Source: Xanthostigma xanthostigma
Taxonomy: Eukaryota; Arthropoda; Insecta; Raphidioptera; Raphidiidae
Direction of reading: 5' to 3'
DNA length: 64,000 nucleotides
Assembly: GCA_963575645.1 (NCBI GenBank)
Contig: OY754470.1
Location: forward strand, 50,189,201-50,253,200
Position numbers and translations under genes: made by a program. The notes under the pieces were generated by a model. That model ran no database searches, was not told the DNA's origin, and saw only the letters and a list, made by a program, of their open reading frames with translations. Shown here piece after piece: positions 1 to 64,000 of the stretch; the stretch's first letter is position 1, and each line of letters opens with the position of its first letter.

Positions 1-381
1 GAGGGAGGAAGGAGCTTACACTGCAAATAATGTTTCACGATGTACTTTATTACCCACTTATTAATTTATGACAAAAGGAGTTTACTGTAAAGGTCATCAG
101 AATTTAATTAATAATTTGTAAATTCGTTACTTAATGAAACTCTGGAAGCGTACGAAAATGTTAAATCTCTACTTTAAAAAATACACAGACCTGTTATTGA
201 TTTTATACATAAAAGTGAAATGTTGTCTGTTTATTTTTTTTTTTTTTTTATTTAGTGTTTATTTGTTTGTCTAAATACTTGATTGACTATTTTGTTTTGA
301 TTAAGCAATGGTTTTTAATATTTTTATTAAGATCATTTGATACCTACAAACAGTGAAACACCCTCTGCACTCTTTATCTCA

Positions 382-433
382 AATTTTATTCCCTCGCTTA
401 AAGTAGAGCTACTTTAAGCGAGGGAATAAAATT
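382..433. repeat. Perfect short inverted repeat (hairpin)
   Basis: Two 25-bp arms (382-406 and 409-433) are exact reverse complements around a 2-bp centre; the arm core reads CCCTCGCTTAAAGTAG. No target duplication is evident. It could be a minimal foldback element or a cruciform-forming site; no second copy was noticed in the window. Confidence 0.85.
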
Positions 434-1107
434 CTCCCCACGCTATTTTAAATCTTAAATATAAACTTAAATAAATTAGGATGCAAAAAATTTGGTTTAA
501 TTCTAAAGCCACTATATGGTCAAAAATACGTCACACAAAGAATGGGAGAACTCGAGTTCATTATACCTATTGAATGAAATGCTTAACGAAACATTAACCT
601 TCAAACACATAGCAATTACCCAATCGTTGGTAACGAGAATCTAAAGGCTGATTATCGTAAAGATAAAAAAATTTCCATCGGAATAAAATATCGTTGAAGA
701 TACTTCATTCAGTCTATTTTCGGTCTGCTCTATTCGAATTACAACACAAAGTGAAAGAAAACGCTTTTTTCTTCTACAAAAAAACAATCCTGTTTGTCGT
801 AATGGGCCGCCGTCCCATAATGACTGTACTCCTGGTGGACTGTTGTCTCGCCTTCACAGCCATTTCCACTCTTCCATCGGACGCCTCCCCACTCCTGTCC
901 TCTCTCTGGCTCAATGCCAACTGACCGTGTTTGCTTGCGTTGTTTTTCACGTCAGACAAAACCCAACGCTCCAATCCATTCACTACTGCCCACTTCCCTG
1001 TTAACACAGGATATAATACAGTGCCATTTACTATAAGTTGTGCTTGCACTTTGCAGGCGATAGCTTAGTGAAATTAAAATCGCCCAGCTAGGAATCATTT
1101 ACAATTC
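434..1107. other. Unassigned sequence
   Basis: No gene recognised. About 800-930 is richer in G+C than its surroundings and is open on both strands for 75-90 codons, but neither translation resembles a family I know. Confidence 0.4.
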
Positions 1108-1188
1108 TTTCATTTGATACCCATGTCAAGAAGGTTGTGAAGAAAAAGGTAATCCGCCATTTTAGGACGTCCGCCATATTGGGTTTAT
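1108..1188 (+). repeat. Diverged relic of the 'GTCCGCCATATTGG' repeat
   Basis: The order TTTCATTTGATACCCAT, then AATCCGCCAT, then GTCCGCCATATTGG matches the 120-bp tandem unit at 44611-44906, with many substitutions. It is an old, isolated copy of the same repeat. Confidence 0.65.
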
Positions 1189-3217
1189 GCTTGTCAACGG
1201 ACACCTGTGCAAAATTTAAAAGCTTCAGTTTAATTAGATCTAGTCTAAGTATTACAAAATTAAAAGCAAACTGACACACTGACTGACTGATAAACATGTG
1301 AACTTAAAAGTTTATAAAAAAAGTGCATCGTCAACCAGTGGTTTGGGTTCTAGATGCGGCTGCAGCAAAAACAAAGAGGCATTTTTAAAAAGCACTTTTT
1401 TGAGTTCAGTGTAGAAATAAAACTCTCTCACTTCCAATCACTTTCTACACTTAAATAAAAAATTAACCACTTCGGCGTGACTGTTATTTATCAATCGTTC
1501 CTTTCCATCACTATATGGAAACGGTGACTTCCATTACATTTTAACTATATCCTTTTGAAATCAATGCGACTAAACAAATTCTATTTCAAAATCGAAATTT
1601 TTCACGATCACAAGACTTCCCCTATATTATACTCCCGATAAAGTAAAAAGGTAACTAACGAATCCTGCATACATAGCCATTATATTATATACGGTGTGTT
1701 ACTATATACCTCTATCTACTATGTTCTTATAGAATATGAGCTTTAACTCTGTGAAGCAATATAAAAACTTTGATGTGCGTCGCCTGTGTCGTCATCACTG
1801 ATGTCGTAGTGACGTTATTAGGTTATTAAAAATCCAATTTACTACATTCGGAATTTAATTTTTGTCATCACTTCATCTACAGATTAAGTAAGTTCCGTTT
1901 ATCGTACATACAGCTCTAGCTTTCGTAAGTCTTCTACGCTCATCCTCATCCCATCTCCTTTCATCACATTCACCACTTCCACTTTTCTTTGTCTTTCACT
2001 TTACTGTCTGCTCTATCATTATTTTACTTTTCTGTATTCAGTGGATTTCAACAAGTTTGGCTTGAATATATTTTGCTTCACTATGTATAATGCCGTGCCA
2101 AAATTGAAAGCCGCTATCTTCAAACTCTTCGATCGTAAAACGAAATTTTTTTAGTGATCCCATCTCACATTAATGAGGACAAAGCATCAATTTTTTATCA
2201 CATGAAAATTGAATTATCGTGAGACACTTATGATTTTTGTCAACAAAGAAAAAGTCGTAACTGTTTAAATTTCTTATTTGTGATAATACGTAATACAGAA
2301 CCTATTAATCTCAAGTGTCATATAGTTCAAACAGCGGACTTAAAAAATGGTTCCGATTTTAGGGATGCTTTCACGCTGGCAAATCAGATTCTCGCGGAGT
2401 TGTTCAGGCAATTGTAACTGAAGCCACATCATATACTACCTTTTCTGAAAGTTTTATTTAAGGTAGTTTTGCTCTAGCTAGGCGTATACATTTTTCAAAT
2501 AAAAAAATGATTGGTTCGCTTGCCGCTGTTTTAGATATCCACGCATAAATTTAACACAGTTCATCTTCTTCACTAATCTCTCTAACATCGTTTCTTCGTC
2601 CTATTTTAACATGCATCCGTTGAGAAATCTTTTTCATGACTTCATAATATCTTGACAGGATTTGCAGATGATTTTACGTTTCATAAACTAATTGCACCAT
2701 CTAATTTTAATAACGGTACGAAAATACTGCATACTTCCATTATGCGAAAATTTTCAAATAAAGTATTAGATTTTCATCCCGTCAATTTTGTAAATATTCT
2801 AATTGCTTCAATACACTTCAAAATGGTGTGTCGCTAACGCCATTTTGAACATGATCATGACTTCATATTTGAAGAAACATTGGTATTTTTATTTTTATCG
2901 ATTATAGAATCCTGAATCAGTCTCAAATTTTGGATGAAACGTTGGCAATAAAAATGATTATATTGTACAGGCTGTAGGTTCCATTCTCCTGTTATTACAT
3001 TATCTTTAAAACACATAAGAGGAACGACAACAATATTAAATATGAATTTCAAACCTTGTATTTTTGTTTCTGCTTTATTTATATATAATTTTCATTTATA
3101 TATAATGTATTACTTGCCTGCAGGCTTTTGTCGAAGCACAGTTATTTTTCGTACAAAACAAATAAATAATAATAATAATATATTAACAAAACATGAAAAT
3201 AATATGTAACTATACGT
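1189..3217. other. Unassigned AT-rich sequence
   Basis: No gene recognised. A patch at about 2393-2434 resembles the reverse complement of 14918-14954 (shared words around TTCAGGCAA and GAAGYCAC), so both belong to an old unnamed repeat. Nothing else stood out. Confidence 0.4.
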
Positions 3218-3400
3218 ATGTTACCTACGTACAGACCGACCGACAGTTGCAGTTTGCGATTTTTCAGTTGTAATTTTAAAAGTTATTATGAACGCGAATA
3301 ATTTCATAATTTCCTCTTTTAAAAAAATTACAGTTTAAATGATATTTTGCAAATTTTACTCAGCTCTGGTGCGCAAAACGTTAATTACAACTGTACAATA
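3218..3400 (-). repeat. Old relic of the tRNA-like/hairpin composite repeat
   Basis: The segment runs through a GTACAGACCGACCGACAGTTGC-like start, a TCAGTTGTAATTTTAA stretch and a CAGCTCTGGTGCGCAAA end in the same order as the minus-oriented copy at 38145-38355. Only the portion towards the hairpin end is left; neither the terminal hairpin nor the tRNA-like module is present. Confidence 0.65.
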
Positions 3401-4625
3401 AAATCAAAAAAGATCGATGTTTATAAACTATGCAGTACTTTCATTGAATTAATTACAGCAAAATTAAGTACTTTTCTCTCAATTCTTATACGACTTCACT
3501 AATACTTTGTCATTGTTGATTGAGCGCATCAATGCCCATATGTTTCGTCAATTTTGAAGTGATTTGATGCATTCCATTAGTAGATTCTAAACGATCGGAT
3601 TCAGATCGTAGTTACAAGATGTGCAAGATGAAGTTTCTCGAATTTTTAAAACCCCGACTTCGACTTAGACTGTCGTGCAAGGAGAATGTTCGTAGCGTCG
3701 CGTCGCGACAACAATATAGACTAAGTTTAATTAGGAGGAAAGGTCATACGTGCTTGTGTCACTGTATGTATTCCCTCTTGCACTTGAACACTCGGACATA
3801 CTCTGTTCGCTTCGACTTTTCCCAAACCATTTCTAGTGAAATATCTTGAAACTGATGTTTCATAACTGCAAATAATAAAAAACAATCAAGAACAATAAAT
3901 CTCTGTTAATCACCTTAGTTTAGCCAGCGTGAATCAGTTTTGCTAGGAAATCGTGTGCGGAATTCCTGATTTGCTTTACATTTTGCGTATTTTGCGTCAC
4001 TACGCATCCTCTGTTTGTGACGTTCTGATATTTTTTAGTGTTCCGTGCAAAGCGGTTGCTAAAATAATGCATTTATTGTACTGACGTTTCGACAAGCTGC
4101 ATCAAATGCCATCAAAAATTTTGTCGAAACATTTTAACAGTCAGTATCAGTATCACAAGTTTCTCTTATCTGAGAACAGAAAAATACTATGTAAATAATT
4201 CTACTCGTGAAGTTTTTCTTTTCTTTTACATAGTTTAATGTTCACTTCAAAGACGGAAATGATGAGATATCTATTACTAACTCACGATTAAACGACCGCC
4301 CTACATATCATACCAAATTGAATTTGTTTTTTAAACTGAAACAAAAAATGTCTAAATCGCATTCTAACAAGGTATACTTAGAAGGTATACGAAAAATACG
4401 TCTTCCAGCAAAATATACCACAACCTAATAGTTACTGTATTTGAACACGTCGGTATATTTATGCTTTCTCTTGTTTATAATTCTCAATTCGTGAATGGAA
4501 TAACAATTATTATATTCTTTCAAATAATTTTGTAGCACTTTCCGTTATTTTAAATACGCTAACAAAGTATTTGAAATGAATACTGTAATACTCTCAAAAA
4601 AATAACATTATTTTCAACCTAAAAT
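3401..4625. other. Unassigned sequence
   Basis: No gene recognised. A 76-codon frame from 3619 is unlike anything I know. A small imperfect inverted repeat around 4078-4150 contains TTTCGACA/TGTCGAAA, similar to the CGAAAYG cores of the palindromes described elsewhere. Confidence 0.35.
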
Positions 4626-4808
4626 TTGACTTTCGTTCATATAAGAAGTTATATCTAAGTTAATTTCACACGAAATCCATTCAAATTGAAGCTTTTTGAA
4701 AAGAGGAGATTCTGATCTATAAGACAGAACCATTTTTAAATCAATTCGAGTTCATAAATACTATTAAAATTGTAATTGAAAATTACAAACAGCAGTTGTC
4801 GGTTGGTC

Positions 4809-4850
4809 TGTACGTATGTACGTATGAACGTATGTACGTATGTACGTCAC
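4809..4850. repeat. TACG/TATG microsatellite
   Basis: Imperfect run of GTACGTAT units inside composite repeat copy A; the same position is a TACG/TACA run in the copy at 37518-38396. Confidence 0.85.
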
Positions 4851-5127
4851 GACTCTACAGATCGCAATTTTGGTCGGATTGCCTTGGGTTATATTTTATT
4901 CACTTTGTTTAGTATCAGACCAGAACCCTATTTAAATTCACATAAATGTGTTCAGTAGTTTAATTTTTATAAACAGTTTTATTTTATTATTTTTGACAGC
5001 TAATATAGTTAAAATAAAAAACCTTAAAAAAAAAAACAAAAAAAATACCTATTACTGTTATCGTAAATGTAGTGTATTACGTACAATAACTGCTACACTT
5101 CTATACCACAATAACAACGCAAGCTAC

Positions 5128-5198
5128 GATATCGGTATGGCCGAGCGGTTCAAAACGTTAAAACGGCAAGGTGCCGGGTTCGATTCCCGCTGACACAA
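5128..5198 (+). other. tRNA-like module with pol III A and B boxes
   Basis: TGGCCGAGCGG at 5138-5148 fits the tRNA A box (D arm of Leu/Ser type) and GGTTCGATTCC at 5177-5187 is a perfect B box, with a CGGG/CCCG T stem. The 5' and 3' ends do not pair into a 7-bp acceptor stem and no convincing anticodon arm forms, so this is not called as a functional tRNA. It sits inside a repeat, as the head of a tRNA-derived SINE would. Confidence 0.75.
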
Positions 5199-5303
5199 GT
5201 AGTATTTTTTTTCTATTCCATTTTATTTTTAATTTTTTTTCATTACCTATAATATGTACAGTGGAAAACTTGCGGGATGTGCACTTTTGGTTTTGCCAAC
5301 TAT

Positions 5304-6763
5304 ATTTGTTCTAATTTCTATTTTTGATGTGTAAATTTTTGCTGCCTAAAAAAGATTTATACGGCAGAAAACGTATGCGACAGAAACACTATATTTTTAC
5401 ATGAAAGTACTAACTGGACTCTATTATTATTGAAGTTATACTTCTTTTAGCGCGTTGATTGAAGACTAAAATTAACTGAATGAACATCAAAATTAACATA
5501 AACCATACGCCTTGAACATGTTAAACATTTTGATTTCAAGCACGTTTACCCAAAAAATTCGACTGATGGAGCAGCGATCTAAAATGTAAAATGATGTATA
5601 TGACAGATGTCAGGAGATGTTTATATTAATTTCAAAAAAAATTAAATATGTGCTTATAAATTATGTCATAGGATATATTTACCGTAACGGTTGATAGTGG
5701 GTATTGGTGAATATTATTTGCATGCAAATTAAAAATTAGTTTTTAATCATGCCAAGAAGTGTAACTTCTAACGCTCGTATATAAGTGTACACACACACAT
5801 ACACTTCTTAAATATATATGTTTTGTGTAAGACTTGAGTTGAACTTTCAGTAATAAAAGTGTAACGGCTATTCTTCTAGTCTAGACTTTCATAGATGAAG
5901 GATTAAAGTATTAACTATATCTGGAACACAACCCCCAGGACACATAATACTGATCACACAATTTTTTCTTCTAATATATTTATATAGATGATCGTAAAGT
6001 CGTTTGGCAGTAAAAAAAAACTAGTGAACAGTAATTTCCTACATTCCTTCAAAAAAATTTCTGAAATTCTTTGTCCATTGAGTGCTCAATAATCTGAATG
6101 CCACATTGATGCGCACAGATCAAAGTGACATTCAAAATTGCGCAGTCAATGATCTTGTACGAGGCAGGCACTAAAAAAATTAAAAAAAAAAACAGAAAGA
6201 AATTGTGGGAAAAATTGCTAAGAGTAATAAAAGTATCTACGTCAAATATTACATCTCAGGAAGACGCGTAAGCGGTAACAAATGACGATTATATCGTTTC
6301 AAGTTGCCATGGAAATCAAACTTGCCGGTATAGATAATAATACAGTCTCTTCGATACAAACTTTGCGCTCAGTGTTTGTTAGCTACATATCTCTTCACAA
6401 ACTTATACGAAGTAAGTTTGCCTGCTAATGTCAAGCCTCTTTCCCTTCCGATCCTTACACACCTGTACATTATGACGGCACGGAACTCGCCGCCATGCGT
6501 CGCATAAAGCGAGCGCTATTTTACGTCACAAATTTTACAGAAGGTAGTACATTTACAAAATAATATATCGAAGCTTCAATTCATTTCAGTGACCCGATTA
6601 CCAGGACTACAAAACACACTTCCAACTTGAAACGTTCTTGAGAAGTATACTAGTAGTAAATATTATAGAATTTTAAATACGCACAACTCTAAGCAACCCT
6701 AATGCCGCGCTTGGCTTCGGATGCTAAGAAGTTTTAATATAAATAGATAACACGCGGATCTCA
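5304..6763. other. Unassigned sequence
   Basis: No gene recognised. Contains ordinary AT-rich sequence with a short CA run near 5790. Confidence 0.4.
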
Positions 6764-6771
6764 GCACCAAA

Positions 6772-6917
6772 TAGTGCCGTAACTAGCCTTTTATGCGTCC
6801 GGTGCGAACTTCTATAACTGCGCCCTTGAAAAATGTTTTAATCTTAAAACTTGGTTCTGGTCCTGGTCATTTCTGCAGGTCCCCAGAGTCTACGCCTGTG
6901 CCCTAGTTACGACACTG
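6772..6917. mobile_element. hAT-type miniature element (146 bp)
   Basis: The ends TAGTGCCGTAACTAG (6772 on) and CTAGTTACGACACTG (to 6917) are inverted repeats with two mismatches, and the consensus CAGTGCCGTAACTAG starts with the CAG typical of hAT ends. Flanks GCACCAAA (6764-6771) and GTGCCAAA (6918-6925) make an 8-bp target duplication matching at 6 of 8 positions. Too short to encode anything; an old nonautonomous copy. Confidence 0.8.
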
Positions 6918-6925
6918 GTGCCAAA

Positions 6926-9900
6926 CCCTGTCGACAATACAATGTATATTTGCTAATACAGGCAGTATGTACTTTTGGGATAAAATCAGAAATGTATCCC
7001 CTTAATTTATACATCCCTTAAAATATTTTTTCTTATTAATTTCAATATTGTTATCTATCTAACATCTACACCAAATTTTTAGAGAATCTATATTGGCAGA
7101 TGATTAGGAGGTTTTCTTACGTTCTTTTTTATTATATGACTAGTTTTATGAAGTAATTTGAATATGGTTCACATGCTCGTATTTTACGTGTCGGTTTAAA
7201 ATATACTTTAAAGTAGCTTGCATTCGCAAAAATAAAATATTCAATTGCATTTGGCTGTTCCCTGAAGCAAATAGATCTAAGAAGGGTATCTGTTACGAGA
7301 TAATGGATTTTAGTTTGACTAATGGTCGCATAAATCAATATTAAAACTGTTTGTATTGAACGCGTTGTCTGCCAATATTTTTTGATAAATTGTACTTGAG
7401 CCATACAGTTTCGTGAGTGCTCGTCATGCCAGAACTTATTAAACTCGAATTTATATTCCAAATATTTTCATCCACTTAAATTTAATCATAGCACGTATAT
7501 AGTATATAGAATATTATTTTATCATTCCATTACAAGTATGGGAATAGTACTAATTTAGCTTAAATTCACTTTTAAAAATTTTGCAATGTTTTTCGTTTCC
7601 CCCGGTTCCCAAAAACATATTTTTGAAAAAGTCTGTGAGTATGTTAGTCTCTCTTCTTTTGTGAACATGATAACAGGTCAAATGGATGAACGGTAGTTAG
7701 ACAAGCAGTAGTTAGTATTTGTAGATTTTTCCCGCATACTCAAATTTGTCACTGACAAGTATACAATTTTTCAGTACGTTTGACTAAAAAGTAAATATAG
7801 CTGATGGGAAACTAGACTCAAGCTTGTTTGTTGGAGTAGCTGGTGTGATATTTTAAAGTACGCAAAAAAAAATAATAAACCGGCAACCTCAAACATTTTC
7901 ATCGAGCTCTACAGTTGTAATTCAACAGGTGGTCATATTAAATCGATCGCAATAATTACCTAACGCGCATGCCTCTAATTAAAAAGTCCCGTCTTATTCG
8001 TAATATCTACGCTCAAAATTAAATTTCATCGATTATGTTTGAAAATATTTCGTGGTGATTTATTTTTTTTTTGGTAAGAAATTGAATATTATTCTCGCAT
8101 TATTTGTCCCAAAGAAAATGTGATGTAATAAAATATTTATATTGGACTCGGATTTCTCTTCCCTTATGCGATGGTATAATACTTTTAGATACATGCATAT
8201 ATGTCAAACTTTAATGGTTGAACCTTTTTATGGATTTTGAAATATGAAAATATGAATATTGCCTTTAAGTCAACTCGCATGTATATTATACATTATATCC
8301 TGGAAATAGTACAGTCTGGAAAAATCAACTTGACAAATATCTCCCTCCCTTCTACAACTAAATATACCCTTATTATGATGTGAAAATCAGCTATTTTATA
8401 TGTGCAATAAGTGTAGTAATATTATGACTCGGGTAAGAGAGCATCCATATTTTTATCATTATGTGAGACAATCTAGATATTGTTTATAGTTTAATAATAA
8501 TCAGTACCATGAATGCAGGAAATAACATTTTCGAAGGATAATAAAAATTAAAAATATGAACCAGTAATCAGAATAAGTAAATAAATTATACTTTGAAATC
8601 ACGAACGCATCTCAGCTGCAAATATTGACTTGATTTTGAAACTTTTTCACCGTTCTAAATTCAGCTACATAAAATGTCGTTATCTGTATGGAACTAAAGT
8701 TTAATGAGAAAGCAGATATAAGGAAAGAAATACACAAACCAATCGCAGTGGTATATTTACTTGTATGGTATGTAGCTAGAGGGAGAACTGGGATTGTATT
8801 TCTCAGTGGAGAGGCGGCGAGTCTCTCAGATCAAGGCAAACGAGAGAAACAAGATCCCGTCCTTGGCTTCTGGACTAGGGAGCCAAGCAAAGCCTTAACT
8901 CCCGTTGACCGTGCTTTTACGCTGTGATTCATAAAAACCTCTGCTTTAAACACTTAAAGTTTACAGTAAAAAGCTCACCTTTTATTATCCATTTAAATTA
9001 TAATTCGAAAAACAATTTAAAACTGACGGGCTGGGCATTTATTATCTATACAAATCTATGCTTTGTGCAACCCAGCACGAACCTTAGTATATAAAACGCA
9101 AAAGTAATAATCAATAGGAATGTTGAGATAAGAAAAAAAAACACCACGTTTCTCATCGCTGATTTCAGTAATATAATTAAATTTTGAATACGCTATCAAA
9201 ACAACAAACGATATTTTTTTAAATCATAGTGATTCAATTATGAATCATTCTATATATTATAATATGAATGTACACATGTATCAGAAGCGTGGTGAACGAG
9301 GGAAATTCATACAAGTTCTTCTTTTATGACTTTCTCTAATCGCTTTTACTCGCTTTCCCCCAATTCACTGGTCCGGCAACTTATACACTGCCCGTCAATT
9401 CACTGCGTTTACATTGACACTAAATATTTTTTAGATTAATAAAAAAGTCGATTTTTTTCATAAGTTAAAATGTATACAGAATTTTATAATAATACATTAT
9501 TAAACGAAGTGTATACAGGATTATTCTGCGTCGAGACTATCTCCTGTGCCCCTCTCGGCCCCTCCTGTACGTATCGATTGTACTGATTAATTGAAATAAA
9601 GTTTTTTTTTAAAAATGGAATTGTTAGTTATATTTATTGGTTTTATCATTTTATTTCTTACAATATACAATATTATACGTATTCAAAAAATAATATCTTT
9701 TTCAGAAACAACAAATAACATTTTACGAAAGTTTTGTGTCAAATAAGTAAATTATAAACCTAGCGTATTTGACCAATTTCGAAAGCAATAGCAACATATT
9801 GAACAAAATATATAATTTAATGTATTATATTGACATATTATTTGCATTTAACGTAGATTTATATTTAACCAGCGGTGTAATAAATTGTCTATATTGTGTG

Positions 9901-10140
9901 CATCATTTAACATTATTTAATTATTTATTTCTATAGAAAATAATGTCTACCACCTTGTCAACGTCATAGCGTTATAATGAAATATTTCATTTCAATTGAA
10001 AGATCGTTTTTTTTTTCTAAAAATTAGGTTAACAGCATTTTAACATAAATATCTAACAAGCCGTGAGGTGGGTTGTTTAAGGGAGCACTACAAGTGCTCC
10101 CCTTGAGGTCCACACGACAAACTTCCCAGTATGATCAATA
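6926..10140. other. Unassigned sequence
   Basis: No gene recognised in 3.2 kb. The longest frames are a 109-codon one on the minus strand (7132-7461) and a 79-codon one at 8688-8927; neither resembles a family I know and base composition is that of the background. An AATAAA followed by a T run lies near 9594-9610, without a gene attached. Confidence 0.4.
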
Positions 10141-10142
10141 TA

Positions 10143-10575
10143 ATGCCCGGTTTACATTATTCCAGTCCAGCGATCCAGTCCAGTGCTGGACTGGATCGCT
10201 GGACTGGATTCGTTGTCTACATTATTCCAGTCATTTAGAAGCCGTTTTCATTGTGAACACCACAGTGACAATGATTTCAAAAAGAGATCAGTTTCGAAAA
10301 TGTTTCAAACGTGCTCAATCACTCTTGCTACAAGAAGTTATTAATGAGGTTGATAATGAACTAAGAAAAAAGGAACGGAATGGCACTGGATTGGCCGTCT
10401 ACATTATTCCAGTTGCACTGGATTGATCGCACTAGATTCAAAAGTAGACCGCGAATCCAGTTACTGGACTGGAATGCTTACTGGATCCAGTGCATTCCAG
10501 TGAGGGTTTACATTATTCCAGTTGCAATCCAGCACTGGACTGGATCGCTGGACTGGAATAATGTAAACCGGGCAT
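10143..10575 (+). mobile_element. TIR element with GTTTACATTATTCCAG ends (PIF/Harbinger-like?)
   Basis: Long terminal inverted repeats start ATGCCCGGTTTACATTATTC and continue through a CCAGTCCAGCGATCCAGTCC block for about 48 bp. TA flanks both sides (10141-10142, 10576-10577). The motif TTTACATTATTCCAG or a close variant recurs internally near 10215, 10395 and 10510, as additional subterminal binding-type repeats. The interior keeps a short reading frame. The flank reads as TAA on the left and TTA on the right, so the true duplication may be TA or a mutated 3-bp TWA; class assignment is therefore open. Confidence 0.8.
10271..10426 (+). pseudogene. Possible transposase N-terminal remnant
   Basis: From the ATG at 10271 the frame reads MISKRDQFRKCFKRAQSLLL followed by QEVINEVDNELRKKERN, a charged helical stretch, and then runs into the right-hand subterminal repeats until the stop at 10426. 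Its place between the inverted repeats and its composition suggest the first codons of a deleted transposase; the style recalls N termini of HARBI1-like nucleases, but no catalytic motif is present. Weak call. Confidence 0.3.
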
Positions 10576-10577
10576 TA

Positions 10578-11589
10578 AATATGTAATGTATAAATTAGTT
10601 TTGGGAAATATTTTTCGAATAATTTTAAAATACACTCTGTATTACCTTGCGTTCTGTTTTCAGTAAATAAAAATTAATATTTTTTATATTTATAATCAGA
10701 TATAGTGTAATGTTTTAATTATTTAATAATTGCATTGATTTTTTGTTAAAAACTCTTTTCTTAAAATATCAATTTTTTATTGAATTAACTACATCTTTAA
10801 TAGTTGATCGCTCACAAACTGCGACTTTCTGTAGGTTGTTTATTAAAGCATATATTATAGACGCTTGACAGCTAAGAACTGTAACGTAATTACAATTATC
10901 TATATAAAAAAAGTATATGAAACATTATTAGACAAGTTGAATTAATTTAACTTTCAATCATGATCCAAACTAATAGTAGTCGTACAGTAGTGGCATAGGT
11001 TCTATCTTGTCCGTATTACATAATCAGTTTTGTTAAAATCTAGTCCAATTTGTACATTCAGTTCTCCGTTGTATTCAAACGAAACACTTAAAAATATTAT
11101 GATTGATCGAAATGTAGTTATATCCAGAATTTAAAAAGAAATAACAATTTAACATTTGAGTTTTAATGGTTGCTAGTTTATTGTGTATTGTATTTGTGAA
11201 TTATCAATTAATTATTAAAATACAATTTCTATCTAAATTCAACCTGTGTTTTACGACTTATTTAATACGCGTTCCGAACTGACAAAATGTTTGCAGAACT
11301 AAACAAGATTGTGTACAGTGGTGTAGTGTATTCTAAAGCCTCAAGTGTGCATTGAGATTACTGAAGAAATGTGGAATTGTCTAAAAAATGTTTGCTTCAT
11401 AGTCTCTGTATACAAAAAAAAAGGTATCATATTGTACTTTACAATTTTATCGCCTATTTGTTTCCCAAACTTTAAATCGTAAAGACGTCTTTATAAGCTT
11501 TTCTTTTTAAGAAACGTTGATGTAAATGGCCATAATATATTTTCATGTATTTTCTTTGTTTGAAATTATTTCATGTAACCGAAAAGAAT
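10578..11589. other. Unassigned AT-rich sequence
   Basis: No gene or repeat recognised. Confidence 0.4.
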
Positions 11590-11672
11590 CTATAACAATA
11601 TTTCTTTTTTTTCAGGTGAGTAAAACAACTGCTTTTATTCATTCGTTTACGATGGGGGAAATATTGGTAAGC
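11590..11672 (+). promoter_or_regulatory. Candidate recursive (ratchet) splice site 1
   Basis: A CTATAAC branch-point-like word (11590-11596), an almost pure pyrimidine tract (11601-11613) and CAG (ending 11615) are joined directly to GTGAGT (11616-11621). The 3' and 5' splice sites thus abut with no exon between, as in ratchet points of long insect introns. A second 5' splice site, TTG|GTAAGC, follows at 11666/11667, which would define a 51-nt recursive-splicing exon. No coding exon was identified nearby. The site is on the same strand as the one at 47039. It could be a chance match, but all elements are close to consensus. Confidence 0.6.
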
Positions 11673-13276
11673 TAAGAAAATGTTGTATGATTCCAGCTAT
11701 AAATAGTTTTTAATAAACATGTGTTCCAATTAGAAATTTTTAACGCCTGCTTTGGTAATAAAAGAATATTTTGAAAACTAGTCGCATTCCATACTAATTT
11801 ATGCTGAATATGCGGAGCCTACTATTAGAAGTGAACTGTCAAAAATTTTGAAAATTAAACAAAGAAAAAACATTTTTAATTTATATTTTTGCGTCGCTTT
11901 TTTACTCGGAAAATTAAATCTATATTTCAATGCGACATCGCCTACGTGTTATCCAGCCATATCATATTTAAATCTCACGAGAATATTTATACCTAAAGTA
12001 AAGCTTCTCTTTGAATTTTATAAAATCTGTTTATTTACATTATTTATTTTTGAATGAAAGCCAGTAGCTAAATAAACAGATATGTTTGAAAAATAACTGA
12101 ATCTTATGAGAATTCCGCAACTGGTGGTGCTGTCAAAGTCCATCTAATCTTTATTTAGTATCAGTTAAAAAGAGGACAGATTCTAATCTACATAGTTTGT
12201 CTGTGAAATCTTTACTTGCAAATCCCATTGACAAAGTTTTGTGTTGGTCAACTGGTCACCAGAGTATCATGCAAGGATTGCGTCAGACTCTATATGTGCG
12301 TCCGTCACAGGGAACTCGTTCAACAGAAACACAGATATTATGGGTCCGGCACAGAAATATCTTGTATATTTTCAATATTATATCTACTATGTTCCTTGCA
12401 CTACCCTGTATTTATTTCTCTTCATTTATGTATCCACATGTAAAGTGATCCATTACGAAAAATGAAAAACATAAGTTATATTACTACGGAACATTATCAT
12501 TTTCATGTCAGTTTTTATTTCGAAAAAAATATACACATTGTTTTAATAGCGTCAAAGTCGCGTATTAGAAAAATCCTTTACTCTTTGAAATTTATTTATA
12601 TATATATCACACGAAACATCGAGGGAATTTATGACTGTCTTTTATTAAAAATGCTCGTACAAAACGTATCTAACAAATTTAAAAGTTTATAATAACCTTA
12701 GACTTCAGAGAATTGTAACTCAAGTTCAAAGTTTGGTTTGGCTAGAGAATAGTTCTGAAATAATCAGTTCAAATATACGTTTTAGCCGCAGGATGGGACT
12801 CAAGTTGGCTCATTGTATGAAATAAAACAAGTCGACAGTAAAAACGGAAATGTGTATGTGCTAAAGAAATATACTTACTACATAAGACCTTCTCTTTCTG
12901 TTCTCTCTCTCTGTCCTTTTCGTTTTCAGAGAGCTTTTGTACATGCGTTTCCTCTGTAAGTTGTCAATAGGGCTGAAAAAAATTAATGTCTGAAAAAATA
13001 TTTTCTGTATCAGCTGTGTTCAAGTTACAAGCATTATTTTTTAATTAATATTTTTCTTTAACACCTTTTGGCGTGTGATGAAAAAATGATGAGAATGAAT
13101 GTTCTATAACATCAAAATTACAAGGATAAAGTTGCTCGTAAAAGCTCGCGTACATATAATATCTCTAGCATTCAAATTTTTAAGCTCAGTTGTTTCAGTG
13201 AGAAGAGGGAGGGAAAAGGATGTTCGATTTTCTTTAATATCTTTTAAGCTATATAAAATATACTATATATTTATAT
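11673..13276. other. Unassigned sequence
   Basis: No gene recognised. Around 12197-12448 three frames on the + strand are open together for 74-83 codons, which reflects few stop words rather than a gene. A CT-rich stretch lies at 12890-12930. Confidence 0.4.
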
Positions 13277-13347
13277 GTGACGGACGGACAGACAAGAGTG
13301 ATTCCATAAGGATTCCGTTTTTTCATTGGATACGGAGCCCCAAAAAC
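13277..13347 (+). repeat. 3' part of a Lepidoptera-type RTE repeat (relic)
   Basis: GTGACGGACGGACAGACA, then ATTCCGTTTTT and TTGGATACGGAGCCCCAAAA follow the order of the 3' region of RTE-like repeats common in moths (dyad of GACGGACAGACAG, 'GGGTTCCGTTTTTACC', 'GGTACGGAACCCTAAAAA'). Old, partial copy. Confidence 0.6.
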
Positions 13348-14968
13348 AAACTTGTGATGCATCGCAATTTTTTTGCATCCCTATCCTCTTTTGATTTCTG
13401 ACTGTCCGTTTCTGTATAACACACACTCTGTGCTTCCCCCGTTTTTTTTTATAGAGAACTAAGCCAACATATGACCATACAATAAGTTGTCCACGAAATG
13501 CTTCAAGTAAGGTTAGACGACACATAAAATGTACCTCCCTCACAGCTCTTTGCGTCTCCCTTGTCGTAAAACTTAAAGCCTTTTTATTTGTCTGTGTTCT
13601 ATTTATGAAACAGTGTGACTTTAATTTTTATAACTAAGTTAAGCTTCTTTTGTTTTGCAAGGAATTAGACATGTTTCCACTTTAATTGACGGCGTCAAGG
13701 CTTTGCAGTTCGCTCATTGCACTGAGATTTTCAACTCCGAACGTTGCGCATTTAATATAAAATACTCTTTTGATATTTTAATACTCTACGATAAAAGAAT
13801 AATTTTTACTCTTAGAAAATGTTGTGAAAATTGATTTCGGGTCGTATATTATTTGTACGTGAGATACTTGAAGAATTAAATTATTGATTAACCTATCAGG
13901 TAAAAATAACTACGAGTCCCAAAGTATTAAACATTTTATAGTCTTTAAAAAAAAAAACTATTTTCTTTTCTTTCTTTTTGGTTTTTATGTACCTAAGTTG
14001 TATCGATAAAAGCGCCTTATTTAAAAAAGATACGAAACACAAATACATGGTGAAAAAAATAATATTTATTTTAACACCATGTCATCTAATTCAATAGTAG
14101 GATGTGAATTTAGATCACCATATATTGTGTTCTATATGTACTATAATGCACCTTTTACTAAGGTATTTCAACACTAATCGTCTGATTTTGACCTCTACTA
14201 TCATCCATTAAAAATAAATTAAATAGACCGAAAACACCCTGTATAATAAATCGCTAAAAACGCGGGCACATTTCTTGTAGGCTGAGTTAATTATTCATTA
14301 AAAATGTATTTTATGGAAGGTAAACACATTTAATTATTTCATGAATGTGTGTGGCATATTTAATATGACGGTCGATTTGAAATTCAATTACGACTTTTTG
14401 TACATTATTGTTTTATATGGCGCAGGCACTTTGGATTTTGTAATTAATTTTTCGATAATAATATAACAATATTTTTTTAACTTGCAACTTCTTCGCATAA
14501 TAATAAAAATAAATTTGATGTTGACATTTAATTTAAATGTATCATTAATCTGAATAAAAACGTGTCAGTTAAAAACAACGGAAACAGATTTCATAAAAAC
14601 GTACACACGCTTGAAATATTAATTATTCATTTATATAAAACGCGTAATCAAACAATTAAATTCTCATTAACAATGAAATTACATACTGCTATCGTCTGAA
14701 CAATGTTTTGAATAATAAATCAATTTTTTTTCATTCAGAAACATGTCTATGGTCGCAAGTCAAAATAGCTTACAAACGGTTTTTTTACGAAGTGATAAAT
14801 AATGGCGATTTGGTCCCCCAAAACTGTGCTTTACAATAGTTATTAATTAATTATAATAGTCCACGCACGGACATAAAAAATGATTCCGATTTTATGGAGG
14901 ATGAAATTTTCGGCAAATATAGTGACTTCAATCACTTGCCTGTGCAATCCTGCGTAGTTACTAGTCTT
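13348..14968. other. Unassigned AT-rich sequence
   Basis: No gene recognised. A small inverted repeat at 14045-14082 has ACATGGTG/CACCATGT ends around an AT-only centre. The patch 14918-14954 is the partner of 2393-2434 in reverse orientation. Confidence 0.4.
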
Positions 14969-15144
14969 CTAGAGATAGAGTTTTTAATTTTTATGAATTG
15001 TTTGGTCAGTTTTTTTATGTAATTACATAAAAAAACTAAGTTGCCATTATGTTTGATCATTATTTAAGATGACAACCATAATTTCCTAAAAAGTTCTTCC
15101 TGACCAGCAAACTCATAAAAATTAAAAGCTCTAACTCTATAGAG
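14969..15144. repeat. Nested imperfect foldback
   Basis: Arms 14969-15009 and 15101-15144 pair over about 40 bp (words TTTTAATTTTTATGA and GGTCAG), and between them lies a perfect 30-bp palindrome at 15008-15037 centred on GTAATTAC. Probably an old foldback-type element; no target duplication seen. Confidence 0.65.
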
Positions 15145-16361
15145 TAGCTGTAGCAAAATCAATATAGACGCTGATGATCTCAGCTGTTTAGCGTCTACAA
15201 TTTACAATCTCTGTCTCTTTCTTTCTGTCTCAAAATTAATACCGCCTAAGAAGTTTTAGTTAAAGAATTATATTTCAGTCAATTTGGCTTGCGGGCAAAT
15301 CAACTGACCAAATATGATGAATAAGTTATGGTTTGTGTGAGTAATGCCTACGCGTTTTAATCACATAATCACGTGTAAAAGTGAGAAACAACTTGAAAGA
15401 CAGAATAATTACTATAGAGCTTATGCAGTCAACTGATATGAATTAACTGCGGAATTATCGGGATTTTAATTAAATCCTCTATATAAAATTCATAAGCGAT
15501 TTGATTACATAATATCTTATGACACCTTAGAACAGTGTTTTCTAAAGTTAACTACACTAGAATTTTTGCTTAATCATAAATTTTGCTCAGAGTTTGTTGG
15601 TATTAATATTGTTTTTAGGTTAAGCCCTGCATTTGAAATTTGATCAAAACCAGTCCAATCGTTTTTGGGTAATGTTAGTACAGACAGACAGACGAATATA
15701 CATTTTTTAAGAAAATATCATGTAAATTGTTTAAATCCAACTCTTATTATTCCACATTCGGTTAAAATGCATGCAATTAATTGTGCCATAATAGGTACTG
15801 TTCATATTAATATCAAACTGGCTACAGCTTAATGAACGAAATACTATTAATTTATAATTATGAATGAGCGGTGAACTAACAGAAAATCCATTCACATTTT
15901 CACACCGCACTGCGAAAGCTAGAAATGCAAAGCTTCGAAGCGAATATAATTAATACAGACGAAATCATTCGTAAGAATTATGAATGAGCTACGCAAAGAA
16001 TTATGAATGAGCTATGCATAATATAGGAGCGCGTAGGCCATGCAGGGTTTCGTAGACGGGACTAGTAGGACCGAGAACGCGCATCGCAAGCACCGCAACA
16101 GGTGTTTCCGTGTCATTAAAATAAGTGTTCAACAACAACGGCATTCATTATTATAATACATTGTGTTCGTGTACAAGTCTACACACGTAAAACGCTATAC
16201 TCTACCATAGTCAATTATGTAGATTGTAGAGAGCAGGCTCTATTAGCTTATAGTTATAACTAAATAAGGCTAGGTCTGTCCAATTTTTTACTTTCTACTA
16301 CGCACAGAGTTGTAATAACGTTGGCAGTTTTGTATAATCGTTCAAATGTTCTATTAATCAT
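15145..16361. other. Unassigned sequence with a possible LINE tail
   Basis: No gene recognised. At 15640-15705 the words AATTTGATCAAAACC, CCAATCGTTTTTGGGTAAT and ACAGACAGACAGACGAATAT resemble the 3' end of RTE-type elements. From 15870 to 16110 the sequence is somewhat richer in G+C without a recognisable gene. Confidence 0.35.
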
Positions 16362-16433
16362 TCAAATCTTTGATTAACGTCTGATTAGAACTCTTCTATT
16401 AATTATTATTAATTATAATATGGCGATTAAGGT

Positions 16434-16671
16434 CCATAATATAGATACACACAAATTGGTAACGGGAATTTGGACAAAAAAACTTTTATTATTTAATGTT
16501 TATCTAATTATTGTAAAACGTTTCGTTAAGTATCTTAACTTTTTCAACTAATTGAATACTTGAAAAAGTTAAGATACTTAACGGAACATTGTACAATAAT
16601 TAGATGAACATTAAATAATAAAAGTTTTTTTGTCCAAATTCCCGTTACCAATTTGTGTGTATTAATTATGG
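16434..16671. repeat. Large palindrome with TTGAAAAAG...CGAAACG core
   Basis: Arms of about 114 bp (16434-16547 and 16560-16671) are nearly perfect reverse complements around a 12-bp loop. Near the centre each arm holds TTGAAAAAG, a GTTAAG-ATA-CTTAAC stem-loop and then CGAAACG (mutated to CGGAAC in the right arm), followed by a TTGTACAAT-like word. The same arrangement occurs in the palindrome at 61203-61830. Confidence 0.85.
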
Positions 16672-16719
16672 TACAAGCAACCCGGTCCTGCTTCGCCCGG
16701 ATTTGTAGATAGCCTAGAC

Positions 16720-17256
16720 CAGTGATTCCCAAAGTGGTCTATATCGATCCCCAGGGGTCGACGACAACTTGCAAGGGGTCCATGTCAGGAGGAAAAAAAT
16801 TGGGGGTCCATGAAATGAAAATGGGGGTCAACGATAGTGAATCTCCTAACAGAAAAAGAAACAAACTGGACATCGTTAACCGAAGAGATTTAAGATTAAA
16901 TCTAACTAAATTGATGCCAAATGTTGAAATTTTATTATTAAAGCATCAGGTTCATCCCTCACACTAAAAGCATTTATTTTTTGCTTAGTTATTTTATGTA
17001 ACAGAAAATAAATTTTAATTTGGTGCGTTTTAATTTGAATCTAATTAATAAATGTATAAAATTAAACATTTCACACTACATTTCACTACCGTTATAAATT
17101 TAAATCGTTCAAAGTGAGTAGCGCTATACCGGTTGTCAAAAATACATTTGAAATTAATGAATTTGCAAAAAATAAATATCAGATAAGCAGGGGGTCTATT
17201 CAAAACCGAAAAACATGGCAAGTGGTCTACGAGACAAAAATGTTTGGGAACCTCTG
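16720..17256 (+). mobile_element. hAT miniature element, 537 bp, copy 1
   Basis: Ends CAGTGATTCCCAAAGTGG and TTTGGGAACCTCTG are imperfect terminal inverted repeats starting with CAG. The flanks GCCTAGAC (16712-16719) and GCCTAGAT (17257-17264) are an 8-bp target duplication with one difference. The left half has GGGGTC-rich sequence typical of some ZBED-type hAT 5' regions, the middle holds the end of a transposase frame, and the rest is AT-rich 3' sequence. An element of identical length lies at 30990-31526 on the other strand, so this deletion form has amplified. Confidence 0.92.
16848..16967 (+). pseudogene. C-terminal end of a ZBED/hAT-like transposase
   Basis: The frame reads NRKRNKLDIVNRRDLRLNLT and then KLMPNVEILLLKHQVHPSH before the stop at 16965-16967. 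The pattern DLRL.LT...PN......H.QAHPSH-stop matches the extreme C terminus I know from ZBED5/FAM200-like hAT transposases. Only about 39 codons remain; everything encoding the BED finger, RNase H-like core and most of the dimerisation domain is missing, and upstream codons come from the 5' untranslated end. The same remnant is in the second 537-bp copy. Confidence 0.7.
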
Positions 17257-17285
17257 GCCTAGATAGACGTTAATCAAAGATTTGA

Positions 17286-19324
17286 GTATAGACTTTTTTG
17301 TTTAATATAGCCGTATTTAGCCGACATTTCTCGGGAATAGCACCCCTCTTTTATGTAGCTCAAATTTAGGAGAAACGGTCTCCTAAAAATTGGTAAAAAT
17401 AGACTAAATAAATTATCTATGAGTTCCATCAGTGAAACTTTTAAATACTTTATTAACTCGGAACAAAAGCTTTTTTTATTTTTCTTTAAAACATTATTAC
17501 AAGCTTATAACATAAACGAAAAGTAAAACCTAAAAAAAAATGAATAAATGTATATTTTGGACACCCTTGTTGAGGTGTTAGGATATTTTAAGTATAGCTT
17601 GTAACTAAATGTCGCCTGCGATAATCTCGCATGTTAAATCTACAAGTTTATATTAATAATATTTACCATTAATTTGTACCTGTCGTGTTTTACAAGTTTA
17701 GCACTTATAAACTAACCAAACAATTAGTTTTTTATTTTTTTTTTTTTTGTATTTCTTATTTTGCCGGTCTTGATTTTAATAATTTCTAGACATGTGTACT
17801 CTTAATAGAGATAGCAATGATTAACAATTAAAATAATCAATAATTTTGTTTTGATTAATCAATAAAATAATCAATTATTTATTTATTGTAGAAGCTGAAA
17901 TTTGGAACAGGGTTGATTTAGCAAATATATTTTTTGCCATGTTAATTTTTTAGGCAGGCGTCTAGAATGTCTGCTTGAACCACCAAAAAGATCCCTATTG
18001 ATTCATACGCAGTCTCTACTTAAGTATATTTAGATCGGTTGTGATACATTTCTATATAAATGACATTTTCAAATCTTGATCAAACATAAAAACACGTTTC
18101 GTGTAGCCAATCAATGTTATCATTCATCGTTTTAAGTACATAAATGAATTATAAAAGTCTACAAATCACTAAATATTTACATAGTATATTTACCTACCTT
18201 TATTGAATATTGTTTTCTAAAAAAATATTTTCATAATCAGGATAGTGTTTTTATCGTGTTGTCAAATCAACTTTCAATAATATGTTTGGCTTATTTATTT
18301 GTTTGAAACAATATAACAAAATTTTTAAAGATCTTTAGAATCTATTAACTTTTATAATATATTTCATTATTTTATTATTACATCGTTTGCGATAACATTT
18401 TTGCAGGCACATGTTTTTAGGCGTGAAGCGAAATTGTATAAAAAAATTAGGTCCCTTCCCGTACAAGAAACGCTGGGATGACATCTATATAATATTTTTC
18501 CGTAAATATTATCTGTAATTTATTTTCAAATCTCAGCTATGAAAAAGTAAGATTAAGAGTATCTCGTATACCTACATCTTAAAAAAATCGGAAAGTAAAT
18601 CAAACTTATTTAAGTAATCTAGTTTCCAGTTTATATGACTTATTCATGCGTGCCAAATCAAAATAGGCACCTAATAATAACGTATACTGGAAAAAATTAG
18701 TTTATATTTCGTATCTTTTCGATTTTCCAATTTAATACGTATAAGTATATTCCTACTTCTCAAAATATATCGTAAATATATAATGCAATTTATTAGTTTT
18801 TATCAAATAAAGCTACGAAACTAGATATTTCACTTTATTATCTTTCTTTGTTTGACACACAAATATGCTTATTATTTATATTTTAAAATTCATGGAAAGA
18901 TATATCAAGTATTTCTACAACTGAACTGCATTTTTATGGCATATGTTGCATTTGAAAAGCCGTTTAACTATAAAAATACGGCGATATTTTTCGTAAGTAT
19001 CTGAATAGAAAAACAATATTTTCAAATTGAAGTAAATAAATGTTCAATCGAAAATTGTCAAGTTGCACTAAAACTTCATAAATATTGCTTTAGGAGCAGT
19101 AGTTTGTTGGCTAAGAGTCAAAAACTACAACAGCGAGAAAAGTCCACCAGGTAGGTAGTAGAGAAACTTTGATTCAAAACATTCTTTCATTGATATACGG
19201 GCTGCGTCTTAATTTTAGTAGGGTCGACCATGTGCGACCTACAAAGCTACGTACACAAAATTTTCTGTGGTCGGTTTTGCTAATAGTTAAAAAATTTACG
19301 AATAAATTTTTTAAAAAAAGTAAA
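17286..19324. other. Unassigned AT-rich sequence
   Basis: No gene recognised. T-rich and A-rich runs (for example near 17730) and many AATCAATAA words; nothing else supported. Confidence 0.4.
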
Positions 19325-19483
19325 AGCTCTGTTCCAAGCTGTCTGCAAACGTTAACAGAACCGTCACAGTCATGCGCGGTAGCCTAAAACGTGTTCCAAA
19401 ACTGATACCAACAGTTTAGTTCTAGCTACTGCGCATGAATGTGACGATTCTGTTGCCGTTCGCAGATACCTTGAAACAGAGCT
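19325..19483. mobile_element. Diverged miniature inverted-repeat element
   Basis: AGCTCTGTTCCAAG at 19325 and CTTGAAACAGAGCT ending 19483 are inverted ends. Pairing continues over about 65 bp with scattered mismatches (CTGYGAACG, ACAGAAYCGTCACA, ATGCGC). A TAA lies near both ends but the target duplication is not certain, so the superfamily is left open. Confidence 0.7.
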
Positions 19484-21756
19484 AATGTGTACAAAAATGC
19501 AACAGTTGATCGTTAAAATAGAAAAGGTAAGAGCCGTTTTTGGTGAATTTTAAAGTATTATGATTTATGGACCGTAGTATTGCCTAAACATTCACTGCCG
19601 TAGTGCAAACTGAATGACCTATCCTCTTCCAATTTTAATATAACATTGCATTTTAGCCATAGTATCGAGTTAGCGGAAATGACCAAGTTTAGTGAAATAT
19701 TTCTCGCAATTGATCTTTCAGAGGCGCCACAATTCTTTTAGAAAACTATCCAGACTTTAACTGTAAGATCTAAAGATAAAAATAACTTAAATTTTTAAAC
19801 ATTTAATGCTCCAGTCACATTTTATTGAAACAAAGTATGAAAAATGCACAGTCCAACTTTTGCATTGCGAAAATATAAAAAAAAAAAACAAATCTGTGAA
19901 TCACCGATACTTTCAAGAGATGTGTAAACATTCACGTAAAACGTTGACAGCTGATCAATAAAGATGTAAACTATGTAACTGACAAAAATATACAGAAAAT
20001 TCTTAAAAAATTAAGACTAGTGATGAATTCACTAATTTGTCAACCTGTCTCAGACTTAAAAGTCAGACAAAACAGTTTTTTTCTGTATAGGTTTTTAATA
20101 AAAAATATTTGGGTTCTCGAGGCTTTTTATCAGACAGTTAAGGTTGAGTTTATTATACCTAAGTAATAAACGGGGTTTATGATAGCTGTTATAAATATAA
20201 TAGAAAAATATTCTAATAAATAACGAAATATCAATATCATGAACAATAGGTTCATCGCTATAAAAAATTACCTGCTTCATCTTTGATCTTATCTAATGAC
20301 TCACAAAGGATAAATATTTTTCTATTTAGTAACATTAGTACATTAAAAGTTTTTTATGTCTGTTCCTAGTTCACAAAATGACAGTGAAATAAACTTACGT
20401 AATAAATATAGATAAAACGAAATGTTTTATAGTCGTTATTAAATCAAAAGGTACATTCTAACGCTAAATAAATCTCCGTTCGAAATAAAATCGTCAATTT
20501 TGATTAGCAATATTGTATAAAGTGATTTTTTGTAGAATATTGTATTTGGCAAAAATCGACATGAGAAATAAATTTACATTCTGTTTTTTTGTGAAACTGA
20601 AAGACCGCGCACACTTGTCGAGCATAAACCTGCACGAGCCAGCCAATTTTAGTGTAAGTTTCAAACTTTTATCAGTGCAGATTAATTTTAAAAATCGTGC
20701 ATTACTAGCATACTAGATCAGTTAAGATCGGATAGACGGAAATTACAGACGACCCGTGACTGATGGTCGGTTGCTCACTGTTGATTGCTGGTTGCAGGTG
20801 CTGGTGTAATGTTCGCTATTCCGGCAGATGTACTTGGTCTTTAAAAAAAGGAATGATATTTTTAGCAACATTGTTTTTTTGATAAAATATATTACTTTTT
20901 ATTTGGTGTAGGATACTTTTTATCTCGCACTATAAAAACAAGAGTTTTTTTATACCATGTTTACTTCTAAAATAATATCAAAACGTGGAATGAAAAAAAA
21001 CGTGATTATAATGCTATAACAAGAGAAAGGCATATAATTCCCGGGTAACGTCGGGTAAATACGGTTTGTAAATGAATAACACTGTAGATAGTGCCACCCG
21101 TTTACTCAGCTAACGTTGCTAATTATTGTATTTAATTCATTAGAACTCTGCAATTAAAATGTGATCATTTTGGTATTTTTGTTTCGCTTTGATGAATTAA
21201 ATATAATTTGAAATATTAACCATATAATATGATGTTTTTTTTAAGTATTACGTTTTCCCCAGTTCAATTTAAATAATTAATATATGTGCAAAGTGTCAAT
21301 TCTGTTTAATTTATAAAAATAAAGTAGGCAAAAATATATTTTTTTATATATAAAAAATTTAATTGACAATTGCACGGACGTTGATAATAAAAATATAAAA
21401 GCAACCATTTCTACCCGTGCTCTCATACAGTTGTCGCAAAAATTTTAGCCGAATAAATTCAGACTTTTTAGTTTTTTAGAAAATAAACATTACACTTTTT
21501 TTGCAGAACTGCAAAAGAAAATTACCTATTAGTTTTTATTCTGCTAATGTCAAATTAATTCATCATCTTTTCCAAACAAATTAATAAATGATAGTAGCAC
21601 AGGTATTTGAACTAAATATCAAAAAGAATTTTATAATTAATTATTATAATTTATTTTAAAGAATAGCTATTATAATATTTATAATTTATTTTTCAGGCAA
21701 CTCAACAAGTTTGACTATTAACATAATTATTATAATGTTCATCTATAATCAATAAC
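19484..21756. other. Unassigned sequence with one shared repeat patch
   Basis: No gene recognised. The patch 20607-20644 (CACTTGTCGAGCATAAACC then TGCACGAGCCAGCC) is similar to the reverse complement of 49064-49102, an unnamed dispersed repeat. An AT-only stretch with ATTATAATTTATTTT repeats lies at 21625-21690. Confidence 0.4.
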
Positions 21757-21877
21757 AAACCAATAATAAATTGTTTTTGAAATAGTGAAAAAAAAAACGC
21801 ACCTTAAAAAACTTGTTTAATACATTGAGCACGTATTTAGTTCTTTCACTATTTTAAAAATGATTTATTACTGGTTT
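21757..21877. repeat. Foldback with 34-bp arms
   Basis: Arms 21757-21790 and 21844-21877 pair with few mismatches (TTTCACTATTTYAAAAA, TTTATTAYTGGTTT). Pairing seems to resume further out (ATTATAATGT words near 21730 and 21900), so the complete element may span about 21725-21910. Confidence 0.7.
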
Positions 21878-22620
21878 GACATTAAATATACATGTGGTAC
21901 ATTATAATTATTACGTTCACAGTAAAAGTTGTCGAATTTCTTGTAAAAGCCTCAATAAATCAGAGATAAAACATCGCATATCAATAATTGCTTGTTTCAC
22001 TTTTCAGAACCTTGCAATATTCATTCGTTTTGCAATCCCTTGAATCCAAATAAACATTTTTTTGGAAAAGGACTGTGCGTTTTTTCGTCTGAACAGTTTA
22101 TAGCTCAATTATGTCAAATTTCATATATAATCAGAAATTTATTTGATGTCTAAATTAGATTCAAGGTTCAAATATTTATATTATTTACTTTTTTTAAATT
22201 AATTTTGCAACGATCCGAGCATGTTTGACTAAATCTTTAAATATTTACAAATACCTGAAAATGAAGGTGACAGAACGTGCTTACGTAGTTATCGTTCAAG
22301 TTGATGTAAACTTTTGTAGTTAGTTCAGAAGTTTGCTTTACTTTATAGTCGATTCGACGCCAGTCTATCTACAGTCCAGTCTCCAAAACAAGACGAAAAA
22401 ACGATCTCGTCTCTTTGTTTATGGTAACAAACACGCGATACCTTTGGTGTACAATATATACTGGTGAACATAGAATTATTGCTAACACAGATCGAATTTA
22501 ACTTTTAACGATAACAGTTTTTTTAATAGTCTTCGATTTTTAATTAAACGTCTATAGTATTTGTGGCGTTTTTAAGTTTAACGCAAATAATATTAATAAA
22601 TGCTCGTACCTCTGAAACTA

Positions 22621-22817
22621 AGGCCTAGTTTATATGAGAGGCGTTCAACGCGCGTTTACAATTTCTATACAATTGTATAGAACTGTTTATATGATAACGC
22701 GCGTTCAACGCGCCATCAACGCGCGTTATCATATAAACAGTTCTATACAATTGTATAGAAATTGTAAAGGCGCGTTGGGCCAACGCGCGTTGAACGCTCT
22801 TCATGTGTGCTAGGCCT
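22621..22817. mobile_element. Palindromic TIR element with CAACGCGCG ends
   Basis: Outer ends AGGCCTAG...CTAGGCCT are flanked by TA (22619-22620, 22818-22819). Inside are GCGTTCAACGCGCG-type inverted blocks and then exact 48-bp arms containing CTATACAATTGTATAG, itself a palindrome, around a short CAACGCGCCATC centre. Nearly the whole 197 bp can fold as one hairpin. Too short to encode a protein; TA flanks suggest a Tc1/mariner- or Harbinger-type origin. Confidence 0.8.
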
Positions 22818-22819
22818 TA

Positions 22820-25800
22820 ATGTCACACAGGGCTGGAGATTATTGGAATCGATTCAGCTTGACAGTTTGGTTAATATAAAACAGGCCAAAAATCGAAGAG
22901 TTGCAGATTTTCAAAACGCATGAAACATGAAAAGATTTACCTACGATATTTCGAAGAATATATAAATATCTTATATGATTGTCTTCAATGAATTTTTCAA
23001 AAACAATTCATGAAAAACTGACTGTAGAACGTTAATAACTAATTAAATACTAGAACGATACAAATGTGGAGCTATATGGAGGTAGATTTTTGTTTTTCTA
23101 TTCATTTTGCGGAAATAAAATTGTATTTTTACGATGCGCTTTTAATATAATATTATATTTGAAACTTTAATAATCCCTGTTTTTATGTACCTACGCTGAA
23201 ACAAATTGTATACGTATATGTACATAAAAATTAAAAACTTCAATAATTATTCGCTCCATCCATGTAAAAGAGTGTTGTATATGTTTTTTTCATATAAATA
23301 TACATCTACATCCTACATGTATGACATGTTATAAACTTTTGATTACGAAGTCATGAATAAAGTTGTTAACTAACGAACATGCCATGTCGCTGCCGATTGT
23401 CCTACAAAGCTGTGTCATTTTAACAATAGTAAAGTGGCGCTACATTTTTTTTAATGTTTGACCTTATTAATATAATAATAATAAGGTTGCTCGTACTCAG
23501 TGTTTATTATTTAATACACGATGTACTTGTTATGATTATTGACGAGAAAACTTTTGAAATGCACTGACATTAAACATTTTTCAATCTAGTCACTAGTGTC
23601 TGTTTTTGCCCTTCGATTTACTTGTTCTGCTCTTATAAAGAAATAAACAATTAGATAATTTATAATAATTGATTGGGCTATAATTTTTAAATCCTGCTAA
23701 TTTTTTTTTTGTTCTTTTTTGTCTTTTAAATAGGAATTTCATACTCTACGGAATATATTAATTATACGTATTACTTGATATTACTATATAGTTGTTTGAC
23801 GTCCAGTCATTAATATATATTTAATAATTGTAAATATAGTGCTAATAATATTGTTTATAACAATTGACCGCGGTAGAATTTTTTAACCCTGAAAATTTTC
23901 AATCTACACCGAATTCTCAAAGTTCATGATTTTTTCAGATTTTTCTAACTGACCCTTTTGATAAAAAAAGTCAGAGATATCAATTTTAAAAATTTTTCCT
24001 GAAAAATATTTAAAATAGAAATGAAAAAACTACTTCATATAATATGTTATATATTGTTTAATTCGTTTTTCAATAAGCCTTTATTTGACTTTCTACACGA
24101 TTAATCATCATGAAATAGTCAATAATTTGATCTACGCTACTGTAAATTTGCATACTATCTGCTTTTATAGACTCAATAACAGCTGTTATTAAACTTCAAA
24201 ATTAAAATGAAATGTATTTTGATGTTTGAAAAATTCAAAGGGTGCTCGCTATAAATTCTAATATCATATCAACAGATGGAGTTTTGAATAGCTGAAAATG
24301 TAGACTTTTTTGTTTATATCTAGGTTTACAACATTTTCAACATGGCGACACGAGTGGCACTCCCTCAAGGTAAAAGGATACCAATGCCACATAAACCACT
24401 TTCTTTTGCGACAAATATGATTATATTTCGATAGAAATTACTTTTGTATACAATCATTTTTTATGAATTTCATTTTTATTTCAACAAATATAAAATTACA
24501 AAGTCGAGTAAATCATGGGCTTGAATTACAGTTCTTTCACTGTTAAAAAATAGAGTGTTGTATTACATTAATAATTTTCTTGGAATTTCACAAAAGCCGC
24601 TTCGTTATTGTAAAGTATTTCCTTAAATGAAAATATGAAATATATAAGATTTCAAATTAATATCCAGATTGTTTCCGGCATTGCTTGATATTTTAATACA
24701 AAAGAAAGATTTTTCTTATTCGTTTAAATATGTTTTATAATTAATAATGCGTGTACTTATTTTACAATACATTGAAAACATTACTGGATTTTTTTTATAT
24801 TTTTTTTATTTTATGATTACTTTTTCCAACGAAGAAATATATTATAAAATCAATTATTATAGAATATACAGCAAACAATTTTAAATTAAAATAAAATACG
24901 ATGAAATAAAACAATAATGGTAACAATAATTAGTGAATTACATCCTATATATATCTTAATCGAAAATTATAAGGCTTAGTTACTAAAAAAATGCTGGTTT
25001 CAAAAATTGAATCTATAAGTCCAAGATTTTTCTTAGAAACATGGTTTAATTTTTTTTAAAGACTCAGATCTTAAAAACCGCGGGTGCGTTAATTTTGGCA
25101 GTAAATATTGTTACAGACACAATGTATTTTTTTCAATATAACAACTTTAAGACAATTTACATGTTTTTGGTAAAATTATAGAGTTAGTTTTCAATTTCCT
25201 CTCGAATCCGGCGTATAAATCAGGTGAAGATATTTAATATGCAATATATAAGTTGAAATAAAACGGACTGTGAATTGTAAGACACGTACGTAATGAGAGA
25301 GTGAATTTGTAAATAATTTTCTATGTAATCAGTTTTTAAAATAACGAAATAGTTTTATTTTTAAATTGAACGAATCAACAGAGACAGACAAAAAGTTTTC
25401 AAACATACCATTTACCCTAAATACTGCAATTGCTTTTGCTGTTACATCTGATCATACATTTTTTGTGCCCTGTGCGATGGTGGGTAGCATTACTTTTGAC
25501 GTTACAGTAAATTGAAGCCGTGAGCCGTAGAGAAAAGGGTACATTGAATTTAATGTGATTGCATTTTACTCTTCACGTTGCAATTCCGTTGCACATTTTT
25601 CTACAGGATTTGTTAGAATACAATATACGTTTAACTTCATTTCTAATTTGTCTAGAATTACAAATAATAATAACAATAATATTACACGTTTAGCGCTCAT
25701 TTACGCTCTCACCATCATCAATTTATAGTTCTATCGTTTTATTTATTTAAGAATGACCGAGCGTGTAGTACCTATACAATTGTTTATGTGGCTTTTCCAT

Positions 25801-25935
25801 TACAAGCTTTCACATCACAGTTTCTAATCCGAGTGCTGGAAAAAAAATCATACGGAACTTTTAATTGATCATAAAAAAAATAATAAATTCAAAATATCAA
25901 TAGCTGCTATATCCAAATAACCCTGCCTTAAAAAC
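22820..25935. other. Unassigned AT-rich sequence
   Basis: No gene recognised in 3.1 kb. Short TAA runs near 23465, long T tracts, and no inverted repeats that I could confirm. Confidence 0.4.
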
Positions 25936-26002
25936 AAAAATCGGTCGAGTGCAAGCTATACTTGCACCATTAGTGTTCTGGGTCATCAGCTCCCCACTTG
26001 TG
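25936..26002 (+). repeat. RTE/SINE-like relic
   Basis: AAAATCGGTCGAGTGCAAGC, ACTTGCACCATTAGTGTTC and CATCAGCTCCCCACTT match 54275-54345 closely and resemble the 63757 copy at their start. A diverged member of the Lepidoptera-type repeat; following sequence to about 26300 may belong to it. Confidence 0.6.
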
Positions 26003-27354
26003 TGTTGTATAACTAAATTTTGGTTGTGCGGTTATTAAGAAATAATCAATTAAATTATTCTTAACAATTATTCGGGCTAATTAATTAAGATTAGCAGTAT
26101 ATGTTCAGATTGAAAACTTGAAACGTAGTAAACAACATAACTAACAGACAAGGAAATTTCATAATTATCACTCTATCTCTGTGCTGAATTTCAGTTTTTT
26201 ATGTCAAAGAGTTTCAGAAACTGGAGATTTAAAACTAAAGAGTACGCCAATTTGCCTGTCGACATGAAATTTGAAGGCTGCGCCTTTTAGCCTAACTTTG
26301 CATGTTGATGTCATGGTTTTGAAATCATAGTAAATTTTTGCAAGTTGAAGTGTGTTGTTTCCTACAATTACCAAAAGTTTTATAATAAAGAAACGATTTC
26401 ACTGTACAACTGGACAGCTATATATAAATTTTCATTTCATTAACATATTTAATTGAGTCAGTTTTTTACCTCAAGCGGTTGTTCAGAAATCGGAAAAGAG
26501 AACGATCTCACATATTTTATCCTCCCTTTAAAAGATAGATATGTAAATTTCCATAAAAATAATGCATGCTTGTCTAATTAACTGTGTATAATGTTTTTAT
26601 ACATGTATAAATAAAATTATTAAAATGTACAAACAGAATGAAGCGTTTTCATTTTCCTTGTTTTCAAAGGCTTCAAAATTTTAATTACTTGTATATTTAC
26701 ACAAATGTACCTACATAATGCATGGTTTTTTTATGTAACTAATTTCCAGGGCTGCTAAATTATGCTCAATATATTATTATTTTTAAAGAGCTTATACCGA
26801 CACTGCAATGTTTTGTAAAAGTTATCTGCTCAAATAACAGTTGCTTTGAGAAAATCTTGTCAATAATAATGGCGCACTTAATCTGATGTTTTATCGAAAT
26901 GACGTCTTTATATCGCTTTTGCAGGAACTGGCGTAATCACAACAATATGCCAAAAATTACTATTAATTGAAACAAACATCATAAATTAGCCTTTTCTTTT
27001 ACCTAGACGTATGTATTAAATTGGTCGTAAACAAGTAAAGTTGAGTCATATATCAGAAATTTGAATTTTAATTTATTGGGACGGAATAGACGCCAAAAGC
27101 CTTAAACAGGCTTTGACACGTAATGTTTTTATATAAACATAGCTACTTCTTAACCAGCTGTATATAAATTACATGATTCAAACAAAAACTATATAAACGG
27201 TATAAAATGTTTGTATTCACTGAATTTCACGGTCTGCGTTTGTTTGTTTTATATATCTGTTCCACCGTTTTCTATATTTACCAACATACCGAAATAACAT
27301 TTTCTAAACCAATAATTACTCAAACTGATTCCTTCTAATACTTAATCATTAATT
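26003..27354. other. Unassigned AT-rich sequence
   Basis: No gene recognised; only background sequence. Confidence 0.4.
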
Positions 27355-27470
27355 AAAAACCGATCAAGTGCGAGTTGAACTTGCCCACAAACCGGACCCC
27401 GACTCAGCCGGGCAGCAATGCCAAAACTCTATACACCTTGTGGACTATGCTCGTAACATATACATTACCT
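27355..27470 (+). repeat. RTE/SINE-like relic
   Basis: AAAAACCGATCAAGTGCGAG then GAACTTGCCCACAAACCGG begins like the 63757 copy (ACCGGTCAAGTGTGAGT, GACTCGCACAC). It diverges after about 60 bp, in a GC-richer stretch with ACCCCGACTCAGCCGGGC. Confidence 0.6.
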
Positions 27471-27539
27471 GGTTCAAGGAAACAATCCACCGGTAATTAA
27501 AAGGAGATATGTGCACCCCAATATAATAATATAGGTAGG

Positions 27540-27840
27540 TATTACACATGCACTCTTTTGTCCGACCGGTGTCTGTTGGTGCGCCCCCGCTTTTTTTCTC
27601 CGCTCGCCCTCCCCAACGGTGGTATTATTGAGTCGCCCCTCTTCCTGCACCACACGTCAGTACTTTCCAATTTGCGTCCATCAATCGAGACCAATCTCTG
27701 CGAGTGGATTACTGCAAAATGAAATTTACATAGGCTCAGCTCCACAGCCCGAAGCGATGCGGCGGTGAGTCTGGTCATCTCACTCTCTCTTTTATCGCGC
27801 TCTGTTCTTATCGCGAGAACGCACAATATACAGGGTGCGT
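27540..27840. other. GC-richer island, function unknown
   Basis: About 300 bp clearly richer in G+C and CpG than the surrounding AT-rich DNA (for example GGTGCGCCCCCGC, GCCCGAAGCGATGCGGCGGT). ATGCGGCGGTGAGT at about 27756 contains a good 5' splice site word. The minus strand is open for 94 codons but its translation is low-complexity and unrecognised. It might be a promoter, a small exon, or a conserved regulatory element; none is shown. Confidence 0.35.
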
Positions 27841-29930
27841 AAATCGGTCGGATCGAGATAGCTTCTTTGTCTTTTTATAGTCGCAAATATATTTTTTAAC
27901 AGTGAAATCTGTGCATAGATTTTTAGACAATAGGAAAATTGATTTATAATATTATGTACAAATATTCAGCATGAAACGATTAAAAAATGTTAATTATAAC
28001 TATAGTTATATAGTTCCAATATAATAATTTGTAAACCAAAAATGTGGGACAACTTAAGGATAGCATTTTAAACCTCGATTGCGAACTGACACTTTAGTCA
28101 TTTTCATTCAATCATTAACGCAGTTGGAAGTGAAATTCTGCAGGTAAAATAAAATTTGCCACACCAATTATATCAAGCAAGCTCTCGGAAAATTATAGAC
28201 GTTTGAGAAGAGATGACAAATAAAAGGCACCCTGTAGGTCTGGTGTAGTACTTACTCCTTCACACAAAATCTCTCATGTATGTGTCTTATGCATAGGAGA
28301 TGTGTACTGCCGGATCTCCGACTATATGAAAGATATAAATAAGGTATTATTTTGAAATCTGATAAAATCGATTTATTTTGGAGTTTTGAACACGTAGGTA
28401 CCTTAAAAAAAACTGAGTCTTTTTTAAAACCAGTAAGAGCTAGGATTATAGGGCCTTAGCTAATGCATATTTTTAATTTTTTAATAATAATTCTTCTACT
28501 ATTTCACGGGTTAGCCATGGAAACATTCTATAAACATCGGTATTGCTACACGCTCTTCTAATCGCAAAGCTCTACCATTCTTTATTTATTTTTATTATAC
28601 TGCACGATATTTCTCAGTTCTGTATTTTTCCCTAACACCCTATATACAGAATGTGGTGTTTTTTCATTTCCTTAAAAATAATAAATTAACCCATATTTTA
28701 TTACTATTTAATCTGAATTTCAATGCCACATTCAAATGTGTTCAATAAGATCTATTTTAGATTAATAAACTCACATGCATAAACATAATACAAAAATTAA
28801 ATACAAAAAATAATAAAGAAGTTTATCAATCATAATATAAAAATAGCTTTATTCTTTAAAAAAATTACATTTTTCTGTAACATATTGGAAAAACTGTAAT
28901 GGAGACTTGGCATACTCGCTTCGTGACGTAGATTTCATCCAAATAAGCACTAGATTATAAACCAAGAATTCTAAATAGAACATTAAATTAGCTATTATCA
29001 GTGTTGAATTTAGGAGTGGACAATATCAGCTGAAGCCCCGGGACTTTAATGTAAAAAGGACTTCTGCAAATTTTTGTAAGTTTCGAAATAATTTCTTTTA
29101 TGAAAATAAAAAATTTTTAAAGTTACGGAAAGTTTTGAGTTTAATTTTGAAATCACGCGATTTTTATTCATATTTGACACTTTTGCACACAATAATTAAG
29201 CTCTCTATGTTGGTATCAGCGTTTTCTTACCCGACCAATAAAAATCCAGTGTTGCTTAGAACCTGGAACCGGATAACTGCTCACGGTTCTCCACAAATAT
29301 GTTTATATTGAAGACGGGCCTCAACTCACTTGACTGCCCAGTGATCTCTGCAATCCTAAATACGGTACTAATTGTTACAATTTTTCTCTGTCTTCAAGTC
29401 TTTTTCCTTGAAAAGCTTACTTAGTCTTTGGTATAATTAACAATAGTCATTGTGTATCGCACTGCAAACGATATTTCAAGAGATGCAATATCGTCATGAG
29501 CTTGCATCCGTTTGAAGTTTAAATTACAATATAAAAAAAATGTCTTCGCGATCTCCGACTGCATATTGTAACAGTGTGAGTCGTGCTTTTTAAAGCACTC
29601 GCCATATAGATAATACAATGTCGAATCTATTTAAATGAAGTTGAGGATGTGAGAATAGGGAAAGTAGCAGCAAGGAATAATTTAATATAAGAATTGTGCG
29701 AGCACTGAACGTTTGAAAGTGTAAAGTAAAAACGAACCTTCATGAAATGCGCATCCTACTTGTTTTAATATTATGATAAAGACGATTCGAAACTTTCTAT
29801 TCGCGACCACGTACTACAGGGCAGTCTATATAATCAAAAAATGCCGTTTCAGAGTACCAGTTAAAATGTGGGATATTTAAATTAAGTTTTTATAATTTAA
29901 AACTGTTTTTAGGGCTCCGTTATTTAAAAA
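27841..29930. other. Unassigned sequence
   Basis: No gene recognised. AGGGCTCCGTTATTTAAAAA near 29910 looks like the reversed end of the RTE-type repeat. Confidence 0.35.
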
Positions 29931-29934
29931 AAAA

Positions 29935-30532
29935 TTGGTTGTCTGTAAAGTCGGTTTACGGACGATAGTTTTACGTGATAACGTATTCCGTAATACATAA
30001 CCTAAATTTATATAATAATTATAATAATTCGAATCTATGATATTGCATCTTTTGCTTCAAATTTAGGTTAATTTTATTTATTTAAATTACTCACCATATA
30101 ATATAATTGTTTTTTTAACTTTCTTTCTTTCGTATTTATTTTAAGTCTCAAAGATTAGCTGTCATAATATTTATAAAACAATTGTTTCACTGTTTATATA
30201 AAATTCCAAAACCTACTTACAATATTTAAGTATTTTCATACGTCAAAAAATTGATTTTTACAATGATAAAATTTGTAAGAAAACGATTTTTTCGAGAGAT
30301 GAGACCTAGCTAAAACGATTTTTTGCCCCCCAAAATCCCTTTTCAGTAAATTTCATCCAAATCGTTAGGGCCGTTTTCGAGAAAAGCACGCACAGGGTCA
30401 GGTGGAACGTTACGAACGTTAGGAACGTTAGGAACGTTAGGAACGTTACACTTTTTCGTACATGCAGCCGGTGTTTTATCAATTTATAAGATTGGTGATT
30501 CATCAATTTATAAGACGTTATCACGTCAAAAA
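29935..30532 (+). mobile_element. ACGTGATAACG-ended repeat, copy 1
   Basis: The left end TTGGTTGTCTGTAAAGTCGG continues to TTTTACGTGATAACG; the right end is AATTTATAAGACG then CGTTATCACGTCAAAA, an inverted repeat of the left inner motif with one indel. The interior holds a 'TTTCATCCAAATCGTTAGGG' stretch like a LINE 3' end, a CACGCACAGGGTCAGGTGG stretch, a 9-bp minisatellite (30405-30449) and a GCAGCCGGTGTTTTATC stretch. Copies lie at 44424-44609 and 45697-46416, with a right half at 45120-45270. Family unnamed; no coding remnant. Confidence 0.75.
30405..30449 (+). repeat. 9-bp minisatellite (GGAACGTTA)n
   Basis: Five copies of GAACGTTAS inside the ACGTGATAACG-ended repeat. Its reverse translates as repeated FLT codons, which is a repeat artefact. 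Confidence 0.9.
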
Positions 30533-30989
30533 TGGAATTCTTATAGCATCACTCATCACAGTCACAGTTTTCTGGATTAAATAAAGCTATTTTACACAGT
30601 TATAAAGCTTACGAAACCACATATATTCCAATAGTCAAAATCTAAAAAATATTTTTCCCAAAAATTTGAAGGTGTGACGGAATTTTGGCACTTCTAACAT
30701 ATTACGTAAGGTATCATTTTTTTAATGTAAAATATATAGGTACGTCCAAAGATTTTTGATGCAGAATTTGATACATTTTTTTAAATTAGCATGATAAACG
30801 TAAGTGACTTTTATATGTTCTGATGATGTTCCAAAAATAGGGTAAATTCAATTTTGCTTTATTTTACATGTTCCTGTATTTATATTTAGTTATACTGTAT
30901 TAAAAGCTAATAAATATGTAACTGTAGATATATCTCGTTGAAATTATTAATATAGATATTTGACGACAAAGGCTTTTATCCGTCTATCT

Positions 30990-31526
30990 CAGAGGTTCCC
31001 AAACTTTTTTGTCTCGTAGACCACTTGCCATGTTTTTCGGTTTTGGGTAGACCCCCTGCTTATCTGATATTGATTTTTTGCAGATTCATTAATTTCAAAT
31101 GTATTTTTGACAATCGGTATAGTGCCACTCACTTTGAACGATTTAAATTTATAACGGTAGTGAAATACAGTGTGAAATGTTTAGTTTTATACATTTATTA
31201 ATTAGATTCAAATTAAACGAATCAAATTAAAATTTACTTTCAGTTACATAAAATAACTAAGCAAAAAATAAATGCTTTTAGTGTGAGGGATGAAACCTGA
31301 TGCTTTAATAATAAATTTTCAACATTTGGCATCAATTTAGTTAGATTTAATCTTAAATCTCTTCGGTTAACGATGTCTACTTTGTTTCTTTTTTTGTAAA
31401 GAGATTCCATATCGTTGACCCCCATTTTCATTTCATGGACCCTCAATTTTTTTCCCGCTGACATGGACCCCTTGCAAGTTGTCGTCGACCCCTGGGGGTC
31501 GATATAGACCACTTTGGGAATCACTG
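30990..31526 (-). mobile_element. hAT miniature element, 537 bp, copy 2
   Basis: Reverse-oriented twin of 16720-17256, with ends CAGAGGTTCCCAAAC and TTTGGGAATCACTG and a perfect 8-bp target duplication GTCTATCT at 30982-30989 and 31527-31534. It has the same length and the same junction between 5' sequence and the 3' transposase codons, so both descend from one internally deleted parent. The intact target duplication argues for a fairly recent insertion. Confidence 0.95.
31294..31398 (-). pseudogene. C-terminal hAT transposase remnant, copy 2
   Basis: Reads YKKRNKVDIVNRRDLRLNLT then KLMPNVENLLLKHQV. The last residues (HPSH in copy 1) are lost to a one-base frameshift after HQV. Otherwise identical in layout to 16848-16967. 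Confidence 0.7.
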
Positions 31527-31534
31527 GTCTATCT

Positions 31535-32276
31535 ATTACAAAGAAACACTACGTGCGAATTTACTCGACTAGCGATTCAACTAATAAATTAATGTAGGTA
31601 ATAGTGAAACTATTTTCAAATCACTCGTTGTACATTTCCAAAAGCTATGACGTTCGCCGCCATGTAGAATTAGCTTTGTTATATCTGCAGGAGATGAAAG
31701 TCATGCAATTCACAACCCAATAAAAATCACAGTATTCGTTTCACTATTGAATTGACACCTTCTTTAATGGGCGAAGACCACTTGAAACAGTAATTAAAGG
31801 TGCAGGATATCTTCCCTCTTCGCTCTTCACCTTTATAGGTATAGCTCTCTCGCCCCTCTATTTAACGTTATATTTGTCTTTTTCTATTCACGAAAAAAAG
31901 CGCTTTTTCTCTCTATGTAAATGGATGATTTTATTTTTTTGCAGAATCTACAACGTTCATTTAATTTCGTTTTGTGTATATATTTTGTTTTTGTGTGTTA
32001 TTTTTTTTCTTTTGCTTTTAATTTCCGCAACATTACGTTCGAGTGAATTTTAAATTTACATTATTTGTAGATGTGTGTACCTTTCTAACCGTTTTCAATA
32101 TTGAATTGATTAATTTGCAATGAATATTCAAATATTGACTCATATAATATATACCTTCTCTTGTCATTTGATTAGGTATTATTTTCTCAGCACGAAAATT
32201 AAAGCTCTATTATTAAATTAATGAATACCTAAAGTATCCAACTATTTTCGCTATTAGCAAATATCATAATATTTAT
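31535..32276. other. Unassigned sequence
   Basis: No gene recognised; CT-rich patch around 31800-31870. Confidence 0.4.
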
Positions 32277-32278
32277 TA

Positions 32279-32951
32279 GGGGAGACGAACCGAATACTGG
32301 ATACTTTTTCAAAACTAAAAGAAAAACACATATAATTGAAAAAAAATTTATTTATTTGTTGTGGCGATAATTGTGTACTAATGCACTTTACATTACAAAA
32401 AGAGTTAAACTTATATCTCTAACAAAAAGTTTTATAAAAATTTCTTTTTAAAAAATCACAAAAATCAACAGTGAAATCTTATGTACCCCAATATTGGATT
32501 GAAACACAAAATGCATACTTCACTCGGTGTACCCCAATATTGGATACCTTGTATTGAGAATAGCTAGGTATCCAATATTGAGGTAACTACCTACTTCTAC
32601 AAAAATTGGTTATAAACAATTTACTTAGTCTAATAATCGAGAAAATTCAATAAATATACTTTAATAACTATGTCCCAAGATAATATTTATCACTACTATA
32701 AAAAAACAACACTACTTACGATAGTTTAACAGCCTTTTGAAGTCACATTACAAAAAATCAACGAACGAAAAATATCACTTTGAATTTTGACAGCTTACTA
32801 ACGTTGAATATGGCGCTATCGACGGAGACAGGACCACTAAATTCACATTAACGAAGCAGTTTAATATCTCAAATAGAAATGACACTGCTAGTTTTCTATA
32901 AAATGAAGTATCCAATATTGCGCACGTATCCAGTATTCGGTACGTCTCCCC
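32279..32951. mobile_element. TA-flanked TIR element, 673 bp, with TATCCAATATTG repeats
   Basis: GGGGAGACGAACCGAATACT-type start and the inverse ending CGTCTCCCC at 32951 form about 26-bp terminal inverted repeats, each flanked by TA. The motif GTATCCAATATTGGGGTAC, or parts of it in both orientations, recurs near 32490, 32531, 32570 and 32910, like subterminal transposase-binding sites. No coding frame survives. TA duplication suggests a Tc1/mariner/pogo-type parent. Confidence 0.85.
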
Positions 32952-32954
32952 TAC

Positions 32955-33080
32955 TAGCCGTTACCCGCGTCACCTCACACGTTAACAGAAATTTTATTTT
33001 ATTCTTAAAAATATTTCAAATTCCAATATCAAAAGTTGTGTTGCCCAATTGGCTGCAATTTTCAAATGTCGAAATGAATT
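32955..33080 (+). repeat. 'GTTACCCGCGTCAC' repeat, copy 1
   Basis: GCCGTTACCCGCGTCAC, CACGTTAACAGAAATTTTAT and CCAATTGGCTG match 40545-40630. It abuts the right end of the TA-flanked element. The opening resembles the 'ccCGCGGCTTCGCCCGCGT' start of insect LINE/SINE tails. Confidence 0.65.
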
Positions 33081-34102
33081 AGATAAACTTTTCTCTATTG
33101 AACGATGATGTTATTTCAAAATTAACATATGTATTTTTTCTGCTTAAATAAAAATGTGAGCGTCCTTTCAGTGTGAAATAATTGTGCATTGCAGAACATA
33201 ACGGCTAGGAAAATCTAATTTTTAATCAGTCCTCGATCAGCGCAAATCAATAACGAGTTAAATGGTACAACAAAACGTTTTCTGTATCGTCTCCGGTTTG
33301 TTAATTGAACTTCAAATCGGGAAATGTAATTTTCCGTCAATATCAAAAACTCGTAAATAACAAAGAGTTTAATAATTAGATTCTAACTTTCTCTTCTACT
33401 TGTGTACAAGCGATATCAAACAGAATTGAACGCTGTTTAAAACACAATTTTATACATATGGTAGAGTTCCTATAAACCGTACTTGGGTTTCACATTTAGC
33501 TTTTTAACGTATGTGCCACGGCCCTCCAATTGGTACGTCACTGTAACTATAAAGTCAAATATTTACGATAACTGACAAGTAGCCCTAGTAAATTATTGTA
33601 ACATTTATCAAAATATAAATAATACTTTTTGGTTGTAGTTCAACATGGTAGTGTCATTTTCGTTGTTTTTTGTATCACAAAAAATTTGTTATCGTCATTC
33701 ATTATTTTTTTCTGCGGTGGCCTTATTAAAAAAGAGACATGTATATCGCGTTCAATACTTCATTCAAAAAAGTGGGCGCTTCGGGAAATATTAATATTAA
33801 AAAAATAATACATTGTTATTTGAACATGTCAAAGAGGGGAGGAGTGTGGGGCAGTGAATCGGTGCGTGTGGGGAATATTATTCGTTTTAACTCATGCTGA
33901 TACATGCATGTTATGTTGTTAAGGTGTGGCCAACATTATTTATGTACTAATCGCGTTCGATTTTATTTATTTCTTATTATACTAACAACATTATTCCTCA
34001 AAAGTATGACACGTGTCCTTCTAGTGGAACGCAAAATATTTTTAGTTGATAGCTCTCGAAAAGGAATTTTCAGAAACAAACGTCTTGCTTTGAAAACCTT
34101 CT
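33081..34102. other. Unassigned sequence
   Basis: No gene recognised. 33904-34173 is open for 89 codons on the + strand but is unlike known proteins. Confidence 0.4.
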
Positions 34103-34106
34103 TTAA

Positions 34107-34965
34107 GGACGTAGTCCTATGTTCAGACTCATTTTCAACCGTTATTTCAGAATTTTTTTTAATAACAAAATAATGTACAATGTTTTCAATTTTGATACAT
34201 GTTTTTACTGACATCGTAAGCTAAGATAAAAAATTTTTTTTGCTTAATTTTACGCCATTTTATAATTGTTTTTTTAACCTAAAGTAGACAACTTTAAATG
34301 GAGGTAGGTGGGTAGCGCGGGTGATAACGTCACTTGGAGTCAACTGAATTATAAAAATTAAATTGGTTATTGTTTCGTAGGCTTGTGGCTCTATCCCGTA
34401 CTAGAAATTAACATTTTTATTGATAAATAACAAAATGGCGGGTTTTAGAAAAAAAACAACGAGAAAATCGGTTAAAAAAAATAGAAATAATTTTTATAAT
34501 TAAGTAATTCTAGTACCGGACGGAGCTATTGTTGTGTAGAATACCCTGTGCAAAATTGAAAGCAATCGGTTGTATACAATTGTTTCAATCACCCGCGCCG
34601 CTCAGAAAAACGTAGTTTTGAGAAAAACGCGTTTAAAGTTTTAATTTCAGATTTCTTACAAAAAAATAAAAATGAATATTTACACTTATGCCTGGTGTAA
34701 GTAAACCTTCCGTTTCTTCAAAGGCATCGTTTTCTGCTAATTTGTTTGCTCTACTCTGCGAGATTATAAGGGTAACGTGATAACAACTGAGAGGTAAGAG
34801 CAGGTAAGAGTCTTACCGTAAGACCGTTGCTGCTCTCGACTATATGCTATAGCTTTTAATATTTCGGTTTTAAATATTTACAGTATTTTCTCAATATATT
34901 ATACTTACTACAAATCTAAAAAAAATCAATTCGTTTTTTCAAAACCCGAACACCAGACTACGTCC
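34107..34965 (+). mobile_element. GGACGTAGTC-ended element, copy 1
   Basis: Ends GGACGTAGTCCTATGTTCA and GAACACCAGACTACGTCC are short inverted repeats. The left flank is TTAA (34103-34106), the right TTAG. The body matches 55718-56607 in reverse orientation over its whole length with a modest number of substitutions and indels (shared words ACTTCAAGTGACGTTATCACCCGC-like, GAATACCCTGTGCAAAA, AGAGTAGAGCAAACAAA). No transposase frame is visible. TTAA flanks recall piggyBac, but the GG terminus does not fit its usual CC start, so the family is uncertain. Confidence 0.85.
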
Positions 34966-34969
34966 TTAG

Positions 34970-36258
34970 TGACAGAGATTCCTGTACTATAGACACAGCT
35001 TATGCAACACTTCAAAGCTTGCGCACATCCACCAAAAAAAAAAAACAGTGCGTTTTTATGGGCTCTGGTTGCCAAAGGATATGGCAGCAATTGCCTACGC
35101 TATTTACATCATTCGCTGAAGCATGGAGACTCTGCAAGGAGCACGAACTCTGCGTATGCAAATGACTTCCCTAAATAAGAGGACCGAAACGATGGAGTAT
35201 TCTTCGAAGATTGAATAATTAATTCAGCCTGTTTTAAGTACAAATAATGAAAATTTCCGTATGGCAAAATTAAAATGACAATCAGCAATTAGTTATAAAT
35301 GAAATTTACATCAATACAGAAGGGAAAAAACGTAATATTTACGATTTAGTGGACAGATTCTGTCAAGTATCAATTCCTCCATTTTAGTTCGTGCTACTTG
35401 TGTAGTATCCATGCTTTGAATATTTATTGTCCGTAGCTAATGCTGCTTATATTTGGTTTTTTTCATATTTAACAATATGCCAAAACTTTTTTGCAATTCA
35501 ATTCTAGTGCAGCGCTAGTAACCAATTTTAGGTTAGAATCACACGTATTATAATGTTAATAGTATTTTCTTCAATTGATTTATAAGAAAACAATGAGCTC
35601 TGTTATTAAGATTTTCATCGATGCAATAGTTTGAGTTTGGTTTATAACTTCATACAAATACTTTCCAATCTCGCGGCAATGTCGTCGTTCCTCGACCATT
35701 AGAAAAATTAACGAAACTAATATTTAGACAGAAATAAAGACAAGCTCTCCTATTGTCCGTCAGTGTATCGGGTCGTCGACAGGACATACTATATATAATA
35801 CGTGTAACCGCGTATGACTGACAGTGTGTGCGTTTCTCTAACAACAATATAACCCAGGTGGCTCTTTGTAATGCTGTCATTATGGATACGTCAGACGAGA
35901 AGTGATGGATGTGGTATGGGAGGTGATGGGAGGCGGTGCGGTTCGGTTTGTAGATGACTACATACATACGTGGGGGGGCCCCAAAGCTGCCATTGATGCA
36001 TACACCTACCTACATATCGCACACATTATACATAATATACAAGGTGTAGATTTTGATTTTTTTTTCACTTTTTTTTAACAGCAAAAAAAATTCAAAATAG
36101 TCTCAAGTAATGTAAATTAGCTGCTAGCGGGAAACTGATCGACATTGGCTAGCGGGTAGTGCGTTTTTTTAATATAAAAATGAATTTTTGAAGTGAAGAC
36201 TTCTTTAGCGGCGTTGTACACTTTTTTTGTAATGGGTAAAAAATGTTAAACTCGCGTC
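34970..36258. other. Unassigned sequence
   Basis: No gene recognised. The longest frame is 105 codons on the minus strand (35650-35967), unrecognised. A GC-richer patch with GGGGGGGCCCC lies at 35880-35990. Confidence 0.4.
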
Positions 36259-36313
36259 AGATCGAAAATTCGTAAGACCTGATCGAAAATGCGTAAGACA
36301 AAATTCGTAAGAC
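36259..36313. repeat. Short tandem GATCGAAAATTCGTAAGAC repeat
   Basis: About 2.5 imperfect copies of a 20-bp unit containing CGAAAATKCGTAAGAC. Confidence 0.75.
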
Positions 36314-36548
36314 GAAAACTTTTTTGTTTTTTTTGCTTAGCTATTTTAAAATAAATACAAAATGTAATCACATATTTTAATGGAGTAAGCAATTGTCTTT
36401 CAAATGCAAGAAACAGTTTTTTGATTTGAATATATTTTGACAAAATCAAATGTTTGTAAAAACGATTCTCACTAGTAGTGGATTTCTGAGTAACGCTAAG
36501 TTTATATACGAGTTGTTGAAGCACGTCTGCCGTACTTGCTTCGGCAGT

Positions 36549-36583
<35 letters not shown>

Positions 36584-37517
36584 CAAGTTTTCACTTCTGC
36601 CGGCACTCCCGGAGTGCAACCCGTCTTGTTTTAAAATAAGTATGAGAAGCCTTAAATATTATTAAAGTTTAATACTATATAACCCCATATAATTGATTAT
36701 TAATTATATAAAATAAACAGGTAATTTTTTGTATCAAAAAAAACGAAGGCTAAAAAATACATATGAAAGTTTTAAAAATCACTACGGGTCTCAATCTGAC
36801 AAAGGCGTACTCAGAATTATTATTCTAAAAGGTTACAAAGGAGAAAATTAATTTAAAATTATTGTCTGAGTATGATGTGTTTTGTGAATTTTCTGTTGAT
36901 CTTTTTGTTGGTTTTTTAAAGTTTTTTCTTTTTAATATCGAAAAATAATATTTTTTACACATAATTTTTTATAATACAAAGCTTTGTGATGTTTTCTCTT
37001 AGGAGGAGAGTAAAGATTCTTATTTAATCTTACCAAATATTTCTATTGTTACCGAATTTAAATTACGTTACTTCCACCACATTTCGTCCCCTCCACAGCA
37101 TTAAATAATTTTTAGTATATAGCTATTATTAGACATTTATATTATACTCAATCTGGTATTGAATAACGAAAATACATGAAATTATCGATCAACCGCATTT
37201 ATATTTCTGTAAATTTTCAGAATCAAAATTTCATTAGCAGAAAATTTAAAATTAAAAAAAAAGAAATCTACATCCGGTATGTATCCCGACTGTAAAATTC
37301 CTGAAATCATATTCCCATAAATTTCAATATCGTTTACTCGTCAAATATTTACATAATTTGAAACGAATTACTTTGGATTCATTTTAAAACAATCAATAAT
37401 GAATGATATTGATGTGTACTGACAAAAAATAAAAATTCATATTTGGCAAAAATGTTATTAATTAGTTCAGGAATATTTTCTTCTTAAATAGTTTTTAGTT
37501 TGGCGTTAAAGCATAAA
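36314..37517. other. Unassigned sequence apart from the repeat at 37044
   Basis: No gene recognised; background AT-rich DNA. Confidence 0.4.
37044..37098 (+). repeat. 'ACGTTACTTCCACCA' repeat, copy 1
   Basis: TTGTTACCGAATTTAAATTA, then CGTTACTTCCACCACATTT and CCCCTCCAC match 42384-42445 with a few changes; unnamed dispersed repeat. Confidence 0.65.
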
Positions 37518-37776
37518 ATAGTTGGCAAAACCAAAAGTGCACATCCCGCAAGTTTTCCACTGTATGATAAAAAAATAACAAATAAAAAATATTTTTAATA
37601 AATTTAAAAAGATTTAAAAATTTAAAGAAATAAATAATTAAAAATTGAAAAAATATTTTTTTTAAGTTTGCAAAAATAAAAAAAATTAAGAACTATACAT
37701 AATATAATATATAATTAATATCAAGTGGAATAAAATAAAACAAAATAAAAAGAAAAAAAAAAGAAAAAAATCAATG

Positions 37777-37849
37777 ATTTCGTAAGGAATCGAACCCAGG
37801 ACCTTGCCCTTAGGGATCCAACGGCATAACCATTACGCCACGGCGGCCT
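37777..37849 (-). other. tRNA-like module with pol III A and B boxes
   Basis: On the minus strand TGGCGTAATGG (37830-37840) is an A box and GGTTCGATTCC (37786-37796) a perfect B box. The acceptor ends do not pair and the anticodon arm is imperfect, so it is tRNA-derived rather than a tRNA gene. It is nearly identical to 50185-50257. Confidence 0.8.
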
Positions 37850-38107
37850 AATACATTTAGTGGTGTTATCACGGTATAGAAGTGTAGCACTTGTTTTATG
37901 GATTACATTATATTTACACAGTAATTATTATATTTTGTTTTTTTAAACTATAAGCTGTCAAAAATAATAAAATAAAACTGTTTATAAAAATTAAACTACT
38001 GAACACATTTTAGTGAATTTAAATAGGGTTCTGGTCTGATAGTAAACAAAGTGAATAAAATATAACCCAAGGCAATCCGACCAAAATTGCGATCTGTAGA
38101 GTCGTGA

Positions 38108-38152
38108 CGTACGTACGTACATACGTACGTACATACGTACGTACATACGTAC
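38108..38152. repeat. TACG/TACA microsatellite
   Basis: Uninterrupted ACGTACGTACAT-type units inside composite repeat copy C. Confidence 0.9.
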
Positions 38153-38396
38153 AGACCAACCGACAACTGCTGTTTGTGATTTTCAATTACAATTTTAATA
38201 GTATTTATGAACTCGAATTGATTTGAAAATGGTTCTATTTTATAGATTAGAATCTCCTCTTTTCAAAAAGCTTCAATTTGAATGGATTTCGTGTGAAATT
38301 AACTTAGATATAACTTCTTATATGAACGAAAGTCAGCTCTGACGCACAAAGCGATAATAAAGCACATACCGCTAGTTTAGCGGTATGTGCAATAAT

Positions 38397-40245
38397 AATG
38401 ATAAAAGCCTAGTGTAGTTTTCTAATATCTGAAATAAGAAAAGTTCTTCAGAATATTTGCAATATATTATTTATATTAAAATTCTCTTTGTTGATTGCTT
38501 ATTTAAGAATTGTGAATACTCATTTGAAACTTAATCTAAAGTTTCAGAAGGAGGTTATTCTGGAGTACAACTTGTACTATAAATACATTTTCAAATGATT
38601 GACGACCATTCTTGCATCAATAAATTTTAAATTATATTTATTTTAAGAAACGAAACACCTATAAAGATTTCCAAGCGATCGTTTATATTCATTTTAAATT
38701 CACCACAATGTTTTCAAATTCGTGTCAGCTCTAATGTGGTAGGACTCCACCCCCTTCAGACTTTTCCCCCTATTCAACCCCACACACATATTTGCTTTGG
38801 TTTATGTGCATTCGATGGCACTATATGAACGTACCTAGAGAAGTGGCGACACACAGAAAGTCAGACAGACGGACGGATGGCGTCGCGATGCCCTCTGGTT
38901 ATTGATGGCCGATGGGCTTGTTCAGGCGTGGTGCTCTCACACCAAGCTGTCTTTTCCGTCTCGCACACACGTATGCATATCGGCCGCCACACCGCCAAAT
39001 CGCGTATGTCCGTTTTTTAAATGAAACTTCTTCTCTAGCCGCGATGAGACTAATTTTGTTCAGGAGCAAAACGAATACCCTTGACCAATGCGCCTCTTTC
39101 TGTTCAGTGTTTACTTAATTATAAATGTGTCCCCATGAAGTTTCATTTCAGACGCATGTCATTTGAAAGCATACAGTTTTTTAAAAAAATGTTTTCTCTT
39201 TTATCGAATCGGTTTTTTATAACTCTTTTCATTGTTCTCATTCAACATTGTTGTACATCGTTTTATCTCATATTTTAAAACTGAATATAGTCGATTTCAT
39301 AAATATTTGAAACAGTTAGTCGAATAAAATATACTCAATAATGTTTTAAGTCCATATAATCTCACAAACAGTGGGTTCTACTGTATTTTTTCATTGTAAG
39401 ATTTTTAAATTATTTGGAGAATGAATCATTATTAATCTTATGTTAGAGAAAAGCTGACATACGCCATTTCACCTTATGACAAACGACACCAGATTATACT
39501 GACTGTACTGAAAAAATTGACAGTAACATATTTCGACAGCTCAATGAGTTATGAATGAACTAGAGTCGTTACTGATTTAGAAAATAAAAACTGGTCATGT
39601 GCGAGTCGTAAATCATTAACGACTTTTTATCTATTCTCTAATTAACAAATTTTAGTATTTGTTGTTTAAATACAAGGTCTGAGTAATATTGTACAGCTTC
39701 TCACGTAAACCCGTTTTTGATAATTTGCTGCCAAATTCAAATCGAATAATGATTTTTTTTTAATATTTTGAAACAATATGGGCATATAGTAACCTCTAAT
39801 AAATGCAAAAAAATGAATTATATTATTTTAACGAATAATAATAATCTTGATTACATTTCGTAGCACACCACGCATATAATGTTCCGTGTGAGATACACGG
39901 CGGAGATAGTAGCCATTGAAATACCACACCTCTCTGTTTGTGTCGTCAGTACGTCTGTATCAATATATCTGAATTTTTACAGGATGTGTCAGAAACGCGA
40001 TCGTTACTTTTAGATAGATATTGTAAATTATAGATGCTCGGCAAGATAGCCAATCTTAATTTGCATATAGACATACATACAAATAAATAAAAAAACGTAG
40101 GTATATCAATAATACTATACTATCAAAATTTGATATTTTGAAGACAGCACATAATTTTTCTTTATCAATAAACAAATAATGCAAACCAAATATTTCTTCT
40201 TATATTATTCCTCTTAATTTTAAACAAGAATAAAAAAAATAAAAA
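38397..40245. other. Unassigned sequence with a GC-richer patch
   Basis: No gene recognised. 38850-39010 is richer in G+C and contains AGACAGACGGACGGATGGCG, possibly part of an RTE-type tail, plus GGCCGCCACACCGCC. Otherwise background. Confidence 0.35.
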
Positions 40246-40409
40246 ATAGTTACTTCTTACCACAACAGTTTTTTTAGCGGATGTACATTTCAGGAGCTAT
40301 GCTCTCATCTTCAGCAAACACTAAAAGAGTTTAGTGTTAACTGAAGATGAGAGCATAGCTCCCGAAATGTACATCCGCTAAAAAAACTGTTGTGGTAAGA
40401 AGTAACTAT
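40246..40409. repeat. Palindrome with CTGAAGATGAG...CCGAAATG core
   Basis: Arms of about 75 bp pair with very few mismatches (outer ATAGTTACTTCTTACCACAA, inner GAAGATGAGAGCATAGCTCC) around a short TAAAAGAGTTTA-type centre. In each arm CTGAAGA is followed by a GAG-loop-CTC stem and then CGAAATG (CTGAAATG in the other arm). The arrangement resembles the catalytic core order of hammerhead ribozymes found in Penelope-like elements, but the conserved bases are not all present. Confidence 0.85.
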
Positions 40410-40544
40410 TCTTTTTTTTTATTTTTGTTTCAACCACAGTGCTCTTAATATTTGTAGTAAGAATAAAAAAATTGTGGGTTTTTTAAAATGTACACATTAT
40501 TGGGGAATTGCACTAATTTAATAAAAATTGTATATGTATTATCA

Positions 40545-40630
40545 GTTGTTACCCGCGTCACTGCACGCGTTAACAGAAATTTTATTTATTGTAACATATC
40601 AAATGTCGCCTAATTGGCCGGAATATTTAA
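40545..40630 (+). repeat. 'GTTACCCGCGTCAC' repeat, copy 2
   Basis: Matches 32955-33080: TTACCCGCGTCACTGCACGC, GTTAACAGAAATTTTAT, and a GCCTAATTGGCCG end. Confidence 0.65.
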
Positions 40631-41170
40631 GTCTCCGGCATATTCGAATCACGTTTCCATAATTATAAGCATTTGGAGTAAATGATTTTTGCACCCTGTG
40701 AATCTGTTCTCAGAATACGTTTTGTAACTCTCTGGTATACCTCAATACACGACACTAGACATGCATATATGACATAATACCTACGTAATAATATTGTACA
40801 ATATCATTTTATATGCATTAGTTTGATTTGTAATACAACACTATTTGTTGAATATCAATATCAATTTGCATATTGGGTAGCACAATTCACGTACTCCGAT
40901 GACACCGATGCTGTTAAAATAATGATGAGAAATCCCGTGGGGGGCCTCTCTACGTGTAACACGTTGTGTTTGACTCAAATTTACTGTACACACACTTTGA
41001 TCACGTTTTTTATTTACCACGCACTCGTGCATTTATTAACGAAGAATCTGACAACATCGAGGTCAAAAGCGTTAAATAGTGAAATTAAAATACTTACAAT
41101 GCAAAAAGTACACGCTTCCTTAAAATTTTGCATTTCTAAGAGTATGTATTTCAATTAGGCTTTGGTAACT
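40631..41170. other. Unassigned sequence
   Basis: No gene recognised; 40823-41158 is open for 111 codons but its translation is unrecognised and the opposite strand is also open. Confidence 0.4.
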
Positions 41171-41817
41171 CAGATCTGAACCGGTTCAAAGAGCCGACTC
41201 CGACAGAAGATCCGTGAGAGCCGGCTCACGTTTTTATGAGCCGACGGCTCAACGGATCCGCATAACTCAGTGAAACACTTAACACACAGAACCAGAAAAG
41301 TATCTGTCAGCTCAAATGACTTATGCATATGTTTGGCTATGCATTCTATATAGGTATACATTATACAACTATACAGTGTACTCACTATGCACTTGGCGGT
41401 CCAATTACTACAGTGTCTCACTTAAGTCACAACTATTTAAAGTATTGTATTGCATATCGTAATATAATTAAGGGATGCTTATTTTTCATGTGTCGAGCTA
41501 AATTTCCTGTTGATCCTTTTGAAATTTTGCACACAATGGAACAATATTTACATTTTGCAGTACTTTTGCCTAAATCTTCAAAATGGTTCCACACTTCACT
41601 ATATTTCCGACTGCTCATTTTTTAAATAATGTATTATTAACAACCACGGATCACAAAAATTATTATGAACGCATATGATACCCAAACAATACTTTAAATT
41701 TGTGTGTTAGTATAATAAATGGTTGAACTTGAATTCAAATTCAATAATATATTTAGCTATTCGCATGTGATTGGTTGAGCAAATGTGTGGGAATCTGACT
41801 AAAAAGACCCGTTTGTG
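41171..41817 (-). mobile_element. hAT element fragment with BED finger
   Basis: The lower end starts CAGATCTGAACCGGTTCAAA followed by several copies of GAGCCGRCTC in both orientations (41191-41260), the subterminal repeat pattern of some hAT elements. The upper end (minus strand) may start at TAGAGATGACACAAACGGG near 41817. Between them is one BED-finger reading frame and no catalytic domain, so most of the transposase is missing. Candidate flanks do not give a convincing 8-bp duplication, so the ends are approximate. Confidence 0.6.
41433..41618 (-). pseudogene. BED-type zinc finger of a hAT transposase (fragment)
   Basis: From the ATG at 41616-41618 the frame starts MSSRKYSEVWNHFEDLGKS and continues with TAKCKYCSIVCKISKGSTGN and LARHMKNKHP. 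W-N-H-F, CxxC and the H-x4-H pair of RHMKNKH spaced about 20 residues later define a BED finger, the DNA-binding N-terminal domain of hAT transposases and ZBED proteins. The frame ends 13 codons after the finger, without the RNase H-like core, so it is an isolated domain. A domesticated host exon is possible but the flanking GAGCCGGCTC repeats favour a transposon remnant. Confidence 0.85.
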
Positions 41818-42528
41818 TCATCTCTAATTTCAATTGGTAGAGGTTGAAGTTAGTTGTCAAATTAACATAATTTGTCAGAAATAACTTTGATGAGAGAAAG
41901 ATTGTTAGGAACTTTCTTTGTCAATCGATTGCGCATATGTAGATAGTTGCGGGGGTTTCTTTTACTGTATTTGGTTACCATTCGTATTCAGTTGGTACTG
42001 TTGCTACGCAATCGTTTCTATTGCTCGTATATTCACTTTTAGTTTGGACAGACAAGCAGTTTATTTTTATTCACCGCATTTTCCACGTACCTATTCGAAT
42101 AGTGACACGTCGAATTTGAGATTACTAATTTTACAAGGTGTCTTAAAGATTGGGTCAACGCAGAAAAATAAGTCAAAAAGACTGCAAATTTATAATTATG
42201 ATCGTATGGATTGTATACAAATTATTAAAAAATAATTTATAGAGAACCACACACACACTATAAAGTTCTGTTAATTTTATTTCTCCTTTAGAGACTAAAA
42301 TGAATTGGCAATCAAAATTGTATAAAAAATCCCAATTAAGTCACTTTAGTCTTAAGAAATTGTATAAATATTTAACTCATCAATTTCTGTTGTCATCGAA
42401 TTTGAATTACGTTACTTCCACCATATTTTCATCCCCTCCACCACATTTCCGAGCTCTGTGCAGCAGTCACCTTGACAACACTATTAAAATTTTATTGTTG
42501 AATTTGATAGATTAATTCAACTTTAATA
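41818..42528. other. Unassigned sequence; includes second 'ACGTTACTTCCACCA' repeat
   Basis: No gene recognised. 42384-42445 matches 37044-37098. A 105-codon frame at 41918-42235 is unrecognised. Confidence 0.4.
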
Positions 42529-42530
42529 TA

Positions 42531-43014
42531 CAGATTGTATCAAATCAAAACAGTCCATAGAACATTATGTGTGTAAGACAGAGACGATATTATATAAAGC
42601 ACTAAAGCAGTAAGTAAGAATGAGATAAATTATCGCTAATAGTTACTGTGGTTATACAATCTGATAGTATCGTCTTTGTTTTCTACAGTAAAAATCACAA
42701 TTTTATCAATTGTCAGTATTCACTAGTAAAATTATTGATAAAATGGCTATTTATACTGTTCGGGAAAAAATCCAAATAATTAAATGGTTTTATGGTGGTA
42801 ATTCAACCGCCAACATAATAAATTTATTTGTAGTTGTTTTAATTGATAAATTGGTAAAAAGATTTACAGTCTACGTAATTATTTATTTACGTAACCACAG
42901 TAACTATATTAGCGATCATTTATCTCATTCTTACTTACTGCTTTAGATCTTTATATATCGTCTCTGTCTTATACACAGAATGTCCTATGGACCGTTTTGA
43001 TTTGATACAATCTG
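42531..43014 (+). mobile_element. TA-flanked Tc1/mariner-type element with 115-bp inverted repeats
   Basis: CAGATTGTATCAAATCAAAA at the left and its inverse ending CAATCTG at 43014 open terminal inverted repeats of about 115-130 bp (other words GACAGAGACGATAT, AGTAAGTAAGAATGAGATAA). TA flanks both ends (42529-42530, 43015-43016). The interior encodes the first residues of a transposase-associated helix-turn-helix. It is an internally deleted derivative: long arms and a short coding stub. Confidence 0.88.
42743..42946 (+). pseudogene. Helix-turn-helix N terminus of a transposase (DUF4817-like)
   Basis: Starts MAIYTVREKIQIIKWFYGGN and continues STANIINLF. The pattern YT.EEKVEIVKWYYGGNS...A...F is the N-terminal helix-turn-helix (DUF4817 type) I know from insect Tc1/mariner-like transposons. 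After about 30 residues the frame passes through a deletion junction into the right-hand inverted repeat and ends at 42946. No DDE catalytic domain remains. Confidence 0.7.
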
Positions 43015-43016
43015 TA

Positions 43017-43439
43017 TATAAAAAAATTATATATAATACCTATATATATTTTTTTTTTGTAGTAAGTACTCGAGAAAATAACAACAAGAGCTATAAAAAA
43101 ATTCAAATAGTCTGCCACCGATTTGACGTTTTTGTCGTAGTATCAGTCAAATTCGGCAACAAAATTTCATCAGTGTTTGTGCGCTCAAAGCTTAGACTAA
43201 CAATAAACAAACGCACCTTCAAGAATTTTAAATAATAATAACAAAACAGCTCAAAAATCGTCATACATCTTTATTTTATGCAAAGTTATGTATAGCGACT
43301 TCTGCTGCATAAAAAATGTAAAGTCAAAATACACTAATAAAATGCCCGCGTTACGAAATGTTTTGTCTTAGAAGAATGATGATATTCTGTTGTGTAACCG
43401 GATTGAAAGTTAGGAAAGAATCGAAACGTCAGTACATCC
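43017..43439. other. Unassigned sequence
   Basis: No gene recognised. Confidence 0.4.
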
Positions 43440-43610
43440 GCGTATTCTTTTTCTTGGCCGGCATCAGTTGCCCCCGACGCGGGGGCCGCGGCAATAAATT
43501 CGCGTCATCGACATCAGTATGCCGGGCATGACCGCCGCAGTATGGCTACGAACGGGCCGTAAAAACGTTCACACGTCGCCTGGCTTGGATTTACGGCTTG
43601 GCTCTAGTCA
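43440..43610. other. GC-rich, CpG-rich island
   Basis: About 170 bp of unusually high G+C for this window, including GCCCCCGACGCGGGGGCCGC (a near palindrome) and ATGCCGGGCATGACCGCCGC. No reading frame of note. It could be a promoter or regulatory element of the host, or the GC-rich end of an unrecognised repeat. Confidence 0.4.
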
Positions 43611-44423
43611 AAACTCTCTAATAAAATCTGTTTTACACTCCGCGAAAAACTACACATGACGGTACTATAAATATCGCACTTTTGATAGTAATACGTGCGT
43701 TTTAAGAATAAGTTTTATGGCTGTTTATATTATCGTAGTTGCTGTTCTCAATTTGTGCTTGTCAAATCGTGTGACAGCCAATTTTATTATTTCCATTTTT
43801 TTGGTGCATATTAAATGCAACAATTACAATAATATACATAACCGTAAAACTTGTTTACATGTAATAATTAGAAGTTATATAAATAAAAGAAAGTTTTTAG
43901 ATTTCAAAATATTCGTACAAGATTTGATTGGTCACCGGTATGATACTTCCATTCTTTAATAAAGCCGCTTTCCTTTTCCTGCGTTGCCTATGTACCTATG
44001 CCAATCAAGATTAGCAGCAAAAATTATAAGAGATTTTTATATCATCGGCTATCTATAACTATGTATAACATCCCATTAAAATTCCTACCCCAACAGCGTC
44101 AAAAATCTGTATGGTGTTCACAAACGTACGAACACTCGAGGAATTCTCTATAAATCTTAAGTTTATAAAACAGGCGGACATCAAAAAAATGTTTTTTCGG
44201 TATGTAAAGATCACATAACGTCTAAATCATGAATTCGACTTCGCTACGGCAAGGCTTTCTCTGCTTTAATGATCTCCCAAAGTAAAAAATGAATGCCTAC
44301 TCTCTGACAATACTGGTTAATATTTTTTTTTATTTTGTTATTAAAAATCTTATCTAAACCTGTGACGTTTACAAACAAAAATATGTATTTGTGATTAACA
44401 GGTGAAAATGTTCAGCAAAAAAA
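43611..44423. other. Unassigned sequence
   Basis: No gene recognised; an 80-codon frame at 43717-43959 is unlike known families. Confidence 0.4.
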
Positions 44424-44609
44424 TTGGTTGTCTGTAAAGTCGATTTACGGACGATAGTTTTACGTGATAACGAATTCCGCTCGAATATCATATTTAATAA
44501 TACATTACTGCGCTCTCGCTTGCACGCACAGGGTCAGGCGGAACGTTACACTTTTTCGTGCGTGCAGCTGGTGTTTCATCAATTTATAAGACGTTATCAC
44601 GTCAAAAAC
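44424..44609 (+). mobile_element. ACGTGATAACG-ended repeat, copy 2 (short)
   Basis: Same ends as 29935-30532 (TTGGTTGTCTGTAAAGTCG and TTATCACGTCAAAAA). The interior is reduced to a CCGCTCGAATATCATATTTA stretch, the CACGCACAGGGTCAGGCGG stretch and the GTGCAGCTGGTGTTTCATC stretch. Confidence 0.8.
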
Positions 44610-44610
44610 T

Positions 44611-44906
44611 TAGTCCGCCATCTTTAGAAGTCCGCCATATTGGATTTAAACTAAAGTCACTTTATTTTTCGAGTTATTCTCAGCAAGTCCTTTCATTTGA
44701 TACCCATATTGTAGGAAAGCATAATAAAATTAGTCCGCCATCTTTAGAAGTCCGCCATATTGGATTTAGAGTGACGTCACTTTATTTTTCGAGTTATTCT
44801 CAGCAAGCCCTTTCATTTGATACCCATATTGTAGGAAAGAATAATAAAATTAGTCCGCCATCTTTAGAAGTCCGCCATATTGGATTTAGAGTGACGTCAC
44901 ACAGCT
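44611..44906 (+). repeat. Tandem array of an exact 120-bp unit
   Basis: TAGTCCGCCATCTTTAGAAG begins at 44611, 44731 and 44851, so the period is exactly 120 bp over about 2.5 units with a handful of substitutions. Each unit contains GTCCGCCATATTGGATTTA, a TTTCGAGTTATTCTCAGCAA stretch and CATTTGATACCCATATTGTA. Because 120 is divisible by three, a frame stays open across it and gives 40-residue protein repeats; I regard that as an artefact. Confidence 0.95.
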
Positions 44907-45116
44907 AACTATGCATTGTCATTCAAACTTAACCTGTATACAAATTTTCATCTCAATCGGTTGATGATATCTGCTTCAAAATTACCGAAGGCATTTCCGC
45001 CATATTTAGAAGTCCGCCATATTGGATTTAGAGTGACATCACACAGCTAACCATGCATTGTCATTCAAACTGAACGTGTATACAAATTTTCATCTCAATC
45101 GGTTGATGATATCTGC
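44851..45116 (+). repeat. Second-order duplication containing CATCTCAATCGGTTGATGAT
   Basis: The stretch from GTCCGCCATATTGGATTTAG through CACACAGCTAAC, GCATTGTCATTCAAAC and TTTTCATCTCAATCGGTTG to GATGATATCTGC occurs at about 44868-44984 and again at about 45014-45116. The 'TACAAATTTTCATCTCAATC' wording resembles a LINE 3' end. Confidence 0.85.
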
Positions 45117-45119
45117 CGC

Positions 45120-45270
45120 TCGAATATCATATTTAAGTCAGGCGGAACGTGACACATTTCGGAACGGGACAGATTTCGGAACGTGACACTTTTTCGTACA
45201 TGCAGCCGGTGTTTCATCAATTTATAAGATTGGTGTTTCATCAATTTATAAGACGTTATCACGTCAAAAA
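45120..45270 (+). mobile_element. ACGTGATAACG-ended repeat, right half (copy 3)
   Basis: Begins with the CCGCTCGAATATCATATTTA stretch shared with copy 2 and ends TTATCACGTCAAAAA at 45270. It holds repeated CGGAACGKGACA units. The left end is absent, so copies 2 and 3 may be the two halves of one element that expanded through the 120-bp array. Confidence 0.7.
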
Positions 45271-45696
45271 CTTACACAGAACATGACTATGAAATTTTAA
45301 TATTTTTATAAGACTATCCGCAAAATAATGCATTTGATAACGGTGTTCGTAAAAAATCTCGCACTTAATGCATGCAGCCTAAAGAACGATATCGCCAATA
45401 TAACCGCAACGACGCGACGCGACGCGGCCATGTGCAGAGACGTTGATTCCATCTCTCGTAACACGAATTGGAAGTTTATTAGGTACTTACCAACCGGACG
45501 CCTTGTCCATACTTAAACCGCTGTTCCGGATACCGCCATTTGATACTTCCTACAGTATGTCCTCGAATAGAAGAGATAGTTACTAACTCGAGTTTTATAT
45601 CGATATAAATAAATCTCAGTATGCTTGTGTGTCCACACAAAAGGTTTCAACCCATTAAACTTAAATAAAATTGAAATTAAAACAATATAAAAAAAA
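45271..45696. other. Unassigned sequence
   Basis: No gene recognised; GACGCGACGCGACGCGGCC at about 45411 is a short CpG-rich run. Confidence 0.4.
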
Positions 45697-46416
45697 TTGG
45701 TTGTCTGTAAAGTCGGTTTACGGACGATAGTTTTACGTGATAACGTATTTCGTAATACATAACCTAAACCTCCCAAAATTTGGTTTCAATCCGCTTATCC
45801 TTGGTGTCGGAATGATAAGAAATGTCAAAAGTGACGTTTGCAACTTACAAAGTATTATGTTCTAATAATAATTAGTTATTCCAATACTTAACTTAGAAGG
45901 CGTTGCATTTCACAATATACTAATGTCAAAAAATTGAATTAAACATTAGAAATGCAGCCGTTTTAATGTTAAGACAAGACATACGTTTGCTTCTAATTTC
46001 CATGTACGGCAAACAAAGACAATCGACCGCGTCGCGCCATGCATTAGACAACATTGCATTTATACAGCTATTTTTCTATATAAATTTGTATAAAATATTT
46101 TTCTATCTAAATTTGTATAAAAAACTGTTTAGGCAAATTCTGTTATACGAAATCTATGTAAAATGTTCTCCTCTTTCGTTTAAGACTGGTTTCAAACCGA
46201 TCTGATTTAAATTGAGCGAGAAATTAGCAAAAAGCACGCACCGTGTCAGGCGGAACGTTACGCGTTATGCGTTATGCGTTATGCGTCATGCGTTATGCGT
46301 TACGCGTTACGAACGTTAGGAACGTTACGTTACACTTTTTCGTACATGCAGCCGGTGTTTTATCAATTTATAATATTGGTGATTCATCAATTTATAAGAC
46401 GTTATCACGTCAAAAA
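45697..46416 (+). mobile_element. ACGTGATAACG-ended repeat, copy 4
   Basis: Left end TTGGTTGTCTGTAAAGTCGG to ACGTGATAACGTATTTCGTA (like copy 1) and right end GCAGCCGGTGTTTTATC to TTATCACGTCAAAAA. About 720 bp, with a GCGTTAT minisatellite (46257-46325) and an internal short duplication of TTTTTCTATATAAATTTG near 46068-46118. No coding remnant. Confidence 0.75.
46257..46325 (+). repeat. GCGTTAT / GAACGTTAG minisatellite
   Basis: Seven to eight units of TTATGCG/TTACGCG pass into GAACGTTAG units, at the place where copy 1 of the family has pure GGAACGTTA units. Confidence 0.9.
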
Positions 46417-47000
46417 AGTAGAAAGTTAAATATATTGGAAAAATTGAATGGGGCGTAATAGGATTATTTTAAGAAACGGCGATTGAAATGATTGTTTTTG
46501 TGTCTTGAAAAGTTATTTTATTTGAAAATTGCTAACCTAGATGTTGGACAATTAAGAAAATCATAAACAATAATTGAAATATTTGAACTGCCTGTTTGAT
46601 TTTTTTTTTGTAAATTTTATAAATGTTTATTAGATTATAGTAAAACGATGGAACACGGCGTTTTTAAATAAATATAAAGTACTGTTCTAAAAAATTATAT
46701 TTTCAGTCTCAATGAAGACACCCTGTAAAGAGAAACTTGTCGCTGAAATAAATTTAAGTTTTAACACATTTATTGCAAATCGTTTAACAAAAAATATATT
46801 GCTTAGTTATATGGAACGTGGCTATTGGCTGTGTAACATTTTTCTTAAGTGTTCTAAGACAACATATTTTTCTGTCATATTCTCATAGGTTAACCTGTCG
46901 TTAATTAATATACAATCGAAAAAAACAATTTTCTAAACTTACAAGTGTTTTCTTCTAGATTGAATTTTAAAAACAGGGATATTAATAATTTCAAGTTCAT
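46417..47000. other. Unassigned AT-rich sequence
   Basis: No gene recognised; this is the sequence immediately before ratchet site 2. Confidence 0.4.
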
Positions 47001-47097
47001 CATGTTTCTTTTACTAACTCTGATTTCTATTTGTTTCAGGTAAGTTCTCCAACTATGAACATACTAGATCCGGTCAAAATATATATTTAGCGTAAGT
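47001..47097 (+). promoter_or_regulatory. Candidate recursive (ratchet) splice site 2
   Basis: TACTAAC (47012-47018), the ideal branch-point sequence, is followed by a pyrimidine-rich tract and CAG ending at 47039. This abuts GTAAGT (47040-47045), a full-consensus 5' splice site. A second 5' splice site, AGC|GTAAGT, lies at 47091/47092 and would define a 52-nt recursive exon. It is not inside any repeat I recognised, and it shares strand and layout with the site at 11615. In long insect introns such sites let the intron be removed in steps. No coding exon is visible on either side, so the host gene is unknown. Confidence 0.7.
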
Positions 47098-48848
47098 AAA
47101 AGAATATAACTTGTGACATGTATTTCGAACAGTATATTCTAACCTCCTTAGTCAGCTGTCATTTTTATATTCGAATCTGAATCTTTTGACACTACGTTTC
47201 TTTTTGTTGTAAAAGTTTCTGTTTGCTCTAGATTACAAACGTTGATTGCATTTTGGTGTATTTAGATTCATATATAAATAAAAGTGTGTACAATTAATTT
47301 TTCTACTACCTTAACGTAAAAAAGCGACAAAGACGAAAAATAAAATTTAATGCCAAGAAAAAACTGCCTTCTTATCTTTTCTGTAGATTTATTACACACA
47401 TATTGGTCTCACACTTTCTGACAAGATGCATAAAAAAATGTAAACAAATTGATAAAATCGAACACAAAGAAAGATATAAAATTATAATTTATTTGACAGA
47501 TTATTTTAGTAGTACATAAATCGTAGAAGTTTTAAATATTATCTGTGTTTATGCAGTTATCTGTACGCATATATATGTAAAGTACATAAACGCACATTTT
47601 TCATGCAGGGTTACTCAATCATGCCAACGTAAAGAATTATCTCGTCTTTGACGTTGACTTATAGGGGAGATTTGTTTGACATAACTCTAAAAAAAGGTGA
47701 ACTTTTACGACCTAAGTTAGAACTGAGAGCTTGAAAATAGCGCGTGTTGAATTCAATTATAGAACATTTGGAACATAACTTAAAACTAAATAAATGAGTT
47801 GAATTTTATACACAAGTTTATCATCTTAACTCGAACAAATTAAACATTTTAGAAAAACTCTGTGGTTTAAAAACTAAGAAATAAAAGAGATATTTTTTAT
47901 TGTTGTGGACTAGATTTTGGTTGTACCGCTGTGTTTTCCATTAGGACTATGTAAAGATGTGCGAATTTGAGCTTTGCTGCCTTTTTCTGATGTTTTTTTT
48001 TCTAATTAAATACCCAATTATAATTTTTTTAACGAACTAGAAATGAAGTCTAAACCGCTGCGAAAAAAACTATCAACTATTTTAAATGTGAAACTTTTTA
48101 GGCGCTCTAGGGAGATAAATTAGATGAAGTGCAACGCTTCTCATTGTCATTTCAACCGGCAGTTGAGAGGAAAGAGCGGAAGAATCGTTTCTACTCTCTC
48201 TTTCAAAGCGTCATATGTACTCCACACGCATGCGCAATGCATACTGTGTGTATACGCAGCATTTTCTCTAGCCACTGTAACAAATTCTTCATTACCGTTT
48301 CCTAATCCTGAAAATTTGAAATCGTCGACAAATCATATAGAACCTAAGAAGTTTCACTTATAACGCGCGAAAGTATCACGCATATTTTTTTTTTAATTAA
48401 AGTTGGAAAATGTTTCTAAGGTATTAATATACAATCGTGCGAAGCGTCATCTGATTAACTAAATTTTTTAATTTTTTTAGAAGTAATTTCACTAAATTTG
48501 TTCCTCATCTTGCTATATCACACGGTATTTTACAGTGATTCAGGCGAACGCAGCGTGTATTTGAATTCAAATGCGTCGAATAAGATAAAATATTGGAAAA
48601 GGCGTCACTGAAACTTGTGTAAATAAATACACACTATGAGAGAAAAAAAGACAATTCCGAATTTAAATTCCATAATCAGCGTCGTTCTGCCCTCAAGGAC
48701 CGGTCCAGTCCGATCTGGATTTTTTCCCGTAGAGGCGTTTGGCAATTTTCCCGATATTTTTTTTAGGTCCCAGACCGACCCTGTCCATAATAAATATTTT
48801 AATTCATATTGTGTTGAAATATGATAATTTGCGCCATGTGTCAATTTA
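47098..48848. other. Unassigned sequence
   Basis: No gene recognised. 48124-48363 is open for 79 codons and moderately GC-rich at its start, but its translation is unrecognised. 48680-48790 contains GGACCGGTCCAGTCCGATC and is open on both strands. Confidence 0.4.
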
Positions 48849-48960
48849 TTCATAACTAGCCTTTACCCGCGGCTATGTTCGCGTTAGCGTCGGATTCTAC
48901 TAACAAACCTACGACCTGCACACTAGAACAGCATAAACCCACAAATTTTAGAGCAGGTTT
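48849..48960 (+). repeat. LINE/SINE-tail-like relic
   Basis: CTAGCCTTTACCCGCGGCTA then GTTCGCGTTAGCGTCGG resembles the common insect 'CTAGCTTTTRCCCGCGGCTTCGCCCGCGT' start of RTE-type 3' ends. Partial and diverged. Confidence 0.5.
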
Positions 48961-49719
48961 CAAAATGTGCGGTGAACGTTTTGCAGTTTTCAAGTAGTTT
49001 AGTTAGCAAAAACGGCACATCACTAGATCGGTCCAGCACGAATGGCAGAATTGTTGAATAACATGGCTGGTCGTGCAGGTTCATGCTTGGCAAGTGTTTG
49101 CGATCTTTAAAAGTATAAGAATAGAAATTGTATCAACTTCAGGTCAAACCATTTCTAATTGATTTCATGTATAGAAGGTGAGTGTAAAAAAGACAGAGAA
49201 ATTAATTTATCCGTCTTAGAAGAATTCTGAATTTATTTTACTCGGTTCAATTTTTTTCTGATCCATAGTGTATTCATGCATAACCTACGCATACCTGTTT
49301 ATCTGTTGTTTTGTTTCATAACAACAGTGCTTTACTATATCAGAAAAAAGTTTTTTCTCCGTTTTTGTAACGTAAACAGCATAAATCCAGAAAAAGCTGT
49401 AGATGCATAAACACACATAATTTATTTACATTGACGCAGAATATAAAAGTATCATAATAATATAATGTCTGTTTCTTAGTTTTACTTCAGGAATATTTAT
49501 GGATGCATACTACTGTTTGACGCGATACAGAAAAATAATTAACGGGATTTCAATAAAAAAACGACAATAACATTTTTTTATATTATCATCAACGCTTCGA
49601 TAAAAATTTTATGCTCTTCAAAAATCTAGAATTAAAATAAAAATGTAAAATTACTAACTAGAAAAATAAATATTATTTATTACAGTATAAACTGATTTTT
49701 CTATTATCATTGAATTATT
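48961..49719. other. Unassigned sequence with one shared repeat patch
   Basis: No gene recognised. 49064-49102 is the reverse-oriented partner of 20607-20644. Confidence 0.4.
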
Positions 49720-50516
49720 GCACATACCGCTAAACTAGCGGTATGTGCTTTATTATCGCTTTGTGCGTCAGAGCTGACTTTCGTTCATATAAGAAGTTAT
49801 ATCTAAGTTAATTTCACACGAAATCCATTCAAATTGAAGCTTTTTGAAAAAATAGAACCATTTTTAAATCAATTCGAGTTTATAAATACTATTAAAATTG
49901 TAATTGAAAATCACAAACAGCAGTTGTCGGTTGGTCTGTACGTATTAATTTTGGTCGGATTGCCTTGGGTTCTATTTTATTCACTTTGTTTACTATCAGA
50001 CCAGAACCCTATTTAAATTCAGTAAAATGTGTTCAGTAGTTTAATTTTTATAAACAGTTTTATTTTTATTATTTTTGACAGGTAATAGTTTAAAAAAACA
50101 ATATAATAATTGCTGTGTAAATAAAGTGTAATCCATAAAACAAGTGCTACCCTTCTATACCGTGATAACACCACTACACGTATTAGGCCGCCGTGGCGTA
50201 ATGGTTATGCCGTTGGATCCCCAAGGGCAAGGTCCTGGGTTCGATTCCTTACGAAATCATTGATTTTTTCTTTTTTTTTTCTTTTTATTTTGTTTTATTT
50301 TATTCCACTTGATATTAATTATATATTATATTATGTATAGTTCTTAATTTTTTTTATTTTTGCAAACTTAAAAAAAAATATTTTTTCAATTTTTAATTAT
50401 TTATTTCTTTAAATTTTTAAATCTTTTTAAATTTATTAAAAATATTTTTTAATTGTTATTTTTTTATCATACAGTGGAAAACTTGCGGGATGTGCACTTT
50501 TGGTTTTGCCAACTAT
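49720..50516 (+). repeat. Composite hairpin/tRNA-like repeat, copy B (complete)
   Basis: Begins with the perfect hairpin GCACATACCGCTA-AAC-TAGCGGTATGTGC (49720-49748) and ends CCAACTAT at 50516; 797 bp. Order: hairpin, CAGAGCTGACTTTCG stretch, GTTGGTCTGTACGTA, an AAATTCAGTAAAATGTG stretch, the tRNA-like module, a T-rich then A/T-only stretch, and the CGGGATGTGCACTTTTGG end. It is nearly identical to 37518-38396 including the hairpin, but lost the TACG microsatellite. Both ends are shared by two copies, so they are probably the true ends. No coding capacity. Confidence 0.88.
50185..50257 (+). other. tRNA-like module with pol III A and B boxes
   Basis: TGGCGTAATGG (50194-50204) is an A box and GGTTCGATTCC (50238-50248) a perfect B box, 33 bp apart, as in tRNA genes. 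The 3' part GGCAAGGTCCTGGGTTCGAT is shared with copy A, whereas the 5' half differs. The ends do not form an acceptor stem. Confidence 0.8.
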
Positions 50517-50936
50517 TTCTATTTTATTATTATTTAAATAATAGCTTAAATGTTTCGACTATATTCACGTAAAATTCATTCAAATATAATCATAAAAAAA
50601 TTATTTTTCAAAAAATAATTAAACGTGTTTCTTCATAATTTTCTTGGTTCTTTATGAAAGGTCATTGTGAATTATTTCTAAGGAATCTAATTTTGATTTG
50701 AATTTAATATAATAGACATTTCAAATTTCATTTAAACATTATTAAAAAAAATTTCAACGTGATACAAGAAAATGGATAAAAACGCAGAGAAATGAAAATC
50801 AAGAATAATGGAAGTAAATATTTCTTAAATTGAAACACTAATAAAATCGCTGAGAAAATTTCTTTGATCTTTCACTTGATGAAAATTTAGCAGACGAGAC
50901 TAATAATAATTAAATTAACATATCATACAGTGTTCA

Positions 50937-50938
<2 letters not shown>

Positions 50939-51000
<62 letters not shown>
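50939..51000. repeat. (AT)31 microsatellite
   Basis: 62 bp of uninterrupted AT dinucleotides, about 420 bp after composite repeat copy B. Confidence 0.98.
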
Positions 51001-51003
<3 letters not shown>

Positions 51004-51987
51004 ACAGTGCCGAGAAAATTTAACAGAAGCAATTAACCTTCTGACACATCTAAACTAAACCCTGAAACTACAAAGTGCACTTGCAGAGGAGATTGGTGGC
51101 ACATGGAATTGCATCCGACGCCTGCATTTACTGGTTAATATCAACTGCATATTGTGTCCTACAACAGGCCTGTGAAATGTCTATTTACCAACAGCTGGTA
51201 CAGTTTACCCAAACAATGTACCTAATCTGAACTAACTTTAGATATCTTCAATTTATTTTATTCATTCAAAAGACTGTACAGAGAGAAATAATTCAAAAAA
51301 TAGGACTAGGCACGCATGAATGAAAAATCAATCAAACTATTCGATTATTAAAATATCTCTAAACGTTTCGAAAGGTTATTCAAAATCATGCGTATGATTT
51401 TTATACCTACGAGTTACGACTTATGATACAATTATTACACTACGCTTTTTCATTGACCACTCGAATTGTATTTCAAAGTATCTTTCCTTAGTCTTTCATT
51501 TACTTCTGTTCAGTCGACTCTCTCAAGTCTGGCAATCGAAACCGAGAGCAAAATTCATTCGAGAGTTGAAACATTGTTTTATTCACGCACACATCCACCA
51601 GGCACCTATGATTATGATATATCATCCGATGGAATTATTTCAAGAAAATAATTCTATTTTAAAAATCATTCGAATAGCAACATTTCGTGTGTCAAAATCA
51701 CTCAAGAAAACGGTGTAATACGAAAAAGCGGACATGAAATCAGTCGATTTTGTGTCGATTTATTCACACTTGTTCATATAGATAACGCCGAACTGTCGTT
51801 ATTATTTGTTAAGTCGATCGGCCGATTGTTTATTTATGAATGCGTGGCGTAGTAAATAACAATCATAATTAATTCATCTTTTTTTTTTTAATTCATTGAT
51901 TGTAAAATCATTAAAAAAAATAGAGATTGATTGCATTTTAGGCAGTAAAATTTTACTGCAAAGTTGAAAAAAAATACCAAGATTAAG
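51001..51987. other. Unassigned sequence
   Basis: No gene recognised; 51466-51651 is open for 61 codons without resemblance to known proteins. Confidence 0.4.
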
Positions 51988-51989
51988 TA

Positions 51990-52757
51990 CAGGGTGTCCC
52001 ATTAAGAATGGGACATAGAACAACCGCAGATTCTCCAATTGAAAATAAAACGATTAAGCTAAATATGCTTGGATAAAATGTTACTCGCTCTACCAGTGGC
52101 GTACGGCAGGAGTAAGTAATGCTTGTACCCCTTCTAAATGTTACGCCGCTGTCTAAATTTTAATTTTGACTATAATTTTAATTTTTTTGATATTTTCTAA
52201 GTCAATAATGTACACTTGTTAGTTTGTTGTAAAGTCATTGGTTTTCGAGATATTCGCAGTTAAAGATAGATAGACATGTACTTTTTATTTGTATTATTAT
52301 TAATAATATTCATTTTTACAATTTTATCTTAAAAAAACTGCGAATATCTCGAAAACCAATGACTTTACAACAAACTAACAAGTGTACATTATTGACTTAG
52401 AAAATATCAAAAAAAGTAAAATTATAGTCAAAATTAAAATTTAGGCAGCGGCGTAACATTTAGAAGGGGTACAAGCATTACTTACTCCTGCCGTACGCCA
52501 CTGGTAGAGCGTACTGAACTAATTTTTTTATTGTTAGGAGCATTTTATGATATTTAACAAGTGTGCTGATTTGAGTAAAATTATACGGTGTATTAAAAAA
52601 ATTATGGACATTAATAATAATTTTTCAGTTTTCAACTTCAACACCCTGTATTTCGGAAACGAGTAACATTTTATCTAAGCATATTTCGCTTAATCGTTTT
52701 ATTTTGAATTGGAGAATCTGCGGTTGTTCTATGTCCCATTCTTAATGGAACACCCTA
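51990..52757. mobile_element. CAGGGTGTCCC-ended TA-flanked element with a palindrome inside
   Basis: CAGGGTGTCCCATTAAGAAT opens about 98-bp terminal inverted repeats (other words ACAACCGCAGATTCTCC, GATAAAATGTTACTCG), whose inverse ends ACACCCTA at 52757. TA flanks both ends (51988-51989, 52758-52759). A separate large palindrome, 52086-52511, follows directly after the left arm; the right arm begins only after a further 150 bp of AT-rich sequence. Likely a Tc1/mariner-type miniature. Confidence 0.85.
52086..52511. repeat. Large palindrome with CAGTGGCGTACGGCAGG ends
   Basis: Arms of about 180 bp pair almost perfectly (CGCTCTACCAGTGGCGTACG at the outside, TAACAAACTAACAAGTGTAC and GAATATCTCGAAAACCAATG inside) around an AT-rich centre at about 52266-52330. 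CAGTGGCGTA is a hAT-like terminus, but the palindrome continues 8 bp beyond it on both sides (CGCTCTAC / GTAGAGCG). It therefore looks like an inverted duplication that captured flanking sequence rather than a simple insertion with direct target repeats. Confidence 0.85.
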
Positions 52758-52759
52758 TA

Positions 52760-54274
52760 TATATAAAACAAACCAAACGTTTTAAAACTTTGAACCACTT
52801 GCATGAAATGGCATATTTAATACTAAAAACGAGCAAGGTTTTAAAATACGTACCTAGAATGTTTTCGAATTTTTATCGCCTTTTAGACTTTCTGGTAAGA
52901 ACATATTTAGAGTTTAAAGCTAACTTCCGATAAGTTAACAATAAATCCGAGCGATAAAACGTTTCACACAATATGACTTGATATTCAGTTGGGTAGGGCG
53001 GCGGCGGCAGTGGTGGCATATGCACATTTCCACACTTATTGCAACATAGAATGCTACATGGATATGATGTCTGTGCTAATTACTTGTTTATTAGTTTTCC
53101 AGCTTGTATTTGCCATTATTATAGATTTTTACTAATGCACTGGCATACACGGTACCTACGTTAACAACTTTGTTACATTTTAGAATCAAAATCAGAAAAC
53201 TTTTAAGTTTTTCTCAGTTTTAAACTAATAGCAGGGCCATTTAATATGACACGTTAATTATTGACGTCGGTCGGATGGCGGGACCTAGGTCTATAACTCT
53301 CGAAAAACTGGATCGATCTAAACGAAATTTGGTCTACATGTTTGAACCTTTTAGCGCACGAAACATATTTAAAATGGACTTAATTGGATTATTTTAAAGT
53401 TGTTAGGAGTTGAAAAAAATTGTCAGGCCTAAAAATATTGAAACAGTTCTCAAAATCGTTTCAAAATTGAAAATGCACCCTTTAGTAAACATTAAAACGT
53501 TCTGCTAAAATTTTAATAAAATCGACGCGACAGGATCGGCTTTACAATTTTTTTGAGAATACTAGTTTGTTGATACGGATTTACTTACAGAAGAGTGTAT
53601 TTAATATGGTACAGATGTTGAACTGATAATACCTACTATTGAAATTAAGAAAAACAATTTCATTTTAAGGGATTTATCAAGGGGTTAACTTTTTTATTTT
53701 GTTCACATAATAGAGGCATACCGTCTGTATTAACAAATACACTATATTGTTTGTCATTGCGATCCGACTTTATTTTCATCTACAAAAATACTTTTCAAGC
53801 TTTGTAAGGCGAGCTTTAGCCTCAATAAAGAAACTAATCCCAGATAAAAATATTAACGAATAGCAAAGTGTTAAACAGTTTAGCGGCTATGATTAATCCA
53901 AATCTACACTTAAGAAAAAAAAAAGAAGTAAAAGTGAAAGACATTGTCGAGTTCAAGAAACATTTTAGTTGAGTTCAGCGCTCGCTTGATATTGTATTTG
54001 GTAATTTGCTATCTTTGATATTTCATTAGTCAACGTTCGAGAATAATTGATGCGATATTCTCCCGTCTAAATAACTTCACGTGCTCATTCAAGGCACGAG
54101 TTTTCATCGGGCACGTTATTGCACGTAGTATACACTGACGGCAACCCGGTGCATATCTTGTATTCTGCAAACGTAATGTCTGATATGGTCGGAGGTGCCA
54201 CTGCACCTATTCTATAGTGAGTCGTAGAGTTGTATTAAAATTAGAAGAAACCAGGTGTCGTACGAACTATAAGA
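52760..54274. other. Unassigned sequence
   Basis: No gene recognised. GGTAGGGCGGCGGCGGCAGT at about 52995 is a short GC-rich run. Confidence 0.4.
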
Positions 54275-54345
54275 AAAAATCGATCAAGTGCAAGCTATAC
54301 TTGCACAATTAGTGTTCCTTGCCATCAGCCCCCTACTTTCTTCTA
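54275..54345 (+). repeat. RTE/SINE-like relic
   Basis: AAAATCGATCAAGTGCAAGC, ACTTGCACAATTAGTGTTCC and CCATCAGCCCCCTACTT match 25936-26002. Confidence 0.65.
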
Positions 54346-54881
54346 TATTTTTAAAATGAAACTTTTATTCTATCGCCCTGAATTTTTCTGGCCGCATTAC
54401 AGGCGGCCACGAAGTAGGGGTAAAGTGAAAGGCGTTCGGAGTAGGTGCTCGGTAGAGCAGCCAAGGCCAATATGGCGGCGCCAATGGTTAGCATCAGCTG
54501 ACCGTGTAGCATGCATAACACATCGTCAGTCTGTCATGCGGGAAAGTGCTGTATACAGTGTTTACATGTTTTTATTCGTGTATTCATGTGAATATTGTTG
54601 TTAATTAATCGTGATGGATAAGTGTTTACAATCCAACGCTTACAATCCAATAAAAGTTTCACTTGCGTCGTGGTTTCTTAAAACCACACAACTGTTTTGG
54701 TTCTTAAACAATTAATTTTTTTATAACAATTTATTGCTCAAAACTGTCCCAATCCTGATCATTTTTTTTTCGTTCTTTTAAAGTTTTGAATTTATTTTTT
54801 GTAAAATGATATTTAATAGGTATGTACCTACAATAAAGAACAAATTTATAAAAAAAACAACAAAATAAAAAATAAAAAAAA
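54346..54881. other. Unassigned sequence with a GC-richer patch
   Basis: No gene recognised. 54395-54545 is GC-richer and contains CCAATATGGCGGCGCCAATGG, close to a YY1-type word; it may be the 5' part of an unrecognised retroelement or a regulatory sequence. A 34-codon frame from an ATG at 54614 is unrecognised. Confidence 0.35.
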
Positions 54882-54950
54882 CGGAGTTCGGACCCAAGTC
54901 TCTATGACTACGAAACTCGTGCTCTACCGTTGTGCTACTAGCTATAACAA
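54882..54950 (-). other. tRNA-like sequence with A and B boxes
   Basis: On the minus strand TAGCACAACGGTAGAGC forms a tRNA-type D arm and GGGTCCGAACTCC a B-box-like T arm. The acceptor stem and anticodon arm are not convincing. It is flanked on its 3' side by an A-rich run, as in the composite repeats, so it is more likely a tRNA-derived SINE head than a tRNA gene. Confidence 0.6.
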
Positions 54951-55713
54951 GGCAACAGAAAATTGAATTGTGCAATTACTAACACGCATACCCTGGTTTT
55001 CTGTTGACTTGTACAGTTATAAAAGAAAGAAAAAATTTTTAACTTTTTGGCATGCTAATCTAAAAGCGCGTTTTTTCATTTTTTTTTTATTTATTTTTTT
55101 GAGTGTAGGTCGTACCGATACCCTCATTCTGAGTCTCAACTATATCAAATGTTTACACGCAATCGGATTAGCTATTTCATATCTTGAATTGAAAGTTAAG
55201 GCAATTCCTGAAATTGTGTAATCAAATGTACTATCGTTGATTCGTGTAGCTTTCAGCACCCGCCTGTACATTTCTACGTCCCCTAAACTGACATTTTGTA
55301 TTCCCGTATAATTTCATTTGGCATGTAATTGAGCAGTGTGACAGCTCAACTAATATATACAGCTGTATTCTGTCTGAATTAATCAACTTGATTCTATTAA
55401 ATTTGTTGTGTCATGAGCTTTGAATTATTTACGATTTTTGAATTTACTTGTTTAGCATTTCCTTTTTGATATGTTAATAAATGCTTTTCAATGTGACAAT
55501 AAGCTAAAAAATCTCGAAATATTGAATTCGGGTTTCGGCGATTTTTTCACTTCTTTCCCATGCGAAGTGAGTGAGGTTTCGAGTAAGATAACTTCAACGC
55601 TATTAATAGAAAGCGCATTCTCTCGATTTAAGCTCAAACAAGGGATCAGTATTTGTAGACAATTGCATGATCTACAACTCTTGTCTGACCTATTTTTAGA
55701 TGACATTTACCGT
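54951..55713. other. Unassigned sequence
   Basis: No gene recognised. An 84-codon frame at 55471-55725 runs into the next element and is unlike known proteins; the opposite strand is open too. Confidence 0.4.
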
Positions 55714-55717
55714 TTAA

Positions 55718-56607
55718 GGACGTAGTCTGGTGTTCGGGTTTTGAGAAAACGAATTTATTTTTTTTTACATTTTTAGTAAGTATAATATATTGAGAAAATA
55801 CTGTAAAAGTTTTAGACTGAAATATTAAATATTTACAAAGCTACAGCATATAGTCGAGAGCAGCAACGGTCTTACGGTAAGACTCTTACCTCAGTTGTTA
55901 TCACGTGACCCTTATAGTCTCGCAGAGTAGAGCAAACAAATTAGCAGAAAATGATGCCTTTGAAGAAACGGAAGGCTTACTATACACCAGGCATAGCTGA
56001 GTAGTGTAAATATTCATTTTTATTTTTTTGTAAGAAATCTGAAATTAAAACTTTAAACGCGTTTTTCTCAAAACTACGTTTTTCTAAGCGGCGCGGGTGA
56101 TTGAAACAATTGTATACAACCGATTGCTTTCAGTTTTGCACAGGGTATTCTACACAACAATAGCTCCGTCCGGTAGTAGAATTACTTAATTATAAAAATT
56201 ATTTCTATTTTTTTAACCGATTTTCAACGAAAAAATCACGATTTTCTCGTTGTTTTTTTTCTAAAACCCGCCATTTTGTTATTTATCAATAAAAATGTTT
56301 ACTTCTAGTACGGGATAGAGCCGCAAGTCTACGAAACAATAACCAATTTAATTTTTATAATTCAGATGACTCCAAGTGACGTTATCACCCGCACTACCCA
56401 CCCACCTCCATTTAAAGTTGTCTATTTTAGGTTAAAAAAAAAACAATTATAAAATGGCGTAAAATTAAGCAACAAAAATTTTTTTTTCTTAGTTTACGAT
56501 GTCAGTAAAAACATGTAACAAAATTGAAAGCATCGTACATTATTTTGATATTAAAAAAAAAATCTGAAATAACGGTTGAAAACGAGCCTGAACATAGGAC
56601 TACGTCC
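55718..56607 (-). mobile_element. GGACGTAGTC-ended element, copy 2
   Basis: Reverse-oriented relative of 34107-34965. Its ends GGACGTAGTCTGGTGTTCGG and AGGACTACGTCC are each flanked by TTAA (55714-55717, 56608-56611). It is 31 bp longer than copy 1 and differs by scattered substitutions and indels, including the T/A tract near 56560. No coding frame. The intact TTAA on both sides makes a 4-bp target duplication plausible. Confidence 0.88.
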
Positions 56608-56611
56608 TTAA

Positions 56612-58968
56612 GAGAAAAGTGCAAAAAAACCGATAATTTCGATCTTTGACCTTGAATAAGTTTTGAAACTGATGTAGGATCTCTTGATATTTTTTTTGTA
56701 ATAGTGTACTGATCAAGACCTGTACCAATTTTCAGCTCTACGCGAATTATATTAAAAGATGTTTATTTTGACGGGACTATAAACAAAATACCAATAATTG
56801 ACAAAACCAAAGTCGATGTAGTGGCACAAATAATCCTAATTTATTATAACCATTTCAAGAAAACATATTTTGAAGTTTTCTTTTCGAAAATGAAAAATGA
56901 TAACTAATAGTTTTAAATGTGCAAGTCAGCTTTACTGCGAAATAATAAAAAAATACATTATTTCCGACATTCGAGTACTGGGAAACTAATGTACTTGTAT
57001 CTGCGTGAAAGTATAGGTTGAGTATTATGTAATGTCGCTGGGAGACGTAACAAACTAGCAGACAGGTCCAAGTTTTTCCAACAAGAAAATGAAATTTAGC
57101 AACTTAGTGGCAGCTCTATAACATTCCATCTTACTTGGATACATTATATTTTTCTTACAGAGTTGTCTTCGTATGACATCTATGTTTTCTCAAGTGTAAT
57201 TTCGGTAATGTTTTCTGAAATTGCCTCCAAACTTTTCAACACTATTTTGTAAGTCATTGCTGTCATAAATAACTAAATCCAGTGCAGTTTTCTTTTTTGT
57301 TAATAGCAATTAGCAATATTTTATACAGCATTGAAAATTTATACTTTTTATAAATTTTTTAAAAAACGTTTTCTGAGCGAAATATATTAGTCATAATAAT
57401 AATAATGCGTTTATGCTCACTATATATTATACATAGGTAATTGGTTTGATTTACATGTGAAACATCTGCATTTGATTTGTTTATATTTAATTCAAGATAC
57501 ATACATCAAACAGTAAGCTCGACATGCTGGATTGCAAAAAATCTGATTTGGCAATGATCTTAATTTTTCACCACACACATTATTTCTCCATAAGAAAAAC
57601 ATTGAAGAATTTTAAATCTGTTCTGCTCGAAAAATAATTCATCGATTGTTTTTTAATGTGCGTACATTATGTTCATGTATAAAACATAATTTTTTACACA
57701 ATTTCCTTTTTCAAACAACATTTCTCAACACATTCTGATCAAAATTTAACTTCAAAAGTGAAGTTTTTTTATTATGTGAGTACAATCTATCTTTCCACAG
57801 AGTTTCACGTCATTAGACTGTCCCTGAATCTATAAAAAATAAAATTAATGATCGCAATCGAAGGTAATTGTTAAATCAATTTTCTGCAACCAAGAATCAG
57901 TGCAACTGAAAGACTAGTCTAGCCAGACACAAGACTCAAACGCAAGGCGGCTTAATCGAAAAGCCGACAAACTACATGGCACTGTCGTCATCATAAAATA
58001 TAATGAAAGTAGCAGATTGGTTGTTTAGTTCGGCTCTGTAAAATCACACGTTTCAGTTCTTTCAGCGCGCAGTGAAAAGTTTTCTGTCTATATTCCCCTA
58101 AGGTCGCGAGACACTATATGTTCATTATGTTAGCTATTCTTCCAAAGATGCTATTGCATCCTCCTCCGAGTCTCCTCCATCGTACTCAGGTCATGCAGAC
58201 ATGACATCTATGTTTTCACTTTGCACCTAAAGCTCGCGTTCGTTGGCTTTCCAGGTAAATGCGTTGGAAAAGTCTGGGGAATTGCCAATGGAAAAATGAT
58301 TACTATTTTATTGATTACCTGTAAGCTCCCAACATATTGTGTCTTTGCAAACATTATCGGAATTATTTTGGACATGCAGGGATAGGGTTTTTCAATTTCA
58401 CTTTAATAAAATAAAATAAATTTAACGAACACCATCAAATAATAATAATAAAAAATGTTATTGTCTTAATTTTTAATTGTGCTAGGATCGGGATGTTTAA
58501 GGGATTTTTTTTTAAATCAACTCGCGGAGACACCACCAAATGATCGCTCAACTAAGCATGTAAGAAAAGAAGTTTTAAAGAGTTTATGAAAATATCTGTA
58601 TGTAATAATGTTCGGTCTTTCATACGCCTCTCAATGTGTAGTTTTCAATACCACATCTATATTGAACGTCAAAGTTTTTCTTTAAAAGTTTCTTATATAC
58701 TTACGTTCCGCCTTTTTGACGATGACTAGCTACTAACATATCTGTGAAAATTGTTAACAGGAAAACTTATACACGAAACATCTAGTGCTTCTCGTTATAT
58801 TTTAACTAAAACATAACATTGTCTAATAAACTTTTTCTAATCAACGTAACCGTACAGAAAACTGATCGTTCTAAATGACCGGCTCGCTAGCTAAGTTTGT
58901 CGTATAGCAAAATCAAATCGCTGAGCGAAAATTTGTTTGAGAGACAATTAAAAAAAGAAAACACTTTA
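56612..58968. other. Unassigned sequence
   Basis: No gene recognised in 2.3 kb. Two places have ACATCTATGTTTTC in a splice-like setting (after TTTTTCTTACAG at about 57161, and in a 43-codon serine-rich frame at about 58100-58228 ending before CCAG|GTAAAT at 58252), but neither resembles a known protein. Confidence 0.4.
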
Positions 58969-59002
58969 CCGATGTTTCGAAAAATATATTTTCAACATCA
59001 GG
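58969..59002 (-). repeat. Small hairpin with CCTGATGTT...CGAAAC core
   Basis: On the minus strand CCTGATGTTGAAAA and TTTTTCGAAACATCGG pair as a stem with an ATAT centre. The layout resembles the stem-loop cores inside the large palindromes. Confidence 0.6.
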
Positions 59003-59173
59003 GCCTCAGGCTTTTCGAAACGTTTGCCACAAGCGAAACCTCGGCAAGACCTCGACCAAATTTTCCTTCATTGATTAATTATCTATCGAAACAAAACTAA
59101 ATATGGACAACAAAATCAAAGCTTAATTGAACGTCTGTATTGAATCAGCAGTTCTAAATAACTCTATAGAAAA

Positions 59174-59274
59174 CAAATCTTTGATTAACGTCTGATTAGA
59201 ACTCTTCAATAAATAAAATTATCAACCAATTTTTCAGATATTGTCTGAAAAATTGGTTGATAATTTTATTTATT
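59174..59274. repeat. Foldback hairpin next to a shared 34-bp terminus
   Basis: CAAATCTTTGATTAACGTCT plus GATTAGAACTCTTC (59174-59207) is the same terminus as at 16363-16396. It leads directly into a hairpin with about 31-bp perfect arms (59208-59238 and 59244-59274, CCAATTTTTCAGA inside). Confidence 0.8.
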
Positions 59275-61159
59275 CTATAGAAATCAATTTTTATATTGAT
59301 TTAGCAGTAAGCAGCGTGTTCATTCGGGAAAACTCGGTAGAGTAAGGTTTTTTCTTGCTTGTATTGAAAGCATAAAATTAAAACAGTTTTTGATTATTAT
59401 AATTAACAGCTAATTAAAGTTTTTCCCTCTGCCATAGTCTTCCATCTGCTTCTTGTTGCGGTTTTTAAGGTGAAACTTTTGGTTGTTTTCAATTAAGGTT
59501 GCTGTTAGAACTTTGTGAAGAGTTTAAATTTTTTTTCTGTAAGCTAGTTTATTACGAAACTCAAACTATATTATTAACTTTCAACTATAATAATATTTCA
59601 TACTTTGGTTTTATTCTTATTTTATTGTTTTCTAGAAAGTTGTTCAAAGTCAATAAGAGGTAAATGAAAGAACACAATGCTACCGGATATCCGTTCTTTC
59701 TGATATAGCTTTTGAGATTATGTTATATTTCTTGAGTCAAAAGTTATTTGTTATTTTTAAGAACATCCGAAAACATCCTTCTCAATATTTTCACTGAATA
59801 AATACTTATATAAATTATACTGCGTTCTAAAAAAAAATCTCTAATATTTTTTAAATAGTCAATAGTTTGGTATTCAGGTTCAAAAAATTCAGATAAAAAA
59901 AGATACCCATATATTATTCTAGAACAAATTTTCAAATCGTTTGATAAGAACTGAATATATTTTCACACAAAATGATCATCCATATGCAATAATTTAACGT
60001 TTTACTCAAAGTAATATTTGAAAGATTGCTTAGGTTTATATAATAATTTCAAGAGGTTTGTGACTCTGAATTTGTGACATCGTTTTAAAATTTGTTTAAA
60101 CACTTTAAGCTAATTGATGATACAGACAGCTTATGTTTCATGGAATTAAAATTTGGGGTGTTTGTATGGCGTTTTCGTGACTCCTTTACTTCAAACCTCC
60201 AATTTCTAAGCTCTAATACAAAAACTGATAGTATCAATTTGTTATTAAAAAATAAAAAATTAAAACTATGAATTAGTAGGTACTGTCTAAATAATCCCTT
60301 ATATTTATGACCATAAAAATACATTGTGATTATATAAAAATATTTACCAAATAATTTTTTTAAACAGATAACGAAACACTAATTTTTTTCCTACAGGTAA
60401 TGCATCATATCACTGGTACAGGATAATATTATGTTGGTGGTACTTTTTGTACGGTTTTCACATACAAAGGTCATTAAAACTTTTTAAGTATCACAATTAC
60501 AATTTTTTATTCTGATGATATAAAAGTTTGAGTTCTGTAACTTTAAAAGCATAAAAGTAGATACGCGACAAACAGACTTAATAATTCTCTTTAATACATA
60601 ATTTGTTTTTCTTTAATATTGTATTTGTTTTATTACATTTTTGATCGTCAAATCTATCACAACTATATCAATATTTAATCAAAAGAATCTTTTAAATTTT
60701 CGTTCCAAAGGAATGTCAGTTTAAAAAGTAATCTTTTAAAAACAAAACATGTTTCAACTATAAGAAACCTTTCAGAGGCATTATGTCAAAACTACTGCGG
60801 AAATTTCTTATAAATGTATTTATTTAAATTCTGACATTGCACTTTTGTACGTCAAGTTCTTTCAAACGACGCCACGATAATCAAACTCGATCCAGTAATT
60901 TAGGAGATAGTTGCACAAAAAATTACTTGCCTAGTAATATACAGAAAAATCGACAAAACCTTTAATTTAATATCCATTTCAACGAAACTTTCCGATTTTT
61001 TTTCGATGTTGGGCAAAACGATGGCCCATATTGCATATTAAACTATTTCTAGCAGTACTTCATTGGACTAACCAGGTATATCCGTTCCAGATCTACAGCG
61101 TAACATCTGGACCTAGTCGCATACGTATAGATTGATTAACACATTATTCGGATAAAAAC
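59275..61159. other. Unassigned AT-rich sequence
   Basis: No gene recognised. At 60396/60397 CCTACAG|GTAATG follows a T-rich tract and a CACTAAT word: a weak ratchet-like site, since the 5' splice site is poor. Confidence 0.4.
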
Positions 61160-61171
61160 GTACTTACAGAG

Positions 61172-61830
61172 TATTAGATATCGTGTCCATCGAGATAATT
61201 ATAAATAAAAAATCGCAGGATTGTGGACAAATATTAGATTTATTATTGTACGACGTTTCGTCTATAAAATTTAGACTTTTTCAAGTACAAGTTGAAAATT
61301 ATTAAAACAATAATTATGAAAATAAACATTAATTACTAACCATAGCAATTAACAAAAGTTAAGGTACATAAGACAAAAACATGGCAACAAGTAATGTATA
61401 AATTTTTTTAAACAATAAAAATAAAAATAAATTAAAATTCGAAAGTTAGTTCAATTTCATAATATAGTTGTACTGACCACTTAAATTTTGAGTGTCTGTT
61501 CTATTAGAAAAAACAATTCTATTAATTATAGAACAGACACTCAAAATTTAAGTGGTCAGTACAACTATATTATGAAATTGAACTAACTTTCGAATTTTAA
61601 TTTATTTTTATTTTTATTGTTTAAAAAAATTTATACATTACTTGTTGCCATGTTTTTGTCTTATGTACCTTAACTTTTGTTAATTGCTATGGTTAGTAAT
61701 TAATGTTTATTTTCATAATTATTGTTTTAATAATTTTCAACTTGTACTTGAAAAAGTCTAAATTTTATAGACGAAACGTCGTACAATTAATAAATCTAAT
61801 ATTTGTCCACAATCCTGCGATTTTTTATTT
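61172..61830. mobile_element. Near-perfect 300-bp-arm palindrome with 12-bp direct repeats
   Basis: Arms 61203-61502 and 61530-61830 are reverse complements differing by a single indel that I could find (TTATTATTG versus TTATTAATTG), around a 27-bp loop. GTACTTACAGAG occurs directly repeated at 61160-61171 and 61831-61842, bracketing 61172-61830, and may be a target-site duplication. Each arm carries CTTGAAAAAG, a GTCTA...TAGAC stem-loop and GAAACGTCG, enclosed by TTGTAC/GTACAA. No coding frame. The tight arm identity implies recent formation or ongoing gene conversion. Penelope-like or foldback origin is possible. Confidence 0.88.
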
Positions 61831-61842
61831 GTACTTACAGAG

Positions 61843-62225
61843 CTGTGTGTGTTTTTGGCTGGCTTTAATAATCATTTGCTATCAGGTTGCATGCAGGTAT
61901 GCAACCGAGCAGACAACTGTCGATTTTGTCAACCGTTTCGTCGAGCCCCTTGGAAATCGGTGTCACTTTGACATTTCTGTGGTAACGGCGTCGCGCTACC
62001 GTCATGTTTGAGCGCGTTAACCGCTGTGGGTGGCTGTGCACATATAATAAGTATATATAGGTATTATATATATAACATGAGAATCGGAACACCTGTCATC
62101 ACCAACCAAGTTTTCACAACATGGGCACAAACTCCGGCTTCAGTGATCGCGTTTAAATGTACACAGGTCGCTCAGAATAATTTAGAAAAATAAAATCTTC
62201 CGCTCTTCTTAAATAACAGTATAAA
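61843..62225. other. Unassigned sequence
   Basis: No gene recognised; frames of 60-100 codons on both strands have no resemblance to known proteins. Confidence 0.35.
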
Positions 62226-62275
62226 ATAGTTGGAAAAACCAATAGTGCACACCCCGCTAAGTTTTCTACGACCTG
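62226..62275 (-). repeat. Relic of the composite hairpin/tRNA-like repeat terminus
   Basis: AATAGTTGGAAAAACCAATA then GTGCACACCCCGCTAAGTTT matches the 37518 terminus (ATAGTTGGCAAAACC, GTGCACATCCCGC) with several changes. Only the outer 45-50 bp are present. Confidence 0.75.
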
Positions 62276-62602
62276 TCAATTACCATTAAAAGTATATGAG
62301 AAGCTGAGAAACTAAAATGTGCGGTAATTTTTTTCGTAAACAGCCCAAATAGATTGAAATAAACATAAAAGCTGTATATATCTCGAACGTAATGATATTA
62401 GGGATCGTGTCACTGTTAAAACTCGTTAACTTTCGTATTTACATAATATAATAAAGGCTATAACATTCAAATGCATAAACTACTAAATAAAAATAAAAAA
62501 TATGGTGGAAGTAAAGGTACGTTTAAAAAATGAACATGCTTATATCAAGTCATCAAAAAGTCGAAAATGTATGCTTTGTCTAGACAAGTTTTATAAATAA
62601 AA

Positions 62603-62853
62603 AATCTAAAACCCGACTACTGAAAAGTATGAAACAAGAGAATATTCTCATCTGAGGATAGCCGTGGTTATATGCCACCTACCCTAACAAAACATTACAT
62701 TTTAACAGTGGTAAGCGATCATAAGCTCTAGGGCAAAGTGCATCACGCTATACATCTAGAGGGGCCTCATATATATAAGATAGCATACGACCACGGCTAT
62801 CCTCAGATGAGAATATTTTCTTGTTTCATACTTTTCAGTAATCGGATTTTAGT
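62603..62853. repeat. Inverted repeat with 64-bp arms
   Basis: Arms 62603-62667 and 62791-62853 pair with about three mismatches (TACTGAAAAGTATGAAACAA, CATCTGAGGATAGCCGTGG). The right arm leads into a LINE-type tail at 62922, so this may be a partly inverted, tail-to-tail insertion. Confidence 0.8.
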
Positions 62854-62921
62854 TTTTGAACTTATTTTTGATATGTTTTCAATTTGCCTCCCTCTGGAAG
62901 CAAAATTCAAAAATAAATGTA

Positions 62922-63077
62922 GCCTATGTCACCCGGGCCATAATAACGAATCGATTGACACCTTATTTATCAAAATCGGATGAATAGTTTAGGCGCTACG
63001 GTGGAACATCCGTAAATACAAACATACATAGACTGCTAAACTCATAACTCTTCCTTTAAAATTCGCCGCAGTCGGGT
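62922..63077 (+). repeat. 3' end of an RTE-like LINE or its SINE
   Basis: GTCACCCGGGCCATAATAAC, ATCAAAATCGGATGAATAGT and TTTAGGCGCTACGGTGGAAC with TACAAACATACATAGAC follow the familiar insect order 'aaaatcggttca... gtttaggcgctac... acaaacatacata... aaactcataac... gtcgggta'. About 150 bp remain and no reverse transcriptase is visible. Confidence 0.65.
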
Positions 63078-63597
63078 AAACAAAGCTATGCTTGTATCAT
63101 ATATGTTATTGTATCAATTAGTAAACTGTTCACTTTTTAATAGTTAAAAATATTTTTACAATATCACTGTTTGCTTTACCCTCAAAAATATTATTTGTAT
63201 TATTTATTTATCTCAAAGTATAACTTAACAAACTATGGTGCACCGTTGTAAAACTCAATTTCAATCGTCCTGTAGAAACCGTCGTGAACGTGTATGTAGT
63301 GCCTGTATGTGATGTAATTCTCCTTCCAGGTGTACCAACTATACACACAATTATATACAGACAGACAGGCACAAACGTATACAGCGGGTTAACCGCCATA
63401 TCAGCCACAGTAGGTATACTAACGTGTGGACGTGTGTATGCTTCCTTGGCCTTTCACACCGCTGAACACTAATAAGATATTTACTGACGATACCGTATGC
63501 TTCAACATCCAAACACGCCACCACATAAATACAGTAACGTCTCATTAATGCGCTCTCAATTTATACACACTCCGGTTGCAGAAAGTTTAGATTAGAT
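63078..63597. other. Unassigned sequence
   Basis: No gene recognised; several overlapping short frames on both strands. Confidence 0.4.
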
Positions 63598-63730
63598 CAA
63601 TGTTTCCCAAGCTGTGGGTCGGGACCCATTGGTGGGTCGCGAATCGATTTTTGCTGCGTCGCGAAAAGATCTTGAATGTATATTTTTAAAAAAAATGTAT
63701 GCTGTCCGTAGCGGTGACGTTAAAATAAAT
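63598..63730 (+). mobile_element. End of a hAT-like element
   Basis: CAATGTTTCCCAAGCTGTGG then GTCGGGACCCATTGGTGGGTCGCG is the well-known start of hAT elements with CAGTGTTTCCCAA termini and GGGTCGCGACCC subterminal repeats. No matching right end lies before the following RTE-type repeat, so the copy is truncated or continues elsewhere. Confidence 0.7.
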
Positions 63731-63756
63731 GTAAACAAATTGAAATAAAAAAATAT

Positions 63757-64000
63757 AAAAAACCGGTCAAGTGTGAGTCGGACTCGCACACGAAGGGTTC
63801 CGTACACTATGTACTTTTTAAATACTTTTGTAAAAGAAACAAGAGAGGCGCTATAACAATATGTAACCAGTGGGAGTATGCAAGTAGTTCAAGAATTTCA
63901 AGGCGTGAAATTTTACAATAATACACCCCGGCGTTTTTATATTATAAACACTTTTTTTACAAAAATTTCTTGTAGAATAAAATAATATAAAGTTTTGATA
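63757..64000 (+). repeat. Lepidoptera-type RTE/SINE repeat (runs off the window)
   Basis: AAAAACCGGTCAAGTGTGAG, TCGGACTCGCACACGAAGGG and TTCCGTACACTATGTAC match the segment I know from RTE-derived repeats across moth genomes. It continues as AT-rich sequence to the window edge. It is the best-preserved copy here and the main basis for the suggested taxon. Confidence 0.75.

Follow-up and report, generated by a model that had tools for sequence, protein, structure and literature searches.

The sequence around position 47040 of the window (the whole 64,000-nt stretch analysed here, C7:50189201-50253200, where C7 is the contig that holds it in a genome of 623 Mb and 28 contigs) is very probably an intronic ratchet point of the Drosophila type with a cryptic RS-exon, placed on the plus strand of a 1.19-Mb intron of a Bruno-3/CELF-type gene. 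The initial annotation had proposed a functional ratchet point of a long plus-strand intron, and this proposal gains support from four features of the sequence: the splice signals themselves, the host intron, a series of fused sites confined to the sense strand (5/6 of them with a donor about 50 nt downstream) and a genome-wide class of such sites. The coordinates are collected in Table 1.

Table 1. Positions of the predicted splicing signals and of the exons of the host gene. Plain numbers refer to the window, numbers preceded by C7 to the contig.
Feature	Position	Strand	Basis or remark
Branch-point-like TACTAAC	47012-47018	+	Motif match alone; no genome-wide enrichment in such context
Pyrimidine tract and 3' splice site, ending TTTGTTTCAG	47019-47039	+	14/18 bases preceding CAG are pyrimidines
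Predicted ratchet-point 5' splice site GTAAGT, fused to CAG 47037-47039	47040-47045	+	Direct reading; 16-mer core TTTGTTTCAGGTAAGT
Putative cryptic RS-exon, 52 nt	47040-47091	+	Bounded by the GTAAGT fusion and GTAAGT at 47092
Putative RS-exon 5' splice site GTAAGT	47092-47097	+	Direct reading; weaker context, AGC before the donor
Second predicted ratchet point, CAG/GTGAGT	11613-11621 (C7:50200813)	+	14/18 pyrimidines upstream
51-nt putative RS-exon (cryptic) belonging to the second ratchet point, with donor GTAAGC	11616-11666	+	Open in phase 0, frame-preserving
Six tract-plus-fused sites	C7:50090157, 50137834, 50200813, 50236237 (site under study), 50271436, 50342923	+	314-kb scan; putative RS-exons of 48, 46, 51, 52, none and 50 nt, in this order
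Upstream predicted ratchet points, large intron	C7:49297086, 49369393, 49611392, 49861996, 49922053	+	Exact-pattern matches
Predicted ratchet points, preceding intron	C7:49044191, 49124125	+	Exact-pattern matches
Host intron, 1,186,579 nt, phase 0 (holds the whole window, 1-64000)	C7:49196574-50383152	+	Exons from protein search, base-level reading
Upstream exon of the Bruno-3/CELF-type gene	ends C7:48936540	+	CELF-type query, base-level reading
RRM1 exon, 83 nt	C7:49196491-49196573	+	CELF-type query, base-level reading
49-nt exon, MNRPIQVKPADSENRG	C7:50383153-50383201	+	CELF query, base-level reading
126-nt exon	C7:50413981-50414106	+	Protein search, base-level reading
80-nt exon	C7:50426599-50426678	+	Base-level reading; boundary set by eye
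Further exon	starts near C7:50451540	+	CELF-type query

Direct reading of the sequence confirms, to the base, the arrangement that the initial annotation had described: a TACTAAC, a pyrimidine tract, a CAG joined without interval to GTAAGT, and a second AGC/GTAAGT 52 nt on. The candidate branch A is 47017, located 22 nt upstream of the last base of the AG. The site thus agrees with the (Y)nNCAG/GTRAGT consensus of Drosophila-type intronic ratchet points and is followed by a short cryptic exon with a donor of its own. On a hand-made, untrained position weight matrix the donor at 47040 scores 11.2 and that at 47092 scores 6.7, and when the ratchet donor was placed behind the RRM1 exon it outscored the RS-exon donor in 5/5 sites.

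The window lies entirely within an intron of a gene transcribed from the plus strand. The lead to this gene was supplied by a search for the RRM family (RRM_1), which gave a partial RRM at C7:50413989 on the plus strand. The remaining exons were then located in order on the plus strand of C7 with a CELF-type query, their boundaries being set by base-level reading. The encoded protein carries RRM1 and RRM2 of the CELF type, as expected for the Bruno/CELF family. For the RRM2 exon the six best PDB chains were CELF2, CELF1, CUG-BP1, 'trinucleotide repeat containing 4' (TNRC4, which we take to be CELF3), Bruno-like 5 and Bruno-like 4. As RRM2 scores best with the chains of TNRC4 (75.6), Bruno-like 5 (69) and Bruno-like 4 (66.6), with 55.9 for RRM2 of CELF2, we assign the gene to the Bruno-3/CELF3-6 type, a name that follows these scores rather than a tree. 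Two other approaches to the host gene were given up: a search for the I-set family was a wrong guess, and scoring of ORFs and exons over 314 kb missed the 49-nt exon and recognized no coding exon apart from a Tc1/mariner-like transposase. One ORF of the 314-kb region, compared with PDB, gave a chance-level match only (E 0.24).

Several other elements were seen in the region. A transposase-like ORF, by eye of the Tc1/mariner type, occupies C7:50325013-50325305 on the minus strand. Four ORF-like stretches with few AT-rich codons are found on both strands within the otherwise AT-rich intron (C7:50255801-50256078, 50336337-50336696, 50356799-50357038 and 50378964-50379320); they may be GC-rich islands of the kind formed by alternative promoters or first exons. 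Within the window, tandem arrays with units of 120 and 142 nt that have a TCCGCCATATTGGATTTAGAGTGAC-like sequence in common extend from 44606 to 45116, and a 24-nt repeat, with copies at 30470 and 45208, looks similar on inspection by eye to sequence next to the 83-nt exon.

AT-rich intron DNA is rich in T tracts and in TACTAAC, and a chance juxtaposition of splice-like motifs has to be weighed for any single site. Indeed, the initial annotation had estimated that a bare YAGGTRAGT should occur about once per strand in the window, and the numbers observed, 8 on the plus and 1 on the minus strand in 264 kb, agree with this in magnitude. We therefore counted tract-plus-fused sites, i.e. those with at least 13/18 pyrimidines upstream of [CT]AGGT[AG]AGT, and those that in addition have a GTRAG closing an exon of 35-65 nt. 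The 314 kb of contiguous sequence contain six of the former on the plus strand and none on the minus strand, and five of the latter on the plus strand and again none on the minus strand; as the local criteria were chosen after the site had been seen, the fair counts are the other five and, with exons, the other four. By comparison, 60 order-3 Markov sequences yielded a mean of 0.12 tract-plus-fused sites per strand (maximum 2) and none with a donor. The asymmetry is the same in the 293,952 nt that belong to the host intron (6 vs 0), which is the enrichment of the sense over the complementary strand expected of ratchet points. Plain donors there number 112 on one strand and 121 on the other, and tracts followed by YAG 465 and 386; it is thus the fused sites themselves that are asymmetric. 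The initial annotation had also argued that the added signals make chance much less likely. This is borne out by the Markov sequences for the tract and the downstream donor, but not for the branch point: a TACTAAC 10-30 nt upstream of CAGGTAAGT occurs 7 times genome-wide vs 6 times in the reversed control, so that the perfect TACTAAC is compatible with function but adds little, and we rejected it as a discriminator. Given these counts, and the genome-wide excess over controls and the same-strand runs described below, we consider a chance origin of the site very improbable.

The site under study is one member of a long series. The large intron contains at least 11 predicted ratchet points, all on the plus strand, and the exact-pattern lists (three patterns) hold no minus-strand site inside the Bruno-3/CELF-type gene. 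The part from 49.2 to 50.09 Mb of C7 was covered by exact patterns only, and further sites may therefore exist there. The steps between C7:50090157 and the 49-nt exon measure 47.7, 63.0, 35.4, 35.2, 71.5 and 40.2 kb. A donor in the range of an RS-exon follows 8/11 of the predicted sites of the intron, among them three of the upstream ones (49297086 at 45 nt; 49611392 and 49861996 at 54 nt); none is in range at C7:50271436, 49369393 and 49922053. Six RS-exons of the intron were translated (that at 49297086 and those of the 294-kb part), and 5/6 contain a stop in phase 0. The exception is the 51-nt exon at 11616-11666, which has the open, frame-preserving form of the Ubx type and may be an expressed alternative exon. 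A search for copies of the C7:50342923 site found none, and in the 30.8-kb intron 3' of the 49-nt exon we found no plus-strand fused site with at least 11/18 pyrimidines.

Sites with this architecture form a class throughout the genome. The 16-base core of the site under study, TTTGTTTCAGGTAAGT, is found 99 times (61+38) vs 0+0 in the reversed control, the corresponding GTGAGT core, TTTGTTTCAGGTGAGT, 150 times (100+50) vs 0+0, and TTGTTACAGGTRAGT 84 times (41+43) vs 1+0; matches of the GTGAGT core were not entered in the host-gene series. The pattern CAGGTAAGTN{35,65}GTAAGTA, which includes the downstream donor, has 57 matches vs 13 in the reversed control. For a further pattern we counted 118 vs 10 on the reverse strand; the forward count, 459, was set aside, since matches with overlapping starts inflate it. 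The 99 places with the core of the site under study are also clustered and co-oriented: 34 pairs of neighbours lie within 250 kb of each other, all 34 on the same strand, while uniform placement (with the sizes of several contigs approximated) gives a mean of 4.4 pairs and a maximum of 11 in 2000 runs. For neighbours within 500 kb, strands agree in 38/39 cases, vs a mean of 20.4 and a maximum of 31 in 5000 rounds of shuffled strands.

To assess the exon itself we took a sample of 20 core sites regardless of their downstream sequence (five from the host gene, three from contig C2 and 12/13 of the rows from contig C1; C1:35222420, of which C20 carries an identical copy, was omitted). A GTRAG is present 35-70 nt downstream in 16/20 of them, in 15 cases as GTRAGT or GTRAGC; donors at 7/12 of the C1 sites had already been visible from an earlier pattern list. 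As controls, the interval of 80-115 nt gave 3/20 and the antisense strand 1/20. With 4/20 sampled core sites and 3/11 sites of the intron lacking a donor in range, the RS-exon is not universal. A second Bruno gene is found on C2 (region C2:66742267-67097068, with exons at 66963759, 66996857 and 67096781), and it has ratchet-like cores of its own on the plus strand at 66742267, 66785096 and 66887957, upstream of its RRM1 exon.

A 120-nt stretch at C2:26182229-26182347 has the same layout as the site under study, and it raised the question of whether both are copies of a mobile or duplicated module. The BLAST match (E 1.9e-7, 74% identity) is restricted to the module, and this C2 stretch is the sole other place among the matches listed for a 600-bp search. 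When the common signals are taken away, the two exon interiors rank only 34 of 1596 pairs and 44/2000 shuffles score as high. Also, C2 has its own plus-strand run of three exact ratchet cores within 131 kb (26182279, 26272768 and 26312981), and among the 60 matches listed for the CELF-type query no Bruno exon lies near the stretch. We therefore rejected a conserved paralogous module, having neither a nearby Bruno exon nor unusually similar exon interiors, and regard a module copy in general as the least probable of the explanations considered. Convergence is the best explanation of the C2 look-alike, which thus gives no evidence of conservation.

It might also be argued that the 52-nt exon is an expressed and regulated RS-microexon, comparable to the 51-nt exons of Ubx, which some mRNAs keep, either as coding sequence or, in the role of a poison exon, to reduce the level of Bruno-3 protein. 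Both splice sites are present, and the exon is open in phase 2. However, the intron is of phase 0, and in this phase the exon carries a TAG at codon 17; as this stop stands at the end of the exon, retention would truncate the protein. Its length, moreover, is not a multiple of three, and inclusion would add a frameshift besides the stop, in contrast to the frame-preserving, open exon expected of a Ubx-type microexon. In the excerpt of PMC8605326, intronic ratchet exons of the fly are described as nearly always skipped. We consider a retained microexon improbable, if somewhat less so than a chance origin, although the exon may still have a poison role.

For the preferred reading, a ratchet point with a cryptic RS-exon, the DNA suggests the following course of splicing, including its order and the choice of donor. 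The upstream 5' splice site, either that of the RRM1 exon or that of the preceding ratchet point, would be spliced to the AG that ends at 47039, with the 3' splice site recognized through exon definition with the help of the 52-nt cryptic exon and the donor at 47092. The junction would rebuild a strong GTAAGT at 47040, which would beat the apparently weaker donor at 47092. The rebuilt donor would then be spliced to the ratchet point that follows, at C7:50271436 or 50342923, and eventually to the 49-nt exon. The mRNA would retain no part of the site.

Ratchet points in Drosophila introns have reportedly been described by Burnette (2005) and RS-exons in vertebrates by Sibley (2015), and the kind of element found here is already known; what stands out is how large the intron and how long the series are. 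The site is like Drosophila ratchet points in its fused 3' and 5' splice sites, its place on the sense strand of a long intron, its RS-exon of about 50 nt, the apparently weaker closing donor and the stop in the host frame. The same architecture, i.e. ratchet points with RS-exons of about 50 nt, was reported for the fly by Joseph 2021, and in the fly model recognition depends on the RS-exon, which is then lost because the ratchet donor wins (excerpt of PMC8605326). Exon definition followed by a competition of donors that decides on skipping, and a stop within the exon, are also common to vertebrate RS-exons, according to the summary in PMC8605326. In contrast, vertebrate large introns have little enrichment of such sites (a ratio of 1.5 or less), whereas a computed enrichment in large introns is given for fly, mosquito, bee, beetle and sea urchin (both from the available part of PMC2773006); the class is thus expected in invertebrates. 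A literature search, judged from titles and the beginnings of abstracts in a collection with few subscription journals, found nothing on ratchet points in Lepidoptera.

The scale differs from that of the fly. The portion of PMC6110457 at hand gives a mean recursive segment of 9.1 kb and at most seven high-confidence sites in one intron, compared with the six steps of 35-72 kb predicted here from DNA in an intron of 1.19 Mb. It is possible, though somewhat short of probable, that this intron is removed in at least 12 steps via at least 11 ratchet points, with steps of tens of kilobases, and that the distance between ratchet points is not constant but grows with the size of the intron.

A related case is provided by Bruno-3 of Drosophila itself, for which Kandul and Noor 2009 described a stop-bearing 'nonsense exon 4a' of 452-454 nt between conserved splice sites and attributed it to recursive splicing (excerpt of PMC2767349). 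The same source places this piece in a 36-kb intron between exons of 49 and 135 nt. Our gene belongs to the same family and repeats the order given there, an exon of 49 nt preceding one of 80 nt, with 126 nt here vs 135 nt in the fly for the exon between them. Unlike the fly piece, which in the same excerpt follows the 49-nt exon, the ratchet series described here lies upstream of it.

It is in flies, with introns of tens of kilobases, that recursive splicing was elucidated. The sequence analysed here points to the same device, together with its cryptic exon, operating genome-wide in another animal and in an intron of megabase size. This genome would thus allow two ideas to be tested in nature: that ratchet points exist in order to divide long introns into steps of tolerable size, and that the RS-exon is generally required.
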